A stretch of DNA of 64,000 nucleotides from the NCBI RefSeq assembly GCF_028640845.1, contig NC_080543.1, positions 10,045,459-10,109,458 of the forward strand. Direction: 5' to 3'. The notes beneath the pieces were generated by a model. It was given only the letters and a program-made list of their open reading frames with translations. It was not told where the DNA came from and did not search any database. Positions 1 through 64,000 of this stretch are shown piece by piece. This stretch comes from Ahaetulla prasina (lineage: Eukaryota; Chordata; Lepidosauria; Squamata; Colubridae). How positions within the stretch are numbered: the stretch's first letter is position 1; each line of letters begins with the position of its first letter. The translations under genes and the position numbers were made by a program.

Positions 1-861
1 GATCTCTGTGACTCATCTCAAGTTATTGTGTTCTCTTTGCTGATGATGTCAAACTATTTAATACCACTAATAATACTTCTACCCTTCAAGAAAACCTCGA
101 CTTAGTTTCCGATTGGTCTAAAACTTGGCAACTCCAAATCTCAACCAGCAAATGCTCAGTCTTACATATTGGAAAAAAGAACCCTAACATCAAGTACAAA
201 CTTAATGGACATTACCTAACTGATGACCCCCACCCTGTCAAAGATCTTGGAGGTCATATCAAATGACCTTAATGCCAAAGCCCACTGCAACTACATAGCA
301 AAAAAGGCCCTAAGAGTTGTAAACCTAATTTTACGCAGCTTCTTTTCTAAAAACTCTGCACTACTAACTAGAGCATACAAAACATTTGCCAGACCTATTC
401 TTGAATACAGCTCATCCGTCTGGAACCCATACCACATCTCTGACATAAATACAATAGAACGAGTCCAGAAATATTTTACTAGAAAAGTTCTTCACTCCTC
501 CGAAAACAACAAAATACGTTATACCAACAGACTTGAAATCCTGGGATTAGAAAACTTACAACTCCGTCGACTTTGACATGACCTGTGTTTAACACACAAA
601 ATCATCTATTGCAATATCCTTCCTATAAACTTGATTGCAGAAAATATGACTTCTGTAACAGAGTTGTTAATGCTTGGAACTCATTACCCAACTCCATAGT
701 CTCTACTCAAAATCCCAAAATCTACAATCAAAAACTGTCTACTATTGACCTCACCCCATTCCTAAGAGGACTATAAGGGGCGTGCATAAGAGCACAATAG
801 TGCCTACCGTTCCTGTCCTATTGTTCCCTTCATTATATCAAATTAATATAGTTGATGCATA
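1..861 (+). mobile_element. L2/CR1-group LINE, 3' half, degenerate
   Basis: This is the 3' part of a non-LTR retrotransposon. The reverse transcriptase catalytic box LFADDVK is readable at 33-53. Downstream frames (223-576, 585-776) carry the thumb and C-terminal region, with LEYSSSVWNPY and ending in PFLRGL then TAA at 774-776. Several frameshifts separate the pieces, so it is dead. A better-preserved relative lies on the minus strand at 46550-47325, and its 3' end recurs at 55435. The 3' UTR runs into the TA array. Confidence 0.85.
223..776 (+). pseudogene. LINE reverse transcriptase C-terminal remnant
   Basis: Two frames, 223-576 and 585-776, together read the C-terminal region of the LINE RT. 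The first contains AYKTFARPILEYSSSVW and ends at a stop just after LQLRRL. The second resumes with material matching the 46.8-kb relative and ends PFLRGL. A frameshift/stop near 577 and a deletion in the second frame break it. No start or upstream catalytic domain is in frame. It is not a host gene. Confidence 0.8.
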
Positions 862-867
862 TTTTTT

Positions 868-2290
<1,423 letters not shown>

Positions 2291-3125
2291 TATAGGTCTT
2301 TGGTTGTTCGGGTTTTCTCCCGTGTAAAATTGGAAGTGTCTTGGCGACGTTTCGACGAAGTCTCATTCGTCATCTTCAGGCTTCAGCTTCGTGCTTCTGG
2401 GAGCAATGTGTGATCGCAGCTGTTTCTTCCTTTTAACTGCTAGTGGGGGTTTGAACTGATTGGGTGGGAGCTTGGCTGTGCTCTGATTGGATGGGGGTTT
2501 TTCTGTGCTCTGATTGGCTGGGGGTGTGTCCTGTGTTGGTGGGGGGTTGGTTGTGCTCAGTCTAGTCTGTGCTGCAGGGGGATTTGAGCTGGTGAGCTGC
2601 ATAGCTGTTGTTTGGCTTTGTGGTCGTGCTACATCTTCATAGTGGGTGTCAGTCTGCTGCATGAATGGATTGGAGGGGTTTGAAATGGCTAATGTTGCAG
2701 CTGCGGTCTGGCTTCTGGTCCTTGGTCGTGCTTCATGATCAGTGTGGGTTTGGGTCTGCTTTCTGGGTGGATGTCGGTGGTGACATCCTGTGTGGACCTC
2801 GTGAGTGTGGGTCTGGTGTCATTCCTCGTGTTAGGGACTCGTTTGTCAATAAGGGCGGGTTTCCAAATGGCTGGTAGGCGGGAGGTGTCATCTCGTTTGT
2901 TCATGCTGTGTGGGCGTTTTTCTATCTCAATGGCTTCTCTGATTATTCTGTTGTTAAAGTGTTCAGTTTTGGCAATAGTTCTGGTCTTTTTAAAGTCAAT
3001 ATCATTTCCTGTGACTTTAAAGTGTTGGACCAGGGAAGAAGTTGGTTCCTCTTTTTTGAATGAGTTCTTGTGTTCTTCAATGCGTGCACTTATTCTTCTG
3101 TTGGTTTGTCCAATGTATGTGGTGG
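2291..3125 (-). mobile_element. Penelope-like element family A, copy 2 (3' part)
   Basis: About 90 percent identical by eye to the 3' part of copy 1 (compare 2600-3110 with 1320-1830). It contains the end of the nuclease region, the P/T-rich 3' segment, an intact hammerhead at 2379-2346 and the short tail, and joins copy 1 head to tail. It lacks the RT. Confidence 0.8.
2346..2379 (-). ncRNA. Hammerhead ribozyme motif, PLE-A (intact core)
   Basis: On the minus strand: CTGAAGA (2379-2373), one extra T, stem II GACGA/TCGTC around an 8-base loop, then GAAAC and GTC. This matches the CUGANGA...GAAA...UH hammerhead core, with predicted cleavage after GTC at 2346. Stem III is the short palindromic ACGU, as in minimal PLE hammerheads that work best as dimers. 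It lies in the pseudo-LTR between the two PLE copies. Confidence 0.75.
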
Positions 3126-3195
3126 CCTACCAGCCATTTGGAAATCCGCCCTTATTGACAAACGAGTCCCTAACACGAGGAATGACACCAGACCA
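3126..3195 (+). mobile_element. Inverted PLE-A fragment
   Basis: These ~70 bases are the reverse complement of about 2813-2878, so the PLE block ends with a short internal inversion, directly fused to a CR1 3' end. Confidence 0.75.
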
Positions 3196-3535
3196 GGGGA
3201 GATATGATAGCAGTGTTCCAATATCTCAGGGGCTGCCACAAAGAAGAGGGAGTCAAGCTATTCTCCAAAGCACCTAAGGGCAGGACAAGAAGCAATGGGT
3301 GAAAACTCATCAATGAGAGAAGCAACATAGAACTAAGGAGAAATTTCCTGACAGTGAGAACAATTAACCAGTGGAACAACTTGCCTCCGGAAGTTGTGGG
3401 TGCTCCATCATTGCAGTTTTTTTAAAAAAAAAGATTGAACAGCCACTTGTCTGGGATGGTATAACGTCTCCTGGTTTAGCAATGGGCTGATCTAGAAGAG
3501 CCCCGAAGGCCCCTTCCACTTATTATTATTCTGTA
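3196..3535 (+). mobile_element. CR1 LINE 3' end
   Basis: Plus-strand CR1 RT C-terminus and 3' UTR, readable in several frames. It has the standard CR1 phrases that recur on the minus strand at 25.2, 28.9 and 41 kb, and ends at the AAGGCCCCTTCCACTTATT-type terminus. Confidence 0.85.
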
Positions 3536-3598
3536 TTATTCAAATGTAGAACATTGTAAGAAAAATCCTTTTCATAGTTAAAAGCACTTTATGCTTTT

Positions 3599-3835
3599 TA
3601 TAGAATAGAATAGAATAGAATAGAATAGAATAGAATAGAATAGAATAGAATAGAATAGAATAGAATAGAAGTTAGAGTTTAGGGTAGAGTAGAGTAGAGT
3701 AGAGTAGAGTAGAATAGAATAGAATAGAAGAGAAGAGAAGAGAAGAGAAGAGAAGAGAAGAGAAGAGAAGAGAAGAGAAGAGAAGAGAAGAGAAGAGAAG
3801 AGAAGAGAATTCTTTATTGGCCTTCTTTATTGGTA
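3599..3835 (-). repeat. Compound pentamer array, L3-CR1 tail
   Basis: Successive blocks (AGAAT)n 3599-3669, (AGAGT)n about 3688-3712, (AGAAT)n, then (AGAAG)n 3729-3808. It ends in ATTCTTTATTGGCC, the minus-strand 3' end of the L3-CR1 LINE. The array is therefore an expanded LINE tail. Confidence 0.85.
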
Positions 3836-4127
3836 TTTCTATTTATTTAAATATATTATATATAATAAATATATTATATTTAAATATATATTTAAATATA
3901 TATTTATTGGTATTTTTAAAAGTGCGTTCTACCAATACTCTTTTGCAGCTGATATGGACCAACACTATTCTAATTTTCCCCAAATTTGCTTCCTTCGTGG
4001 TGTTTTAGGATTGCAATGTCAAAAGTAGCGTAGCAGTTTTGGGCCGGTCCGACCTCTCAGCCCAAACGCAACTCACAGTGTGGTTATTGTGGGGAAAATA
4101 GGAGGAGGAAGGAATATTAGGTGGGTT

Positions 4128-4386
4128 CAGGAGTGAAATCCAGCAGGTTCTGACAGGTTCTGTCAAACCGGTAGTGCGGAATGTTGAGCAGTTTGGAGAA
4201 CCGGTAGCAGAAATTTTGAGTAGTTCAGAGAACTGGCAAATACCAGAGAACTCTGGCTGGCGGGAAAGGAGATTTTGCAGTATCCTTCCTCTGCCATGCC
4301 CATCAAGCCGTGCCCACCAAGTCACATCACGCCCACCAAGCCATGCCCACAGAATCGGTATTAAAAAAAATTGGATTTCACCACTA
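4128..4386. mobile_element. hAT-like MITE with GTGAAATCC ends
   Basis: Starts CAGGAGTGAAATCC and ends GGATTTCACCACTA, inverted termini of a family with many copies here. Flanks GGTGGGTT and GGTGGGGT form an 8-bp target duplication with one mismatch. Internal CCAAGCCATGCCC and ACCGGT-type motifs recur in the other copies. Confidence 0.8.
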
Positions 4387-4403
4387 GGTGGGGTCCTTGT
4401 TAG

Positions 4404-4490
4404 GCTCTGAGCTTGATGATTTTCTTGCAAACATTTCATTACCAAACTAGATAACAACATCAGTCCTGGAAGCGAGAGGGGTTTACTCTT
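4404..4490 (-). mobile_element. PLE-C 3' fragment with decayed hammerhead
   Basis: The minus strand carries the CTGATGT / GTTATC...GGTAAT / GAAATG series and the GAGCTTG flank seen in better copies at 54.6 kb and 8.4 kb. Core positions are mutated. Confidence 0.55.
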
Positions 4491-4589
4491 ATTTTTATGT
4501 ACTAGTCGCTTGTCCGGTCAGTGTTAGTGGCACTGTTCTTGGTGGTTTGTCAATTAAACTGTAGTTTATTGTTCGTTTGTCTGCACTTC

Positions 4590-4815
4590 CGTTGAGGACT
4601 TGTATACTGCATGAGCCAGAAAGAGGGCTGTGAAAATATCTACATAACCCTCGCATCCTGGATATAAACTATTTCAACTCCTACCCTCCAAACAACACTA
4701 TAGGGCACTGCACGTCAGAACAACTAGACACAAGGACAGGTTTCCCCCCATGCCATCACTCTGCTAAACAACTAATTCCCACAACACTGTCAAACTATCT
4801 AAAAAAGACCAACGC
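4590..4815 (+). mobile_element. L3-CR1 LINE fragment
   Basis: Plus-strand match to the coding end of the copies at 55945 and (minus) 59794-60174, from the GAGGACTTGTATACTGCATG block to the CTGTCAAACTAT block. Frame is broken. 4815-5290 is AT-rich sequence with nothing recognised. Confidence 0.75.
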
Positions 4816-5340
4816 AAGATGAAATTATTAAGAAAATAATGGAATGTGCTGAAACGAACAAATTGACATTTGAAATTAGGGAACAGGAAGATAAACAATA
4901 TTACAAGATATGGGACTTATTTTATCAATGGTTAGATTAAAAAAATACGTTAACTCAAGTTTGATAGAGGTTTTTATAATGTAAGTATTGTTGAAATATA
5001 TAAAATAAAATGTAATATCAGCGGTTTGATTTAAGATGATAAAACAAACGATGTAATACAATTAATTCAAAATTTAGAACATTTTGTATGAAGGGAGGGA
5101 AGAAATACTTACAGTTAAACAAATGAATAATGGACTAAAACAATCGGATATATATTAGATTGGGAAAATGTGAAATTAGATAAATTAAAAGATACGAAAT
5201 TTGGTGAAACTGCACAAAAGATTTGTAATCAACCAACCGACACACTGCCTGTATTTGCATTGAAGATGTTTTTATGTATGTCTAAAAAATAAAAAAATGT
5301 TCCAAAAAAAAAAAACCCTATATAAAAAAAAAAGTATTAC

Positions 5341-5517
5341 CGGAAACAAATTCCTTGTGTCTAATCACACTTGCCCAATAAAGAATTCTATTCTATTCCA
5401 TTCCATTCCATTCCATTCCATTCCATTCCATTCCATTCTATATTCTATTCTATTCTATTCTATTCTATTCTATTCTATTCTATTCTATTCTATTCTATTC
5501 TATTCCATTCCATTCCA
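5341..5517 (+). mobile_element. L3-CR1 3' terminus with (TTCTA)n tail
   Basis: Starts ACAAATTCCTTGTGTCTAAT, the last ~45 bases of the LINE, then (TTCCA)n, (TTCTA)n and again (TTCCA)n to 5517. Extreme 5' truncation. Confidence 0.85.
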
Positions 5518-5519
5518 TA

Positions 5520-6207
5520 TGTCTAAAAGCAAACCCTAGTCCCATCTAGCACTGATGATAGATAATAAGTAAAGTAAAATGTATTTAGAATTTTAGTCTT
5601 TAATAGGGAGATCTGAACCTCAGTTCTTGGCGCCATTATGAAGTTCACCTACTCCTAGGAAACCTGGATAAATGGCGATAGTATATCGTCTGTCTCTAGT
5701 CTCAGAAAAAGAAAACATTATTCCCATAAAATGAGCTTGTTCCACCAACTCACTTTAAAACGGTGAAGGAAACTAAATCAAAGGTCAACTTTTCTTTAGT
5801 TAATGAATCCCCAGGGACTAAATGTGCCCTCAAGCATATCTTGTAACACAGGATTAAACTCACTCTGGCTCAAGGCGTAGAGTACCTAAAACTAATTTAT
5901 TTCCATAGCTAGTCCTCGGAGGTGGGGTGGGAAGGTGGACAGAAGAATTGGAATGAAAAATAGATTTCCCTTCACAGCTTCCAAGGCTGAGGGTGTAGAG
6001 AGTAAGGAAGGTCATCTTGAGAGAAATATGCAAGAATCATAATATAGTGCAGGAGGGTTGCAACAGCCAGTATGTAGGACAAAGAGGCATAGAACAGCAG
6101 TACAAGCATCCAGGAACAGACACGGAGAGAATACATTATGAAAACTCCTTCATTGCATAACACACAGAATCGACTTAACCATAATTTCAACTGGGAAACT
6201 GTGAGCA
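5520..6207. other. No recognised feature
   Basis: Single-copy-looking sequence; open frames are short and lack domain signatures. I see no splice-framed exon. Confidence 0.5.
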
Positions 6208-6215
6208 TTCGAGAT

Positions 6216-6340
6216 CAGGGGTCTCCAACCTTGGCAACTTTACGACTCGTGAACTTCAGCTCCCGGAATTCCTCAGCCAGCATGCGCTTCTGGGAGTTGA
6301 AGTCCGCGAGTCGTAAAGTTGCCAAGATTGGAGACCCCTG
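6216..6340. mobile_element. Palindromic hAT-like MITE (GGGGTCTCCAACC type)
   Basis: CAGGGGTCTCCAACC at the left end is inverted at the right end, and the two arms pair along nearly their whole length around a short loop. Flanks TTCGAGAT and TTCTAGAC form an imperfect 8-bp duplication. Other copies: 15871, 17899, 28165, 29306, 35172, 52388. Confidence 0.85.
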
Positions 6341-6426
6341 TTCTAGACCAAGCCAAGTCCCCGAAGTGCTAGAGAATTCCTGGAGGCCTGGCACCCAGAA
6401 AAATCAGTTATCAACAGGCACGTAGA

Positions 6427-6758
6427 CTGCGAGTGAAATCCAAATTTTTTTTAGTACCAGTTCTGTGGGCGTCGCTTGGTGGGCGTGGTGTGGCTTGGTG
6501 GGCGTGGCAGGGGAAGGATACTGCAAACTCTCCATTCCCACCCCATGCCAGGGGAAGGATACTGCAAAATCTCCATTCCCTCCCCATTCCTGGGGGAAGG
6601 ATATTGCAAAATCTCCATTCCCACCACACTCTGGGGCCAGCCAGTATTTGCCGGTTCTGCAAACTAATCAAAATTTCCGCTGACGGTGCTCCAAACTGCT
6701 CAAAATTTCCGCCACAGGTTCTCCAGAACCTGTCAGAACCTGCTGGATTTCACCTCTG
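6427..6758. mobile_element. hAT-like MITE with internal tandem repeats
   Basis: Reverse orientation of the GTGAAATCC family, flanked by CACGTAGA and CACATAGA (8-bp duplication, one mismatch). Inside, a ~41-base unit beginning GGGGAAGGATA is repeated three times (about 6520-6630), expanding this copy relative to the ~240-bp siblings. Confidence 0.8.
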
Positions 6759-6889
6759 CACATAGAGATAAACAATATCTACATATGATTCAAAAAAGAC
6801 AACTAAAAAGCAAAAAAAAAAAAAAACCCTCCTTCTCAGCAATCCATAGCTACATAAGCAGAGATTAAAAACCAAGATTAACACTAGAT

Positions 6890-7018
6890 CAGGGGTGTCA
6901 AACTGGCGGCCCGCGGGCTGGATGCATCACGTACAGGCCACGCCCACCCCAGCTCCATGAATGGAATCGTGAAGCGTCACATGACGGGCAACCTGATGTG
7001 GCGAGTTTGACACCCGTG
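6890..7018. mobile_element. Short hAT MITE (GGGGTGTCAAAC type)
   Basis: CAGGGGTGTCAAACT at the left and GAGTTTGACACCCGTG at the right are inverted repeats. Both flanks are CACTAGAT, a perfect 8-bp duplication with central TA. Confidence 0.9.
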
Positions 7019-7130
7019 CACTAGATCAACAATCAAGAGGCAAAGAATTCAACAATCAAGGAACTACCAACTCATTCCAAGGAACTACCAACCATCAAGG
7101 AACTACCAACTCATACCAACTCATCAATCA

Positions 7131-7670
7131 AGAATAGAATAGAATAGAATAGAATAGAATAGAATAGAATAGAATAGAATAGAATAGAATAGAATAGAAT
7201 TTGTTTATTGGCCAAGTGTGATTGGACACACAAGGAATTTGTCTTGGTGCATATGCTCTCAGTGTACATAAAAGAAAAGATACCTTCATCAAGGTACAAC
7301 ATTTACAACACAAATGATGATCAATATATCAATATAAATCATAAGGATTGCCAGCAACAAAGTTACAGTCATACAGTCATAAGTGGAAGGAGATGGGTGA
7401 TGGGAACGATGAGAAGATTAATAGTAGTGCAGATTTAGTAAATAGTTTGACAGTGTTGAAGGAATTATTTGTTTAGCAGAGTGATGGCCTTCGGGAAAAA
7501 ACTGTTCTTGTGTCTAGTTGTTCTGGTGTGCAGTGCTCTATAGCGTCGTTTTGAGGGTAGGAGTTGAAACAGTTTATGTCCAGGATGTGAGGGATCTGTA
7601 AATATTTTCACGGCCCTCTTCTTGATTCGTGCAGTATACAGGTCCTCAATGGAAGGAAGGAATGGAAGCA
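7131..7670 (-). mobile_element. L3-CR1 LINE 3' end with (AGAAT)n tail
   Basis: Minus strand: C-terminal RT codons (7680-7465), 3' UTR, then the (AGAAT)n tail 7131-7200. It matches the longer copy at 59466-60307 closely. 5' truncated. Confidence 0.9.
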
Positions 7671-7680
7671 ACCTAATCAA
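7465..7680 (-). pseudogene. L3-CR1 RT C-terminal remnant
   Basis: A 71-codon frame containing LYTARIKKRAVKIFTDPSH and LFQLLPSKRRYRALHTRT, ending FFPKAITLLNK. The same residues end the 126-codon frame at 59794. It is the last part of the LINE polyprotein and lacks the catalytic domain. Confidence 0.85.
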
Positions 7681-7737
7681 GGAACCACCACAACATACGT
7701 GTACACTTCAAACCCAAGAAGACACTAAGGCAGAAGC

Positions 7738-8007
7738 TTGTCCACCCTGAGGATAAAACACCCAGACACAAAATGCGCAACCTGGTATATGCAGTGCAAT
7801 GCAGTGAGCCATGTGCAAGATCTGTACAAAACAAAACAACCACTTCATGTTCGCATGGCACAACATAGGAGAACAAGCCCATCAGGACATGATTCAGCAG
7901 TCTATCTGCATTTAAAAGACAAAGACCACTCTTTGGAAGACAGCAAAGTCCACCTTTGGAACAAAGAAGACCACTGGTTTGAAAGAGGCCTCAAAGAGGC
8001 CATGTAG
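7738..8007 (+). pseudogene. PLE-B GIY-YIG endonuclease C-terminal remnant
   Basis: An 89-codon frame with LYKTKQPLHVRMAQHRR, SGHDSAVYLHLKDKDHS and EDHWFERGLKEAM, a clear match to the PLE nuclease module. The YIG tyrosine-isoleucine-glycine is altered to YKT, and the preceding VYAVQC block is in another frame (7784-7800), so it is inactive. Confidence 0.8.
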
Positions 8008-8245
8008 GTCAAAATTGAATAGCCCTCTCTCAGCAGAGGGGGAAAATACAACACAATTTATCTCCAGTCTACGACACAGTCCTTTCAACAGTTCCAAGAA
8101 GGCTCCACATCCATTTGCACTATTTGGATGACCCTGAGGACACAGATGAACCTTCAGGTGGCCTCAATGACTCTCTAAAAGGATGCAAATGACCAGCTGT
8201 CTGCAAGGAATACAAATCCTTCCATTCCCCACCATCCAGTCAGAG

Positions 8246-8279
8246 CTGAAGAAGCTTCTTTAATAAGAAGCAAAACGTC
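8246..8279 (+). ncRNA. Hammerhead-like motif, PLE-B (G12 lost)
   Basis: CTGAAGA (8246-8252), one extra A, stem II GCTTCT...AGAAGC, then AAAACGTC in place of GAAACGTC. The invariant G12 is replaced, so cleavage should be lost or very weak. Confidence 0.65.
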
Positions 8280-8374
8280 TTCAAAGAAAAACCAGAAAGT
8301 CTAGTTGCTCCTCGAAAAAGCACCTTTGGGACAACCATGACCACTCCCACCAACACTGACAGGGCAAGACATTT

Positions 8375-8492
8375 GTATATGAACTGACAGCAAACCTCAC
8401 TCCTTTCTAGCACTGATGATGTTACCTAGCTGGGTAATGAAACATTCACAAGAAAACAGCCAAGCTCAGAGAACACCAAGGACTCCATGGTT
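8375..8492 (+). mobile_element. PLE-C 3' fragment with near-intact hammerhead
   Basis: CTGATGA (8413-8419), one extra T, stem II GTTACC/GGTAAT, GAAAC at 8439-8443, then ATT instead of GTC/GTT. Followed by the AAGAAAACAGCCAAGCTCAG flank shared with the 54.6-kb copies. Confidence 0.6.
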
Positions 8493-8679
8493 GAGTCTTT
8501 AGTCTGGCAGGGTTTTGTCTATTGGTGTGAAACAAGAAACAACAGACTAGAAGAATTAACACATGTTGTTCTTGCTTTGGGGGCCTGATATATATATATA
8601 TATATTTGTTTTCTGAAGTTTTCGCGGGTGTCGCCAAGACACTTCCAATTTTACGCGGGAGAAAACCCGAATAACCAAA

Positions 8680-8752
<73 letters not shown>

Positions 8753-8944
8753 TGAGGTTTTCGCGGGTGTTTGTATGTAGGTCTTTGGTTATTCGGGTTT
8801 TCTCCCGCGTAAAATTGGAAGTGTCTTGGCGACGTTTGGCCAACCTCTACATGGAACATCCAATGGATGTGTTACCCCGACTAGCAGTTAAAAGGAAGAA
8901 ACAGCTGCGATCACACATTGCTCCCAGAAGCACGAAGCTGAAGC

Positions 8945-8978
8945 CTGAAGATGACGAATGAGACTTCGTCGAAACGTC
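8945..8978 (+). ncRNA. Hammerhead ribozyme motif 1, PLE-A cluster
   Basis: CTGAAGA 8945-8951, extra T 8952, stem II GACGA 8953-8957 with TCGTC 8966-8970, GAAAC 8971-8975, GTC 8976-8978. Predicted cleavage after 8978. All core residues are present. Confidence 0.75.
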
Positions 8979-9023
8979 GCCAAGATACTTCCAATTTCTG
9001 TGGAGAAAACCGAATGACCAAGG

Positions 9024-9098
<75 letters not shown>

Positions 9099-9286
9099 TG
9101 AGGTTTTCGGGTGTTTGTATGTAGGTCTTTGGTTATTCGGGTTTTCTCGCGTAAAATTGGAAGTGTCTTGGCGACGTTTGGCCAACCTCTACATGGAACA
9201 TCCAATGGATGTGTTACCCCGACTAGCAGTTAAAAGGAAGAAACAGCTGCGATCACACATTGCTCCCAGAAGCACGAAGCTGAAGC

Positions 9287-9320
9287 CTGAAGATGACGAA
9301 TGAGACTTCGTCGAAACGTC
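9287..9320 (+). ncRNA. Hammerhead ribozyme motif 2, PLE-A cluster
   Basis: Identical to motif 1 at a spacing of 342 bases; predicted cleavage after 9320. Confidence 0.75.
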
Positions 9321-9365
9321 GCCAAGATACTTCCAATTTCTGTGGAGAAAACCGAATGACCAAGG

Positions 9366-9440
<75 letters not shown>

Positions 9441-9628
9441 TGAGGTTTTCGGGTGTTTGTATGTAGGTCTTTGGTTATTCGGGTTTTCTCGCGTAAAATT
9501 GGAAGTGTCTTGGCGACGTTTGGCCAACCTCTACATGGAACATCCAATGGATGTGTTACCCCGACTAGCAGTTAAAAGGAAGAAACAGCTGCGATCACAC
9601 ATTGCTCCCAGAAGCACGAAGCTGAAGC

Positions 9629-9662
9629 CTGAAGATGACGAATGAGACTTCGTCGAAACGTC
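9629..9662 (+). ncRNA. Hammerhead ribozyme motif 3, PLE-A cluster
   Basis: Identical to motif 1, again 342 bases on; predicted cleavage after 9662. A read-through RNA would release 342-nt monomers between the three sites. Confidence 0.75.
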
Positions 9663-9710
9663 GCCAAGATACTTCCAATTTTACGCGGGAGAAAACCCGA
9701 ATGACCAAGG

Positions 9711-9766
<56 letters not shown>

Positions 9767-9874
9767 CATACATATACATATACATATATACATATACATA
9801 CATACATACATACAACGAAGTCTCATTCGTCATCTTCAGGCTGGTGTTTACAGCTTCGTGCTTCTAGGAGCAAT

Positions 9875-9946
<72 letters not shown>

Positions 9947-9997
9947 GGTATTGGCATATTCGGTTCTTTTCCCGTGTAAAGTTGAGAGTATCTTGGC

Positions 9998-10031
9998 GAC
10001 GTTTTGACGAGGTCTCACTCATCATCTTCAG
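9998..10031 (-). ncRNA. Hammerhead-like motif, PLE-A (G12 lost)
   Basis: Minus strand has CTGAAGA (10031-10025) and stem II with TCGTC, but AAAAC replaces GAAAC. It forms an inverted pair with the motif at 10089. Confidence 0.55.
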
Positions 10032-10088
10032 GCTGGAGCTTTCGGCTTCGTGCTTGTGCGAGCAAAGTGCAAAGCCGAAAGCACCAGT

Positions 10089-10122
10089 CTGAAGATGATG
10101 AGTGAGACCTTGTTGAAACGTC
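10089..10122 (+). ncRNA. Hammerhead motif with weak stem II, PLE-A
   Basis: CTGAAGA, extra T, GATGA/TTGTT (mostly wobble pairs), GAAAC and GTC. Core boxes are intact but stem II is weakened. Confidence 0.55.
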
Positions 10123-10461
10123 GCCAAGATACTCTCAACCTTACATAAATTCTAGCACTTAACCTAGGGTTATCTTACAATTGCTATTAGCAAACAGCAG
10201 AAGTTCTTTTTCCCCCCCTATAAGACCATTTCTGATTTGCTTTATGGTGAATCACTCTCTATTTACAGTCAATTGCAAGCACTCCTACTGACGTCTCCAA
10301 AACAGCACTAATAATACACCAAGGGAATGTATCTGCCTATTTGGGAACCCACAAGTCTGCAAAGGATTTGTACCAAACCCTTTGGGAGGGGAGAGAGAAA
10401 AGTCAAGGATGGGCACACCTGGTGTCACAGATGCATCTAATGACCCTACCCAACATGGTAC

Positions 10462-10906
10462 TGTTAGAAGAAATATCCGTCTGGTTCAGTTCCAAGCCAG
10501 GAGAAAGACACCGGAAACATGGTGGCTGATTGTAAAAACGGTTTAATGGTGAAGCAGAACCACCAAGCACGTGTGACTCTGGGTAGCTGACCACATGGAG
10601 TGGAGAGAGAGGGATATTTATACCCTCTTGGGCCTTGCCTTTGAGCTTCCTCTTCCTGTGCAAGAAATATATTCTATTGGTTGTTGTCAGACTCCTAGGG
10701 GTCTAGGCAGGTGTTACAGCTAACTTTATAGGCTGTCTGTGTTCCAGGATTGGTTGAAGCTTGCTGGGTGATGCAATGAAGGGCCTTGTTGGGTAATTCC
10801 TATTGTGGCTGAATGGCTTTGCCCTGAAGGATAATCGCATCACCCTGGAGATCAAGATCTTTTGTCTTGTAGATAGACTGGCCCAGTTCCGCTAGGGCTA
10901 TTAACA
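10462..10906 (-). mobile_element. Probable solo LTR
   Basis: Ends TGTTAG...TTAACA on the plus strand, i.e. TGTTAA...CTAACA on the minus. The minus strand has a TATAAATA promoter box near 10613-10622. No clear 5-bp duplication, so the ends are approximate and the family is unknown. Confidence 0.45.
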
Positions 10907-11104
10907 AAAGGTGGGGGCTACTTTCCAAGAGCATGTTTCTTCTTTAGGGAAAAATAATAATAATGCCTTTTTTTAATATTTCTCAAAATATGTCATTTTA
11001 GGAGAGGGGTGGGTGCTAACTTTCTACAGTACAAAAGTGAAGGGTACTAGGAATAGCAACCACTGGACACCACAAACTTTTATCCTGAAAAGAGAACTTC
11101 ACAC

Positions 11105-11342
11105 CAGGGGTGAAATCCAGCAGGTTCTGACAGATTCTGGAGAACCGGTAGCGGAAATTTTGAGTAGTTTGGAGAACCGGCAAATACCATCTCTTGCTGA
11201 CCCCAGAGTAGGGTGGGAATGGAGATTTTGCAGTATCCTTCCCCTGCCACGCTCACCAAGCCACGCCCACCAAGCCACACCATGCCCACCAAGCCACACC
11301 CACAGAACCAGTAGTTTAAAAAAAAATTGGATTTCACCACTG
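11105..11342. mobile_element. hAT-like MITE, GTGAAATCC family
   Basis: CAGGGGTGAAATCCAGC...TTGGATTTCACCACTG with perfect 8-bp flanks CTTCACAC. A clean, full-length-looking 238-bp member. Confidence 0.9.
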
Positions 11343-11705
11343 CTTCACACCCACCAAGGATATTTGGTGGCCATAGAGTGCTCGTAGTAGTAGCGGCGGT
11401 GGTGGTTGTGTGTGGGTGTGTGTAGAAAAACAACTGATGGGAGACAGATTGGGAAGCGGTGTGATTAACTGACTAGAATATGTTAGCGCAACGCACTAGG
11501 CAACTTTCTGCTGCAATTCCTTCTCCTGTGTGATAAATACACACAGCATGAAAAAGGCCAACTGAATGTATGGTCTAGGGAAGATACACACAAAGTACTT
11601 CTTATACGGTGAATTTACTTTTAAGAGTCTCGAAGCAAATCATGTGTACTAAAATGATTCAGCCTCGCTACAGAAACTGGGCAAAATGAGACCACCCAGG
11701 GACAG

Positions 11706-12378
11706 GTGTGCAGGCAGTCCTCGACTTACGACCACAATTGACCCCAAAATTTCTGTTGCTAAATGAGACATTTGTGAAGTGAGCTTTGCCCCATTTCTAC
11801 GATTTTTCTTGCCACAGTTGTTAACTGATTTCACTGCAGCGGGATAAATGAGTAACCCAGTTGTGAAAAGTGGGCCTCTGATGGCTCAGACTGCTAAGAC
11901 AGTCTGTTATTAACAGCAGCTGCTTGCAATTACTGCAGGTTCAAGTCCCACCAGGCCCAAGGTTGACTCAGCCTTCCATCCTTTATAAGGTAGGTAAAAT
12001 GAGGACCCAGATTGTTGGGGGCAATAAGTTGACTTTGTATATAATATACAAATGGATGAAGACTATTGCTTGACATAGTGTAAGCCGCCCTGAGTCTTCG
12101 GAAAAGGGTGGGATATAAATGCAAATAAAAAAAAAAAGTGAATCGGGCTTCCCCATCGACTTAGCTCGTCCGAAAAGGGGATTTCGCTGAATAACGCCGG
12201 GACACTGTGACCGTCGTATCTAGGAATCAGTTGCCAAGCATCTGAATTTTGATCACATGACCGTGGGGATGCTGCTATGGTTATAAGCGCGAAAAAAACG
12301 GTCCTTAAATCACTTTGGCCGGTGCCGTTGTAACTTTGATGGTCACTAAGTGAGCTGCTGTAAGTCGAGGATTACCTG
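11706..12378. mobile_element. Foldback DNA element (GTCCTCGACTTACGACC type) with SINE inside
   Basis: Left end GGCAGTCCTCGACTTACGA is inverted at the right end as GTAAGTCGAGGATTACC. Many related pieces occur (23896, 41899, 50453, 58140). Interrupted by a SINE at 11873-12136. No coding capacity; I cannot assign a superfamily. Confidence 0.7.
11873..12136 (+). mobile_element. tRNA-derived SINE with L2-like tail
   Basis: tRNA-like head with decayed promoter boxes (GGTTCAAGTCC is the B box), a conserved core (GACTCAGCCTTCCATCC, AAAATGAGGACCCAGATTG) and a 3' tail GCCGCCCTGAGTCTTCGG. AAAAGTG occurs on both sides as the probable target duplication. Inserted in the foldback element. Confidence 0.85.
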
Positions 12379-12379
12379 A

Positions 12380-12803
12380 ACTGGGACACAGGATATCTAC
12401 AAAGTAGTCTGCTCTAACTACATGGAGCCACTCGTGCAAGGAGAGTCGGTCGACATGAAACGTTTTGTTCTGAAATGATCACGTAAATCATGCATCTCTA
12501 TCGCTGCCTGCGTTAGAGTGATCTGTCCAGAATCTTACGAGCAGCACCCACACCTACACATACAAATTTCACAAATAGCTGCAGATCTCGAGAAAAACCT
12601 GCTCATCCATGCTTCTGGGTAAAAATAGAGAGTGTAAGAATTTGGGGCTTACCATATGCCAGCAAGGAAAACAAACAACAGCTAAATATACAAATGATGT
12701 TCTCATTTGTCTCCTTACGATTGTGTGGTTGGTGCCGATAGGGTGGGGAGCTGGGGGTGGGAGTGGGGGAGTTATGGGTTCTTCAATTGTGGAATTTTTA
12801 ATG
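12380..12803. other. No recognised feature
   Basis: Mixed-composition sequence without a recognisable gene or repeat. Confidence 0.4.
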
Positions 12804-12811
12804 TTGTAAGC

Positions 12812-12967
12812 CAGCGGCCCACAATCTTTGGGGCACCGAGGACCAGTTCCATGGAGAAAAAGGGCGTGGTTTTGCACGCAGCCTGCATCCCGTGGGCGGG
12901 GCTTTGCTTGTTTGCGTGGGCCGGTTGCTGGCATGCTGGGGACCAATGCTGGTCCACGAACCGGGGG
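12812..12967. mobile_element. hAT-like MITE (CAGCGGCCC type), right end truncated
   Basis: Starts CAGCGGCCCACAATC and contains GGACCAGTTCCATGG. TTGTAAGC precedes it and follows 12967. The expected GGGGACCCCTG right terminus, seen in the sibling ending at 43928, is missing. Confidence 0.7.
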
Positions 12968-13286
12968 TTGTAAGCCAACCAGAGTCACTGTGGTGAATTG
13001 GGTGGACCCATGAATTTGTTTCATAATAAAATTATCCAACCACCCGCCCACATTGCAATAGAACCTTCACAAGAAGAATGCCAAGGAACAATGAACGGAC
13101 TTACTAGTGGAAGACAAACAATTTCAAAGACAGGGGGGCATGTAGCTACCTTGAAATAAACCACCTGAAAATAAAATGGAAACAATAGTTTTATGCAAGG
13201 TACAATCATTTCTCACCTGGTTTCATTTTAACATTTTTAGATAGAGAAGGTCGAGCGTCAGAACCCAACCCAAGAAGAACATAGAA

Positions 13287-13422
13287 CGGTGTTTCTCAAC
13301 CTGGGCAAGGTTGAAAGTGGGTGGACTTCAACTCCCAGAATTCCCCAGGCAGCCAGGCTGGCTGAGGAATTCTGGGAGTCGAAGTCCAGATGTCTTCAGT
13401 TTGCTGAGGTTGAGAAACACTG
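13287..13422. mobile_element. Palindromic hAT-like MITE (GTTTCTCAACC type)
   Basis: CGGTGTTTCTCAACC...GGTTGAGAAACACTG with long paired arms. Flanks ACATAGAA/ACGTAGAA form an 8-bp duplication with one mismatch. Confidence 0.85.
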
Positions 13423-13875
13423 ACGTAGAACAATCGAGCCAACATTCAGTTGTTTATCTACTCATACCCAGTAGACAGAATCTTGCCAGACTAAATCTTT
13501 GCGACTCCCAATCTAACAGATATAACCTGGGAAATTCTAGGAAGTGGCTATCCTGACTTGCTTCCTCTGCCTCCTATCGAGCCCCAGGCTGTGCTGCCTC
13601 TTGTCTCACACACACACTCCTTGAAATGTGCTCCCCACCCCCACCCTGGGAAACTCTGTTTCACTGTAGTCCATCATACCATCTCCTTTTTCATATGCAC
13701 AATCCATCGCATAGAGAGTTAGAGCGAGAAAAGCGGGACTGGGTGGGTAGATAGATAAGGATGGAGACTTGAGATGGAGATATACATAAAATTAGGAATG
13801 GCAGAATTATTAATTGATCAGACACCCGATCCTCCAAGTAAGCCTTTTTGATGTCTTGGAATCAGTGCTTTTCCA

Positions 13876-14010
13876 GATAGGATTGGATAGGATAGGATAG
13901 GGTAGGGTACGGTAGGGTAGGGTATGGTAGGGCAGGGCAGGGCAGGGCAGGGCAGGGCAGGGCAGGGCAGGGCAGAATAGAACAGAGTAGGGTAGAGTAG
14001 GGTAAGGTAA
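13876..14010. repeat. Compound pentamer array (GGATA, GGGTA, GGGCA)
   Basis: Blocks of (GGATA), (GGGTA) and (GGGCA), the last about 11 units, then AGAAT-like units, in one phase of five. Directly followed by a SINE tail. Confidence 0.9.
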
Positions 14011-14373
14011 AGGTAAAGGTAAAGGTAAAGGTTCCCCTGCACATGCATGCTAGTCGTTTCCGGCTCTAGGGACAGTGCTCATCTCCGTTTCTAAGCCGAA
14101 GAGCCAGCGCTGTCCGAAGATGTCTCCATGGTCATGTGGCCGGCATGGCTAAATGCCAGAGGCTGTTTAGCGTTGTTACCTTCCCACCAAAGTGGTCCCT
14201 ATTTTTTTACTTGTATTTTTTACATGCTTTCAAACTGCTAGGTTGGCAGAAGCTGGGATAAGTAACGGGAGCTCAGTCCATGATGCGACCCTAGGGATTT
14301 GAACCGCTGAACAGCTGACCTTCTGATCGACAAGCTCAGCATCTTAGTCACTGAGCCACCCCATCCCTAGTAG
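14006..14373 (-). mobile_element. Sauria-type SINE
   Basis: On the minus strand: a tRNA-like head (TGGCTCAGTGACTAAGA A box; TTCAAATCC B box), a body with GCCGGCCACATGACCATGG, and a 3' end of tandem ACCTTT. The tandem ACCTTT end is the Sauria SINE / Bov-B type tail. Other copies: 22028, 30262, 57036. Confidence 0.85.
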
Positions 14374-14905
14374 GGTAGGGTAGGGTAGGGTAGGGTAGGG
14401 TAGGGTAGGGTAGGGTAGGGTGGAGTGGAGTGGAGTGGAGTGGAGAGGAGTAGAGTAGAACAGAATAGAATAGAATAGAATAGAATAGAATAGAATAGAA
14501 TAGAATAGAATAGAATAGAATAGAATAGAATAGAATAGAAGTAGAACAGAAGAAGAGAAGGAGGAGGGGAGGGAGGGAGGGGAGGGGAGGGAGGGAGGGA
14601 GGGAGAGAGAGGAGAGAGAAGAGAAGAAATAAAAGAGAAGAAAATCATGAAGAGAGGAGAATTAGAAGAGAAGAAATAGAAGAGAAGAAAATCATGAAGA
14701 GAAGAGAGGAGAGGAGAGGAGAGGAGAGGAGAGGAGAGAAGAGAGGAGAGGAGAGGAGAGGAGAGGAGAGGAGAGGAGAGGAGAGGAGAGGAGAGGAGAG
14801 GAGAGGAGAGGAGAAGAGAACAGAAGAGAACAGAAGAGAAAAGAAGAGAACAGAAGAGAACAGAAGATTCTTTGACTGTTTGGACACACGAGGAATTTGT
14901 CTTTG
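14374..14905 (-). repeat. L3-CR1 terminus with long compound pentamer tail
   Basis: (GGGTA)n, (GGAGT)n, (AGAAT)n to 14541, then G/A-rich (GGGA) and (GAGAG)n to 14870, ending in a decayed L3-CR1 3' end (GGACACACGAGGAATTTGTC at 14881-14900). One LINE tail thus gave a ~500-bp array. Confidence 0.8.
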
Positions 14906-15493
14906 TTTCCTATTTCTGAGTATCACAAAATATCTGGCTAATGTAAATGAATAACAGCGTAGCCATACAATGGTCGTTTCAGCCACCTGGAGGGAAGAGG
15001 CAAAACTTGGTAAACTATATTTTCTCTCACATCAAGAAGTACCAGCTGTACATGATTCAAGGAACCGAATGCTATCTGGGCACCAAAAAAAAAAAAAAAA
15101 AATAGTTTGCAAACCCTGGAGAATCAGAGTAGTTTGAGCATGGCTTGTGTGTTATCAGTCTTTCAGTTTTGCAAATAAGACTCAGGATAAAGTTGAGGAC
15201 TTCTTGTAATAGTAGCGGGGTTAAAAATATCCTGCCATGAATCACTGCGCAAAAGGTCTCCTTAGTTCTCCCTTTGCAACAGTAAGCCTGAATTAAGAGG
15301 GTTTGAAAGCTCCAAACTGCTTTGGCACATTAAGAGTGTAACTGCTGTGCTTTTCTTCTAATAATAGAGTTTTGATTGCTCTCCTGAGAAAACATAAATA
15401 GCCCTTATTCGTTTTGCTCGGGCTCAGTACCAGACGCCCAACAATTGGCAGACAAAAAAAGGAAAAAAAGCTCGGCATCTTGAACAATTCATC

Positions 15494-15579
<86 letters not shown>

Positions 15580-15585
15580 TAGATA
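15494..15585. repeat. (GATA)n array 1
   Basis: About 23 GATA units. Confidence 0.97.
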
Positions 15586-15589
15586 GATT

Positions 15590-15685
15590 TGTTGTTGTTA
15601 GTTGCGAAGTCGTGTCCGACCCATCGTGACCCCATGGACAACATTCCTCCAGGCCTTCCTGTCCTCTACCATCCTCTACCATCCT
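15590..15685 (-). mobile_element. Bov-B-like LINE 3' fragment
   Basis: The minus-strand frame reads LEECCPWGHDGSDTTSQLTT, similar to the end of Bov-B LINE ORFs. It sits between two GATA arrays. Confidence 0.6.

Positions 15686-15748
<63 letters not shown>
15686..15748. repeat. (GATA)n array 2
   Basis: About 15 GATA units next to the Bov-B-like fragment. Confidence 0.97.
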
Positions 15749-15749
<1 letters not shown>

Positions 15750-15870
15750 GTTCGACCCAAATCAACCATTAGTTGCTTAGTTATCCAGTCTTCTTAAGAA
15801 CAGCTGATGGTTGGGTGGCAACTTCATTGCAGAAACTATCCTTAATACAAATTTTGTCAGTCCTCCAAAG

Positions 15871-16128
15871 CAGGGGTCTCCAACCTTAGTAACTTTAAGG
15901 CTTGTAGATTTCAACAAAAGCTGCCTGAGGAACTCTGGGAGTTGAAGTCCACAAGCCTTAAAGTTACTAAGGTTGGAGATCCCTATTCTAAACCAGAAGC
16001 CTCCAACCTTGGCAGCTTTAAGCCTGGCGGACTTCAACTCCCAGAATACCCCAGCCAGCTTTGCTGGCTGGGGGATTCTGGAAGTTGAAGTCCGCCAGGC
16101 TTAAAGTTGCCAAGGTTGGAGACCTCTG
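15871..16128. mobile_element. Composite of two palindromic hAT-like MITEs
   Basis: Two members of the GGGGTCTCCAACC family (15871-15985 and 15994-16128) separated by TTCTAAAC. The outer flanks are both CTCCAAAG (15863-15870, 16129-16136), so the pair seems to have inserted as one unit. Confidence 0.75.
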
Positions 16129-16267
16129 CTCCAAAGCTAAGAAAGATACGAAGAGCCATTTCTAAGCAGTTTCCTTTAATTGTTCCTCACCTGTAGAAAG
16201 AAATCTGGCCAAACTCAAGCAACCGGTTGCATCACTAAAGACATAACTCTTGAGTATCGCTAGGAAG

Positions 16268-16510
16268 GAGCCTGGAGCAGCTCGGTGGCCTACACACCCG
16301 CCTCCCATTTGGCGGTGAAGACACTCGCCTCCCACTCAGAAAGTTGAGAGTTCAATCCTGGGCAGCGGGAGATGTTTCTCTATCGGGGCGCAAAGAGAAA
16401 ATATCTGCTGTGAATTGCAGGTAGGCGTCAGGAAGGGCATCTGGCCAGTCAACGCTCCATCCAGCTCAGCTCCATCCCGTCACTCTGACTCCATCCCAAA
16501 TAAAGGGATT
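16268..16510 (+). mobile_element. tRNA-like SINE, second type
   Basis: Head GCAGCTCGGTGGCCTA with a second internal near-repeat, B box GAGTTCAATCCTGGG, then a body with GAAAATATCTGCTGTGAATT. The related minus-strand fragment at 45216 shares the body phrases. Confidence 0.6.
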
Positions 16511-16514
16511 GAAG

Positions 16515-16759
16515 CCGGGGTGAAATCCAGCAGGTTCTGACAGGTTCTGGAGAACCTGGTAGCGGAAAATTTGAGTAATTCGGAGAACTGGCAAATACCA
16601 CCTTCTGGCTGGCCCCAGAGTGGGGTGGGAATGGAGATTTTGCAGTATCCTTCCGCTGGAGTGGAGCGGGAATGGAGATTTTGTAGTGTCTTTCCCCTGA
16701 CATGCCCACCAAGCCACGCCCACAGAACCAGTAGTAAAAAAATCTGAATTCCCCCACTG
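16515..16759. mobile_element. hAT-like MITE, GTGAAATCC family
   Basis: CCGGGGTGAAATCC...GAATTCCCCCACTG; flanks GATTGAAG and GATTAAAG (7 of 8). Internal block CAGAGTGGGGTGGGAATGG is duplicated. Confidence 0.8.
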
Positions 16760-16825
16760 GATTAAAGGGTCATAAAAAAAACTGCTAAGAAGGGACCCTG
16801 CTGAATAATAATAATAATAATAAAA

Positions 16826-16928
16826 ATGGTTGTCCAGTCTCTTCTTAAAAGCCTCCAGTGATGGAGCATCCATAACTTCTGGTGGCAAGCTGTTCCATGG
16901 TTTGATTGTTCTCACCATCGGGAGAAAA
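16826..16928 (-). mobile_element. CR1 LINE fragment
   Basis: Minus-strand CR1 segment with the GGAGCATCCATAACTTCTGG block, followed by an ATT array. Confidence 0.8.
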
Positions 16929-16930
16929 AC

Positions 16931-17012
<82 letters not shown>
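16931..17012. repeat. (ATT)n array
   Basis: About 27 units, between CR1 and an L2-like LINE end. Confidence 0.97.
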
Positions 17013-17013
<1 letters not shown>

Positions 17014-17165
17014 TTGTATACCGCCCTTCTCCCGAAGGACTCAGGGCGGTTCACAGCCAGTTAAAAAGTACAATAAATACAAATTAAGAACAGACTAAAA
17101 TTTATATAAATAATGGCCAGAATATTAAAAACTAAACAATATAAAACTAAAACCCCATTTAAAAT
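17013..17165 (-). mobile_element. L2-like LINE 3' end
   Basis: Begins TATACCGCCCTTCTCCCGAA, the minus-strand 3' hairpin also found at 36.75, 36.93 and 50.1 kb. Confidence 0.75.
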
Positions 17166-17200
17166 TACTTATCATTTGCCTGAAATGATATACAGTAGGG

Positions 17201-17476
17201 CAGGGGTGAAATCTGGATTTCTTTCCTACAGGTTCTGTGGGCGTGGCTTGATGGGCGTGGCTTGATGGACGGGTCATGTGACTGGGTGGGCGTGGCTATG
17301 TGACTGGGGGATCAAAAGACAGAAACTCACTAACAGTGTCATGCTGGAGCAGGGTTGGACTAGATAACCTCCAGGTCCCTTCCAGCCCTGGATTATCCTC
17401 TGAAGCTGCGTCTAGTGCCAGGTTTGTAGTCCTTCCTTCCTCTCCTTTTCCCTCCCTCCCTCTTTCTTTCTTTCTT

Positions 17477-17517
<41 letters not shown>

Positions 17518-17860
17518 TTTCTCTCTCAAACGATCCCCCACTCCCTCATTTTTTGCTTAGCAGGCTTCAGCTTTTCTACCTTTTAAAAAATGCTTTTAAA
17601 AGATAAAAAAAAAGCCTCTGATGATCAGGCACCTCAGCTGGGATCGTCAGAGCCTTGTTTTAACCCTTTAAAAGCATCTTCGGCCAAAGTGGTTGTTTAA
17701 AAAATGCTTTTAAAAGTAAAAAAAATAATATCTGATGATCGCGTGGCTCAGCTGGGCATGGCAGGGGGCCAGGAATTTTTGCTACCAGTTCTCTGAACCA
17801 CCCACTGCCATTGCTACCAGATCGGCTGATCCGGTCCGAACCGGGAGCATTTCACCCCTG
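17201..17860. mobile_element. hAT-like non-autonomous element, 660 bp
   Basis: CAGGGGTGAAATCTGG...GCATTTCACCCCTG, flanked on both sides by CAGTAGGG (perfect 8 bp, central TA). Inside are TTTTAAAAG-rich inverted segments and a CTTT/CT array (17461-17525). A relative lies at 20813. Confidence 0.9.
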
Positions 17861-17898
17861 CAGTAGGGTCTCTTGCTTGAGCAGGAGGTTGGACTATA

Positions 17899-18034
17899 CA
17901 GGGGTCTCCAACCTTGGCAACGTTATGACTTGTGGACTTCAACTCCCAGAATTCCTCAGCCAGAGCATGCTGGCTGAGGAATTCCGGGAGTTGAAGTCCG
18001 CAAGCCATAACGTTGCCAAGGTTGGAGACCCCTG
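17899..18034. mobile_element. Palindromic hAT-like MITE in CR1
   Basis: GGGGTCTCCAACC family; near-perfect foldback. Flanks GGACTATA and GACTAGAA fit a duplication of GACTAGA with decay on the left. Inserted in the same CR1 site as the copy at 29306. Confidence 0.85.
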
Positions 18035-18082
18035 GACTAGAAGACTTGGAGTTAGGGTTGGTCGCTTCCAACTCTTATTATT

Positions 18083-18612
18083 CTTGTGACTCGTCCTCCC
18101 TCCTCTCCTCAGCTGGGCCCCTCCCGTCTCCAACCGAGCCTGTTATCAGACTCCGAGTCTGATAATGAAGATGAACGGCCTGTCATGCCTCCAGCCCCCG
18201 GCCCTGGCCCCATGCCTGGAGAGGATTCCAGGAGTGAACGGACAAGCCCGATAAACTTCACTCATACAGCGTGTGAGCAGGAAGCCAGCCAGATGCTGGA
18301 ATTACTGACAGCAGATCCAGCTGAAGATAATTCAGGGTAGGAGGACCCTCGCTTCCGGAGATCTGAGAGGCGACGCCAGCAGAAGGAGCGGTGGGGCAGG
18401 CTTGGATAAATGCTGAGTCATGGAGCCACACCCCACAGCCTATATAAAGGACCTGCTTTTGGCATTCCAACTTTGAGTCAAGCAAAGTCTTATCGAGTTT
18501 GCTGATATTGGACCCTATCGCTGAAGTCACAACTTGGACTCCTGCCTGCCCTGATAAACCTCGAAGGGACTTGGCAAGCTGCAGAGGCTTCGTTGCCAAG
18601 TTTGTCACCAGG
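18083..18612 (+). mobile_element. LTR family A, truncated
   Basis: Matches the solo LTR at 43034-43615 (opposite strand), including TCAGACTCCGAGTCTGATAA and the TATATAAAGG box. The 5' TG end is decayed and the 3' end is cut at ~18612. The open frames in it are non-coding LTR sequence. Confidence 0.75.
18441..18450 (+). promoter_or_regulatory. LTR-A TATA box
   Basis: TATATAAAGG, conserved in position in copies at 31630, 57815 and (minus) 43214. Confidence 0.65.
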
Positions 18613-18915
18613 TGGTCTTCACGTTCGCAGGAGCGCCAGAAACCAAAAGAGCAGCCGCCTGACACACATGCGCACGCCGGGAAGATGATCTTCCAGTTTC
18701 CGGCGCACGCATTTGCACCGGCCAGCTGGTCTTCGCACATGCATGCGCGCCACAAACCGGAAAACCAGGTGGCCAGTGTGCATGTGCACACTGGAAACCG
18801 GAAGATCATCTTCCCGGCACGTGCATGCCCGCTGGGGGCGGCTGTTCTTTTGGTATCCAGTGCGCGTGCGCATGTTCTCCTTTCGGCATTCAGCGCCGAA
18901 AAGGTTCGCCAAGAC
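18613..18915. mobile_element. GC-rich hAT-internal-like segment
   Basis: Alternating CGCATGCGC-type inverted blocks and GGAAGATCATCTTCC palindromes, similar in style to the interior of the element at 46281. Boundaries are uncertain. Confidence 0.4.
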
Positions 18916-19254
18916 TGTTCTGTGTCCTATGTTCTCTCGCCATCTGCTACTCCCTCTTTCCTGATCTTAGGTGGGGCAATACCAGTTGCCTAAGCGACTG
19001 TAGACTTATGCAACAACGTCTGTTGGCCTGCCTGCTACTAATTATAGTTGGAAAGTCTCCTTCTACTATTGTTACAAATGGCTTACTCCCTCTCTAGCTC
19101 AGCCAAATGCTTCTCCATCTGTTCCTGGCTAGGTCTCACTGATTTCAAATGGATTGATTCCAAAGGAAGCAATGTCTCTTTTGGGTGAAACTTAATTCTT
19201 GATGATCTCACGGATTTTTTTCTCCCATCCAAAATCTAATCAGACCAGATTAAC

Positions 19255-19965
19255 AGCGTAACAAGAGTTGGGAGGGACCTAATAGGTCATCTAGTCCAAC
19301 CCCCTGCTCAAGCAGGAGACCCTACACCATTTCTGACAAGTGGCAGTCCAATCTTGTCTTGAAAGCCTCCACTGATGAAGCTCCTACAACTTCTGAAGGC
19401 AACTTCTGTTCCACTGATTGATGGTTCTCACTGTCAGAAAATTTCTCCTTATTTCCAGATTGAATGTCTCCTTGATCAGTTTCCTTCCATTACTTCTTGT
19501 CTGGCCTTCAGGTGCTTCGGAAAATAGCTTGACCCCCTCCTCTCTGTGGCAGCCCCTCAAATATTGGAAGATTGCTATCATGTCTCCCCTGGTCCTTCTC
19601 TTCACTATGGCCAGTTCCTGTAACCGTTCTTCATAAGTTTTATTCTCCAGTCCCCTAATCATCCTGGTTGCTCTTCTCTGCACTTTTTCTAGAGTCTCAA
19701 CATCTTTTTTATAGTGTGGTGACCAAAACTGGATGCAGTACTCTAGGTGTGGTCTTACGAAGGCTTTATAGAGTGGTATTACTACCTCCCTTGATCTTGA
19801 TTGTATCCGTCTGTTAATGCAATTTAGGATCGTGTTGGCTTTTTTAGCTGCCGCTGCACACTGCTGGCTCATATTTAACTGGTTGTCCACTAACACTCCA
19901 AGATCCCTCTCACAGTCACTGCTATTAAGCCTGGTTTCCCTCAGTTTATATTTATATACCAATTC
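19255..19965 (-). mobile_element. CR1 LINE, 3' 700 bp
   Basis: Minus strand from [11 protein letters not shown] through the RT C-terminus to the 3' end at 19255. 5' truncated. Confidence 0.93.
19384..19962 (-). pseudogene. CR1 RT C-terminal ORF remnant
   Basis: 192 codons without a stop: [74 protein letters not shown]. This is the CR1 region downstream of the FADD box; the catalytic domain and endonuclease are absent, so it is an LINE fragment and not a gene. Confidence 0.9.
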
Positions 19966-20319
19966 TACTTAGCTTTCAAGCCCAAATGAGTCTTTGTCCA
20001 CCATTCCATCTACACACCCATTATTTCTCAAAAACACAAGTGGGGTTATGTGAAGGCAAATATTTATTAAAATTTATTTTGATCCCGCCGTAATTGTTAT
20101 AGATAACTTATAAGCAGCAAAACATACCTAATGCTCCTTCCTCCTCCTACCCTGTTTCCCCCCAAATAAGACCTATCCCCAAAAAAGTCCTAGCATGATT
20201 TTTTACATGTGCACTTAATATAAGCCCTACCCCTCAAATAAGCCCTCCTTAAGAACCTGTGCAGCCGGCTGGTCATCCATCCACTCCTGTCTGGTTGCTC
20301 GCTGTGCTGCCGACACGAG

Positions 20320-21542
20320 TGTTGTGACCAAGGCCCAAGTGGTGATTAGTAAACACAATTAGTCCTGAACAAACTTATTTTATTAAAACAGCTGAGAATT
20401 AATTCATTCTCAGCTTAGTCCAAAACAAATTCTTTCTAAACAGTCCTGCGGCCTTATTACCAACCTTTGTTGGTAATGTTTTCTTGGCAAAAAACCCACA
20501 AAGTTCAAGAGATGCTGACAAGAAGCACTGGAATCAACGTTGCTTTTCCACAAAGAACCCTATGGCTCATTGCTGCTTTTTTAACCCTTATGGGAGTGGC
20601 CAATCATCTTCTGACTACTCAGGAGTAGTCCTTTTTGCTTCAGCTGCTTCTGGCCTTACTCCTGAGTTGTCCTTTTTGCTTCAGCTGCTCTTGCCTTCTG
20701 GCAGCTCTTCTCATGCATGCACTAGGAATAGGCTCCTCCTGTTCCTCTGCCTCTCTGCTGTCTGCCTCTGGAGGTTCTGGAGTCCGCGCATCACTCCCAG
20801 ATGGCCCTGGCCCAGGGGTGAAATGCTCTCGGTTCAGACCAGATCACCCGATCCAGTAGCAATGGCGGCGGGTGATTCAGAGAACCGGTAGCAAACATCC
20901 CTGCCCTCCCTCATGCCCAGATGAGCTGTGCGATCATCAGAGGTTTTTTCTTTTTACTTTTAAAAGCATTTTTTCTTCAGCCAAAAAAATGTTTTTAAAA
21001 GTTAAAAAAAAAGCCTCTGATGATCGTCTTGACTCAACTGGGATAAATCGAAACCTTTTAAAAGCATTTTTCTACAACCACTTGGGCGAAGAGGTTGTAG
21101 AAAAATGCTAAAACTCCTCTGACGATCCCAGTTGAGTCGCCTGATTGTCAGAGGCTTTTTTTTTCTTTTAAAGGCAAAAAAAATGCTTTTAAAAGAAAAG
21201 AAAAGCCTCTGACAGTCGGGCAACTCAGCTGGGATCGTCAGAGGAACCTTTTAAAAGCATTTTTAACAACCTCTTTGGCCGAAGACGTTGTAGAAAAAAT
21301 GCTTTTAAAAGTAAAAAAAAAGACAGTTGGCCATGCCCACCCAGTTACATTACACCCCCCACCACAGAACCGGTAGTAACAAATTTTACATTTTTCCACT
21401 GCCCTGGCTCCATCTCTACCTCTGATGCAGAGCCCTCGTCTGGGCCTTCCCCTGACTCCAGGACTGGAGCCCATCGTCCTCCCCAGCCTCCTCACTGCCT
21501 GACTCCGCTGCCAAGTCTGCAGGCTGCTGGTGGATCACAACA
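20320..21542 (-). mobile_element. LTR family B with MITE inside
   Basis: Plus strand TGTTGTGACC...GGATCACAACA. On the minus strand an AATAAA lies near the 3' end, setting orientation. Flanks ACGAG/ACAAG are a 5-bp duplication with one mismatch. Without the MITE at 20813-21401 the LTR is ~630 bp. Confidence 0.75.
20813..21401. mobile_element. hAT-like element, 589 bp, in LTR-B
   Basis: CAGGGGTGAAATGCTC...TTTTTCCACTG; flanks CCCTGGCC/CCCTGGCT. Interior consists of repeated GCCTCTGA / TTTTAAAAGCATTTTT blocks in both orientations, so it folds extensively. Relative of 17201-17860. Confidence 0.8.
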
Positions 21543-22027
21543 ACAAGGTGAGGCAAGGCAGGTGGGGGTGGAGCTGCCCCATGAGCCCTGTAACAGCTTA
21601 CCTCAGGGCCTCCGCAGCCAGTCCCATCCACACAGCAGCAGCACCAGCAGCCATGTCCAGCAGGAGCCCAGGTGGCCACCAGTCTACTTCTGTTTGCTCA
21701 TGGCCACAATGGAGCAGGAGGCCAAGTGATGCGTTAGTACCATGGCCACAAGGCGAGGCAGGTGTCAGGCCCTGAGGCCCTGAGGTAAGCTGGTGCAGGG
21801 AGCATGGGGAAGCTCCACCCTCACCCACCCCACCTTGCAGCAGTGGCACTGGTCCGCCGTGCGGCCCCTGCCCTGTTTCAGCCGCAAGCAAGCAGAAGAA
21901 GTGGACTTCCCGTACATGAGGAAAAAAATAAGACATCCCCAAAAATAAGCCCTAGTGCTTATTTTGGAGCCCCCAAAAATATAAGACGTGGTCTTATTTC
22001 TGGGGAAACAGAGTACTTTCTCCACAT

Positions 22028-22380
22028 AGGTAAATGTAAAGGTTCCCCTCGCAGATATGTGTTAGTCGTTCCTGACTCTAGGGGGCGGTGCTCATCTCCG
22101 TTTCAAAGCTGAAGAGCCAGCGCTGTCCGAAGATGTCTCCGTGGTCCTGTGGCCGGCATGACTCAATGCCAAAGGGGCACGGAATGCTGTTATCTTCCCA
22201 CCAAAAGTGGTCTCTATTTTTCTACTTGCATTTTTTACGTGGTTTTGAACTGCTAGGTTGGCAGAAGCTGGGACAAGTAACGGGAGCTCACCCTGTCACA
22301 CAACAGCACTAGAATTCGAACTGCTGAGCTGCCGACCTTTCGATCGACAAGCTCAGCGTCTTAGCCACTGAGCCACCACA
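22028..22380 (-). mobile_element. Sauria-type SINE
   Basis: Same family as 14006-14373, tRNA-like head at the right (TTCGAACTGC, GCTCAGCGTCTTAGCC). A ~50-bp segment ending ACTTTCTCCACATA is present on both sides (about 21975-22028 and 22383-22430), longer than a normal SINE target duplication. Confidence 0.85.
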
Positions 22381-22429
22381 TCCAAAAAATGTAAGACGTG
22401 GTCTTATTTCCAGGCACTTTCTCCACATA

Positions 22430-22774
22430 TTTGAGTTAAAACGGCTGAGCAAGAGACCTTGGGTTATGCAATTCCTATGCAATGCAAGTAACTCCGAGTT
22501 ACAACGGTACGATGAATAATGCACAAGTGGAGACTTTCTGTTCTGACTGCCACAGATTTCTTGGGACACCAAATATATCAACGCACTCAAGCAGATTGCA
22601 ACACAGAACGGACAACAGCAGTGAACTGTGCTAGCATTCTTACACAGCACACGTTTGAGGATTCCAACTGTTTGTTCCTCTTTTGTTTGCCTCATTTGTA
22701 AGCTAAAGCGGAATGAACAGAACTTCTTTGAGAAAGCTTTCATTTATTTTTAATTAACACACCTAGCAGTCTTT
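22430..22774. other. No recognised feature
   Basis: Short chance frames only. Confidence 0.4.
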
Positions 22775-23553
22775 TTGAGGGGTTGACACAGAGAGGAGGG
22801 GGGTCAAGCTTTTTTCCAAAGCACCTGAAAGCCAGACAAGGAATAATGAATGGAAACTGACCAAGGAGAGTTTCAACCTAGAAATGAGGAGGAACTTTCT
22901 GACAGCGAGAACAACCAACCAATGGAGCAGAAGTTGCCTTCAGAAGTTGTGGGAGCTTCATCACTTGAGACTTTCAATGAAAGATTGGACTGCCATTTGT
23001 CAGAAATGGTGTAGGGCAGCGGTTCTCAACCTGTGGGTCGCAACCCTGTTGGGGGTCGAATGACGATTTGCCAGGGGTTGCCTAAGACCATCGGAAATAT
23101 GGGAAGTATACTTGCAAGTCGAAGAATCGCGCTCCAATGGTTGACTCCACAAGCCAGCTACAGGCTCTTCAAACCACTAGCCGAATTCAGCTTCAGACAC
23201 GATGAATTAAAAAAGAGAGAAATCTTTGCTCTGATATCTCCCTCTCACTCCCAATCACTAGCCTAATCTGGCTTCAAGCGCTATAAACTTAATAGGGGAG
23301 GAATCTCCCCTTTAACACCTCCGTCCTCAAGGCAATCGCAAGCAGATCGCTGGCCAATACGGCTTCAGGCACAATAAATTCAAAACGAAAATAATTTTAC
23401 AGTTGGGGTCGCCACATCGTGGGGAATTGTATTAAAGGGGTCACAGCACTATAAAGGTTGAGAACCACTGGTCTAGGGTCTCCTGCTTGAGCGGAGGGGG
23501 CCTGGACTAGATGACCTATAAGGTCCCTTCCAACTCTGCTGATCTGTCAAATG
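22775..23553 (+). mobile_element. CR1 3' end split by SPIN-like hAT
   Basis: 22775-23016 and 23479-23553 join into one CR1 3' end (GAAATGGTGTAGGG then TCTCCTGCTTGAGC). The insert is described separately. Confidence 0.9.
23017..23470 (+). mobile_element. SPIN-like non-autonomous hAT element, copy 1
   Basis: CAGCGGTTCTCAACCTGTGG at the left, GGTTGAGAACCACTG at the right. Contains CCTAAGACCATCGGAAATAT and, near the right, ATTGTATTAAAGGGGTC, both features I recall from the SPIN hAT family. Flanks GTGTAGGG/GTCTAGGG are an 8-bp duplication with central TA. 454 bp, no transposase. Confidence 0.8.
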
Positions 23554-23626
23554 CATAAAAAACACAACCTGTGAATTCCGCGCTTTGTCTCCACGCACTG
23601 ATCAAACAATCTAGAACAGGAGTAAC

Positions 23627-23712
23627 AGAATAATAGAATAACAGGTTTGGAAGGGACCTTGGAGGTCTTCTAGTCCATCCTTCTGCTCAAGCAGGAAACC
23701 CTATACCTGTGA
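23627..23712 (-). mobile_element. CR1 3' terminal fragment
   Basis: Minus-strand final ~85 bp (TTGGAGGTCTTCTAGTCCAT). Confidence 0.85.
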
Positions 23713-23895
23713 TGACGAATCTACACAACATGTGACACAGCTGGCATGCAAAGCCTTCTCTGCATCTTTTGCTGAGGATGAAGATTTTCCCAGACTTCAA
23801 AAGTGATTTTCCTACCTTTAAAAGGAAGCCAGGATTGAACTGAATAACTTTCAAAGTCTCTTCTATCTCTGTGATTCCACCCTTGCATCAATTAG

Positions 23896-24918
23896 AGGTA
23901 GACCTTGACTTACAACCATTCATTCAGCAAAAATCCGAAGTTACAACAACAGTGAAAAAAAGTTATGCTTATGACTGGTCCTCACACTCACTGCTGTAGT
24001 ATCTGCATGGTCATGTGATCAACATTTGGGCGCTTGGCAACCAACATATATTTATGATGCCCGCAGCATCCCAGGGTCACGTGATCACATTTGCAATCTT
24101 CCCAGCCAGCTTTCAACAAGCAAAGTCAATGGGGGAAGCTGGATTTGGTTAATGACCATGTGGTTCACTTAATAATTGCAGCATCTGCATTTCCTGTGTT
24201 GGATGAGGCGAGCACACCTTTCTCCTTCGGTCCTGGCCACTTTTTACAGAGGCACGATTGAGAGCGTTTTAACAAACTGCATCACTGTTTGGTTTGGTGG
24301 CCGCAGTGCCTCAGATAGAAAGTCCCTACAGAGAGTGGTGAGGACAGTGGAGACTATTATAGGAAGCTCACTTCCCATCATTCAGGATACTGCTTATAAG
24401 CACTATGTGGTTGGAGCTCAAAGCATTGCTGGAGACCCCACACACCCAGTTCTGTTGCTTCCCTCTGGGAGGAGGTTTTGAAGTATTTCTAGCAGGACTA
24501 CCTGTCTCTGTAACAACTTTGTTTCCTCGGCCATCTTTCTGGTTAACTTGCAAGATTCATTTTTCTCACCATGTACATGTATGCATCCAAACTAAACTGT
24601 GTTGTTTCTCCATGTCATATAATATATATGGGTATATGCATAATTTTTGTATTTATTTATTTATTCTGTCATGTTTATGTCATGTATATTGGAGGTGGTG
24701 ATCCTTTGAGAGCTGTATGCAATGAAATTTCAATTTAATGTATGCCAATTAGTATACATTCAAAGTGTCAATAAAGTTATTAGTCCAAGTCTGAGCAATT
24801 TGCTTAATTTGCTTCATGGCAGACAAGGTCATGAAATCAGGCGCGATTCACCCAACCACCTCCTTGCTGAACAATGGAAATTCTCGTCTCAGCTGTGGTC
24901 ATGAGTCGAGGGCTATCG
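23896..24918. mobile_element. Foldback DNA element split by an LINE
   Basis: Left half 23896-24181 (TAGACCTTGACTTACAACC) and right half 24786-24918 (GTCATGAGTCGAGGGCTATC) flank the LINE at 24182-24785. Confidence 0.6.
24182..24785 (+). mobile_element. CR1/L2-type LINE 3' end
   Basis: Frame 24176-24481 reads YRGTIESVLTNCITVWFGG, RKSLQRVVRTVETIIGSSLP and HPVLLLPSGRRF, an RT C-terminus related to but distinct from L3-CR1 (59794). Ends GTGTCAATAAAGTTATTAG. A second member is at 40365. Confidence 0.8.
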
Positions 24919-25031
24919 GTATAGAAACCAGTGACTTTCTGTCTTGTTTTTTTCAACCATTGACAAACTTTATTTCTATAGGTATTTCTTAAGTACCTTA
25001 ATTAGAGTAGAACAAAACAGAACAAAACAGA

Positions 25032-25760
25032 ACAGAACAGAATAACAGAGTTGGAAGGGACCTTGGAGGTCTTCTAGTCCAACCCCCTGCTTAGGCAGGA
25101 AACTCTACACTACTTCAGACAAATGGTTATCCAACATCTTCTTTAAAACTTCCAGTGTTGGACCATTCACAACTTCTGCAGGCAAGTTGTTCCACTGATT
25201 AATCGTTCTAACTGTCAGGAAATGTCTCCTTTGTTCTAGGTTGCTTCTCTCCTTGATGAGTTTTCACCTGCTGCTTCTTGTTCTGCCCTCAGGTGCTTTG
25301 GAGAATAGCTTGACTCCCTCTTCTTTGTGGCAGCGCCTGAGATATTGGAACAGTGCTATCAAGTCTCCCCTAGTCCTTCTTTTCCTTAAACTAGACATAC
25401 CCAGTTCCTGCAACCGTTCTTCATACATTTTAGCCTCCAGTCCCCTCATCAGCTTTGTTGCTCTTCTCTGCACTCTTTCTAGAGTCTCCACATCTTTATT
25501 ACATCGTAGCAACCAAAACTGAATACAGTATTCCAAGTGTGGCCTTACCAAGGCATTATAAAGCGGTATGAACACTTCACGTGATCTTGATTCTATCCCT
25601 CTGTTTATGCAGCCCAGAACTGTGTTGGCTTTTTTGGCAGCTCCTGCACACGGCTGGCTCATATTTAAATGGTTGTCCACTAGGACTCCAAGATCCCTCT
25701 CACAGTTACTACTATTGAGCAAGGTACCACCTATACGGTACCTGTGCCTTTTGTTGTTGT
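25032..25760 (-). mobile_element. CR1 LINE, 3' 730 bp
   Basis: Minus strand from the DLGVLVD block to the 3' end, with a (GTT) stretch at its 5' side. Followed by nothing recognisable to 26480. Confidence 0.93.
25264..25722 (-). pseudogene. CR1 RT C-terminal ORF remnant
   Basis: 152 open codons: [46 protein letters not shown], ending in a stop before the 3' UTR. Lacks all catalytic motifs. Confidence 0.9.
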
Positions 25761-25799
25761 TGTTGTTTTGCCTAAATATAGAACCTTACATTCCCAAGC

Positions 25800-26480
25800 C
25801 GTATTGAGTAACGATGAACCTTGGGAGCTCTTTTCAAATTGCCGAGCGATATAGCTTAATTCGTTTTATATTGTTTTGTTCGTTGCTTGATTACGTTTCT
25901 TACCTGCCTTCGGGCTCTCATTTTGGAATCAATAAATAAATTGTTGCTTGAATCTCCCCCCCTCCCCCCAGTGATAAATAGCGAATCTGAAGAATCACCT
26001 GGCTGTTTTGTTTTCCCTTTGGGTTTGTCCATCTTCGGTAACTGCTCTGACAACAACTGCATAGCATCTTCACTTGGCGGTATTTTATGTGTTGTAGATT
26101 TTGCACAGCCTCTCTTTTGGAATAGTTCTTAACTACGGGGTGGCCTAGGAGCCTGTTGTTGTTTTTTTTCCCCTCATTTAAGACAAGATTGACAGAGAAG
26201 CTGGATTAAAGGCAGTGGGTTTCAAACAGAGCTGACATGACTAATCACCTCCCCTGAGAATTGAAGGATCCTTCATCGGCTGCAGTGTTTAAGGCTACAC
26301 AACCGCGATAGTTAAATGTTTTCTTTGTCCTGTCATGGATTAAAGAAGATGGGAAGAATCCTAGTGGAAAGAGATTTCCCTAATGGAAAATCCTGTTTCA
26401 CATATGCAGCTGAAAATGTACGTTGGAGCAAAAATGTGGTTGCATCTCAAAAACAGATGCATGCATATACCTTTAGCATC
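25800..26480. other. No recognised feature
   Basis: Unique-looking sequence; short open frames without domain signatures. Confidence 0.4.
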
Positions 26481-26489
26481 TATTATAAC

Positions 26490-26705
26490 TAGGATAGGAT
26501 AGGATAGGATAGGATAGAATAGAATAGAATAGAATAGAATAGAATAGAATAGAATAGAATAGAATAGAATAGAATAGAATAGGAATTTTTTATTGGCCAC
26601 GTGTGATTGGACACACAAGGAATTTGTCTTGGTGCGTATGCTCTCGAAGTACATAAAAGACAAGATACCTTCATCAAGGTACAACACTTACAACACTTAA
26701 TGAAA
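26490..26705 (-). mobile_element. L3-CR1 terminus with (AGAAT)n/(AGGAT)n tail
   Basis: Body 26582-26705, tail 26490-26581 beginning as AGGAT units and becoming AGAAT. Confidence 0.9.
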
Positions 26706-26708
26706 TGA

Positions 26709-27066
26709 GTAGTAGCAATAGCAGTAGCACTTAGATTTATGTACTGCTTCACCAGAGGTGGGCATCACATAATGTAACAACCGGTTCGGCCAGCACCGAA
26801 AATGTGCACGCACACCTTCTGCACATGAGCAGGCTTTCCGCGCATGCACGCGGCTTTAAAAACACGGCGATATAGGACAGCATAGATCAGTTTGCCCGAA
26901 CCGGTTTTTAACTGGAAGCAGTCCATCTCTGGGCTTCACAGTGCATTACAGCTCTCTCTAAGAGGTTTGCAGAGTCAGCCTTTCGTCACCAACAATCTGG
27001 GTCCTCATTTAACTGACCACGGAAGGCTGGAAGGCTGAGTCAGCCTTGATCTGGTAAAGACCAAAT
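26709..27066 (-). mobile_element. tRNA/CORE-type SINE with MITE inside
   Basis: Minus-strand SINE body (CAATCTGGGTCCTCATTTA, GCTGAGTCAGCC). Split at 26753-26931 by a GTGG-type MITE flanked by TGCTTCAC/GGCTTCAC. Confidence 0.7.
26753..26931. mobile_element. hAT-like MITE with ACCGGTT motifs
   Basis: CAGAGGTGGGCATC...CAGTCCATCTCTG with 7-of-8 flank match; contains ACAACCGGTTCGGCC and GAACCGGTTTTTAAC. Confidence 0.75.
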
Positions 27067-27224
27067 GATCCCACTACGAATTGCTCTATTTCTTATTTCA
27101 GAATCTGCCCAGTTGGTGACCATACGGAAAGGTTTACATCTCAGGGACTTTAGTAACTTGCACCCAAATACAGACCAAACAAACCATCGCTTTTTCGGCC
27201 TCATTACCGTGATGTTACCTTGAA

Positions 27225-27705
27225 CTTCCTTCCTTCCTTCCTTCCTTCCTTCCTTCCTCCCTCCCTCCCTCCCTCCCTTTCTCTCTTTTTTCCGTCCTTC
27301 CTCCCTTTTTTATCCTCCCTTTTTCTTTCCCCTCTCTTTTTCTCCTTTCTACCCTCTCCCCATTCCCATCCTTCCTCCTTCCCTCCCTCTCTCTTTTTCT
27401 TCCTTCCTTCCCTTCCTCCCCTCTTTCCTTCTTTCTTTCTCTCGCTTTCTTCCTTTCTTCCTTCTTTCCTCCCTCCCTTTCGCTCTCTTTTTCCATCCTT
27501 CCTCCCTTACCCTTTCTTTTCATCCCTCCCTCCATTTTTATCCTTTTTTTCTTCCCCTCTTTTTTCTTCTTTCTGCTCTCTCCCTTCCCGTTTCTCCTTC
27601 CTTGCTTCCTCCCTGCCTCTCTCTTTTTATTCCCTCCCTCCCTCTCTCCCTCCCTCCCTCCTTCCCTCCCTTCTCTCTCTCTCTCTCTTTCTTTCCTTTT
27701 TTCTC
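27225..27705. repeat. Pyrimidine-rich CCTT/CCCT/CTTT tract
   Basis: ~480 bp almost without purines on the plus strand. Both strands give long open frames of F/P/S/L or K/E/R/G that have no coding meaning. Confidence 0.95.
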
Positions 27706-28014
27706 AAATTTATACAGCCATCCATCTCATGAAAAGTGACTCTGGGTGGCATACAATAATCAAATAAAACAATAAATAATTTGTATCCAGCTCATGCATC
27801 CATCCTTAGTCGTAGTGGTGTTGAAATAGTACTTTTTTTTTATTCCAACACCTTCCAGATGAGCTTCACAATGTGTAAAATGTGTTAGACTTTGTCATCC
27901 ATTTCCTCAGAGGAAAACAAGTGCAATGCTTTGAATCAAAAAGATAGATGCAAAATAGGGATCAGCAATGGTGACAACCGAATTTCATGCCAGCATAGCC
28001 TTCTTTTGAAGCAG

Positions 28015-28272
28015 TGCTTCCCAATCTTAGCCATTTTAAGAGGTGTGGACTTCAACTCCTGGATTACACCAGCTAGCATTCTTAAAGTACCTGAGGCTGG
28101 GGGAAACTGTGCTAAAAGATGGATTGAAAGCTCCTCAACTCAGCCATGGTAAAAATCCTTAAAACAGGGGTCTCCAACCCTGGCAACTTTGTGGACTTCA
28201 ATTCCCCCCAATAGCTGGCTGGGGAATTCTGGGAGATTTGACGTCCAGAGGTCTTAAAGTTGCCAAGGTTGG
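28015..28272. mobile_element. Two decayed palindromic MITEs
   Basis: 28015-28118 (GTGCTTCCCAATCTTAGCC type) and 28165-28272 (GGGGTCTCCAACC type, right end lost at the CR1 junction). Confidence 0.6.
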
Positions 28273-28519
28273 ATAACAGAATAACGGACTTGGGAGGGAC
28301 TTAAGATTCTTCTAGTTCAAACCCCTGCTTAGGCAGGAGACCCTATACCATTTCAGACAAATGGTTATCCAACCTCTTTTATAAAACTCCAGTGTTGGAG
28401 CATCCATAACATCTGGAGGTAAGTCGTTCCACTGATTTAATTGTTCTAAATGTCAAGAAATTTCTCCTTAGTTCTAGGTTGCTTCTCTTCTTGATTAGTT
28501 TCCATCCATTGTTTCTTGT

Positions 28520-28637
28520 CCTGTAAATGTTGTACCTTGATGAACATATCTTTTCTGTTATGTACACTGAGAGCATATGCACCAAGACAAATTCCTTGTG
28601 TGTCCAATCACACTTGGCCAATAAAATTCTATTCTTC
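28520..28637 (+). mobile_element. L3-CR1 3' end inserted in CR1, short tail
   Basis: 118 bp of LINE 3' end (TGCACCAAGACAAATTCC, ACACTTGGCCAATAAA) with only ~1 tail unit. Confidence 0.88.
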
Positions 28638-28714
28638 AGGTGCTTTGGAGAATAGCTTGACTCCCTCTTCTTTGTGGCAGCCACGAGATATTGGAACACT
28701 GCTATCATGTCATT

Positions 28715-28850
28715 ACACTGAGAGCATATGCACCAAGACAAATTCCTTGTGTGTCCAATCACACTTGGCCAATAAAAATTCTATTCTATTCTATTCTATT
28801 CTATTCTATTCTATTCTATTCTATTCTATTCTATTCTATTCTATTCTATG
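28715..28850 (+). mobile_element. L3-CR1 3' end inserted in CR1, long tail
   Basis: ~60 bp of LINE 3' end plus about 14 TTCTA units. Compared with the neighbour at 28520, tail length differs about tenfold. Confidence 0.9.
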
Positions 28851-29208
28851 TCTCCCCTAGTCCTTCTTTTTATTAAACTAGACATACCCAGTTCCTGCAA
28901 CCGTTCTTCATATGTTTTAGCCTCCAGTCCCCTAATCATCTTGGTTGCTCTTCTCTGCACTCTTTCTAGAGTCTCAGCATCTTTTTTACATTGTGGCGAC
29001 CAAAACTGAATGCAGTATTCCAAGTGTGGCCTTACCAAGGCATTATAAAGTGGCACTAACACTTCACGTGATCTTGATTCTATCCCTCTGTTTATGCAGC
29101 CCAGAACTGTGTTGGCTTTTTTAGCAGCTGCTGCACACTGCTGGCTCATATCTAAATGGTTGTCCACTAGGACTCCAAGATCCCTCTCACAGGTACTACT
29201 GTAGTTGT

Positions 29209-29482
29209 GGGTGTTCCAACACTGGAGATTTTTAAAAGGATATTAGATAACCATTTGTCTGAAGTGGTGTAGGGTTTCCTTCCTAAGCAGAGGGTTGGAC
29301 TAGAACAGGGGTCTCCAACCTTGGCAACTTTAGACTTGTGGACTTCAACTCCCAGAGTTCCTCAGCCAGCAAAGCTGGCTGAGGAATTCCGGGAGTTGAA
29401 GTCCACAAGTCTTAAAGTGTCTGAGGTTGGAGACCCCTGGACTAGAAGACCTCCAAGGTCCCTTCCAACTCTATTACTCTAT
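29209..29482 (+). mobile_element. CR1 3' end split by palindromic MITE
   Basis: Pieces 29209-29305 and 29440-29482 form one CR1 end; it meets the preceding minus-strand CR1 tail to tail. Confidence 0.88.
29306..29439. mobile_element. Palindromic hAT-like MITE, perfect target duplication
   Basis: GGGGTCTCCAACC family, flanked on both sides by GACTAGAA. Arms pair over ~60 bp. Confidence 0.93.
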
Positions 29483-30260
29483 ATTTTGTCCACTAGGGCA
29501 TCAAGATCCCTTAAATAGCCTTGCCCTAAGAGACCTCATCAGTTTTCTGCAGAAACTTATGCCCAAACTCAAAATTGAGGGGTTTTTTTTAGCCTTCCCC
29601 CTGATTCCTTAGTTTTCAAAACTTGTAATTTCTGCAAATCTTGCGGAGTAAGTTAGGGTGTTAATGCCACATCTCCAGTCTTAGATTGCCCAGACTCCAA
29701 AGCCAGGAAGAAACTGTAATCCCAAATTAAACGGAGTTTGCACCGTCCGTATATTTATGCATGAGTTTCGAATTACCTCACGGAAATTAAAGTGATATTT
29801 AAAGGTTAATTCTTTTCAATCATTAAGCCATCGAAGGCATTTACAATAAATAACTGTTTCTAAAAATTAAAAGAGGCAATTATCTTTCTCCGGCAAGGGT
29901 GAAGGTTGAGAAGGAAGCAGTCGTCCTTATTTTCCAGTTGGTAATTTAGTTTTTTAAGCAGTTTATTTATTCCAGAGAGGTGGAGGAAAGGTTGCTTTGC
30001 TGGAGGAGATAAAAACTCCACTCAAACTTTTCTGAGGACCACAGGTTTTCTAGCACCAGCGGAAACTGTTCAGGGATAAACTAGTTGATGCAAATAAAAT
30101 ATACAAAGCGTGTCAAAGACTCTTGGACTTGGGACCTGCTTTAAGATTGAGAAGGCAAAAATTGTCCAGCTTTCTGAGCAAAATGACATATCTTCAAGTT
30201 GGGGCTGAATCATTCCTGTCTGATTTTTAATTGAAGGCAGGCATTCTATTCATTATAGAA
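29483..30260. other. Unique AT-rich stretch, candidate conserved non-coding
   Basis: No repeat recognised. 29740-29905 is homogeneous AT-rich sequence with TTTATGCATGAG and TTAAAGGTTAATT motifs and no decay pattern. Function unknown; the suggestion of constraint is inference. Confidence 0.3.
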
Positions 30261-30261
30261 A

Positions 30262-30618
30262 CACGGTGGCTCAGGGGCTAGGACATTGAGCTTGTCGATC
30301 GAAGGGTCGGCAGCTCAGCGGTTCGAATCCCTAGTGCTACCGTGTAACGGGGTGAGCTCCCGTTACTTGTCCCAGCTTTTGCTAGCCTAGCAGTTCGAAA
30401 GCATGTAAAAATGCAAGTAGAAAAAATAGGGACCACTTTGGTGGGAAGATAAGAGCATTCTGTGCGCCTTTGGCGTTGAGTCATGCCGGCCACATGACCA
30501 CGGAGACATCTTCAGACAGCGCTGGCTCTTCGGCTTTGAAACGGAGATGAGCGCCGCCCCCTAGAGTCGGGAACGACTAGCACATATGTGCGAGGGGACC
30601 TTTACCTTTACCTTTATT
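30262..30618 (+). mobile_element. Sauria-type SINE, plus strand
   Basis: Head GGTGGCTCAGGGGCTAGGAC (A box) and GCGGTTCGAATCCCTAG (B box), body with GCCGGCCACATGACCACGG, end CCTTTACCTTTACCTTTA. The best-oriented copy for reading the family. Confidence 0.9.
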
Positions 30619-30678
30619 CTATTCATCAGTACAGCTGGCTGGGGAATTCTGGGAGTTGAAGCCCACACATTTTCAAGG

Positions 30679-31217
30679 TGTTGTGACCCAGGCACAAGTA
30701 GGTAGTAAGAAACTCAGTGAGTGAAAAAACAAACAAACTTTATTCGAACAGCTGAGAATTACTTCATTCCCAGCGTAGTTCAACTAAATTAAAGCAAATT
30801 CCTCCCAACACAAATTCCTCAGTCCTATCGCAAACCTTGGTCCAATTAGGCAAACTACCAAAGGCCTTTCTAGGCACACGTTCAGAAGTCACTGATACAA
30901 AAATAAATGCAAGAAGATGAAGCTACCGATGTTGTTTTCCGGCAAAGCCCAAATGCCGTTGCTGGTCTGTTTTAAGCCTTATGGGAGGGGCCACTCATCT
31001 CTTGGCCCGACTCCTGAATCGTCCTCTCTGCTTGAGCTGCTCTTGCCTTCTGGCAGCTCTTCTCATGCGTGCATTAGGAACAGGCTCCTCCTGTTCCTCT
31101 GCCTCACTACTATCAAGTCTCTGGAGGCTCTGGAGTCCGCACCTCACTCTGCAATGGCCCTGGCCCCACCTCAGCCTCATTGCTGTCCGACTCCGCAGCT
31201 GCTGGCGGACCGCAACA
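30679..31217 (-). mobile_element. Solo LTR family B
   Basis: Plus strand TGTTGTGACC...ACCGCAACA. Minus-strand AATAAAG near 30745 gives orientation. No matching 5-bp flank, so one edge may be damaged. Confidence 0.7.
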
Positions 31218-31291
31218 GTGGCTCAGGCTCTTAAGTAGGGCTTATTTTGGGGGTAGGGCTTATATTAGCTGCACACGTAAAACTTGCTAGG

Positions 31292-31813
31292 TGTTGTGTC
31301 TTGCCCGCCCTCAGAGCAGCCGGGGCCTTCTTACCTGCTCCCCAACACTGAGGAATGTATGCCTTCCGGCCCAAGTCCTGGCTCCATGCCCCCACAAACT
31401 GCAGAAGAAGGAGCATCTCCCTGCCCCAGCCCTGACTCCATGCCCAGGCAAACGGAGCAGCTAGACCCCTCCCCCTCCTCCACAGCAGGTGAGCCTGAGG
31501 AGGGTTTACTCCCAAGAACAGCTGATTGGAGTGACCCTCGCATCAGAAGATTGGAGAGGCGGAGGCAACAGAGGGAAGGGAGGGGCAGGCCTTAATGAGT
31601 GCTGAGTCATGGAGCCACACCCCATGGCCTATATAAAGGAGCTACTTTCTGGCAGTCTCTGAGTCAGGCAAAAGTCGAACTTATCTTGCTGAAGTCACTT
31701 ACTGGTCTCCTGCCTGCTCTGAGGACTTTGCTAGGACTTTGGGCAGAGCTACAGAGGCAAGCCTGATTCGGATTTCCCGGACCCAGCCGTCAGCGGAGGA
31801 GTGGGACATGACA
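31292..31813 (+). mobile_element. Solo LTR family A, 522 bp
   Basis: TGTTGTGTC...GACATGACA, with 5-bp flanks CTAGG/TTAGG. TATATAAAGG at 31630-31639. No second LTR or internal region, so it arose by LTR-LTR recombination. Confidence 0.85.
31630..31639 (+). promoter_or_regulatory. LTR-A TATA box
   Basis: TATATAAAGG, same relative position as in the other family A copies. Confidence 0.65.
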
Positions 31814-31869
31814 TTAGGGCTTATTTTTGGGATGTCTTTTTTAGGGAAAACAAGAGTATTAAAACCACT

Positions 31870-32490
31870 CCAACTTGTTGGCTTCCTGTTCTAAGCCATA
31901 CAGCACTGCCAGCTTCATGAAGGCAAGATGCACTACTGAGAAAAAATTATGAACAACTCATTCCTATTGGGGCATGTCTAGCCCTTCCTCAGTTATCAGC
32001 CAGAAGACACAAATCCAGAAAGCTTCCATTGGCATCTGCACAACATCTGCTGAACAACTTTTAAAAAGTTTTTTTAAAAAAAGAAGAAGAAGGATCAGCA
32101 ACCGCTTTTTTCAACACATAAAGGTGCATAAAGCTCATTCACAAGGAATACTTCAAACATATGGTGGGAGATTTCAGCCGGCTTTGGGGAGAGCTACTCC
32201 ACCTTAGAAGTAGCAATTATTAAGGGATTTTTCTCAAGGCTTCCTACTCTGCTGCTATCTTATTGCTCTGCAAACAATAGGGCAAACAATTTAGACTTAC
32301 CCCTTGTTCTGAGTGCACCTAGCAGCTAACCACTTCAATATCATTTGAAGTGCTCCTTGGATTGAAAACAAAGATTGATATTGGACAAACAATATAGCTT
32401 GTCTCTCCAATACGGCATGGTCTTTAGTTATCTTACCTCTAGGTCAGTGGCATTCGAGCGATCGCTTAGCTTTCTGTCACTTAGATTTCC
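31870..32490. other. No recognised feature
   Basis: Nothing recognisable until a short CR1 scrap at 32495-32600. Confidence 0.4.
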
Positions 32491-32494
32491 AAAT

Positions 32495-33150
32495 CAACAG
32501 AGGGGCAGGGCAAGAAGTAACCGGTGGAAGCTTGTTAAAGAGAGACCCAATCTAGTAATGAGATATTTTCTGAAAGTGAGAACTATGGAACAGTTTGTTG
32601 AGAGGTGGGATCAAGCAATCCAGCAAGTTCTGACAGGTTCTGGAGAACCGGTAGTGGAAATTTTGAGTAGTTTGGAGAACCGGCAGCTACTACCTCTGGC
32701 TGGGAATGGGGATTTTGTAGTATCCTTCCCCTGGAGTGGGGTGGGAATGGAGATTTTGCAGTATCCTTCATCTGCGATGCCCACCAAGCCATGTCCACCA
32801 AGCCACGCCCACAGGATCGGTAGTAAAAAAAAATTGAGTTTCATCACTGAGTGGGATTCTACCGGTTCGATCCGGTTCAAGTGAACCGGTAGCTCTGACG
32901 ATCAGCTGGGAACGAACCGGTTCGCTCCGATGATCAGGTGGTCCCACCCCTGCGCTTTACTGACTATATCCTCTCAGCTGATTCGCATGGCAGAACGGAT
33001 TGCCGCAGCTCAGATGCGATACTCCCCAGCAGTAACGCAGTAGGTAAATTTTCATAAAACTGTGCACGTACGCATAGCATGCGTCACACACAAAGCGTGC
33101 AATCACCGAACCGGTTGTTAAACTGGCAGGATCCCACCGCTGAGTTTGTT
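32495..33150. mobile_element. CR1 scrap plus two decayed hAT-like MITEs
   Basis: 32495-32600 CR1 plus-strand RT end; 32601-32848 a GTGAAATCC-family member (ends decayed); 32855-33148 an ACCGGTTCG-rich relative. Confidence 0.6.
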
Positions 33151-33317
33151 TCCCAGGATTGTGGGTGTTCCATTACATTAAATATAGACTGGACAACCAT
33201 TTGTCATGATGTTGGCACAGTAGTTAAGCAGTGTAGTAGCACAGTGACAAACTCAGCATTTAAACCACTGAGCCATTGCAACCCACAATTTTTACAAATC
33301 TTTTGATTTAAAATCAA

Positions 33318-33575
33318 AAGGGGCCGGTTTAGCTCAGGCTGGTAATGCCTGTTATTAAGAACACAAAGCCTGCAATTACTGCAGGTTCGAGCCCGGCCCA
33401 AGGTTGACTCAGCCTTCCATCCTTTATAAGGTAGGTAAAATGAGGACCCAGATTGTTGGGGGGGCAATAAGTTGACTTTGTAAAAATATACAAATAGAAT
33501 GAGACTATTGCCTTATACACTGTAAGCCGCCCTGAGTCTTCGGAGAAGGGCGGGGTATAAATGTAATAAAAAAAA
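33318..33575 (+). mobile_element. tRNA-derived SINE with L2-like tail
   Basis: Well-preserved pol III promoter: A box TAGCTCAGGCTGG and B box GGTTCGAGCCC. Core AAAATGAGGACCCAGATTG; 3' hairpin GCCGCCCTGAGTC / GAAGGGCGGGGTATAAATG, then oligo(A). Best copy of the family here. Confidence 0.9.
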
Positions 33576-33984
33576 ATAAAATAATATATATATATATATA
33601 TATATCTTCACAGCTCTTTTGTAAATCCAACATGGGAAAGTTATCCAGATCACTCTTTGGGCTTCTTATTTGTATAGATCTTTTAATTATTAAGAGAACA
33701 TCCTGTTTCTTCGGCATATGCAGTGTATCATCTACGAGAATGAGAAATATCTCATTCTCGCAGCCTATCATTTTTAAATTCACCTTCCGATCAGAACTTG
33801 TCTTGTTCAGTAAATTCTGTTCCTCTTCCATAACAATCTTTTTTTAAGCACAGTCGATTTATAGAGGCAGACACTCTTAAGATTAACTTCTGGGTCCCTT
33901 GTCCAAACATGCCCTTCAATATATAGATTAAACCATTTTAAGAACGGCTGCAGGATTTGGGTTTGGCTAGTCTAAAGAAAAAAG

Positions 33985-34358
33985 AATTAGGGGCGACATG
34001 ATAGCAGTTATTCCAGTATTTGAGGGGCTGCCACAAAGAAGAGGGGGTCAAATTATTCTCCAAAGCACCAGAGGGCAGGACAAGGAATAATGGTTGGAAA
34101 CTAACCAAAGAGAGAAGCAACCTGGAATTAAGGAGAAACTTCCTAACAGTGAGGATAATTAATCCGTGGAAATGTTTGCCTTCAGAAATCGTGGATGCTC
34201 CTTCACTGGAGGTTTTTAAGAACAAACTATACAGTCACTTATCTGAAATAGAGTAGGCTCTCCTGCTTGAACAGGGGGCTGGACTAAAAGACCTCCAAGG
34301 TCACTTTCTATTCTATTCTATTCTATTCTATTCTATTCTATTCTATTCTATTCTATTC
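33985..34358 (+). mobile_element. CR1 3' end followed by (TTCTA)n
   Basis: RT C-terminal codons ([17 protein letters not shown] in 34020-34256), 3' UTR, then ~10 TTCTA units at 34305-34358. Confidence 0.88.
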
Positions 34359-34729
34359 CACTGTTGAAATAGTTCACTCCACTCTGTATTAGTAAACCAA
34401 AATTAAAAGTTCTTCCCCTTTAATCATAATCTCTAGTTTATTTCAGCTCCCTCTAGTGTCCAGTCTTCAAAGTGTTATCCTATTATTTAAAAAAGAAGAA
34501 GAAAGAATTCAAAACAAAAGCATTTTCCTATGGGAAGGCTTCTTATAATAAATTTCAAAATCTTATTTCAAATCCATCTGGATCTGTCCAAAAGTCACAT
34601 CAAAATTCTAATTACGCATTTGCTGTTCATTTCAAAAGAATGCTTAAAAAGTCCTCAAATTTAAGTCTTTCTTAGAGGCTTCTTTTCTTAAAGAATGGAA
34701 GGAAACTCATCTGGTGCTGTAAAGCCTGC

Positions 34730-34730
<1 letters not shown>

Positions 34731-34784
<54 letters not shown>

Positions 34785-34839
34785 CAACAACAACAACAAC
34801 AACAATAACAATAACAACAACAATAACAATAACAATAAC

Positions 34840-34879
<40 letters not shown>

Positions 34880-34905
34880 GCAGCAGCAGCAACAACACAA
34901 CAACA
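34731..34905. repeat. (AAT)n/(AAC)n mixed trinucleotide array
   Basis: AAT units with an internal block of AAC and AACAAT mixtures, ending in AGC and AAC units. Next to a CR1 3' end (minus, 34916-35010). Confidence 0.95.
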
Positions 34906-35171
34906 ACAACAACAGAGCTTGTAGGTCTTCTTGTCCAACCCCCTGCCCAGGCAGGAAACCCTACACCACTTCAGACAAATAGTTATCCAACATTTTCTTA
35001 AATTCTCCAACTAGCTGAAAAACAGTTAATAGGCAACTTCTCAGAAGTGATTAGAAAAGGAAGTATGTGAACCAGGTGTCTGTTAGAAAGATGCTGATGG
35101 TGGTTTGAGCGAAGATAGTTTTCCCTAATCACCCAGTGCTCTGAATTCAAATGAGAAGAAACTGTTTGGAG

Positions 35172-35307
35172 CAGGGGTCTCCAACCTTGGCAAGTTTAAG
35201 ACTTGTGGACTTCAACTCCCAGAATTCTTCAGGCATCTTTGCTGGCTGAAGAATTCTGGAAGCTGAAGTCCACAAGTCTGAAACTTACCAAGGTTGGAAA
35301 CCCCTGG
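35172..35307. mobile_element. Palindromic hAT-like MITE
   Basis: GGGGTCTCCAACC family; flanks GTTTGGAG/GTCTGGAA (6 of 8). Confidence 0.85.
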
Positions 35308-35348
35308 TCTGGAACACTTGTGGGTTATCTCAAGTCCACTCCTTGCCT

Positions 35349-35755
35349 ATAGTGACCAGATGTCCCGCTTTTGGCGGGACAGTCCCGCTTTTTAATAATT
35401 TGTCCCGCGTCCCGCGGCAATTCCAAAAAGTCCCGATTTTTTTTTTTTGTTTCGCTCCCATTCTGAAAATGGGAGGCGGCAACGCAAGAGGAGGCGGCGG
35501 AGAAGGGGGCGCGAGAGGGAGGAGAGACGCCACTTGACTTCACCTGAGAGGAAGAGAAGAGCCGAGAGGAGAGCTGAGGAGAGCCAAGCCTGCCTGGAAG
35601 AGCCGAGAGGAGAGCCGAGCCTGCCTGGAAGAGCGGAGAAGCAGCAGCCGCTCCTCCTCCTTCAGGCAGGTGGCAAGACTCAGCGCGCATGCGCAGCCCC
35701 CCCCCTCCCACCAATGGTGTCCCGCTTTGCCATCGCTGAAATCTGGTCACTTTAC
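35349..35755. mobile_element. hAT-like MITE (AGTGACCAGATGTCCCG type)
   Basis: AGTGACCAGATGTCCCG at the left and ATCTGGTCACT at the right. Perfect 8-bp flanks CCTTGCCT. Middle is GC- and purine-rich and opens long chance frames. Confidence 0.8.
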
Positions 35756-35769
35756 CCTTGCCTGAAGAG

Positions 35770-36028
35770 CAGGGGTGAAATCCAGCAGGTCCTGACAGGT
35801 TCTGGAGAAACAGTAGTGGAAATTTTGAGCAGTTCAGAAAACCAGCAAATACCATCTCTGGCTGGCCCCAGAGTGGGGTGGGAATGGAGATTTTGCAATA
35901 TCCTTCCCTCCCACCCACCCCCGGAGTAGGGAGGGAATGGGGATTTTGCAGTATCCTTCCCCTGCTATGCCTACCAAGCCACACCCACAGAACCGGTAGT
36001 TTTTTAAAAAAATTGGATTTCACCACTG
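35770..36028. mobile_element. hAT-like MITE, GTGAAATCC family
   Basis: CAGGGGTGAAATCC...TTGGATTTCACCACTG with perfect 8-bp flanks CTGAAGAG. It starts 6 bases after the preceding element's target duplication. Confidence 0.9.
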
Positions 36029-36284
36029 CTGAAGAGTCATTACAAGCTATTTCAATCTGCTGCAGTGTCAGCTCCACTTTTAGCAGAACCATCGTTGCTA
36101 TTCCCCCCCAGGTCCTCTAATTTAGTATCTATCAGAAGAAAAATTTGGGGTTCCATCTCAAGCCGGGGTTCCACAAAAATAAATAAAAATGAAATGCAGA
36201 CAGCTTTGTGAAAAGGAGAAATATTTGCTCCCAGAAACAAAGGGGTTTTTTGCTTTGGGGGTAGCTGCAGAGAAAAGGAGTAGA

Positions 36285-36375
36285 ATACAAAGGAGCTGGA
36301 AGGGACCTTGGAGGCCTTCTAGTCCAGCCCCCTGCTCAAGCAGGAGAACCTATACTATTTCAAATAAGTGGCTGT
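36285..36375 (-). mobile_element. CR1 3' terminal fragment
   Basis: Minus-strand CR1 end (TTGGAGGCCTTCTAGTCCAG). Confidence 0.85.
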
Positions 36376-36744
36376 TTAAGTTTACAGATACATTGTTTTA
36401 TAGGGGAGTTTATCCTGGATGGGGAAGCGTGTATGTGCTGATTCCAGAGCGACACTAGAGGGGCGTAGATGAATGTTGTTTATTCATGTTAACATCAGTC
36501 CTGCTGAGAGACCAATTTAATTACTTGTGTTTTTTTTCAGACCTTATCCTTTGATATGTGGATTAGGTCTGGGTAATTTTTGGAGGTTTGAGGAAATTTA
36601 AGTAAAAGATCCAGCCCAGCCCACCCATTTTTACTTCATTAACTTAGTTTCAGCTTGACTGTCAATTATCTAGCGGATACACTAATTCTCAGTCCATTGT
36701 GGATTCTGGTTATGTTTTTATTTATTTATTTATTTATAATTTAA

Positions 36745-37560
36745 TTTCTATACCGCCCTTCTCCCGAAGGACTCAGGGCGGTTTACAGCCATATTTAAAA
36801 CACAAAATATAAACAACAAATTAAAAACAGAATTAAAAACAAATATTTAATAGGCCGAATCAACTAAAACGGTCATAGACCGACATTTATTTATTTTATT
36901 TATTTATTTATTTTATTCGATTTTTATACCGCCCTTCTCCCGAAGGACTCAGGTACAGCCAAATAAAAATCCACAATATACACTTTAAAACAAGACTAAA
37001 ACAAAACATATTACAAGATGGCCAAAATTTAAAACTGTTTAAAACCCTAAAATATAAATAGCCCCAGTTAAAATTTAGTAAAACATCTAAGCCAGTCCCG
37101 CTTGAATAAATAGGTGCGTTTTCAGCTCCCGGCGAAAAGTCCAAAGATCAGGCACTTGACGTAAACCAGGGGGAAGTTCGTTCCAAAGCGTAGGAGCTCC
37201 AACAGAGAAGGCCCTACCCCTGGGGGCCGCCAGCCGACATTGTCTGGCGGACGGCACCCTGAGAAGGCCCTCTCTGTGTGAGCATACGGGTCGGTGGGAG
37301 GCATAGGGTAACAGCAGGCGGTAAAACCCATTTAAAATTATAATTTAAAATTACACTTAGGCCAGTCCCGCACGATGAAATAATAAAGTCTTAAGTTCAC
37401 GTTTGAAAGTCTGGAGGTCGGGGAGTTGGCGTAACCCCGGAGGCAGCTCATTCCAAAGGGCCGGTGCTGCCACAGAGAAGGCTCTCCCCCTGGGGGCCGC
37501 CAACCGACATTGTTTGGTTGACGGCACCCTGAGCAGGCCACTCTGCTTTTAAGGGAAGTT
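36745..37560 (-). mobile_element. L2-like LINE 3' ends, tandem
   Basis: Minus strand carries RT-ORF C-terminal blocks twice (~37140-37320 and ~37370-37560) and the 3' hairpin GCCCTTCTCCCGAAGGACTC twice (36750, 36926). So at least two partial copies. Frames are broken. Confidence 0.75.
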
Positions 37561-37663
37561 GGACAGTATGAGGAATAAAAAAATATATTTGATATAAAAC
37601 CTCTTAACAGGTCCTTGGCCTTTCTTAGGCACATTATTTTATATTTATTACATTTAATAAATA

Positions 37664-37735
37664 TATGAGAGCATATGCACCAAGACAAATTCCTTGTGTG
37701 TCCAATCACACTTGGCCAATAAAAAAATTCTATTA
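37664..37735 (+). mobile_element. L3-CR1 3' terminus, minimal
   Basis: ATGCACCAAGACAAATTCC...CACACTTGGCCAATAAA then one TTCTA unit. Confidence 0.88.
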
Positions 37736-37779
37736 TTATTTATTACATATATTTATTAAATATTTATTTATTTAGGTTT

Positions 37780-38590
37780 TTAATCACAATTTATCTCTAC
37801 GGATTGGCTGCTATTGTTGAAAGCAAGAATGCATTACGGTCTTCTTAACCCTACTGCAGTACGAGAGAGAATTATGGCTTCATTCACATAAAGGAGTACA
37901 CAGAGAAATTTATTTGCCAATTTTGGTGGGGATAATAGCCCACGCTTCCTTTGAGCAACAGGTGAGCGAATGTAGAAGTCGAACAATCATGGAATCAGCC
38001 TGCCTCTCTCCCCGCTGGGTTGGGTGGTGAGGTCAGTGAAAAAGAAAAATTGAAATTAAGAGCCCATCGTTCTAAGTTCTTCCTGATTACTGCCAAAATT
38101 ACATCATGACACTCAGGAACTTTGCCAGGATGAATCTTCTTTATCAAGGTGTGTATTTGAGTTTGGGTTGCTGGTGGCCACATCTAGTTCTACCGTTGAA
38201 TAATAATGTCTTCTTCAACCCTCTTTTAAAAGAGTTGATGATGTTCCTCCCACACTACAGGAGGAACAAAGCAATCAAATTGGTGTAGCTTCTTTAGTGA
38301 ATGGGATGCAAAATACTCCAGAAAAGTGCTTAATTGTTGGATTGTGCTACGGTAATGTGTTGCTGCCAAGTCAGTTTTTCTTTTTCTTTTTTTTTTCTTT
38401 TTTGCCTCCCTCTTTTGGCTCTTGAACAGCTGGGAGGGAGGTATTTGTGGATAAAATACTGGGAGAGAAGAGGATAATGGATGTTCATCGTATGTTTGGT
38501 ATATATTGATGAGAACTCTTTGGGCATTTATGCAATCTGTCACGCCACGTCTCGGAACAATAAACAATAACTTAAGTTCTTTATAGAGTT
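37780..38590. other. No recognised feature
   Basis: Unique-looking; no exon or repeat identified. Confidence 0.4.
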
Positions 38591-38598
38591 CTGACGAA

Positions 38599-39262
38599 GC
38601 GTTGTGACCCAGGCCCAAGTAGGTAGTAGTAGACGCACTCAGTTCAAAAAAACAAACAGACTTTATTAGAACAGCTGAGAATTAACTCATTCTCAGAGCA
38701 TTCTCAAACTAAATCAAAACAAATTCTTCAGAACACAAGTCTTCGGTCTTATCACCAACCTTGGTCTAATTAGGCAAACTGCCAAAGACTTTTCTTACCA
38801 AAAGTTCAAAAGCAGAAGAGGCCGACAAGAAATAAATGCAGCAAGACAAGGAGCAAGTCTATCAACATTGTTTTCCGGCAAAGAGCCCAAATGCCGTTGC
38901 TGGTCTTTTAAGTCTTATGGGAGGGGCCAATCATCTCTTGGCCCTACTCCCGAGTCGTCCTCTTTGCTTGAGCTGCTCTTGCCTTCTGGCAGCTCTTCTC
39001 ATGCATGCACTAGGAACAGGCTCCTCCTGTTCCTCTGCCTCACTACTGTCAGTCTCTGGAGGCTCCGGAGTCCGCACATCACTCCCCGATGGCCCTGGCC
39101 CGATCTCTGCCTCCAATGCAGAGCCCTCATCTGGGCCTTCTACGCATGCACAGAGCGTCAAAAACGGGACGTGATGATGTCTGGACAGGTGGGCAGAGCC
39201 TCCCACAGCCGCCGCTACCGGTTCGCCCAAACCGGATAGGACCAGTTGAATACCACCACTGC
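38599..39262 (-). mobile_element. LTR family B fused to MITE end
   Basis: LTR-B 38599-39145 (GTTGTGACCCAGGCCC start, minus AATAAAG) broken by a right-end MITE piece ending TGAATACCACCACTG at 39262. Confidence 0.65.
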
Positions 39263-39882
39263 CTACAACTTCTGAAAACAAGCTGTTCCATGGTTAATTG
39301 TCCTCATCGTTAGAAAGTTGCTCTGTTGTGGCCTGCAGCTGAATCAGATGAGGAGACGCCATGGGAGTATGGGCCAGCATCAAGGCAACCTAAAAGCTCT
39401 GAGTGGGAAGAACTGTCAGAGAGAGAGAGAGAGAGAGAGACAGAGGTGGAGCCTGACCATCTGTCAGCCCTCAGATGGAGAGTCAACAGCCCCCAGGTCT
39501 GGAGGTGGCTGATGAGGAAGAGAAGGAACAGCTGGGTCCAGTGTATGACATGCGGATGCGCAGAAGGCAGAGGAGAGGAGAGCAGTGGAAATATATGGGC
39601 TGGTCCTTGGGACGGAAGAGCCACTGCTGCTAGTGAAGCCCCACGCTAGCTCTGGGGCTAAAAGGCAGGGGGCGGAGATGAATAGGTGTGGCAGACAACT
39701 ATTCACCTCCCTGCTGTTAGCCTGCTGTGTGTGAGAGAGACTTTTTGCCAGGGCTGCTAACGCTCCTAATAAAGGGAACATTTATTTAACTACAGGGGGG
39801 TTGTCATGTAAGGGAACCGGGTCACAACATTCTCCTTAATTCCAGGTTGCTTCTCTCCTTGATTAGTTTAGTTTCACCTGAC
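39263..39882 (-). mobile_element. CR1 fragment split by solo LTR-C
   Basis: CR1 39263-39320 and 39828-39882 are contiguous in intact CR1 (GTTAGAAAGTT / TCTCCTTAATTCCAGG). Confidence 0.8.
39321..39827 (+). mobile_element. Solo LTR family C, 507 bp
   Basis: TGTTGTGGCC...GGTCACAACA with AATAAAG near 39770. Flanks TGCTC/TTCTC. Contains a (GA) tract at 39418. Pieces recur at 55295 and 55695. Confidence 0.8.
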
Positions 39883-40042
39883 CCATCACAAGACCCAACA
39901 CAAGATCCCCACTTGACACACGCACACATGACCCACCACAAGACCCTGACCAGATGTGATCCTGACCTGATGTGACCTCCCCATCACAAGACCTACTGAC
40001 TGCACAGAGCCCTTATAACATCAATAATGACATTCCCTAAAT

Positions 40043-40095
40043 TCCGCTAAAGCTGTTACCTAGCCTGGTAACGAAACGTTCGGGAACCAACACAC
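40043..40095 (+). ncRNA. PLE-C hammerhead remnant
   Basis: Stem II GTTACC/GGTAAC is perfect and GAAACGTTC intact, but the CTGATGA box is changed to CTAAAGC. Confidence 0.5.
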
Positions 40096-40364
40096 AAGCT
40101 TGGAGAATGGACCTCCACCCTCATATAAATATTTATCAACAGCAATTAAATGTTACCCATCTTGACTGTTAGAGGGATTGCTTAGTGTTAGGAGGCTGGG
40201 AATTGTAATACGAATTCCCATTGAAATAAGCAGGGCCAGCTACACAGCCTGTCTTTTCCAGCATTCTGGAGCCACCCTTAATACAGCAGACCGTCCAGGA
40301 AAGAGTATTCAAACAGCCAAATCCTTTGTAAAAACAGCAGGTCATAATCGGTGGTATATTTAAC

Positions 40365-40715
40365 AAATTAAGACGATCGAGAGCATCCTGTCATATTGTA
40401 TTAATGTCTGGTTTGGAAGCATTACTGCTTCGGACAGGAAGGCTGTGCAGAGAGTGGTGAGGACGGCAGAAAAGATTATTGGCAGTTCACTTCCATCTAT
40501 CCAGGTCACGGCATATAAGTGATGCTTGAGCAGGGTCGGCATGATTGTCTGGGACGCTACACATCCTCTTAATGACCTGTTTCCCTTGTTTCCATCTGGG
40601 AGTGGGCTTCACGATATCCAAAGCCGAACATCCAGATTTAGCCACTGTTTTGTTCCATATAACATCAACCTTGTGAACTCTCAAGTATCCTCTTTCCACT
40701 ATCTATTCAAAATGG

Positions 40716-40716
<1 letters not shown>
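40365..40716 (+). mobile_element. CR1/L2-type LINE 3' fragment
   Basis: Related to 24182-24785 (GTCTGGTTTGG, AGAGTGGTGAGGAC, AGAAAAGATTATTGGCAGTT), ending at a (TG)n array 40717-40760. Confidence 0.75.
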
Positions 40717-40762
<46 letters not shown>

Positions 40763-40849
40763 TTTGCAGGTATGAATTTATGTATGTATATAGTGTGTGT
40801 ATCTGTTATGTATGTATTTGGGTAGACTTAGAATAGAATAGAAATAGAA

Positions 40850-41128
40850 TAACAGAGTTGGAAAGGACCTTGGAGGTCTTCTAGTCCAACCCCCTGCTTA
40901 GGCAGGAAACCCTACACCACTTCAGACAAATGGTTGTCCAACATCTTCTTAAAAACTTCCATTTACATGGAGCATTCACAACTTCTGGAGGCAAGTTGTT
41001 CCACTGATTAATTGTTCTCACTGTCAGGAAATTTCTCCTTAGTTCTAAGTTGCGTCTCTCCTTGATTAGTTTCCATCCATTGCTTCTTGTGTTGTGCTCA
41101 GGTGCTTTGGAGAATAGGTTGACTCCCT
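40850..41128 (-). mobile_element. CR1 LINE 3' end
   Basis: Minus-strand CR1 end; truncated at 41128 where the hexamer array begins. Confidence 0.9.
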
Positions 41129-41565
41129 TACACTTACTCTTAGTCTTACACTTACACTTACATTTACCCTTACTCTTACCCTTACATTTACACTTACTCT
41201 TATACTTATTCTTACATTTATCCTTACTCTTACCCTTACCCTTACTCTTATACTTACCATTACATTTACTCTTACCCTTACCCTTACATTTACATTTACA
41301 CTTACTCTTATACTTATACTTACATTTACCCTTACCCTTACCCTTACTCTTATACTTACCCTTACATTTAGCCTTACCCTTACCCTTACATTTACCCTTA
41401 ACCTTACACTTATTCTTTCCTTTACACTTAGACTTACTCTTATACTTACCCTTACATTTAGCCTTACCCTTACTCTTACCCATACTCTTACCCATACTCT
41501 TAAATTACCCTTACCCTTACTCTTACCCTTACCCTTACCCTTTTCCTTACACTTACTCTTGAGAG
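41129..41565. repeat. Degenerate TTACCC/TTACAC/TTACTC hexamer array
   Basis: About 73 six-base units TTAC(C/A/T)(C/T). The minus strand is open for about 200 codons as Gly-Lys/Cys-Lys-rich text fused to CR1 codons (40881-41495). The unit is not the vertebrate telomere repeat. Confidence 0.9.
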
Positions 41566-41898
41566 CAGGCCAAGAATTTCATGTGGGCAGGTGCGTTCAC
41601 AGTAAAAAAAACAAAAGACAATAAAAGTTATCTTATCTTATGATTGAATCTGCCTTTCCAACCAGCAATGCTCCGTGAAATGCAAGCTAAACAACAGTGT
41701 TGAGATAGAAGTCACTCTGATTTCTGGACTGAAAAGGTTCTTCGATTCATTTTAAGATAGACATCCTGAGTGATCGACAAAAGTTCTCCCCAATTTCAAG
41801 GAATTGGCTCAGGCTGAGGAGGAATCAGGACGACATCCTCCAGAAATAGATGATCTGTATAGAAGTCGAGAGGGAAGGTCAAATGCAATGACTCATTT

Positions 41899-42220
41899 TT
41901 TATAGTCCTCGACTTACGACACTCCATTTAGTGACCACTCGAAGTTACAGCAGCACTGAAAATGCAACGGATGACCGTTTTTCACACTTACGACCGTTGC
42001 AGCACCTCCATGGTCACCGCGATCAAAATTCATATGCTTGGCAACTGACTCATATTTATGACGGTTGCAGTGTCCCGGGGTCACGTGATCCTCTTTTGCA
42101 CCCGCAAACACAATGAGGAAGCCAGATTCACTTAGCAACCATGTTACTAACTTAACAACTCTTAGCTACAGAAATGTGAGGCTCAGCAGCGGTCGAGGTT
42201 GAGGAGGACTGTATAGAGAA
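41899..42220. mobile_element. Foldback DNA element
   Basis: TAGTCCTCGACTTACGACAC left end, decayed right end; ACACTTACGACCGTTGCAGC interior as in the other copies. Ends 30 bp before the Tc1 element. Confidence 0.65.
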
Positions 42221-42253
42221 AGGCTCATGAACAACTTTAGTATGTTCTACCTA

Positions 42254-42805
42254 CAGTAGTGGCCAAAATTGTGGAAACCTTTTGAAAAAAGTGTATTTTC
42301 TAAAGCTAGCTAATAACACCACTTTTGGGGGGAGCAATACCATAAAGTTCTATATCAATGGAAAGATAATTTAATCAAGAATGTAATGCAATAACGTTTA
42401 TGAAGGATTTGCTATTAGAATAGCAGTTGCAGTATAAAGAAGACAAGTGAAACACGTAGGAAAAAGGAGATATACAAAAATGATCACCATGTCAGTGAAT
42501 ACTTAGTTGGGTAACCTTTAGCATGAATTACGGCCTTACAACGTCTTCCCAACTGTTCTAATGTGAAACCAAGATTGAATGATTGGTTCCATTAACTGGG
42601 TTTTATTGCTGGGTCGCTTCTGACTAACAAGTTTCTTTAGTCGGCTCCATAGATTTTCAATTGGGTTAAGGTCTGGTCTATTTCCAGGCCATTCCAGAAG
42701 TGTAATAGGATTATCTTGAAACGCCAAAAAAATAGCGGCGTTATTAGCCATTAAATCTCAAAGATACACTTTTCCCAAATGGTTTCCACAATTCTGGCCC
42801 TACTG
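42254..42805 (-). mobile_element. Tc1/mariner internal-deletion derivative, copy 1
   Basis: Inverted ends CAGTAGTGGCCAAAATTGTG and GAATTCTGG-type complement, bordered by TA on both sides (42252-42253, 42806-42807). Only the 3' part of a transposase gene survives, on the minus strand. 552 bp versus ~1.6 kb for a full Tc1. Confidence 0.92.
42536..42751 (-). pseudogene. Tc1 transposase C-terminal remnant
   Basis: 71 codons with WPGNRPDLNPIENLWSRLKK, the block holding the last catalytic acidic residue of Tc1 transposases, then QKRPSNKTQL. The DNA-binding domain and first two aspartates are deleted. Confidence 0.9.
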
Positions 42806-43033
42806 TATATTACAAGAATCGACAGTGGTGCCAAAAGTGGCATTTACTTTCAGCTCATAGCAAACCACCGGTTAATAACCACAACATTCACTTAACAACC
42901 CTGTGGTTGTTTTAAGATCACAGCATTTGCCTGCAAAAATGGTCAGAAAATGGGATCGGTCATTTGGATCAGCGGCCCCCAATCTTTTGGGCACCAGGGG
43001 CTGGGTTCAGTGTGGAGTTTTTTTCCATGGACC

Positions 43034-43615
43034 TGTCGTGTCCCACTCCCCCTCCGATGACCGGGTCTAGGAAGTCCGTATCAAGCGTGGCCACGAAGCC
43101 TCTGCAGCTTTGCCAAATTCCTTTCAGATTTCTCAGGGCAGGCAGGAATCCAAGTTGTGACTTCAGCAAACTAGATGAGACTTTGCTTGACTCAAGGAAT
43201 GCCAAAAGCAGGTCCTTTATATAGGCTGTGGGGTGTGGCTCCATGACTCAGTATTTATCCAGGCCTGCCCCTCCCTTCCTTCTGCTGGCATCACCTCTCA
43301 GATCTCCAGAAGCGAGGATCCTCCCACTTTGAATTGTCTTCTGCTGTTTGAGAAAGGGAGGGGTCAGAAGGAGTAGGCCCGAGCAATTCCAATCCGTGGC
43401 CGACCTCCCCCGATGGCTGAGCCAAAGGAACACACGCCGTATGAGTGAGGTTTGTTTGTTCATTCCTGACATCCTGTCCGGGCATGGGGCCAGGGGCGGG
43501 GGCTGGAGGCGTGACAGGCCGTTCATCTTCATTAACAGACTCAGAGTCTGATAGCAGACCCGGGACGAGACGGGAGGGGCCCGGCTGAGGAGAGGAGGGA
43601 GGACGAGGCACAACA
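43034..43615 (-). mobile_element. Solo LTR family A inside hAT element
   Basis: Plus strand TGTCGTGTCCCAC...GCACAACA; perfect 5-bp flanks GGACC. Minus TATA box at 43223-43214. 582 bp. Confidence 0.9.
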
Positions 43616-43724
43616 GGACCAAAAGGGGTATGGTTTCGCTTGCTGTTTGCATCCTATGGATGGGGCTTCTGTTGTTTGCAGGACCTGGTTTCTCGCATGC
43701 TACAGCTCAGTACCAGTCCACCGA

Positions 43725-43913
43725 CAGGGGTAAAATTTACTTACCTTCGCTAACGGTTCGCAAATGTGAGCGTGCGCGCCTCCACACATGTTCAGAGCCT
43801 TCTGCGCTTGGGCAGAGGGTCAAAAACAGGACGTGATGACGTCCGGGCAGGTGGGTGGAGTCTCCCGCCGCTGGCGCTACCGATTTGCCCGAACCGGCTA
43901 AATTTCACCAGTG
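43725..43913. mobile_element. ACCGG-type MITE in hAT element
   Basis: CAGGGGTAAAATTTACT...CTAAATTTCACC; contains GACGTGATGACGTCC and CCGAACCGG. Right edge uncertain. Confidence 0.6.
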
Positions 43914-44273
43914 GGTTGGGGACCCCTGATTTGGATAACCAAATTATAACCATCGCACATTACAGCTATGATATGCAGGCTCCGTTACGGTTCTAACGCA
44001 AGGACTACCTGTAAGGTCCAATCCATAGTAGATAAACTCAGAGAATAGACCGACGAGTTGAGAACCAATTTGGCATGATGGGTTAAGGCAACAGGCTACA
44101 AACCAGGAGACTGTGAGTTCTAGTTCTGTTTTAGCACCAATATTGCTTTGCCCACCCCTTTTTTCCCCCTCATCCATGGGAAAAAGAAAAGGCCAACCAC
44201 AACGTTGCAAAGAAACCAAGACTTGTCAGTATAGTGATTGGAAGTGAACATTGACTCAAAGCTGTGTGTATAC

Positions 44274-44309
44274 ACACACACACACATACACACACACACA
44301 CACACACAA
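44274..44309. repeat. (AC)n array
   Basis: ACACAC with one AT interruption. Confidence 0.95.
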
Positions 44310-44344
44310 ATTGCCAAAAGGTAAGCAAAAATCCCTGTGTGGAT

Positions 44345-44436
44345 AACCTAGTAGTGGCATAGGGTTTCCTGCCTTAGCAGGGGGTTGGACTAGAAGGCCT
44401 CCAAGGTCCCTTCCAACTCTGCTATTCTATTCTAGT
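44345..44436 (+). mobile_element. CR1 3' terminal fragment
   Basis: GGGGTTGGACTAGAAGGCCT and TTCCAACTCTGCTATTC. 44440-45065 contains nothing I recognise. Confidence 0.85.
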
Positions 44437-45069
44437 ACAAAAGGCTTCTTCATGGGACAAATCGATATTATGCAGAGGGTGGTGTAGAATCCAAACTAAG
44501 TAAAATAAGTAGATCTGTTCTCCCATTCCAGTTTTAGCTTACTGTTCCCTGTTTTAAGCAAAAATCTTTTAAAACACTATCAGTAATTGGCCAGCCACTT
44601 ATCATTTCTGGCTGGGAAGCCAGCAGGATCAAATGAGACATCGGGTTCTGCATTCTGCCTGATTATCTGTGTTTAAGCAGACCAGGAGCTGCAACATTTC
44701 TGTTCCTTCTTCCCCTCCCAATTTCTCTTGCTAACATCTTCTACCGACTATTTAATTTCGTCCTCTTCTGTTGGGAAACAGACAGCCAGTTTGATGTGTT
44801 CTCAAGCACAGAATTAATCATGAATCTTGGAGCAGCCGCAAGAGATGCAGAACTAACCCCCCCGTTAAGCTCCATGGAGCCTTATCTATCTGTTCCCCTA
44901 TGAAGGCTGGCAGCGGGGAGATTCCTGTATCATCATCATCATCTCCATTTAGTGACCCTATAATCCCCTGCATGCTGGAGTCTGGGCAACTGAATGGAGC
45001 TGAGTGTTTACTGGCCGGATGCCTTTCCTGTTGCCAATGCAGAGTTATATTCAGCAGATATATTCTCAT

Positions 45070-45355
45070 TGTCAGGGGTGGTACTTTCTCTACCGTTTTG
45101 CAAATGTGAGCACATGCCACGCATGCGCCCGGTCTTCCGTGTATGTGCTTTGCTGGTGCGCGCAACTTCCACGCATGAGCCCACCCACGATTTTCATTAC
45201 CGGTTTCAGGAGAACTGGTCTGAACAGGCTGATTACCACACTTCTGCTCATCGTGCCCAAAGAAAGAGAGAAATATCTGCTTCTACCTAGGATCGAACTC
45301 ACAGCTTCCTAATTGTGAGGCGAGAGCTCCACCTCTAGGCCACTGCACCATTCTG
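45070..45355. mobile_element. MITE piece joined to minus-strand SINE
   Basis: 45070-45215 starts CAGGGGTGGTACTTTC and holds ATTACCGGTTTCAGG. 45216-45355 is the 16268-type SINE on the minus strand with its tRNA-like head (B box complement GGATCGAACTC). Confidence 0.6.
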
Positions 45356-45392
45356 GGGAGATTCCTGTATAACAGGCAAAAAATAATGAAGT

Positions 45393-46014
45393 TGTTCTGT
45401 CCCCCCACCTCAGTCCGGGAGGCACGAGAAATGACTCAATCAGCTGGCAATTGAGTCCATGGCAGCTATCAGCTCTGGCAGCAACCCAGCGAGCATCTGC
45501 CAAGGTTTTTCTGTTATCTTTCTTGATGCCGGTGTGTCAACCAGGAAGTCAGGAATAAACAGCACTTCAGCTCAAGTTCTCTTCAGGCAGTTTGATTTGT
45601 TCGTCACGAAGCAGTATTAGCACCCCCTCCTGCTTTTATACTCCGTGGGGTGTGGCTCCGTGACTCAGCACTTTCTAGGCCTGCCCCACCCCTGCTTCTG
45701 TTATTCCCGCCTCTCTTGTCTATGAAACCTGGGATCTAACCAGGACTGATTGTCCTCAGCTGGATCTGGAAGCGTTTCCTGGGCGGGGGGAGATACAGGA
45801 GACAGAGGACTCGTCACCTCCTCCACCTGGCCTGCCTCTGGCTACTGGAGCTGAGCCAGGGAAGCCGGCCCTGCAGAAGGGAGCCCTGACAGCCCTTCCC
45901 CCTCACTCTCTGAGTCACTCTCTGGCAGGGGGCTAGGCCCGGGTGGGGCTGGAGCCACAACAGAAGTAGTTGGCTTGAACCCTACACGTGGGGCTCTGGT
46001 TGCTTGTGCCTGAC
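45393..46014 (-). mobile_element. LTR family D
   Basis: Plus strand TGTTCTGTCC...GTGCCTGACA, so TGTCAGGCAC...GGACAGAACA on the minus. Minus strand has a TATAAAAGCAGG-like box near 45635. Siblings at 51241 and 61643. No clear 5-bp duplication seen. Confidence 0.7.
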
Positions 46015-46280
46015 ATCCTCAGAAATTGTTATTCATCTCTGTAAGATTGTTAGGATTATTTAGGCAGCAATTAAGTGCCACCGAGCCAGGGTGAATCCTT
46101 AGATCACATTGATAATTTTTTCCAAGGTGCTATGTCCCTTGTTCGGCCCTTCCGATCTTCCAATGCTGCCCCCATCACCACCATAACTGAGTCCATCTTG
46201 CTTCCGATAATCTTCTACTCTTTCCTTTCACCTTTTCCAGCATTACAGTCTTCTCCAGAGAGTGAGGTCATCCCCTAATA

Positions 46281-47421
46281 TAGTGATGGCGAACCTCTTC
46301 GGCACTGAGTGGCCAAACCGAAACGTGTGTCCATATGCGTGCACTGGAACGCCGTGAACCCGAAGACCAGCTGGCCGGCATGCACACATTTTTGCCCATT
46401 TTTGGGGCCGTTTTCAGGCTGTTTTGGGGGGGCAAAAATGGTCTGGAAAAAAATGACCTGAAAATGCCCGCCAAAATGGACCAAATGTTACCTGGAAAAG
46501 GCCCGAAAACCGCCCTGTTTTTAGCCATTTTTCAGGCCGTTTTCAAGCCATTTTATTTTATTTTATTTTATTTATTTATTTATTATTTATTTATTTATTT
46601 TTGTCACAACAGTATATATAAGCATAAGTATGAAAATAACTATATAATATATAAGCATATATATGAGTATAAGTATGTAATAACTATATTAATTGGATAT
46701 AATGAAAGGAAACAATAGGACAGGAACATTAGGCACGTTTATGCACTTATGCACGCCCCTTACAGACCTCTTAGGAATGGGGTGAGGTCAATGGTAGACA
46801 GTTTTTGGTTAAATCTTTTGGGAGTTGGAGAAGAGACCACAGAGTCAGGTAGTGTATTAACAACTCTGTTACAGAAGTCATATTTTCTGCAATCAAGATT
46901 GAAGCGGTTAATATTAAGTTTAAATCTATTGTTTGCTTTTGTATCATTGTGATTGAAGCTGAAGTAGTCTTTGACAGGAAGGACATTGCAATAGATGATT
47001 CTATGAGTTAAACACAGGTCATGTCGAAGGTGGCGGAGTTCTAAGTTTTCTAAACCCAAGATTTCAAGTCTGGTGATATAAGGTATTTTGTTATATTCAG
47101 AGGAGCGGAGAACTCTTCTTGTAAAATATTTCTGGACATGTTCAATTGTATTGATGTCTGAAATGTGGTATGGGTTCCAGACAGGCGAGCTGTATTCAAG
47201 AATTGGTCTAGCAAATGTTTTATAAGTTCTGGTAAGTAGTGTAGCGTTTCTGGAGAAGAAGCTACGTAAGATTAGGTTTACAACTCTTAAAGCCTTTTTT
47301 GCGATGTAGTTGCAGTGGGTTAGGGTTAGGGGTTTTTTTGGGGCACTCTGGCGCCCACAAAGACTAGCATGTACGCCGGAAACCAGAAAAAACCATGTGT
47401 GCCATAGGTTTGCCATCACAG
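46281..47421. mobile_element. hAT-like element (GTGATGGCGAACC type) with LINE inside
   Basis: TAGTGATGGCGAACC left, AGGTTTGCCATCACAG right, flanks CCCTAATA/ACCTAATG (6 of 8). The LINE fills ~46550-47325. Confidence 0.75.
46550..47325 (-). mobile_element. L2/CR1-group LINE, 3' 775 bp
   Basis: Minus-strand relative of 1-861, with a TTTA-rich 3' tail at 46550-46602. 5' truncated at a GGTTAGGGTTAGGGG junction. Confidence 0.88.
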
Positions 47422-47461
47422 ACCTAATGAGTCCAAAGTAGAATAATTTGAGCCTGGTCAT
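46760..47461 (-). pseudogene. LINE RT C-terminal ORF
   Basis: 233 open codons; about the first 45 come from host hAT sequence, then LRVVNLILRSFF, TYKTFARPILEYSSPVW, FTRRVLRSSEYN, and the end DLTPFLRGL at 46762. Fused by insertion, not a native gene. Lacks the catalytic box. Confidence 0.85.
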
Positions 47462-47780
47462 TTTGTGTCCCGAAGAGAAGGACGATCTAAATTACCTTCT
47501 ACTGGCCTGGCTGTTAGTGATCCATTTAGCAAACCAGTTGGTTTTAATTGGCCTCGCTCTGTCTGGATGACACTGAACAGAATTAGGTGTGACATTGGAA
47601 GACATGCCTCTGTCCTGTATCAATGGGGCTGGAAATATTCTCCTTGGTGTGTCTGTGATGCTGATACGCAAACGATTAAACATATTTAAATGTTTATGGA
47701 GATTCTCAGTCAGCCAGGTCATGGTTGCCCCAAAGGTGCCTTTTCAAGAGGCAACTGGACTTTCTGGTTTTTTCTGTGAA

Positions 47781-47814
47781 GACGTTTCGCTTCTCATACA
47801 AGAAGCTTCTTCAG
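47781..47814 (-). ncRNA. Hammerhead ribozyme motif, PLE-B (intact core)
   Basis: Minus strand: CTGAAGA (47814-47808), extra A, stem II GCTTCT/AGAAGC closed by TGTATG, GAAAC, GTC. All core boxes intact with a 6-bp perfect stem II. Predicted cleavage at 47781. The best-preserved family B copy. Confidence 0.75.
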
Positions 47815-48108
47815 CTCTGACTGGATGGTGGGGAATGGAAGGATTTGTATTCCTTGCAGACAGCTGGTCATCTGCATCCTTTCTAGAGAGTCGTCAAGGC
47901 CACTTGGATGTTTGTCGGTGTCCTCAGGGTTTGCAACACAGTCCTTTTAGCAGTTCCAAGAAGGCTCCACAGCCATTTGCACTACTCAGGTGACCCTGAG
48001 GACACAGGTGAACTTCCAGGTGGCCTCAACGACTCTCTAAAAAGGATGCAAATCACCAGCTGTCTGCAAGGAGTATAAATCCTTCCACCTCCCACCATCC
48101 AGTCAGAG

Positions 48109-48142
48109 ACGAAGAAGCTTCTTCGATGGGAAGCGAAGCATC
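48109..48142 (+). ncRNA. Hammerhead-like motif, PLE-B (decayed)
   Basis: ACGAAGA replaces CTGAAGA and GAAGC replaces GAAAC; stem II remains pairable. Confidence 0.55.
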
Positions 48143-48254
48143 TTCAAAGAAAAGCCAAGAAAGTCCAGTTGCCTCTTGAAAAGGCACCTTTGGGATATTA
48201 AATATATTGTGCAAGATTGTCCATGAGGTGCGTTCTCTGATTGCTTAGAAGATC

Positions 48255-48680
48255 TGCATGAAGCAAAACAAGAGGCACAAACATGCGCCCCGCCCTGGCC
48301 CTTGCGCTTTTTTGGCTTCCAGGTTGGTGCAGGAGGCTTTCCAGGCCCAAAACGGGGCACGGGGGGGCACATTTACCCGCACGCACCCCCAAAATACAAT
48401 GCGAGCGCCCACGCACATGCACCCCGCCCCCCCGTGCACATGCGCATGCACACCCCTCGCATGCGCCCTGTGTATACATGGCAGAGACCCGAAGACCAGC
48501 TGGCTGGCGAGAGGCACACGCGCATGCGTGGTGGAGCTGGGCTGGGGCGACGGCTAGTGTGCCCAGAGAGAGGACTCTGCATGCCATATTGGGATTAGAA
48601 GATCTCCAAGCTCCTTTCCTACTCTGTTATTCTGTAGTCTGTTAAGCAAACTTTGCTTTCCGGTTTGAAAAAAAAAAAGC
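48255..48680. other. GC-rich repeat-like stretch
   Basis: C-rich, CpG-rich sequence with CGCATGCGC-type blocks, like hAT interiors elsewhere here. The overlapping open frames on both strands follow from composition. 48580-48640 resembles a CR1 3' end. Confidence 0.4.
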
Positions 48681-48899
48681 ATTGTAAATGGAAGTCAGTT
48701 GCCAGGTGGCCAAAATGTGACAAATGACCATGAAGGGGTGGGCAGCCATCAGAACTTTGTTCTGTACATTTTTTTGGGGGGGGGGATTGTCATAAGTTCA
48801 AATGGTCACTAATCCACCGGTCAATAAATAAATACCAATTACATATGCACTGTCATTGTGCTATCCTGCATGGCTTAAAAGTTCCCCTTCCCCTGAGAC

Positions 48900-49311
48900 C
48901 AGTGGTGGGATTCAAATAATTGAACAACCGGTTCTCTGCCCTAATGAATGGCTGGGAGGGCGTGGCCATGGTGGGCGTGGCCAAGGGATGTGATAGGCAG
49001 CATTCGGCCTCCTGTACCCCCCTGGGAGCAAAAACGGACCGCAGGGGGAACGCGCCACCCATGCCCCGTTTTGGGCCTAGTAGGCCTCTCTGCAGCCTCC
49101 TGGGAGTGAAAAAGGGCTGCGGGGGAGCGTGTCAACCCCACCACCACCCTCCTGCACCCCATTTTGGGCCTAGTAGGCCTCCCTGCACTTGCCTGGGAGC
49201 CAAAATGTGGCACGTGGAGACACCTGGAAGGGGCGGGGAGGGGAGTGCCCAGCCAGCAATTTAAATACAGTTTCGCCTGAACCGGCCCAAACCAGCTGAA
49301 TCCCACCACTG
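48900..49311. mobile_element. hAT-like MITE (AGTGGTGGGATTCA type)
   Basis: CAGTGGTGGGATTCA...TGAATCCCACCACTG, perfect 8-bp flanks CCTGAGAC. Interior has ACAACCGGTTCTCTGCC and a tandem GGGCCTAGTAGGCCT block. Confidence 0.93.
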
Positions 49312-49319
49312 CCTGAGAC

Positions 49320-49985
49320 CACTGCCTCTAACTAACCAAAGAAAGATTATTACTTAGAAACAAACTAAAGATGCAATTACAGAACCGGGGAGAATAAAAC
49401 CCCTAAGTCCATTCTTCTTCCATTGCAACAGACTTTATTCAGTATCTACAATTTCCACTAGGCCATGTGGGATGATAAATATTTGCTCCATGCCTCTTAC
49501 AAATAGCTGTAATAGTTGAAAACCTGGCTTTGTCTTGCTTTTGCATTTATTGCCCTGTTTGCCCATAAAACGTTTGTAAATGTTTATAGGCAGCATTCGT
49601 GCCATGATTAAAAAAACAGCCTCTCTTTGGGAAATTATCCGTATGACATAAGCATTCAGGTTTGGTGGGTTTTTTTTTAATCCAATGACAGACGTTTAAT
49701 AATAAAAAAAAACCATCACTTTGCTTTCGTTTTTTAAAACAAACTGGGGTTCCTTAATGCAAGAATATGTTCTTTTGATACAATCTAATTTCAATAAGCT
49801 CCCGGCCCTTCATACCTGGCTGCATTAATTATTTCCGTTCAGCGCAAGTGATTAAGCTGCAGGAAGGAAAAAATGGTAAGAAAATCACATTGGTTTCCGT
49901 TAACAAAAAGTGCGGATTAGTGCCGTATTGAACTATATATACCAGCCCTTCAAACTACAAACTCGTAGGAGATGAAAAGTGTCAT
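49320..49985. other. Unique stretch, candidate conserved non-coding
   Basis: No repeat recognised. 49790-49930 contains GCATTAATTATTTCCG and balanced AT-rich sequence of the kind seen in enhancers. Purely a candidate. Confidence 0.3.
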
Positions 49986-49996
49986 ATTAACTCCAG

Positions 49997-50097
<101 letters not shown>

Positions 50098-50390
50098 TTT
50101 TAATTTGTATACCGCCCTTCTCCCGAAGGACTCAGGGCAGTGAACAGGCAGATAAAATATAAATACACACAATAATTAAAAACATCCCTTAAAAAACTAA
50201 TTTAAATGCCCAAAATGTTAAAAAACGTACTCCCCCGTAAAATCACAAAATTTTAAAAACCCATCAAATAAAGATAAAAATCAGGCTAGTCCAGCCATAC
50301 GAAATAAATAAGTTTTAAGTTCGCGGCGAAAGGTCCTAAGGTCAGGTAATTGTCGAAGTCCGAGGGGAAGTTCGTTTAGGCTTCCAAATG
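50098..50390 (-). mobile_element. L2-like LINE 3' end
   Basis: TATACCGCCCTTCTCCCGAA then the same C-terminal region as 36745-37335. Confidence 0.75.
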
Positions 50391-50452
50391 TCAGAGGGCT
50401 TCCTTATAGATGTTTTACAAATACGCCGATTCATAAAATAGGCACACTATGA

Positions 50453-51145
50453 AAAAAAAAGCCCTCAACTTATGACCATTCTTTTAGTGACCGTTCAGTT
50501 ACAATGATGCTGAAAAAAAGTGACTTACAAACCGGTCTTTATACAGATAGTCCTTGACGTAGGACCACAATTGAGCCCAAAATTTATGTTGCTCAGCGAA
50601 ACGTTTGTTAAGTGAATTTTGCCCCGTTTTACGACCTTTCTTGCCACAACTGTTACGTGAATCACTGTATTTGTTAAGTTAGTGACCTGGTTGTTAAGTG
50701 AATCTGGCTTCCCTTTTGACTTTGTTGGTTAGAAGGTCGCAAAAGGGGATTGCATGACCCCTCCCCCCCCGGGATAATGCAACGGTCATAAATATGAGTC
50801 AGGTGCCAAGCGTCTTAATTTTGATCACATGACCATGGAGATGCTTCAACGGTCGTAAGTGTGAAAAACAGCCATAAGTCACTTTTTTCAGTGCCGTTGT
50901 AGCTTTGAACGGTCACTAAATGAAATGTTGTAAGTCCAGGGCTACCTGGGCTTACGACCATCGTAGCCTCTCCAAAGTCATGTGATCAAAATTTAAATGC
51001 TTGGCAACTGGCGTGTGTTTCCAATGGTTACAGAATCCCGGGATCACGTGATCCCCATTTGCGACTTTCCCCAGCTGGCTTCTGACAAGCATGGTCAATG
51101 AGAAAACCAGATTCACTTGAGGACCGTGTGAGTCACTTAATAACT
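50453..51145. mobile_element. Two adjacent foldback elements
   Basis: GCCCTCAACTTATGACC scrap, then GATAGTCCTTGACGTAGGAC through GTAAGTCCAGGGCTACC (50548-50950), then a second partial copy to 51145. Confidence 0.65.
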
Positions 51146-51157
51146 ACCCTGCCTACC

Positions 51158-51735
51158 AGTGGTAGGTTTCAAGTTATGTTACTACCGGTTTGCCCTGCGA
51201 GCACACACGCGCTTTGTGCGCGTGCACACCCAGTGTTCTGTTCTCTTCGCCTCCGTCTGAACAATGGCTTAATTAGCCGGCTCTTATCAGCTCTGGCAGC
51301 AAAAGAATCAGCGTCTGCCAAGAGCCCTCGATAACTGCCAAGACGCTGGTGAGTCACAACCTTCAGCTCTAGTCAATCTGTGGATTTGCCTGATACAAAG
51401 AGACACACCAGCTCTTGCTGCCTTTTATATCCTGTGGGGTGTGGCTCCATGACTCAGCACTTCCTAGGCCTGCCCCTCCCCTGTTTCTGTCGTTCCCTTC
51501 TCTCCTGCCTACAAAACCTGGGATTGAGCCAAGCCTGATTGCTGTCAGCTGGGTCTGCAGGCGTGGCCTGGGGGGGGGGGGAAGAGTCAGGGGAAGGAGG
51601 CCACATTATCTCTTTCACCTGGCCTACTTCTGGCTCCTGGAGCTGAGCCAGGGAGGCCGGTGCTTCTGAGGTAAGTCCTGACGGCCCTTCCCCCTCACTG
51701 TCCAAGTCACTACCTGTATGTAAATGGGGGAACAA
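51158..51735 (-). mobile_element. MITE end plus LTR family D
   Basis: 51158-51240 starts CAGTGGTAGGTTTCAAG; then LTR-D material with the GGGTGTGGCTCCATGACTCA block and TTTTATATCC (minus TATA). Edges uncertain. 51780-52345 is empty. Confidence 0.6.
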
Positions 51736-52387
51736 AATGTTCTTCCCACTGCTAGCCTTTTAACAAGCCCAGGAGATTAAAATAATGAATATTCTTTACA
51801 GCAGATAAAAGGACATCTGTTTTCACCGAGCAATGCCCCCTTTTACTGAATATATCACACTTTTTAAAAAAAATTCCCTCTTACATAAAAAACAAGGTAA
51901 TGCACTTCGGTTGTAAAATCTGTAGTAGGAGAGGCTGTGCGTTTTAGCCATTCCTTGTTCATTTGTTCATGTGTATCAGCCAAGCTTTCTATATATGCCT
52001 CCTTTAAGCAAGGGCTCCGGTTTGCACATCGCCCGCACACGAAGAGCGATGCTGAGAAAATAACAGAAGGGGTGTCAGACCTCCACAGCCAGGAAATAGA
52101 AGGTAGGTCTGTTGGTGGCTGATATCATAAATAGCAACTCGACTCAGCTGGCAAGGTACATGGAAGAGACCATCCAAAATGTTGCAAGGTTCTCGATTTT
52201 AATGAACTCGCTTACACACTAGAGGAAGAAATACTCCTTGTGTTTTACAGAATGATGTATTTGCCTCCAGACTGGCATTAACGACACCTTTACTGAGGTC
52301 TAGGTCATTCTTGGTGCCTTGATCTTGCCTACCTATCTGGGTTAACAGATTAATAGAGCTGGAAGGGACCTTCTAGGTCATCTAGTC

Positions 52388-52509
52388 CAGGGGTCTCCAA
52401 CCTTAGCAACTTTAAGACTTGTGGATTTCAACTCCCAGAATTTGCTGGCTGAGGAACTCTGGGAGTTGAAGTCCACAAGTCTTAAAATGGCCAAGGTTGG
52501 AGACCCCTG
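52388..52509. mobile_element. Palindromic hAT-like MITE in CR1
   Basis: GGGGTCTCCAACC family, perfect 8-bp flanks ATCTAGTC. Confidence 0.95.
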
Positions 52510-52884
52510 ATCTAGTCCAGCCCCCTGCCCAAGCTGGAGATCTTACACCATTTCTGAAAGATGGCATTCCAGTCTCTTCTTGAAAGCCTCCAGTGATGAA
52601 GCTCCCACAACTTCCGAAGGCAACTTCTGTTCCATGGGTTGATTGCTCTCACTGTCAGAAAATTTCTCCTTATTTCTAGATTGAATCTCTCCTTGATCAG
52701 CTTCCATCCATTATTCCTTGTCTGGCCTTCAGGTGCTTTGGAAAACAGGTTGAATCCCCTCCTCTACTGTGGCAGCCCCTCAAATATTGCAAGACTGCTA
52801 TCATTTTTCCCCTGGTCCTTCTCCTCACTAGACTAGCCATGCCCAGTTCCTGCAGCCATTCTTCATATGTTTTAGCCTCCAGCC

Positions 52885-53198
52885 CACTGTTGGGATTCAA
52901 AAAATTTAACAACCAGTTCTCTGCTCTAATGACCAGCTGGGTGGGCATGACCATGGTGGGCATGGCTAGGGCATTTGACAGACATCACTCAGCCTCCTGG
53001 ACCCCCCTGGGAGCAAAAATGGGCTGTGGGGGGCACTGCCCCCCCATGCTCTGTTTTGGGCCTAGTAGGCCTCCCTGCAGCCTTCTGGAAGCAAAAATGG
53101 AGTGCGTGGGGACTTCTGGAAGGGGAGGGGAGGGGCCAGCCAGCAATTTAACAACCGGTTCGTCTGAACCGGCCCGAACCAGCTGAATTCCACCACTG
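52885..53198. mobile_element. hAT-like MITE (GTTGGGATTCA type) in CR1
   Basis: CACTGTTGGGATTCA...GAATTCCACCACTG, perfect 8-bp flanks CTCCAGCC. Sibling of 48900-49311. Confidence 0.93.
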
Positions 53199-53248
53199 CT
53201 CCAGCCCCCTAATCATCTTTGTTGTTCTTCTCTGAACTCTTTCTAGAG

Positions 53249-53753
53249 CAGTGGTTCTCAATGTTTATAGTGCTGCAACCCCTTTAATACAATTCCCCAT
53301 GATGAGGTGACCCTTTAATACAATTCCCCACAATGTGGTGACCCCAACCGTAAAATTATTTTCGTTTTGAATTTATCGTGCCTGAAGCCGTATTGGCTAA
53401 CGATCTGAACGGCTTGCGATTGCCTTGAGGACAGAGGCATTAAAGCGGAGACTCCTCCCCTATTAAGTGTATCACGCTTGAAGCCAGATTAGGCTAGCGA
53501 TTGGGAGTGATTGCAGCTGGCTTGAGAGGGAGACATCAGAGCAAAGATTTCTCTCTTTTTTAATTCATTGCGCCTGAAGCCGAATTCGGCTAGCGATTTG
53601 AAGAGCCTGCAGCTGGCTTGTGGAGTCAACCATTGGAGCGCGATTCTTCGACTCGCAAGTATACTTCCCATATTTCCGATGGTCTTAGGCGACCCCTGGC
53701 AAATTGTCATTCGACCCCCAACGGGGTCGCGACCTACAGGTTGAGAACCGCTG
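53249..53753 (-). mobile_element. SPIN-like non-autonomous hAT element, copy 2
   Basis: Opposite orientation to copy 1. CAGTGGTTCTCAATG...GGTTGAGAACCGCTG, flanks TTCTAGAG/TTTTAGAG. Shares TTCCGATGGTCTTAGGCGAC and GCGATTCTTCGACTCGCAAG with copy 1. 505 bp, partially duplicated CCCCTTTAATACAATTCCCC at the left. Confidence 0.82.
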
Positions 53754-53840
53754 TTTTAGAGTCTAACATCTTTCCTATATCGTGACGACCATAATATTCC
53801 GGGTGTGGTCTTATCAAGGCATTATTAAAGAGATGTTAAC

Positions 53841-54600
53841 TTTATTTAACAACCAACCTCCATATCCAGAAAAAAAGATGGGGGAAAAAAACCCCTACAT
53901 GCGTGCTTTAAGTCCATCTACACCGCTCTTTGTGACTGTTGATTTTATCAAGCATCATTAAGGGCAGCCCGTGGTCACGAAATCGCCATCGTTAACAGCC
54001 TGCCAGCATCTTTAATTTTGCTCCATCGTTGCTGTATTGTTTTACATAACATTGATTTTTACAACCCTGTTTACAACCTGGTCCCTGGAGATGCGTTCCT
54101 GTTGCTGACCATAGTTTTGTGAATGCCAGGTAAATAGCCTTTTTAGTTTCCTAAGCATTTAAAAATGTTGTACTGCTTTTAAATCTTTACACATTTGTTT
54201 CCTTTTGCCACTAATCTTATCACGCTTATATCCTTGCCATTTATTCTATGTTTTCTGTGACTTGCACCTAATGCAGACAACAGCAGCTATAGGGCAACTC
54301 AAAGGTGCAATAAATAATTCAAATATGCCCTCAAACGCTGCAACTGTCCCAGTCAAAATATATTCCCCGAACAAATATTTGAATGTGATGTATCAACTGT
54401 GTTTTCTTTGTGCGTGTGTGCTTTCCTAAATCCAGTGTTGGAATTCCAAAAGTCGTTCGGCTTATTGCAAAAATTTCAGAAATTTATCTGGTGCTAATAA
54501 TTGGTTTTGGATTGCTTAGTTTGTTTTTGTCGGAGGGCACCGAGCTTGGATTGGTGACTGCAAAATGTTTCTTTACCTTACTAAGAGGCAGCAGGATTGT
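53841..54600. other. No recognised feature
   Basis: AT-rich unique-looking sequence. Confidence 0.4.
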
Positions 54601-54642
54601 GGAGTCCTTGGTGCTCTGAGCTTGGTTGATTTTTTTCTTGTA

Positions 54643-54676
54643 GACGTTTCATTACCATAATATGTAACATCATCAG
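54643..54676 (-). ncRNA. Hammerhead ribozyme motif, PLE-C (intact core)
   Basis: Minus strand: CTGATGA (54676-54670), extra T, GTTAC...GGTAAT stem II, GAAAC, GTC (54645-54643). All core boxes intact. Confidence 0.7.
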
Positions 54677-54872
54677 TGCTAAATGAGAGTGGGGTTTGCT
54701 CTCTGTGGGGAATGGAGTGGAGCAAACCCCACTGTCTTCTAGCACTGGTAATGTTACATAGTTTGGCAATGAAACATCTGCTAGAAAACAACCAAGCTCA
54801 GAGTGCACCAACAACCTCACAGTTCTCCTCCTCCTCCTCCTCCTCCTCCTCCAACCCCACTCCCTTCTAGCA

Positions 54873-54906
54873 CTGATAATGTTACCTAGTTTGGTAATGA
54901 AACGTC
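54873..54906 (+). ncRNA. Hammerhead-like motif, PLE-C (one core change)
   Basis: CTGATAA instead of CTGATGA; stem II GTTACC/GGTAAT; GAAACGTC intact. Confidence 0.55.
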
Positions 54907-55294
54907 TACAAGAAAACAACTAAGCTCAGAGTACACGCAGGGCCCCACAGTCTTCCTCCTCAAACACCACTGCCACCATTCCGCAAACCCTGCTCCCTTC
55001 TACCATGTTACTTAGCTGGGTAACGAACAACTAAGCTCAGACTGAGGACTCTGCAATTCAACCCTGAGCTACAAATATTCTCTTCTATCAACACTGCAGG
55101 AGTTTTTGGAGAAATGGGCTTCATTGGTGGGGCTGGAATGATGGATTCTTCCGTCTTAGCTGCTTGCACTTGTCTGAATGAGATGGTCAAGAGGGCAAAT
55201 TTTCTTTCCCTTTGCTCATTAGCTATAGGATGATGCCCTCTTTTAGAGCTTTTCCTTAAGACCAACTGAAAGTGCTAGTTGCCAATGTTTACAG

Positions 55295-55930
55295 CCGTGT
55301 ACAGGCTGATGAGGAAGAGGAGGAACAGCTGGGTCCAGTGCCTGATACACGGATGTGTTGAAGGCAGAGGAGAGGAGAACAGTGGAAACCTATGGGCCGA
55401 TCCTTGGGAAGGAAGGGCCACCGCTGCTACTATTGACCTCACCCCATTCCTAAGAGGTCTGTAAGGGGCGTGCATAAGGTTCCTGTCCTATTGTTTCCTT
55501 TCCTTATATCCAATTAATATAGTTATTACATACTCATGCTTATATATATGCTTATATATTCTATAGTTATTTCATGCTTATGCTTATATAGATTGTGTGA
55601 CAAAATTAATTAATTAATTAATTAATTAATTCATTCATTCATTCATTCATTCATTCATTCATTCATTCATTCATTCATTCATTCATTCATTTATTAGGAG
55701 TGCCGGCAGCCCTGGCAAAAAGTTTCTCTCTCAATGCAGGCTAACAAGTCCAGCCGCTTGGAAGATGAATACTTGTCTGTCACATCTATTCATCTCCATC
55801 CCCTGCCTTTTACCCCCAGAACTAGGGTGGGGCTTCGCTAGCAGCGGTGGCCTTTCCTTCCCAAGGATCGGCCCATAGATTTCCACTGTTCTCCTCTCCT
55901 CTGCCTTCAACACATTCGTGTATCAGGCAC
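55295..55930. mobile_element. Inverted LTR-C pieces flanking an LINE tail
   Basis: 55295-55434 is LTR-C on the plus strand, 55695-55930 LTR-C on the minus. Between them 55435-55690 is the LINE end PFLRGL...TAA, its 3' UTR and an ATTA/ATTC array. Confidence 0.7.
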
Positions 55931-55944
55931 AATGGCTGCCAACC

Positions 55945-56475
55945 TGCCTTCCATTGAGGACCTGTATACTGCATGAATCAAAAAGAGGGCTGTGAAAATA
56001 TTTACAGACCCCTCGCATCCTGGACATAAACTGTTTCAACTCCTACCCTCAAAACGATGCTATAGAGCACTGCACACCAGAACAACTTGACACAAGAACA
56101 GTTTTCCCCCGAAGGCCATCACTCTGCTAAACAAATAATTCCCTCAACACTGTCAAACTATTGATTAAATCTGCACTACTATTAATCTTCTTATCGTTCC
56201 CATCACCTATCTCCTTCCACTTATGACTGTAACTTTGTTGCTTGTATCCTTACGATTTATATTGATATTGATTCCAGATTGCTTATTGTACCCTATGACT
56301 ATTATTAAGTGTTGTATCATTAAGTGTTAAATTTGTACCCTATGACTATCATTAAGTGTTGTATCTTGATGAATGTATCTTTTCTTTTATGTACACTGAG
56401 AGTGTATGCACCAAGACAAATTCCTTGTGTGTCCAATCACAATTGGCCAATTAAAAAAATCTATTCTCTTCTATT
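55945..56475 (+). mobile_element. L3-CR1 LINE 3' end, 530 bp
   Basis: From GAGGACCTGTATACTGCATG to CACAATTGGCCAATTAAA with a decayed TCTAT tail. Frame broken. Contains a small duplication of CCCTATGACTAT. Confidence 0.88.
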
Positions 56476-56489
56476 CTGATAAGCTGGTG

Positions 56490-57030
56490 GTAAATCAGGC
56501 CTCCTGCTGACTGACGAGGGCCTTGTTTCCCAGGCTTCAATCACCTCCCCAGCTGTTTTTGTGCCTGCTCGTGCAACAATCTTAGTAGCTGCAAAATTGA
56601 ATGTTTCATTGCAGTGCGAGGCTACCAAGGAGTTGGGGTTTTCTCACCACTGTCCCCCATTTGGCCAATCCTTGTTTTGCTAGACCAGAGAAATTAAGCT
56701 AAATTCCTTATTTTCTTACTGAGAGCTACATTAAAGAGAGTAATTGATGGTTTCCTCTAGCTTTGTTTCTCTTTCTGTTAAATGTCACCGGCAAGTAGGA
56801 AAACAACCATCAATCATTCTCGGTAATGTAGACAAATTCCTCTCAATGCTTGCTTTGCGCCCCATCAGTTACACAACGCTATCTAGAAGGACTCAAGAAA
56901 TGGGCTTCCATTTATCTCCACACCTTCTCTTTGAAGCAACATCCCCTACAGATTAATATTGTCCCCATTTTGGCCACTTTCGGGAAGTCTTTTAAAAACT
57001 CATCCTTGGGTTCGATGGCCTGGAAGGATC
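56490..57030. other. No recognised feature
   Basis: Unique-looking; no exon signature. Confidence 0.4.
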
Positions 57031-57035
57031 CCTTT

Positions 57036-57388
57036 AAAAGGTAAAGGTTTCGGTTTCCCTCGCACATATGTGCTAGTCGTTCCCGACTCTAGGGAATGGT
57101 GCTCATCGCCGTTTCAAAGCCGAAGAGCCAGCGCTGTCCAAAGACGTCTCCTTGGTCATGTGGCCGGCATGACTCAACGCCAAAGGCGCACGGAACGCTG
57201 TTCCCTTCCCACCAAAGGTGGTCCCTATTTTTCTACTTGCAGTTTTTTACCTGCTTTCGAACTGCTAGGTTGGCAGAAGTTGGGACAAGTCACGAAAGCT
57301 CATCCCGTTACGCGGCACCAGGGATTCGAACCGCTGAACTGCCGACCTTTCGGTCGACAAGCTCAGCATCTTAGCCGCTGAGCCACTT
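57036..57388 (-). mobile_element. Sauria-type SINE
   Basis: Same structure as 14006-14373, tRNA-like head complement at 57320-57385; flanked by AGGATCCCTTT on both sides (about 57026 and 57392), a plausible target duplication. Confidence 0.9.
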
Positions 57389-57470
57389 TTAAGGATCCCT
57401 TTGGATGGGAGATAATACTGAGATCTGTTGTGTTTGGTTGTTCCTGTCAATGTCCTCTGTAGATTGAACC

Positions 57471-57997
57471 TGTTGTGTTTCGTCCAATCTCACCTCAGCC
57501 GGGGTCTTCTTATCTGCTTCCGAACACGGAGGAATGTTCTAGTATGCCTCCCGGCCCCAGCCCTGGCTCCATGCCCAGACAGGCTGAAGAGGAAGAAATA
57601 CCTCCAGCCCCCAGCTCTGGCTCCATGCCCAGGCAAATGGAGCAACTAGACCCCTCCCCCTCCTCCACAGCATGTGAGCCTGAGGGAGGTCAATTACCAA
57701 CAGCTGCCGACTGGAGTGACCCTCGCGTCAGAAGACTTGATAGGCGGAGGCAACAGAAGGAAGGGAGGGGCAGGCCTGGATAAGTGCTGAATCATGGAGC
57801 CACACCCCATGGCCTATATAAAGGATCTGCTTTCTGGCATTCTCTGAGGCAGGCAAAGTCTAAACATATCTTGCTGAAGTCACTTTCTGGTCTCCTGCCT
57901 GCCCTGAGGAGTTTGCTAGGACTTTGGCAGAGCTGCAGAGGCACACCTGATTCGGATTTCCCTGACCCGGCCATCAGCGGAGGAGTGGGACACGACA
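57471..57997 (+). mobile_element. Solo LTR family A, 527 bp
   Basis: TGTTGTGTTTCGTCC...GGGACACGACA with perfect 5-bp flanks GAACC. TATATAAAGG at 57815-57824. Confidence 0.92.
57815..57824 (+). promoter_or_regulatory. LTR-A TATA box
   Basis: TATATAAAGG in the best-bounded family A LTR. Confidence 0.65.
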
Positions 57998-58159
57998 GAA
58001 CCTCAAAAAAGCAAGACAGGAAGGAAAGTCATTAGTTTGAGCTGTGGGTGCTGGAGAAGTCTTCTGTGTATTCCTTGGACAGCAAAGACAAAATCATGAA
58101 ACCATGTCTCACTTATTTTAGCCATGTCATGTGGGGGAATATAGGCAGTCCTTGACTTA

Positions 58160-58744
58160 CAGTAGTGGCTAAAATTGTGGAAACCTTTTGGGAAAAGTGT
58201 ATTTTTGAGGTTTGATGGCTAATAACACCACTTTTTTTGGGGAGTTTCAAGATAATTCTATTCCACTGCTGGAATGGTCTGGGAATCGCCCAGACAGATT
58301 TTAACCCAATTGAAAATCTATGGAGCCAACTAAAGAAACTGGTTAGCCAGAAGCGACCCAGCAATAAAACCCAGTTAATAGAAGCCATCATTCAATCTTG
58401 GTTTCACATTGTAACAGCTGCAGATCTCAAAGATTTGGTTCACTCCATGGGAAGACGTTGTAAGGCCGTCATTCATGCTAAAGGTTACCCAACAAAGTAT
58501 TCAATGACATGGTGATCATTTTTGTATATCTCCTTTTTTCTACGTGTTTCACTTTTCTTCTTTATACTGTAACTGCTATTCTAATAGCAAATCCTTCAGA
58601 AAAGTTATTGCGTTACATTCTTGATTAAATTATCTTTCCACTGATATATAATTTTATGGTACTACTCCAGAAAAAATGGTGTTATTAGCTAGTTTCGGAA
58701 AAGACACTTTTCCCAAAAGGTTTCCACAAGTTTGTCCACTACTG
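58160..58744 (+). mobile_element. Tc1/mariner internal-deletion derivative, copy 2
   Basis: CAGTAGTGGCTAAAATTGTG...GTCCACTACTG with TA on both sides (58158-58159, 58745-58746). 585 bp, plus-strand transposase end only. Confidence 0.93.
58237..58515 (+). pseudogene. Tc1 transposase C-terminal remnant
   Basis: 92 codons with DFNPIENLWSQLKKLV, KTQLIEAIIQSWFHI, LVHSMGRRCKAVIHAKGYP, ending at a TGA. Holds the last catalytic residue and the true C-terminus; the rest is deleted. Overlap with copy 1 is clear but breakpoints differ. Confidence 0.92.
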
Positions 58745-59465
58745 TACCACCACAATGGAGCCACAAATTTCTGTTGCTAAGTGAGACATTTGTTAACTGA
58801 GTTTTGCCCTGTTTTATGACCTTTCTTGCCACCATTGTTAAGTGAATCACTGCAGTTGTTAAGTTAGTAACCTGGTTGTTAAGTGAATCTGGTTTCCCCA
58901 TTGATTTTGTTTGTCAGAAGGTCGCAAAAGGCGATCCCATGACCTTAGGACACAGCAACGGTCACAAATAAGAACCAATTGCCAAGCATCTGAATTTTGA
59001 CTACACGACCATGGGGAGGCTGCAAAAGTCGTAACTGTGAAAAACGTCCATAAGTCACTTTTTCCAGGACTGCTGTAACTTCCATTTTTCACACTTATGA
59101 CTGTTGCAACATCCCCATCGCCACATGATCAAAATTTGGATGCTTGGCAATTGTCTCATATTTATGAGTTTACAGGAACTGGGCATGGCTAGTCTAGTGA
59201 AGGGAAGAACCAGGGGAGACATGATAGTAGTCTTCCAATATTTGAGGGGCTGCCACAGAGAGCAAGGGGTCAAGCTATTTTCCAAGGCACCTGAAGTCCG
59301 GACAAGGAATAATGGATGGAAACTGAACAAGGAGAGATTCAACCTGGAAATAAGGAGAAATTTTCTGACAGTGAGAACAATCAATCAATGGAAAGTTGCC
59401 TTCAGAAGTTGTTGGAGTTTCATCACTTGAGACTTTCAAGAAGAGCCTGGACTGTCATCAGTCAG

Positions 59466-60307
59466 AATAGAATAGAATAGAATAGAATAGAATAGAATAG
59501 AATAGAATAGAATAGAATAGAATAGAATAGAATTTTATTGGCCAAGTGTGATTGGACACACAAGGAATTTATCTTGGTGCATATGCTCTCAGTGTACATA
59601 AAAGAAAAGATACGTTCATCAAGGTACAACATTTACAACACAATTGATGGTCAATATATCAATATAAATCATAAGGATTGCCAGCAACAAGTTATAGTCA
59701 TACAGTCATAAGTGGAAGGAGATTGGTGATGGGAATGATGAGAAGATTAATAGTAGTGCAGATTTAGTAAATAGTCTGACAGTGTTGATGGAATTATTTG
59801 TTTAGCAGAGTGATGGCCTTTGGGAAAAAACTGTTCTTGTGTCTAGTTGTTCTGGTGTGCAGTGCTCTATAGCGTCGTTTTGAGGGTAGGAGTTGAAACA
59901 GTTTATGTCCAGGATGCGAGGGGCCTGTAAATATTTTCACGGCCCTCTTCTTGATTCGTGCAGTATACAGGTCCTCAATGGAAGGCAGGTTGGTAGCAAT
60001 TATTTTTTCTGCAGTTTTAATTATCCTCTGAAGTCTGTGTTTTTCTTGTTGGGTTGCAGAACCGAACCAGACAGTTATAGAGGTGCAAATGACAGACTCA
60101 ATAATTCCTCTGTAGAACTGAATCAGCAGCTCCTTGGGCAGTTTGAGCTTACTGAGTTGGCGCAGAAAAAACATTCTTTGTTGTCCTTTTTTAATGATGT
60201 TTTTGATGTTAGCTGTCCATTTTAGATCTTGCGATATGATAGAACCTAGAAATTTGAAGGTTTCTACTGTTGATACTGTGTTGTCAAGTATTGTGAGAGG
60301 TGGAATT
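59466..60307 (-). mobile_element. L3-CR1 LINE, 840 bp, (AGAAT)n tail
   Basis: Longest L3-CR1 copy in the window; tail 59466-59532 (~13 units), 3' UTR, RT C-terminus. Inserted in CR1. Confidence 0.93.
59794..60174 (-). pseudogene. L3-CR1 RT C-terminal ORF
   Basis: 126 open codons: LPKELLIQFYRGIIESVIC, ITVWFGSATQQEKHRL, RIIKTAEKIIATNLPSIEDL, RALHTRTTRHKNSFFPKAI. No stop or frameshift, suggesting a young insertion. RT catalytic domain absent. Confidence 0.92.
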
Positions 60308-60894
60308 ATGGAAGGGTGTAAGGTCTCCTGCTTGGGTGGGAGGTTGGACTAGATGATCTACAAGGTCCCTTCCAACTCTGTTAATCTGTAATCTATGATG
60401 GTTGCAGTGTCCGGGAGTCATGTGATCATCTTTTGTCACCTTCTGGCAAGCAACGTCAATGGGGAATCCAGATTCACTTAACAGCCATGTTACTAATTTA
60501 ACAAATACAATGGTTCACTTAACAACATAAATTTTGGCCTCAGTTGTGGTCTTAACTCGAGGACCCCCTGTATGTCCAATTTCTATTCTGCGTCCTTGAA
60601 CAGCGACAGACCATTTTCCAGCAATGAAAAATCTATCACGTCAGCTTGTTTTCTGGAAAGCATCGACACTAAATTATCTTCTTTGGAGAAGTATTTCTAA
60701 TCAGCCTTTGCAATTGAAGTCATGTCAGCTTATATTATTCGTGAATGAGCATCTACACTTGAAGATATTACTTGTTCTTTCATATCATTAAGGCTAATCA
60801 AAGATCGCAATGCGCACACTAAAATAGCTGGAACTCTACTATAGAGTTTTATCAATTCTATTTAACAAGTGCAGAAATCTATAATACTACAGAT

Positions 60895-61031
60895 CAGTGG
60901 TGGGATTCAGCCAGTTCGCACCACTTCGGGACAACCGTTTGTTAACTTTCTGAGCAGTGTGATGAACTGGTTGTTGGAAGAAATCATTAGGGCAGAGAAC
61001 CGGTTGTTAAATTATTTGAATCCCACTACGG
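60895..61031. mobile_element. hAT-like MITE (AGTGGTGGGATTCA type), short
   Basis: CAGTGGTGGGATTCAGC...TTTGAATCCCACTACGG, flanks CTACAGAT/CTATAGAT. 137 bp, the smallest of this family here. Confidence 0.85.
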
Positions 61032-61099
61032 CTATAGATCCAACTGAGAAAATCTACCCTCTAGTTGTTCAGGAATAACTAGATACATCATCATGTTCA

Positions 61100-61548
61100 A
61101 TCAGAATAGTGCTAGATGGGATCTTGGAGGTCTTCTAGCCCAACCCCCTGCTCAAGCATTTCAGATAAGTGACTGTCCAGTTTCTTCTTAAAAACCTCCA
61201 TTGATGAAGCCCCTACAACTTCTGAAGGCAAGCTGTTCCACTGGTTAATTGTTCTCACTGTTAGAAAGTTTCTCGTTAATTCCAGGTTGCTTCTCTCCTT
61301 GACTAATTTCCACCCATTGCTTCTTCTCTTGCCTTCTGGTGCTTTGGAAAATAAGTTGACCCTCTCCTCTTTGTAGCAGCGCCTCAAATACTGGAATATT
61401 GCTATCATGTCCCCACCCCCAGTCTTTCTTTTCTCTAGACTAGCCAAACCTAATTCCTGCAACCGTTCTTCATAAGTTTTAGTCTCCAGGCCTTTAATCT
61501 TCTTAGTTGCTTTCTCTGCACTTTTTCCAAAGTCTGAATATCTTTTTT
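61100..61548 (-). mobile_element. CR1 LINE 3' end
   Basis: Minus strand; frame 61112-61462 carries KRKTGGGDMIAIFQYLRRC and NFLTVRTINQWNSLP. 5' truncated at a T-rich stretch. Confidence 0.92.
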
Positions 61549-61642
61549 TTTTTGTAATTGTTACGGAGTCAAAATTAAATTAAAATGCCATTTTAATTAA
61601 AACAGTTATTGTTACACAATTCCTCCTCCGTAAATGCGTATC

Positions 61643-62228
61643 TTAGAAAGGAATTGTTCTGTCCCCTCCACCTCAGTCCAGGAGGCACGAGAAATGACTC
61701 AATCAGCCGGCAATTGAGTCCATGGCAGCTATCAGCTCTGGCAGCAACCCAGCGAGTGTCTGCCAAGGTTTTTCTGTTATCTTTCTTGATGCCGGCGTGT
61801 CAACCAGGAAGTCAGGAATAAATAGCACTTCAGCTCAAGTTCTCTCTAGGCACTTTGATTTGTTCATCACAAAGCAGTATAGCAGCCCCTCCTGCTTTTA
61901 TACCCTGTGGGGTGTGGCTCCATGACTCAGCACTTTCTAGGCCCGCCCCATCCCTGCTTCTGTTGTTCCCGCTTCTCTTGTCTACGAAACCTGGGATCTA
62001 ACCAGGACTGATTTTCCTCAGCTGGGTCTGTAAGCGTGGCCTGGGTGGGGGGTAGATACAGGAGACAGAGGCCTCGTCACCTCTTCCACCTCTGGCTCCT
62101 GGAGCTGAGCCAGGGAAGCTGGCCCTGCAGAAGGGAGCCCTGACGGCCCTTCCTCCTCACTCTCTGAGTCATTCTCTGGCAGGGGGCCAGGCCCGGGGGG
62201 CGGGGGGGGGGCTGGAGCCACAACAGGA
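61643..62228 (-). mobile_element. LTR family D, truncated
   Basis: Highly similar to 45393-46014 over its length but ends at CACAACAGGAAT, lacking the TGTCAGGCAC end. Confidence 0.75.
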
Positions 62229-62234
62229 ATATTT

Positions 62235-63030
62235 CTCATCCCAAATGCAAGAAGAGAATGATGAAACCATTAACATCGCTCGCCCCCACTTTTTATTTTC
62301 TTAGCATATGGCTCCTCTGAGATTCTTTTCAAAGCAGACTCTCCTGTGAATTAAGATTCCTTACGTGACGGGATGCCACAGGCTTTGGAAGCATAACGTA
62401 GATGCTACTAGAAATAAGAATTTAGGACTGAGGACTGTTTATCCCAAAGAGGAACCCCATCTCGGTCCCAGCGGCTGTTTTGGGAAGACCAAAAATGTTT
62501 CTAAATTTAAAAATGCAACATGATTGTTGTTTGAAAATAGCTATGAGCTTTTTTTTTTTGGTCTTGTGTAACTGTGGGAGCCTCAGCACACCTGTTAGTT
62601 AATCATGATGCCTCTGTGGTTCCCACCGATGTGTCTCAGTGTGTGTGTTTAGTATTGTAAATTGTATCTTTATTATGTAAGACATTTCGGAACCTTTGCT
62701 GAGCGCGACGCTTAGTAAATAAGTAATTTACTTTTCCAACTGCAACGTTAGGGTTATTCACTGAGGCTGCCTTTTGTAATGGGAGGACTCTTTGCTGTTT
62801 TGATTTCAGCATTCCGAAAGAAATAATCTCGTTCTGGCTGTTTCCATGATATCGTAAAGGTTTCGTTATAATAAGGAGCACGGAATAGGTTTAAAGGACT
62901 ATTCCTCTACCTGAAGAATTGGCTTTATTATTTTTATATTGCTTGATGGACATTGTTTTAATCCCAAATTACGGATTTGGGAAAGTGTAGACGACTCAAT
63001 CGGTTGGTTGGAGCAGAGTATACGACAGAT
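62235..63030. other. No recognised feature
   Basis: Unique-looking sequence. Confidence 0.4.
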
Positions 63031-63046
63031 AAACAGAAGATGATGG

Positions 63047-63379
63047 GTGGATGAATAGATGGATGGATGGATGGATGGATGGATGGATGGATGGATGGAT
63101 GGATGGACAGAGGAACGGGTGGACGGATGGAGGAATGGGTAGACGGATGGAGAAATGTCCGTTTGTATCTATTGTGTGCTCAGATGGAGTGTATGAATGG
63201 ATGGGTGGAAAGAAGGAAGGAAGGAAGGAAGGAAGGAAAGAAGGAAAGAAAGAAAGAAAGAAATTAAGAAACAAAGAAAGAAACAAAGGAAGAAGATAGA
63301 TAGATGAAAAGATAGACAGACAGACAGACGGACGGGTAGGCAGGCAGATGATAGATAGCTAAAAATAGGTAGATATAAT

Positions 63380-63428
<49 letters not shown>

Positions 63429-63430
63429 GA
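63047..63430. repeat. Tetranucleotide arrays (GGAT, GGAA/GAAA, GATA)
   Basis: (GGAT)n ~63050-63108, (GGAA)/(GAAA)n ~63208-63262, (GACA)-like 63311-63330, (GATA)n ~63379-63428. Spacers are degenerate versions of the same motifs. Confidence 0.92.
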
Positions 63431-63434
63431 TGGA

Positions 63435-63645
63435 TGGAATGAGAGAAAACCATTATGTTTGAGTTAGCGGTAAAAGGAAACCAGGCCATCAAAGAACACG
63501 GTGGCTGGACACCATCAAAGCTGACACCGGGCAAGTATAGAACAACTCAAAGAAATAGTGCAAGATCAGAAGGTCTGGAGAAGCCTGGCCCATAGAATCG
63601 CCAAGAGTTGGAGATGAATGAATGGATAACATCATCATCAGTACC
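63435..63645 (+). mobile_element. Bov-B/RTE-like LINE 3' end
   Basis: Broken frames read RWLDTIKAD-like and AHRIAKS-like blocks resembling the end of Bov-B/RTE ORFs, followed by an ATC-rich tail (ACATCATCATC). Confidence 0.5.
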
Positions 63646-63744
63646 ACAAACCACATCATCACATTTTATTAAAAGCCATAAACCGCATTTCAGGAGTAAG
63701 TTTCAAAAAGTCTTCTCCTATAACAAACCGCTACTAGTAAACAC

Positions 63745-63935
63745 ACAGAGAGAAAGAGAGGGAGAGAGAGAGGGAGAGAGAGAGGGAAAGAGAGAGGGAG
63801 AGAGAGAGAGGGAGGGAGAGAGGGGGAGAGAGAGGGGGAGAGAGAGGGGGAGAGAGAGGGGGAGAGAGAGGGGGAGAGAAAGAGAGAGAGAGGGAGGGAG
63901 AGACAGAGGGAGAGGGAGGGAGAGAGAGAGAGAAT
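63745..63935. repeat. (GA)n/GGGAGA purine tract
   Basis: GAGAGAGGGAGA-type repeat with a GGGG-containing subunit repeated about six times (63819-63876). Confidence 0.95.
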
Positions 63936-64000
63936 CTCACACATATACATTTTCTCCTTGTGATAAACTTCAGTGCAGCCATGGAGGCTGTTGGCTGAAA

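Follow-up and report, generated by a model that had tools for sequence, protein, structure and literature searches.

A three-unit hammerhead array in Ahaetulla prasina is probably a locally duplicated fragment of a Penelope-like element

The analysed window, the whole 64 kb stretch of DNA from the snake Ahaetulla prasina, holds a tandem array of hammerhead motifs at 8630-9782, which with a probability of roughly 85% arose by local tandem copying of a Penelope-like element (PLE) fragment of snake type that is 5'-truncated, has no ORF and joins 3' ends head to head, lying in (TA)n. The array adds a new case to a known kind, that of PLE pseudo-LTR pieces locally tandemised within a TA repeat. Each unit would consist of two PLE 3' ends joined together: the left one is an inverted tail, the right one a direct pseudo-LTR carrying the hammerhead and the ORF start.

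Hammerhead cores in the window

Both strands of the window were scanned for CTGANGA followed, after a gap of 8-38 nt, by GAAACGTC. This gave seven matches, three of which (3/7) were the array cores already noted, whereas 100 dinucleotide shuffles gave a mean of 0.03 matches and a maximum of 1, and none (0/100) contained seven. The scan confirmed that the cores at 8945-8978, 9287-9320 and 9629-9662 (all +; cuts predicted after 8978, 9320 and 9662) are identical, and the same 34-nt core, CTGAAGATGACGAATGAGACTTCGTCGAAACGTC, also occurs at 2346-2379 (-). The remaining matches are at 10089 (+), 47781 (-) and 54643 (-). The first-pass annotation lacked the fourth identical core, the three further ones and the inverted PLE tail present in each unit.

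The array motif (CTGAAGA...GAAACGTC) has the CUGANGA / GAAA core and zero helix III nucleotides, and judged from its sequence it is the ordinary minimal PLE hammerhead without helix III. The covariance-model check that had been proposed for hammerhead families left the Rfam models unmatched: a hammerhead match was missing both from the gathering-score results for the whole window and from the 80 matches obtained up to E = 10 in 8000-10300. The miRNA-type Rfam matches in 8000-10300 were rejected, all being under their gathering scores and reflecting the long hairpins and TA tracts. In each PLE hammerhead of the window (2346-2379, 8945-9662, 47781-47814 and 54643-54676), an additional nucleotide, U or A, separates CUGANGA from the G that opens stem II. 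In the usual hammerhead layout CUGANGA is followed by stem II with no such nucleotide. The core with its next bases gave 0 matches to viral contigs and 0 to bacterial or archaeal genome contigs, as expected because the array is an animal repeat. No title on this snake array was found in the literature covered, to which subscription journals mostly did not belong.

Array units and their PLE counterpart

A degraded tandem PLE at 966-3126 (-), with protein remnants, two pseudo-LTRs and a tail, served as reference within the window. Its order on the minus strand is protein remnants, a pseudo-LTR with the hammerhead core identical to those of the array (2346-2379), further remnants, another pseudo-LTR whose hammerhead is broken (about 1077-1047), the tail and then TA, the tail being adjoined by (TA)46 at 962-871. 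Its 240-aa frame (2369-1647) matched, among 209 candidates, 52 proteins with E values of 0.001 or less; the top two belonged to Ahaetulla prasina (87% identity over 74% of the query) and Crotalus tigris (90% over 52%), and a Phrynocephalus GIY-YIG protein matched at 82% over 35%. The closest protein, annotated in Ahaetulla prasina as 'P2Y purinoceptor 1 isoform X3', carries reverse transcriptase domains and is probably a retroelement piece fused to a gene model. Above its cut-off, Pfam found nothing in three in-window frames, and so neither a reverse transcriptase (RT) nor a GIY-YIG domain, so the identification as a PLE rests on the protein matches. The frame read from the hammerhead ATG of the PLE copy is MTNETS(S)KRRQDTSNF; the hammerhead therefore overlaps the ORF start, like that of Anolis PAc. 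From this ATG to the TA, the tail measures 108 nt.

Array units match this PLE at 99% over 105 nt in the pseudo-LTR and hammerhead, and at 92-94% over 87-88 nt in the inverted tail. The array sequence is thus common to a copy that bears PLE protein remnants, and its units combine direct and inverted pseudo-LTR parts with a tail. Two proposals of the first-pass annotation, that the cores are of the PLE pseudo-LTR type and that the array derives from a PLE, are borne out by the shared core and by the alignment of both unit halves to the in-window PLE at 92-99%.

Tandem-repeat analysis gave a period of 342, 3.4 copies and 96% matches for 8630-9782. The exact 342-nt spacing reported before holds, as the cut-to-cut units 8979-9320 and 9321-9662 are 342 nt each and identical. 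The long perfect run at offset 342 (8806-9339 against 9148-9681) is 534 nt, which amounts to perfect repetition over some 2.6 unit lengths. A unit is laid out as (TA)34, inverted PLE tail, short junction holding an imperfect 15-nt palindrome, and direct pseudo-LTR with the hammerhead over the ORF start. TA repeat flanks the array units on both sides, and in such flanks a target-site duplication would look no different from the repeat itself. The TA tract earlier seen in every unit is 68 bp in each case (8683-8750, 9029-9096 and 9371-9438, by tandem-repeat and unit comparison).

To the left of the first full unit lies a truncated one, X0 (8611-8682, +), in which an inverted-tail stretch of about 21 nt (8611-8631) is joined to a direct piece from the cut-site side of the hammerhead (8630-8682), the latter 94% identical to 9660-9712. 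In the first full unit, A1, the inverted tail is of a long variant (8751-8837, -; 94.3% identical over 88 nt to 1150-966 (-), the end of the PLE) and terminates in AAACGTC, from the 3' part of a hammerhead. The A1 junction with its palindrome (8838-8873, +; self-match at 8870-8856, 93%) leads into the direct end of the unit, comprising pseudo-LTR, hammerhead and ORF start, which alignment places at 8874-9028 (+) in a short right-arm variant (92.9% over 155 nt against 2450-2290 (-) of the PLE copy, with subject 8874-9025). Unit A2 has a short inverted tail (9097-9179, -; 92.0% over 87 nt) and a short variant of the direct end, made up of the same three parts (9216-9370, +; 92.9% over 155 nt, subject 9216-9367). 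Unit A3 joins a short inverted tail (9439-9521, -; 92.0% over 87 nt) to a direct end of the long right-arm variant, again with hammerhead and ORF start (9558-9712, +; 96.1% over 155 nt), and the array ends in an interrupted TA/TACA tract that tandem-repeat analysis placed at 9716-9812. Variants between units lie only in the GC-rich hairpin arms (8979-9028, 9097-9179 and their equivalents), and some of them may be sequencing or polishing errors.

Published PLEs show comparable arrangements. Direct and inverted pseudo-LTRs, an optional tail and a preference for simple AT-rich targets are reported, with head-to-head as the commonest inverted order of copies and palindromes at the inverted junctions (PMC3846280); tandems, truncation, inverted pseudo-LTRs and short extensions are likewise described (PMC8969392). 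In Anolis PAc the hammerhead overlaps the ORF start and reverse transcription begins 111-118 nt into the ORF (PMC11167929), close to the 108 nt between ATG and TA in the snake tail. The array resembles Anolis PAc (PMC11167929) and Adineta Pen2a_Av (PMC3846280) in having the hammerhead over the ORF start, a tail that reaches about 100 nt into the ORF, both an inverted and a direct pseudo-LTR, an AT-rich target and partial tandems. It differs from these two, as they are described there, in having no internal ORF between the pseudo-LTRs and in being a perfect 342-bp repeat that encloses TA tracts. The array had been described as unlike a normal PLE, but its unit matches the in-window PLE, and a direct plus an inverted pseudo-LTR with tail is an arrangement on record (PMC3846280).

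Further head-to-head pairs in the window, 47717-47930 with 47929-48195 and 54600-54706 with 54721-54947, belong to two other PLE families, whose hammerhead cores lie at 47781-47814 (-) and 54643-54676 (-). The near-perfect palindrome at 9975-10145, with arms 89% complementary and a 9-nt spacer, is a further head-to-head case; it carries a hammerhead-like core at 10089-10122 (+) and a degenerate one at 9998-10031 (-), with AAAAC for GAAAC.

Origin of the three copies

The PLE machinery probably put head-to-head copies into a TA repeat; an identical third unit would then have been gained when two units underwent unequal exchange, or else through a loop in the assembly. The arms come in variants: A1 is long on the left and short on the right, A2 is short on both sides, and A3 is short on the left and long on the right, so that A2 has an A3-type left arm and an A1-type right arm. 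Since one unequal exchange in an A1-A3 dimer yields exactly A2, these variants are consistent with a two-unit array that gained its third unit in a single exchange, although an assembly loop would look alike.

It is possible, if unlikely, that an artefact accounts for the perfect third copy (or for more), the assembler having over-walked a repeat loop and given the TA tracts one length. Both the 534 nt of unbroken identity at offset 342 and the shared length of the three TA tracts, exactly 68 bp, would suit such an error, the equal tracts being just as compatible with unequal exchange; however, the outer-arm variants distinguish the left end from the right, and the sequence therefore requires a minimum of two hammerhead units. 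That at least three PLEs inserted separately into the TA repeat, with no tandem duplication, is very improbable. PLEs do favour AT-rich targets (PMC11167929 and PMC3846280) and every unit is TA-flanked on both sides, but the same junction, truncation point and TA length would be unexpected from independent events, and an independent insertion per unit was rejected on the identical junction and TA length. The local tandem of a PLE fragment is thus the reading we retain, with the reservation that the right and left arms come from slightly different subfamilies, which speaks against a settled history of the first unit.

Predicted folding and the retrozyme comparison

In an isolated 102-nt piece, folding favoured the hammerhead stems (0.94 for stem II, 0.51 for inner stem I). 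With the unit's own inverted tail present, the cut site was predicted to pair with the tail at a probability of ~1.0 and inner stem I fell to 0. A fold prediction for 8751-9716 likewise had all three cut sites (3/3) paired with an inverted tail, at a probability of about 1, and forcing the ribozyme stems in one unit (8751-9182) cost about 39.0 kcal/mol. Inner stem I was also rare (0.006) in the normal PLE copy, which has no inverted arm, and the hairpin is therefore not the sole obstacle. Three motif pieces compared with shuffles had no excess folding stability (z = 0.34 for the 75-nt motif, 0.04 and 0.41).

These are equilibrium predictions, and protein or co-transcriptional folding could permit cleavage. 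Because the inverted tails are predicted to pair with the cut sites and would hold them in long hairpins, free self-cleavage of the RNA into 342-nt monomers appears unlikely. The release of such monomers, as first proposed, is made doubtful in prediction by the absence of helix III and by cut sites predicted to lie in duplex with the inverted tails. According to the Anolis study, the PAc hammerhead showed no cleavage without protein, and 0 RNA-seq reads ended at the cut site (PMC11167929); PLE hammerheads without helix III are said to act as dimers (PMC7761336 and PMC6155905).

We also considered a PLE-derived mobile hammerhead repeat, whose transcripts would be cut into 342-nt monomers that circularise and are copied into tandems by PLE reverse transcriptase, and judged it quite improbable. 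Metazoan retrozymes have tandem units of 150-450 bp and less than 50% GC (PMC7229834); the 342-bp tandem unit and the low regional GC (0.373 over 8001-10000) fall within both limits, and PLE hammerheads are reported to be active as dimers. Against this, the motif lacks helix III, its cut sites should be locked according to the predicted folds, only three units occur in the window, the unit is PLE pseudo-LTR sequence plus an inverted tail, and the Anolis hammerhead was not cleaved without protein and lacked RNA-seq ends at its cut site (PMC11167929). The array is like the non-LTR retrozymes of metazoans in having hammerheads in short, low-GC tandem repeats, whereas those are described as showing circular RNA and as having hammerheads of canonical type I whose loops contact each other (PMC7229834). 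A canonical type I hammerhead has helix III, which the snake motif lacks, and the Rfam hammerhead models were unmatched; the snake motif is minimal, PLE-derived with an inverted tail, and known here from DNA. The hammerhead satellite of newts (~330 bp; PMC7229834, PMC6155905) is similar in unit length and has a dimer-dependent type I hammerhead, but by its description it is not PLE pseudo-LTR sequence, and the snake window has three units. The suggested satellite or retrozyme identity is therefore unsupported, given that the fourth identical core lies in a degraded PLE pseudo-LTR and that the units match that PLE.

At most, the array would function as a PLE hammerhead. The idea that the head-to-head PLE end is a self-contained, TA-bounded repeat, in which 342-nt RNAs, released with the aid of PLE protein or of dimers between adjacent hammerheads, are recopied into TA tracts by PLE reverse transcriptase, is very improbable; if true, such a repeat would bridge PLEs and retrozymes. 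Under the reading favoured here, that of a locally tandemised PLE fragment, an eye-catching ribozyme array comes down to ordinary PLE structure with a local duplication added, and the predicted folds suggest that inverted PLE tails should silence their flanking hammerhead by pairing with its cut site.
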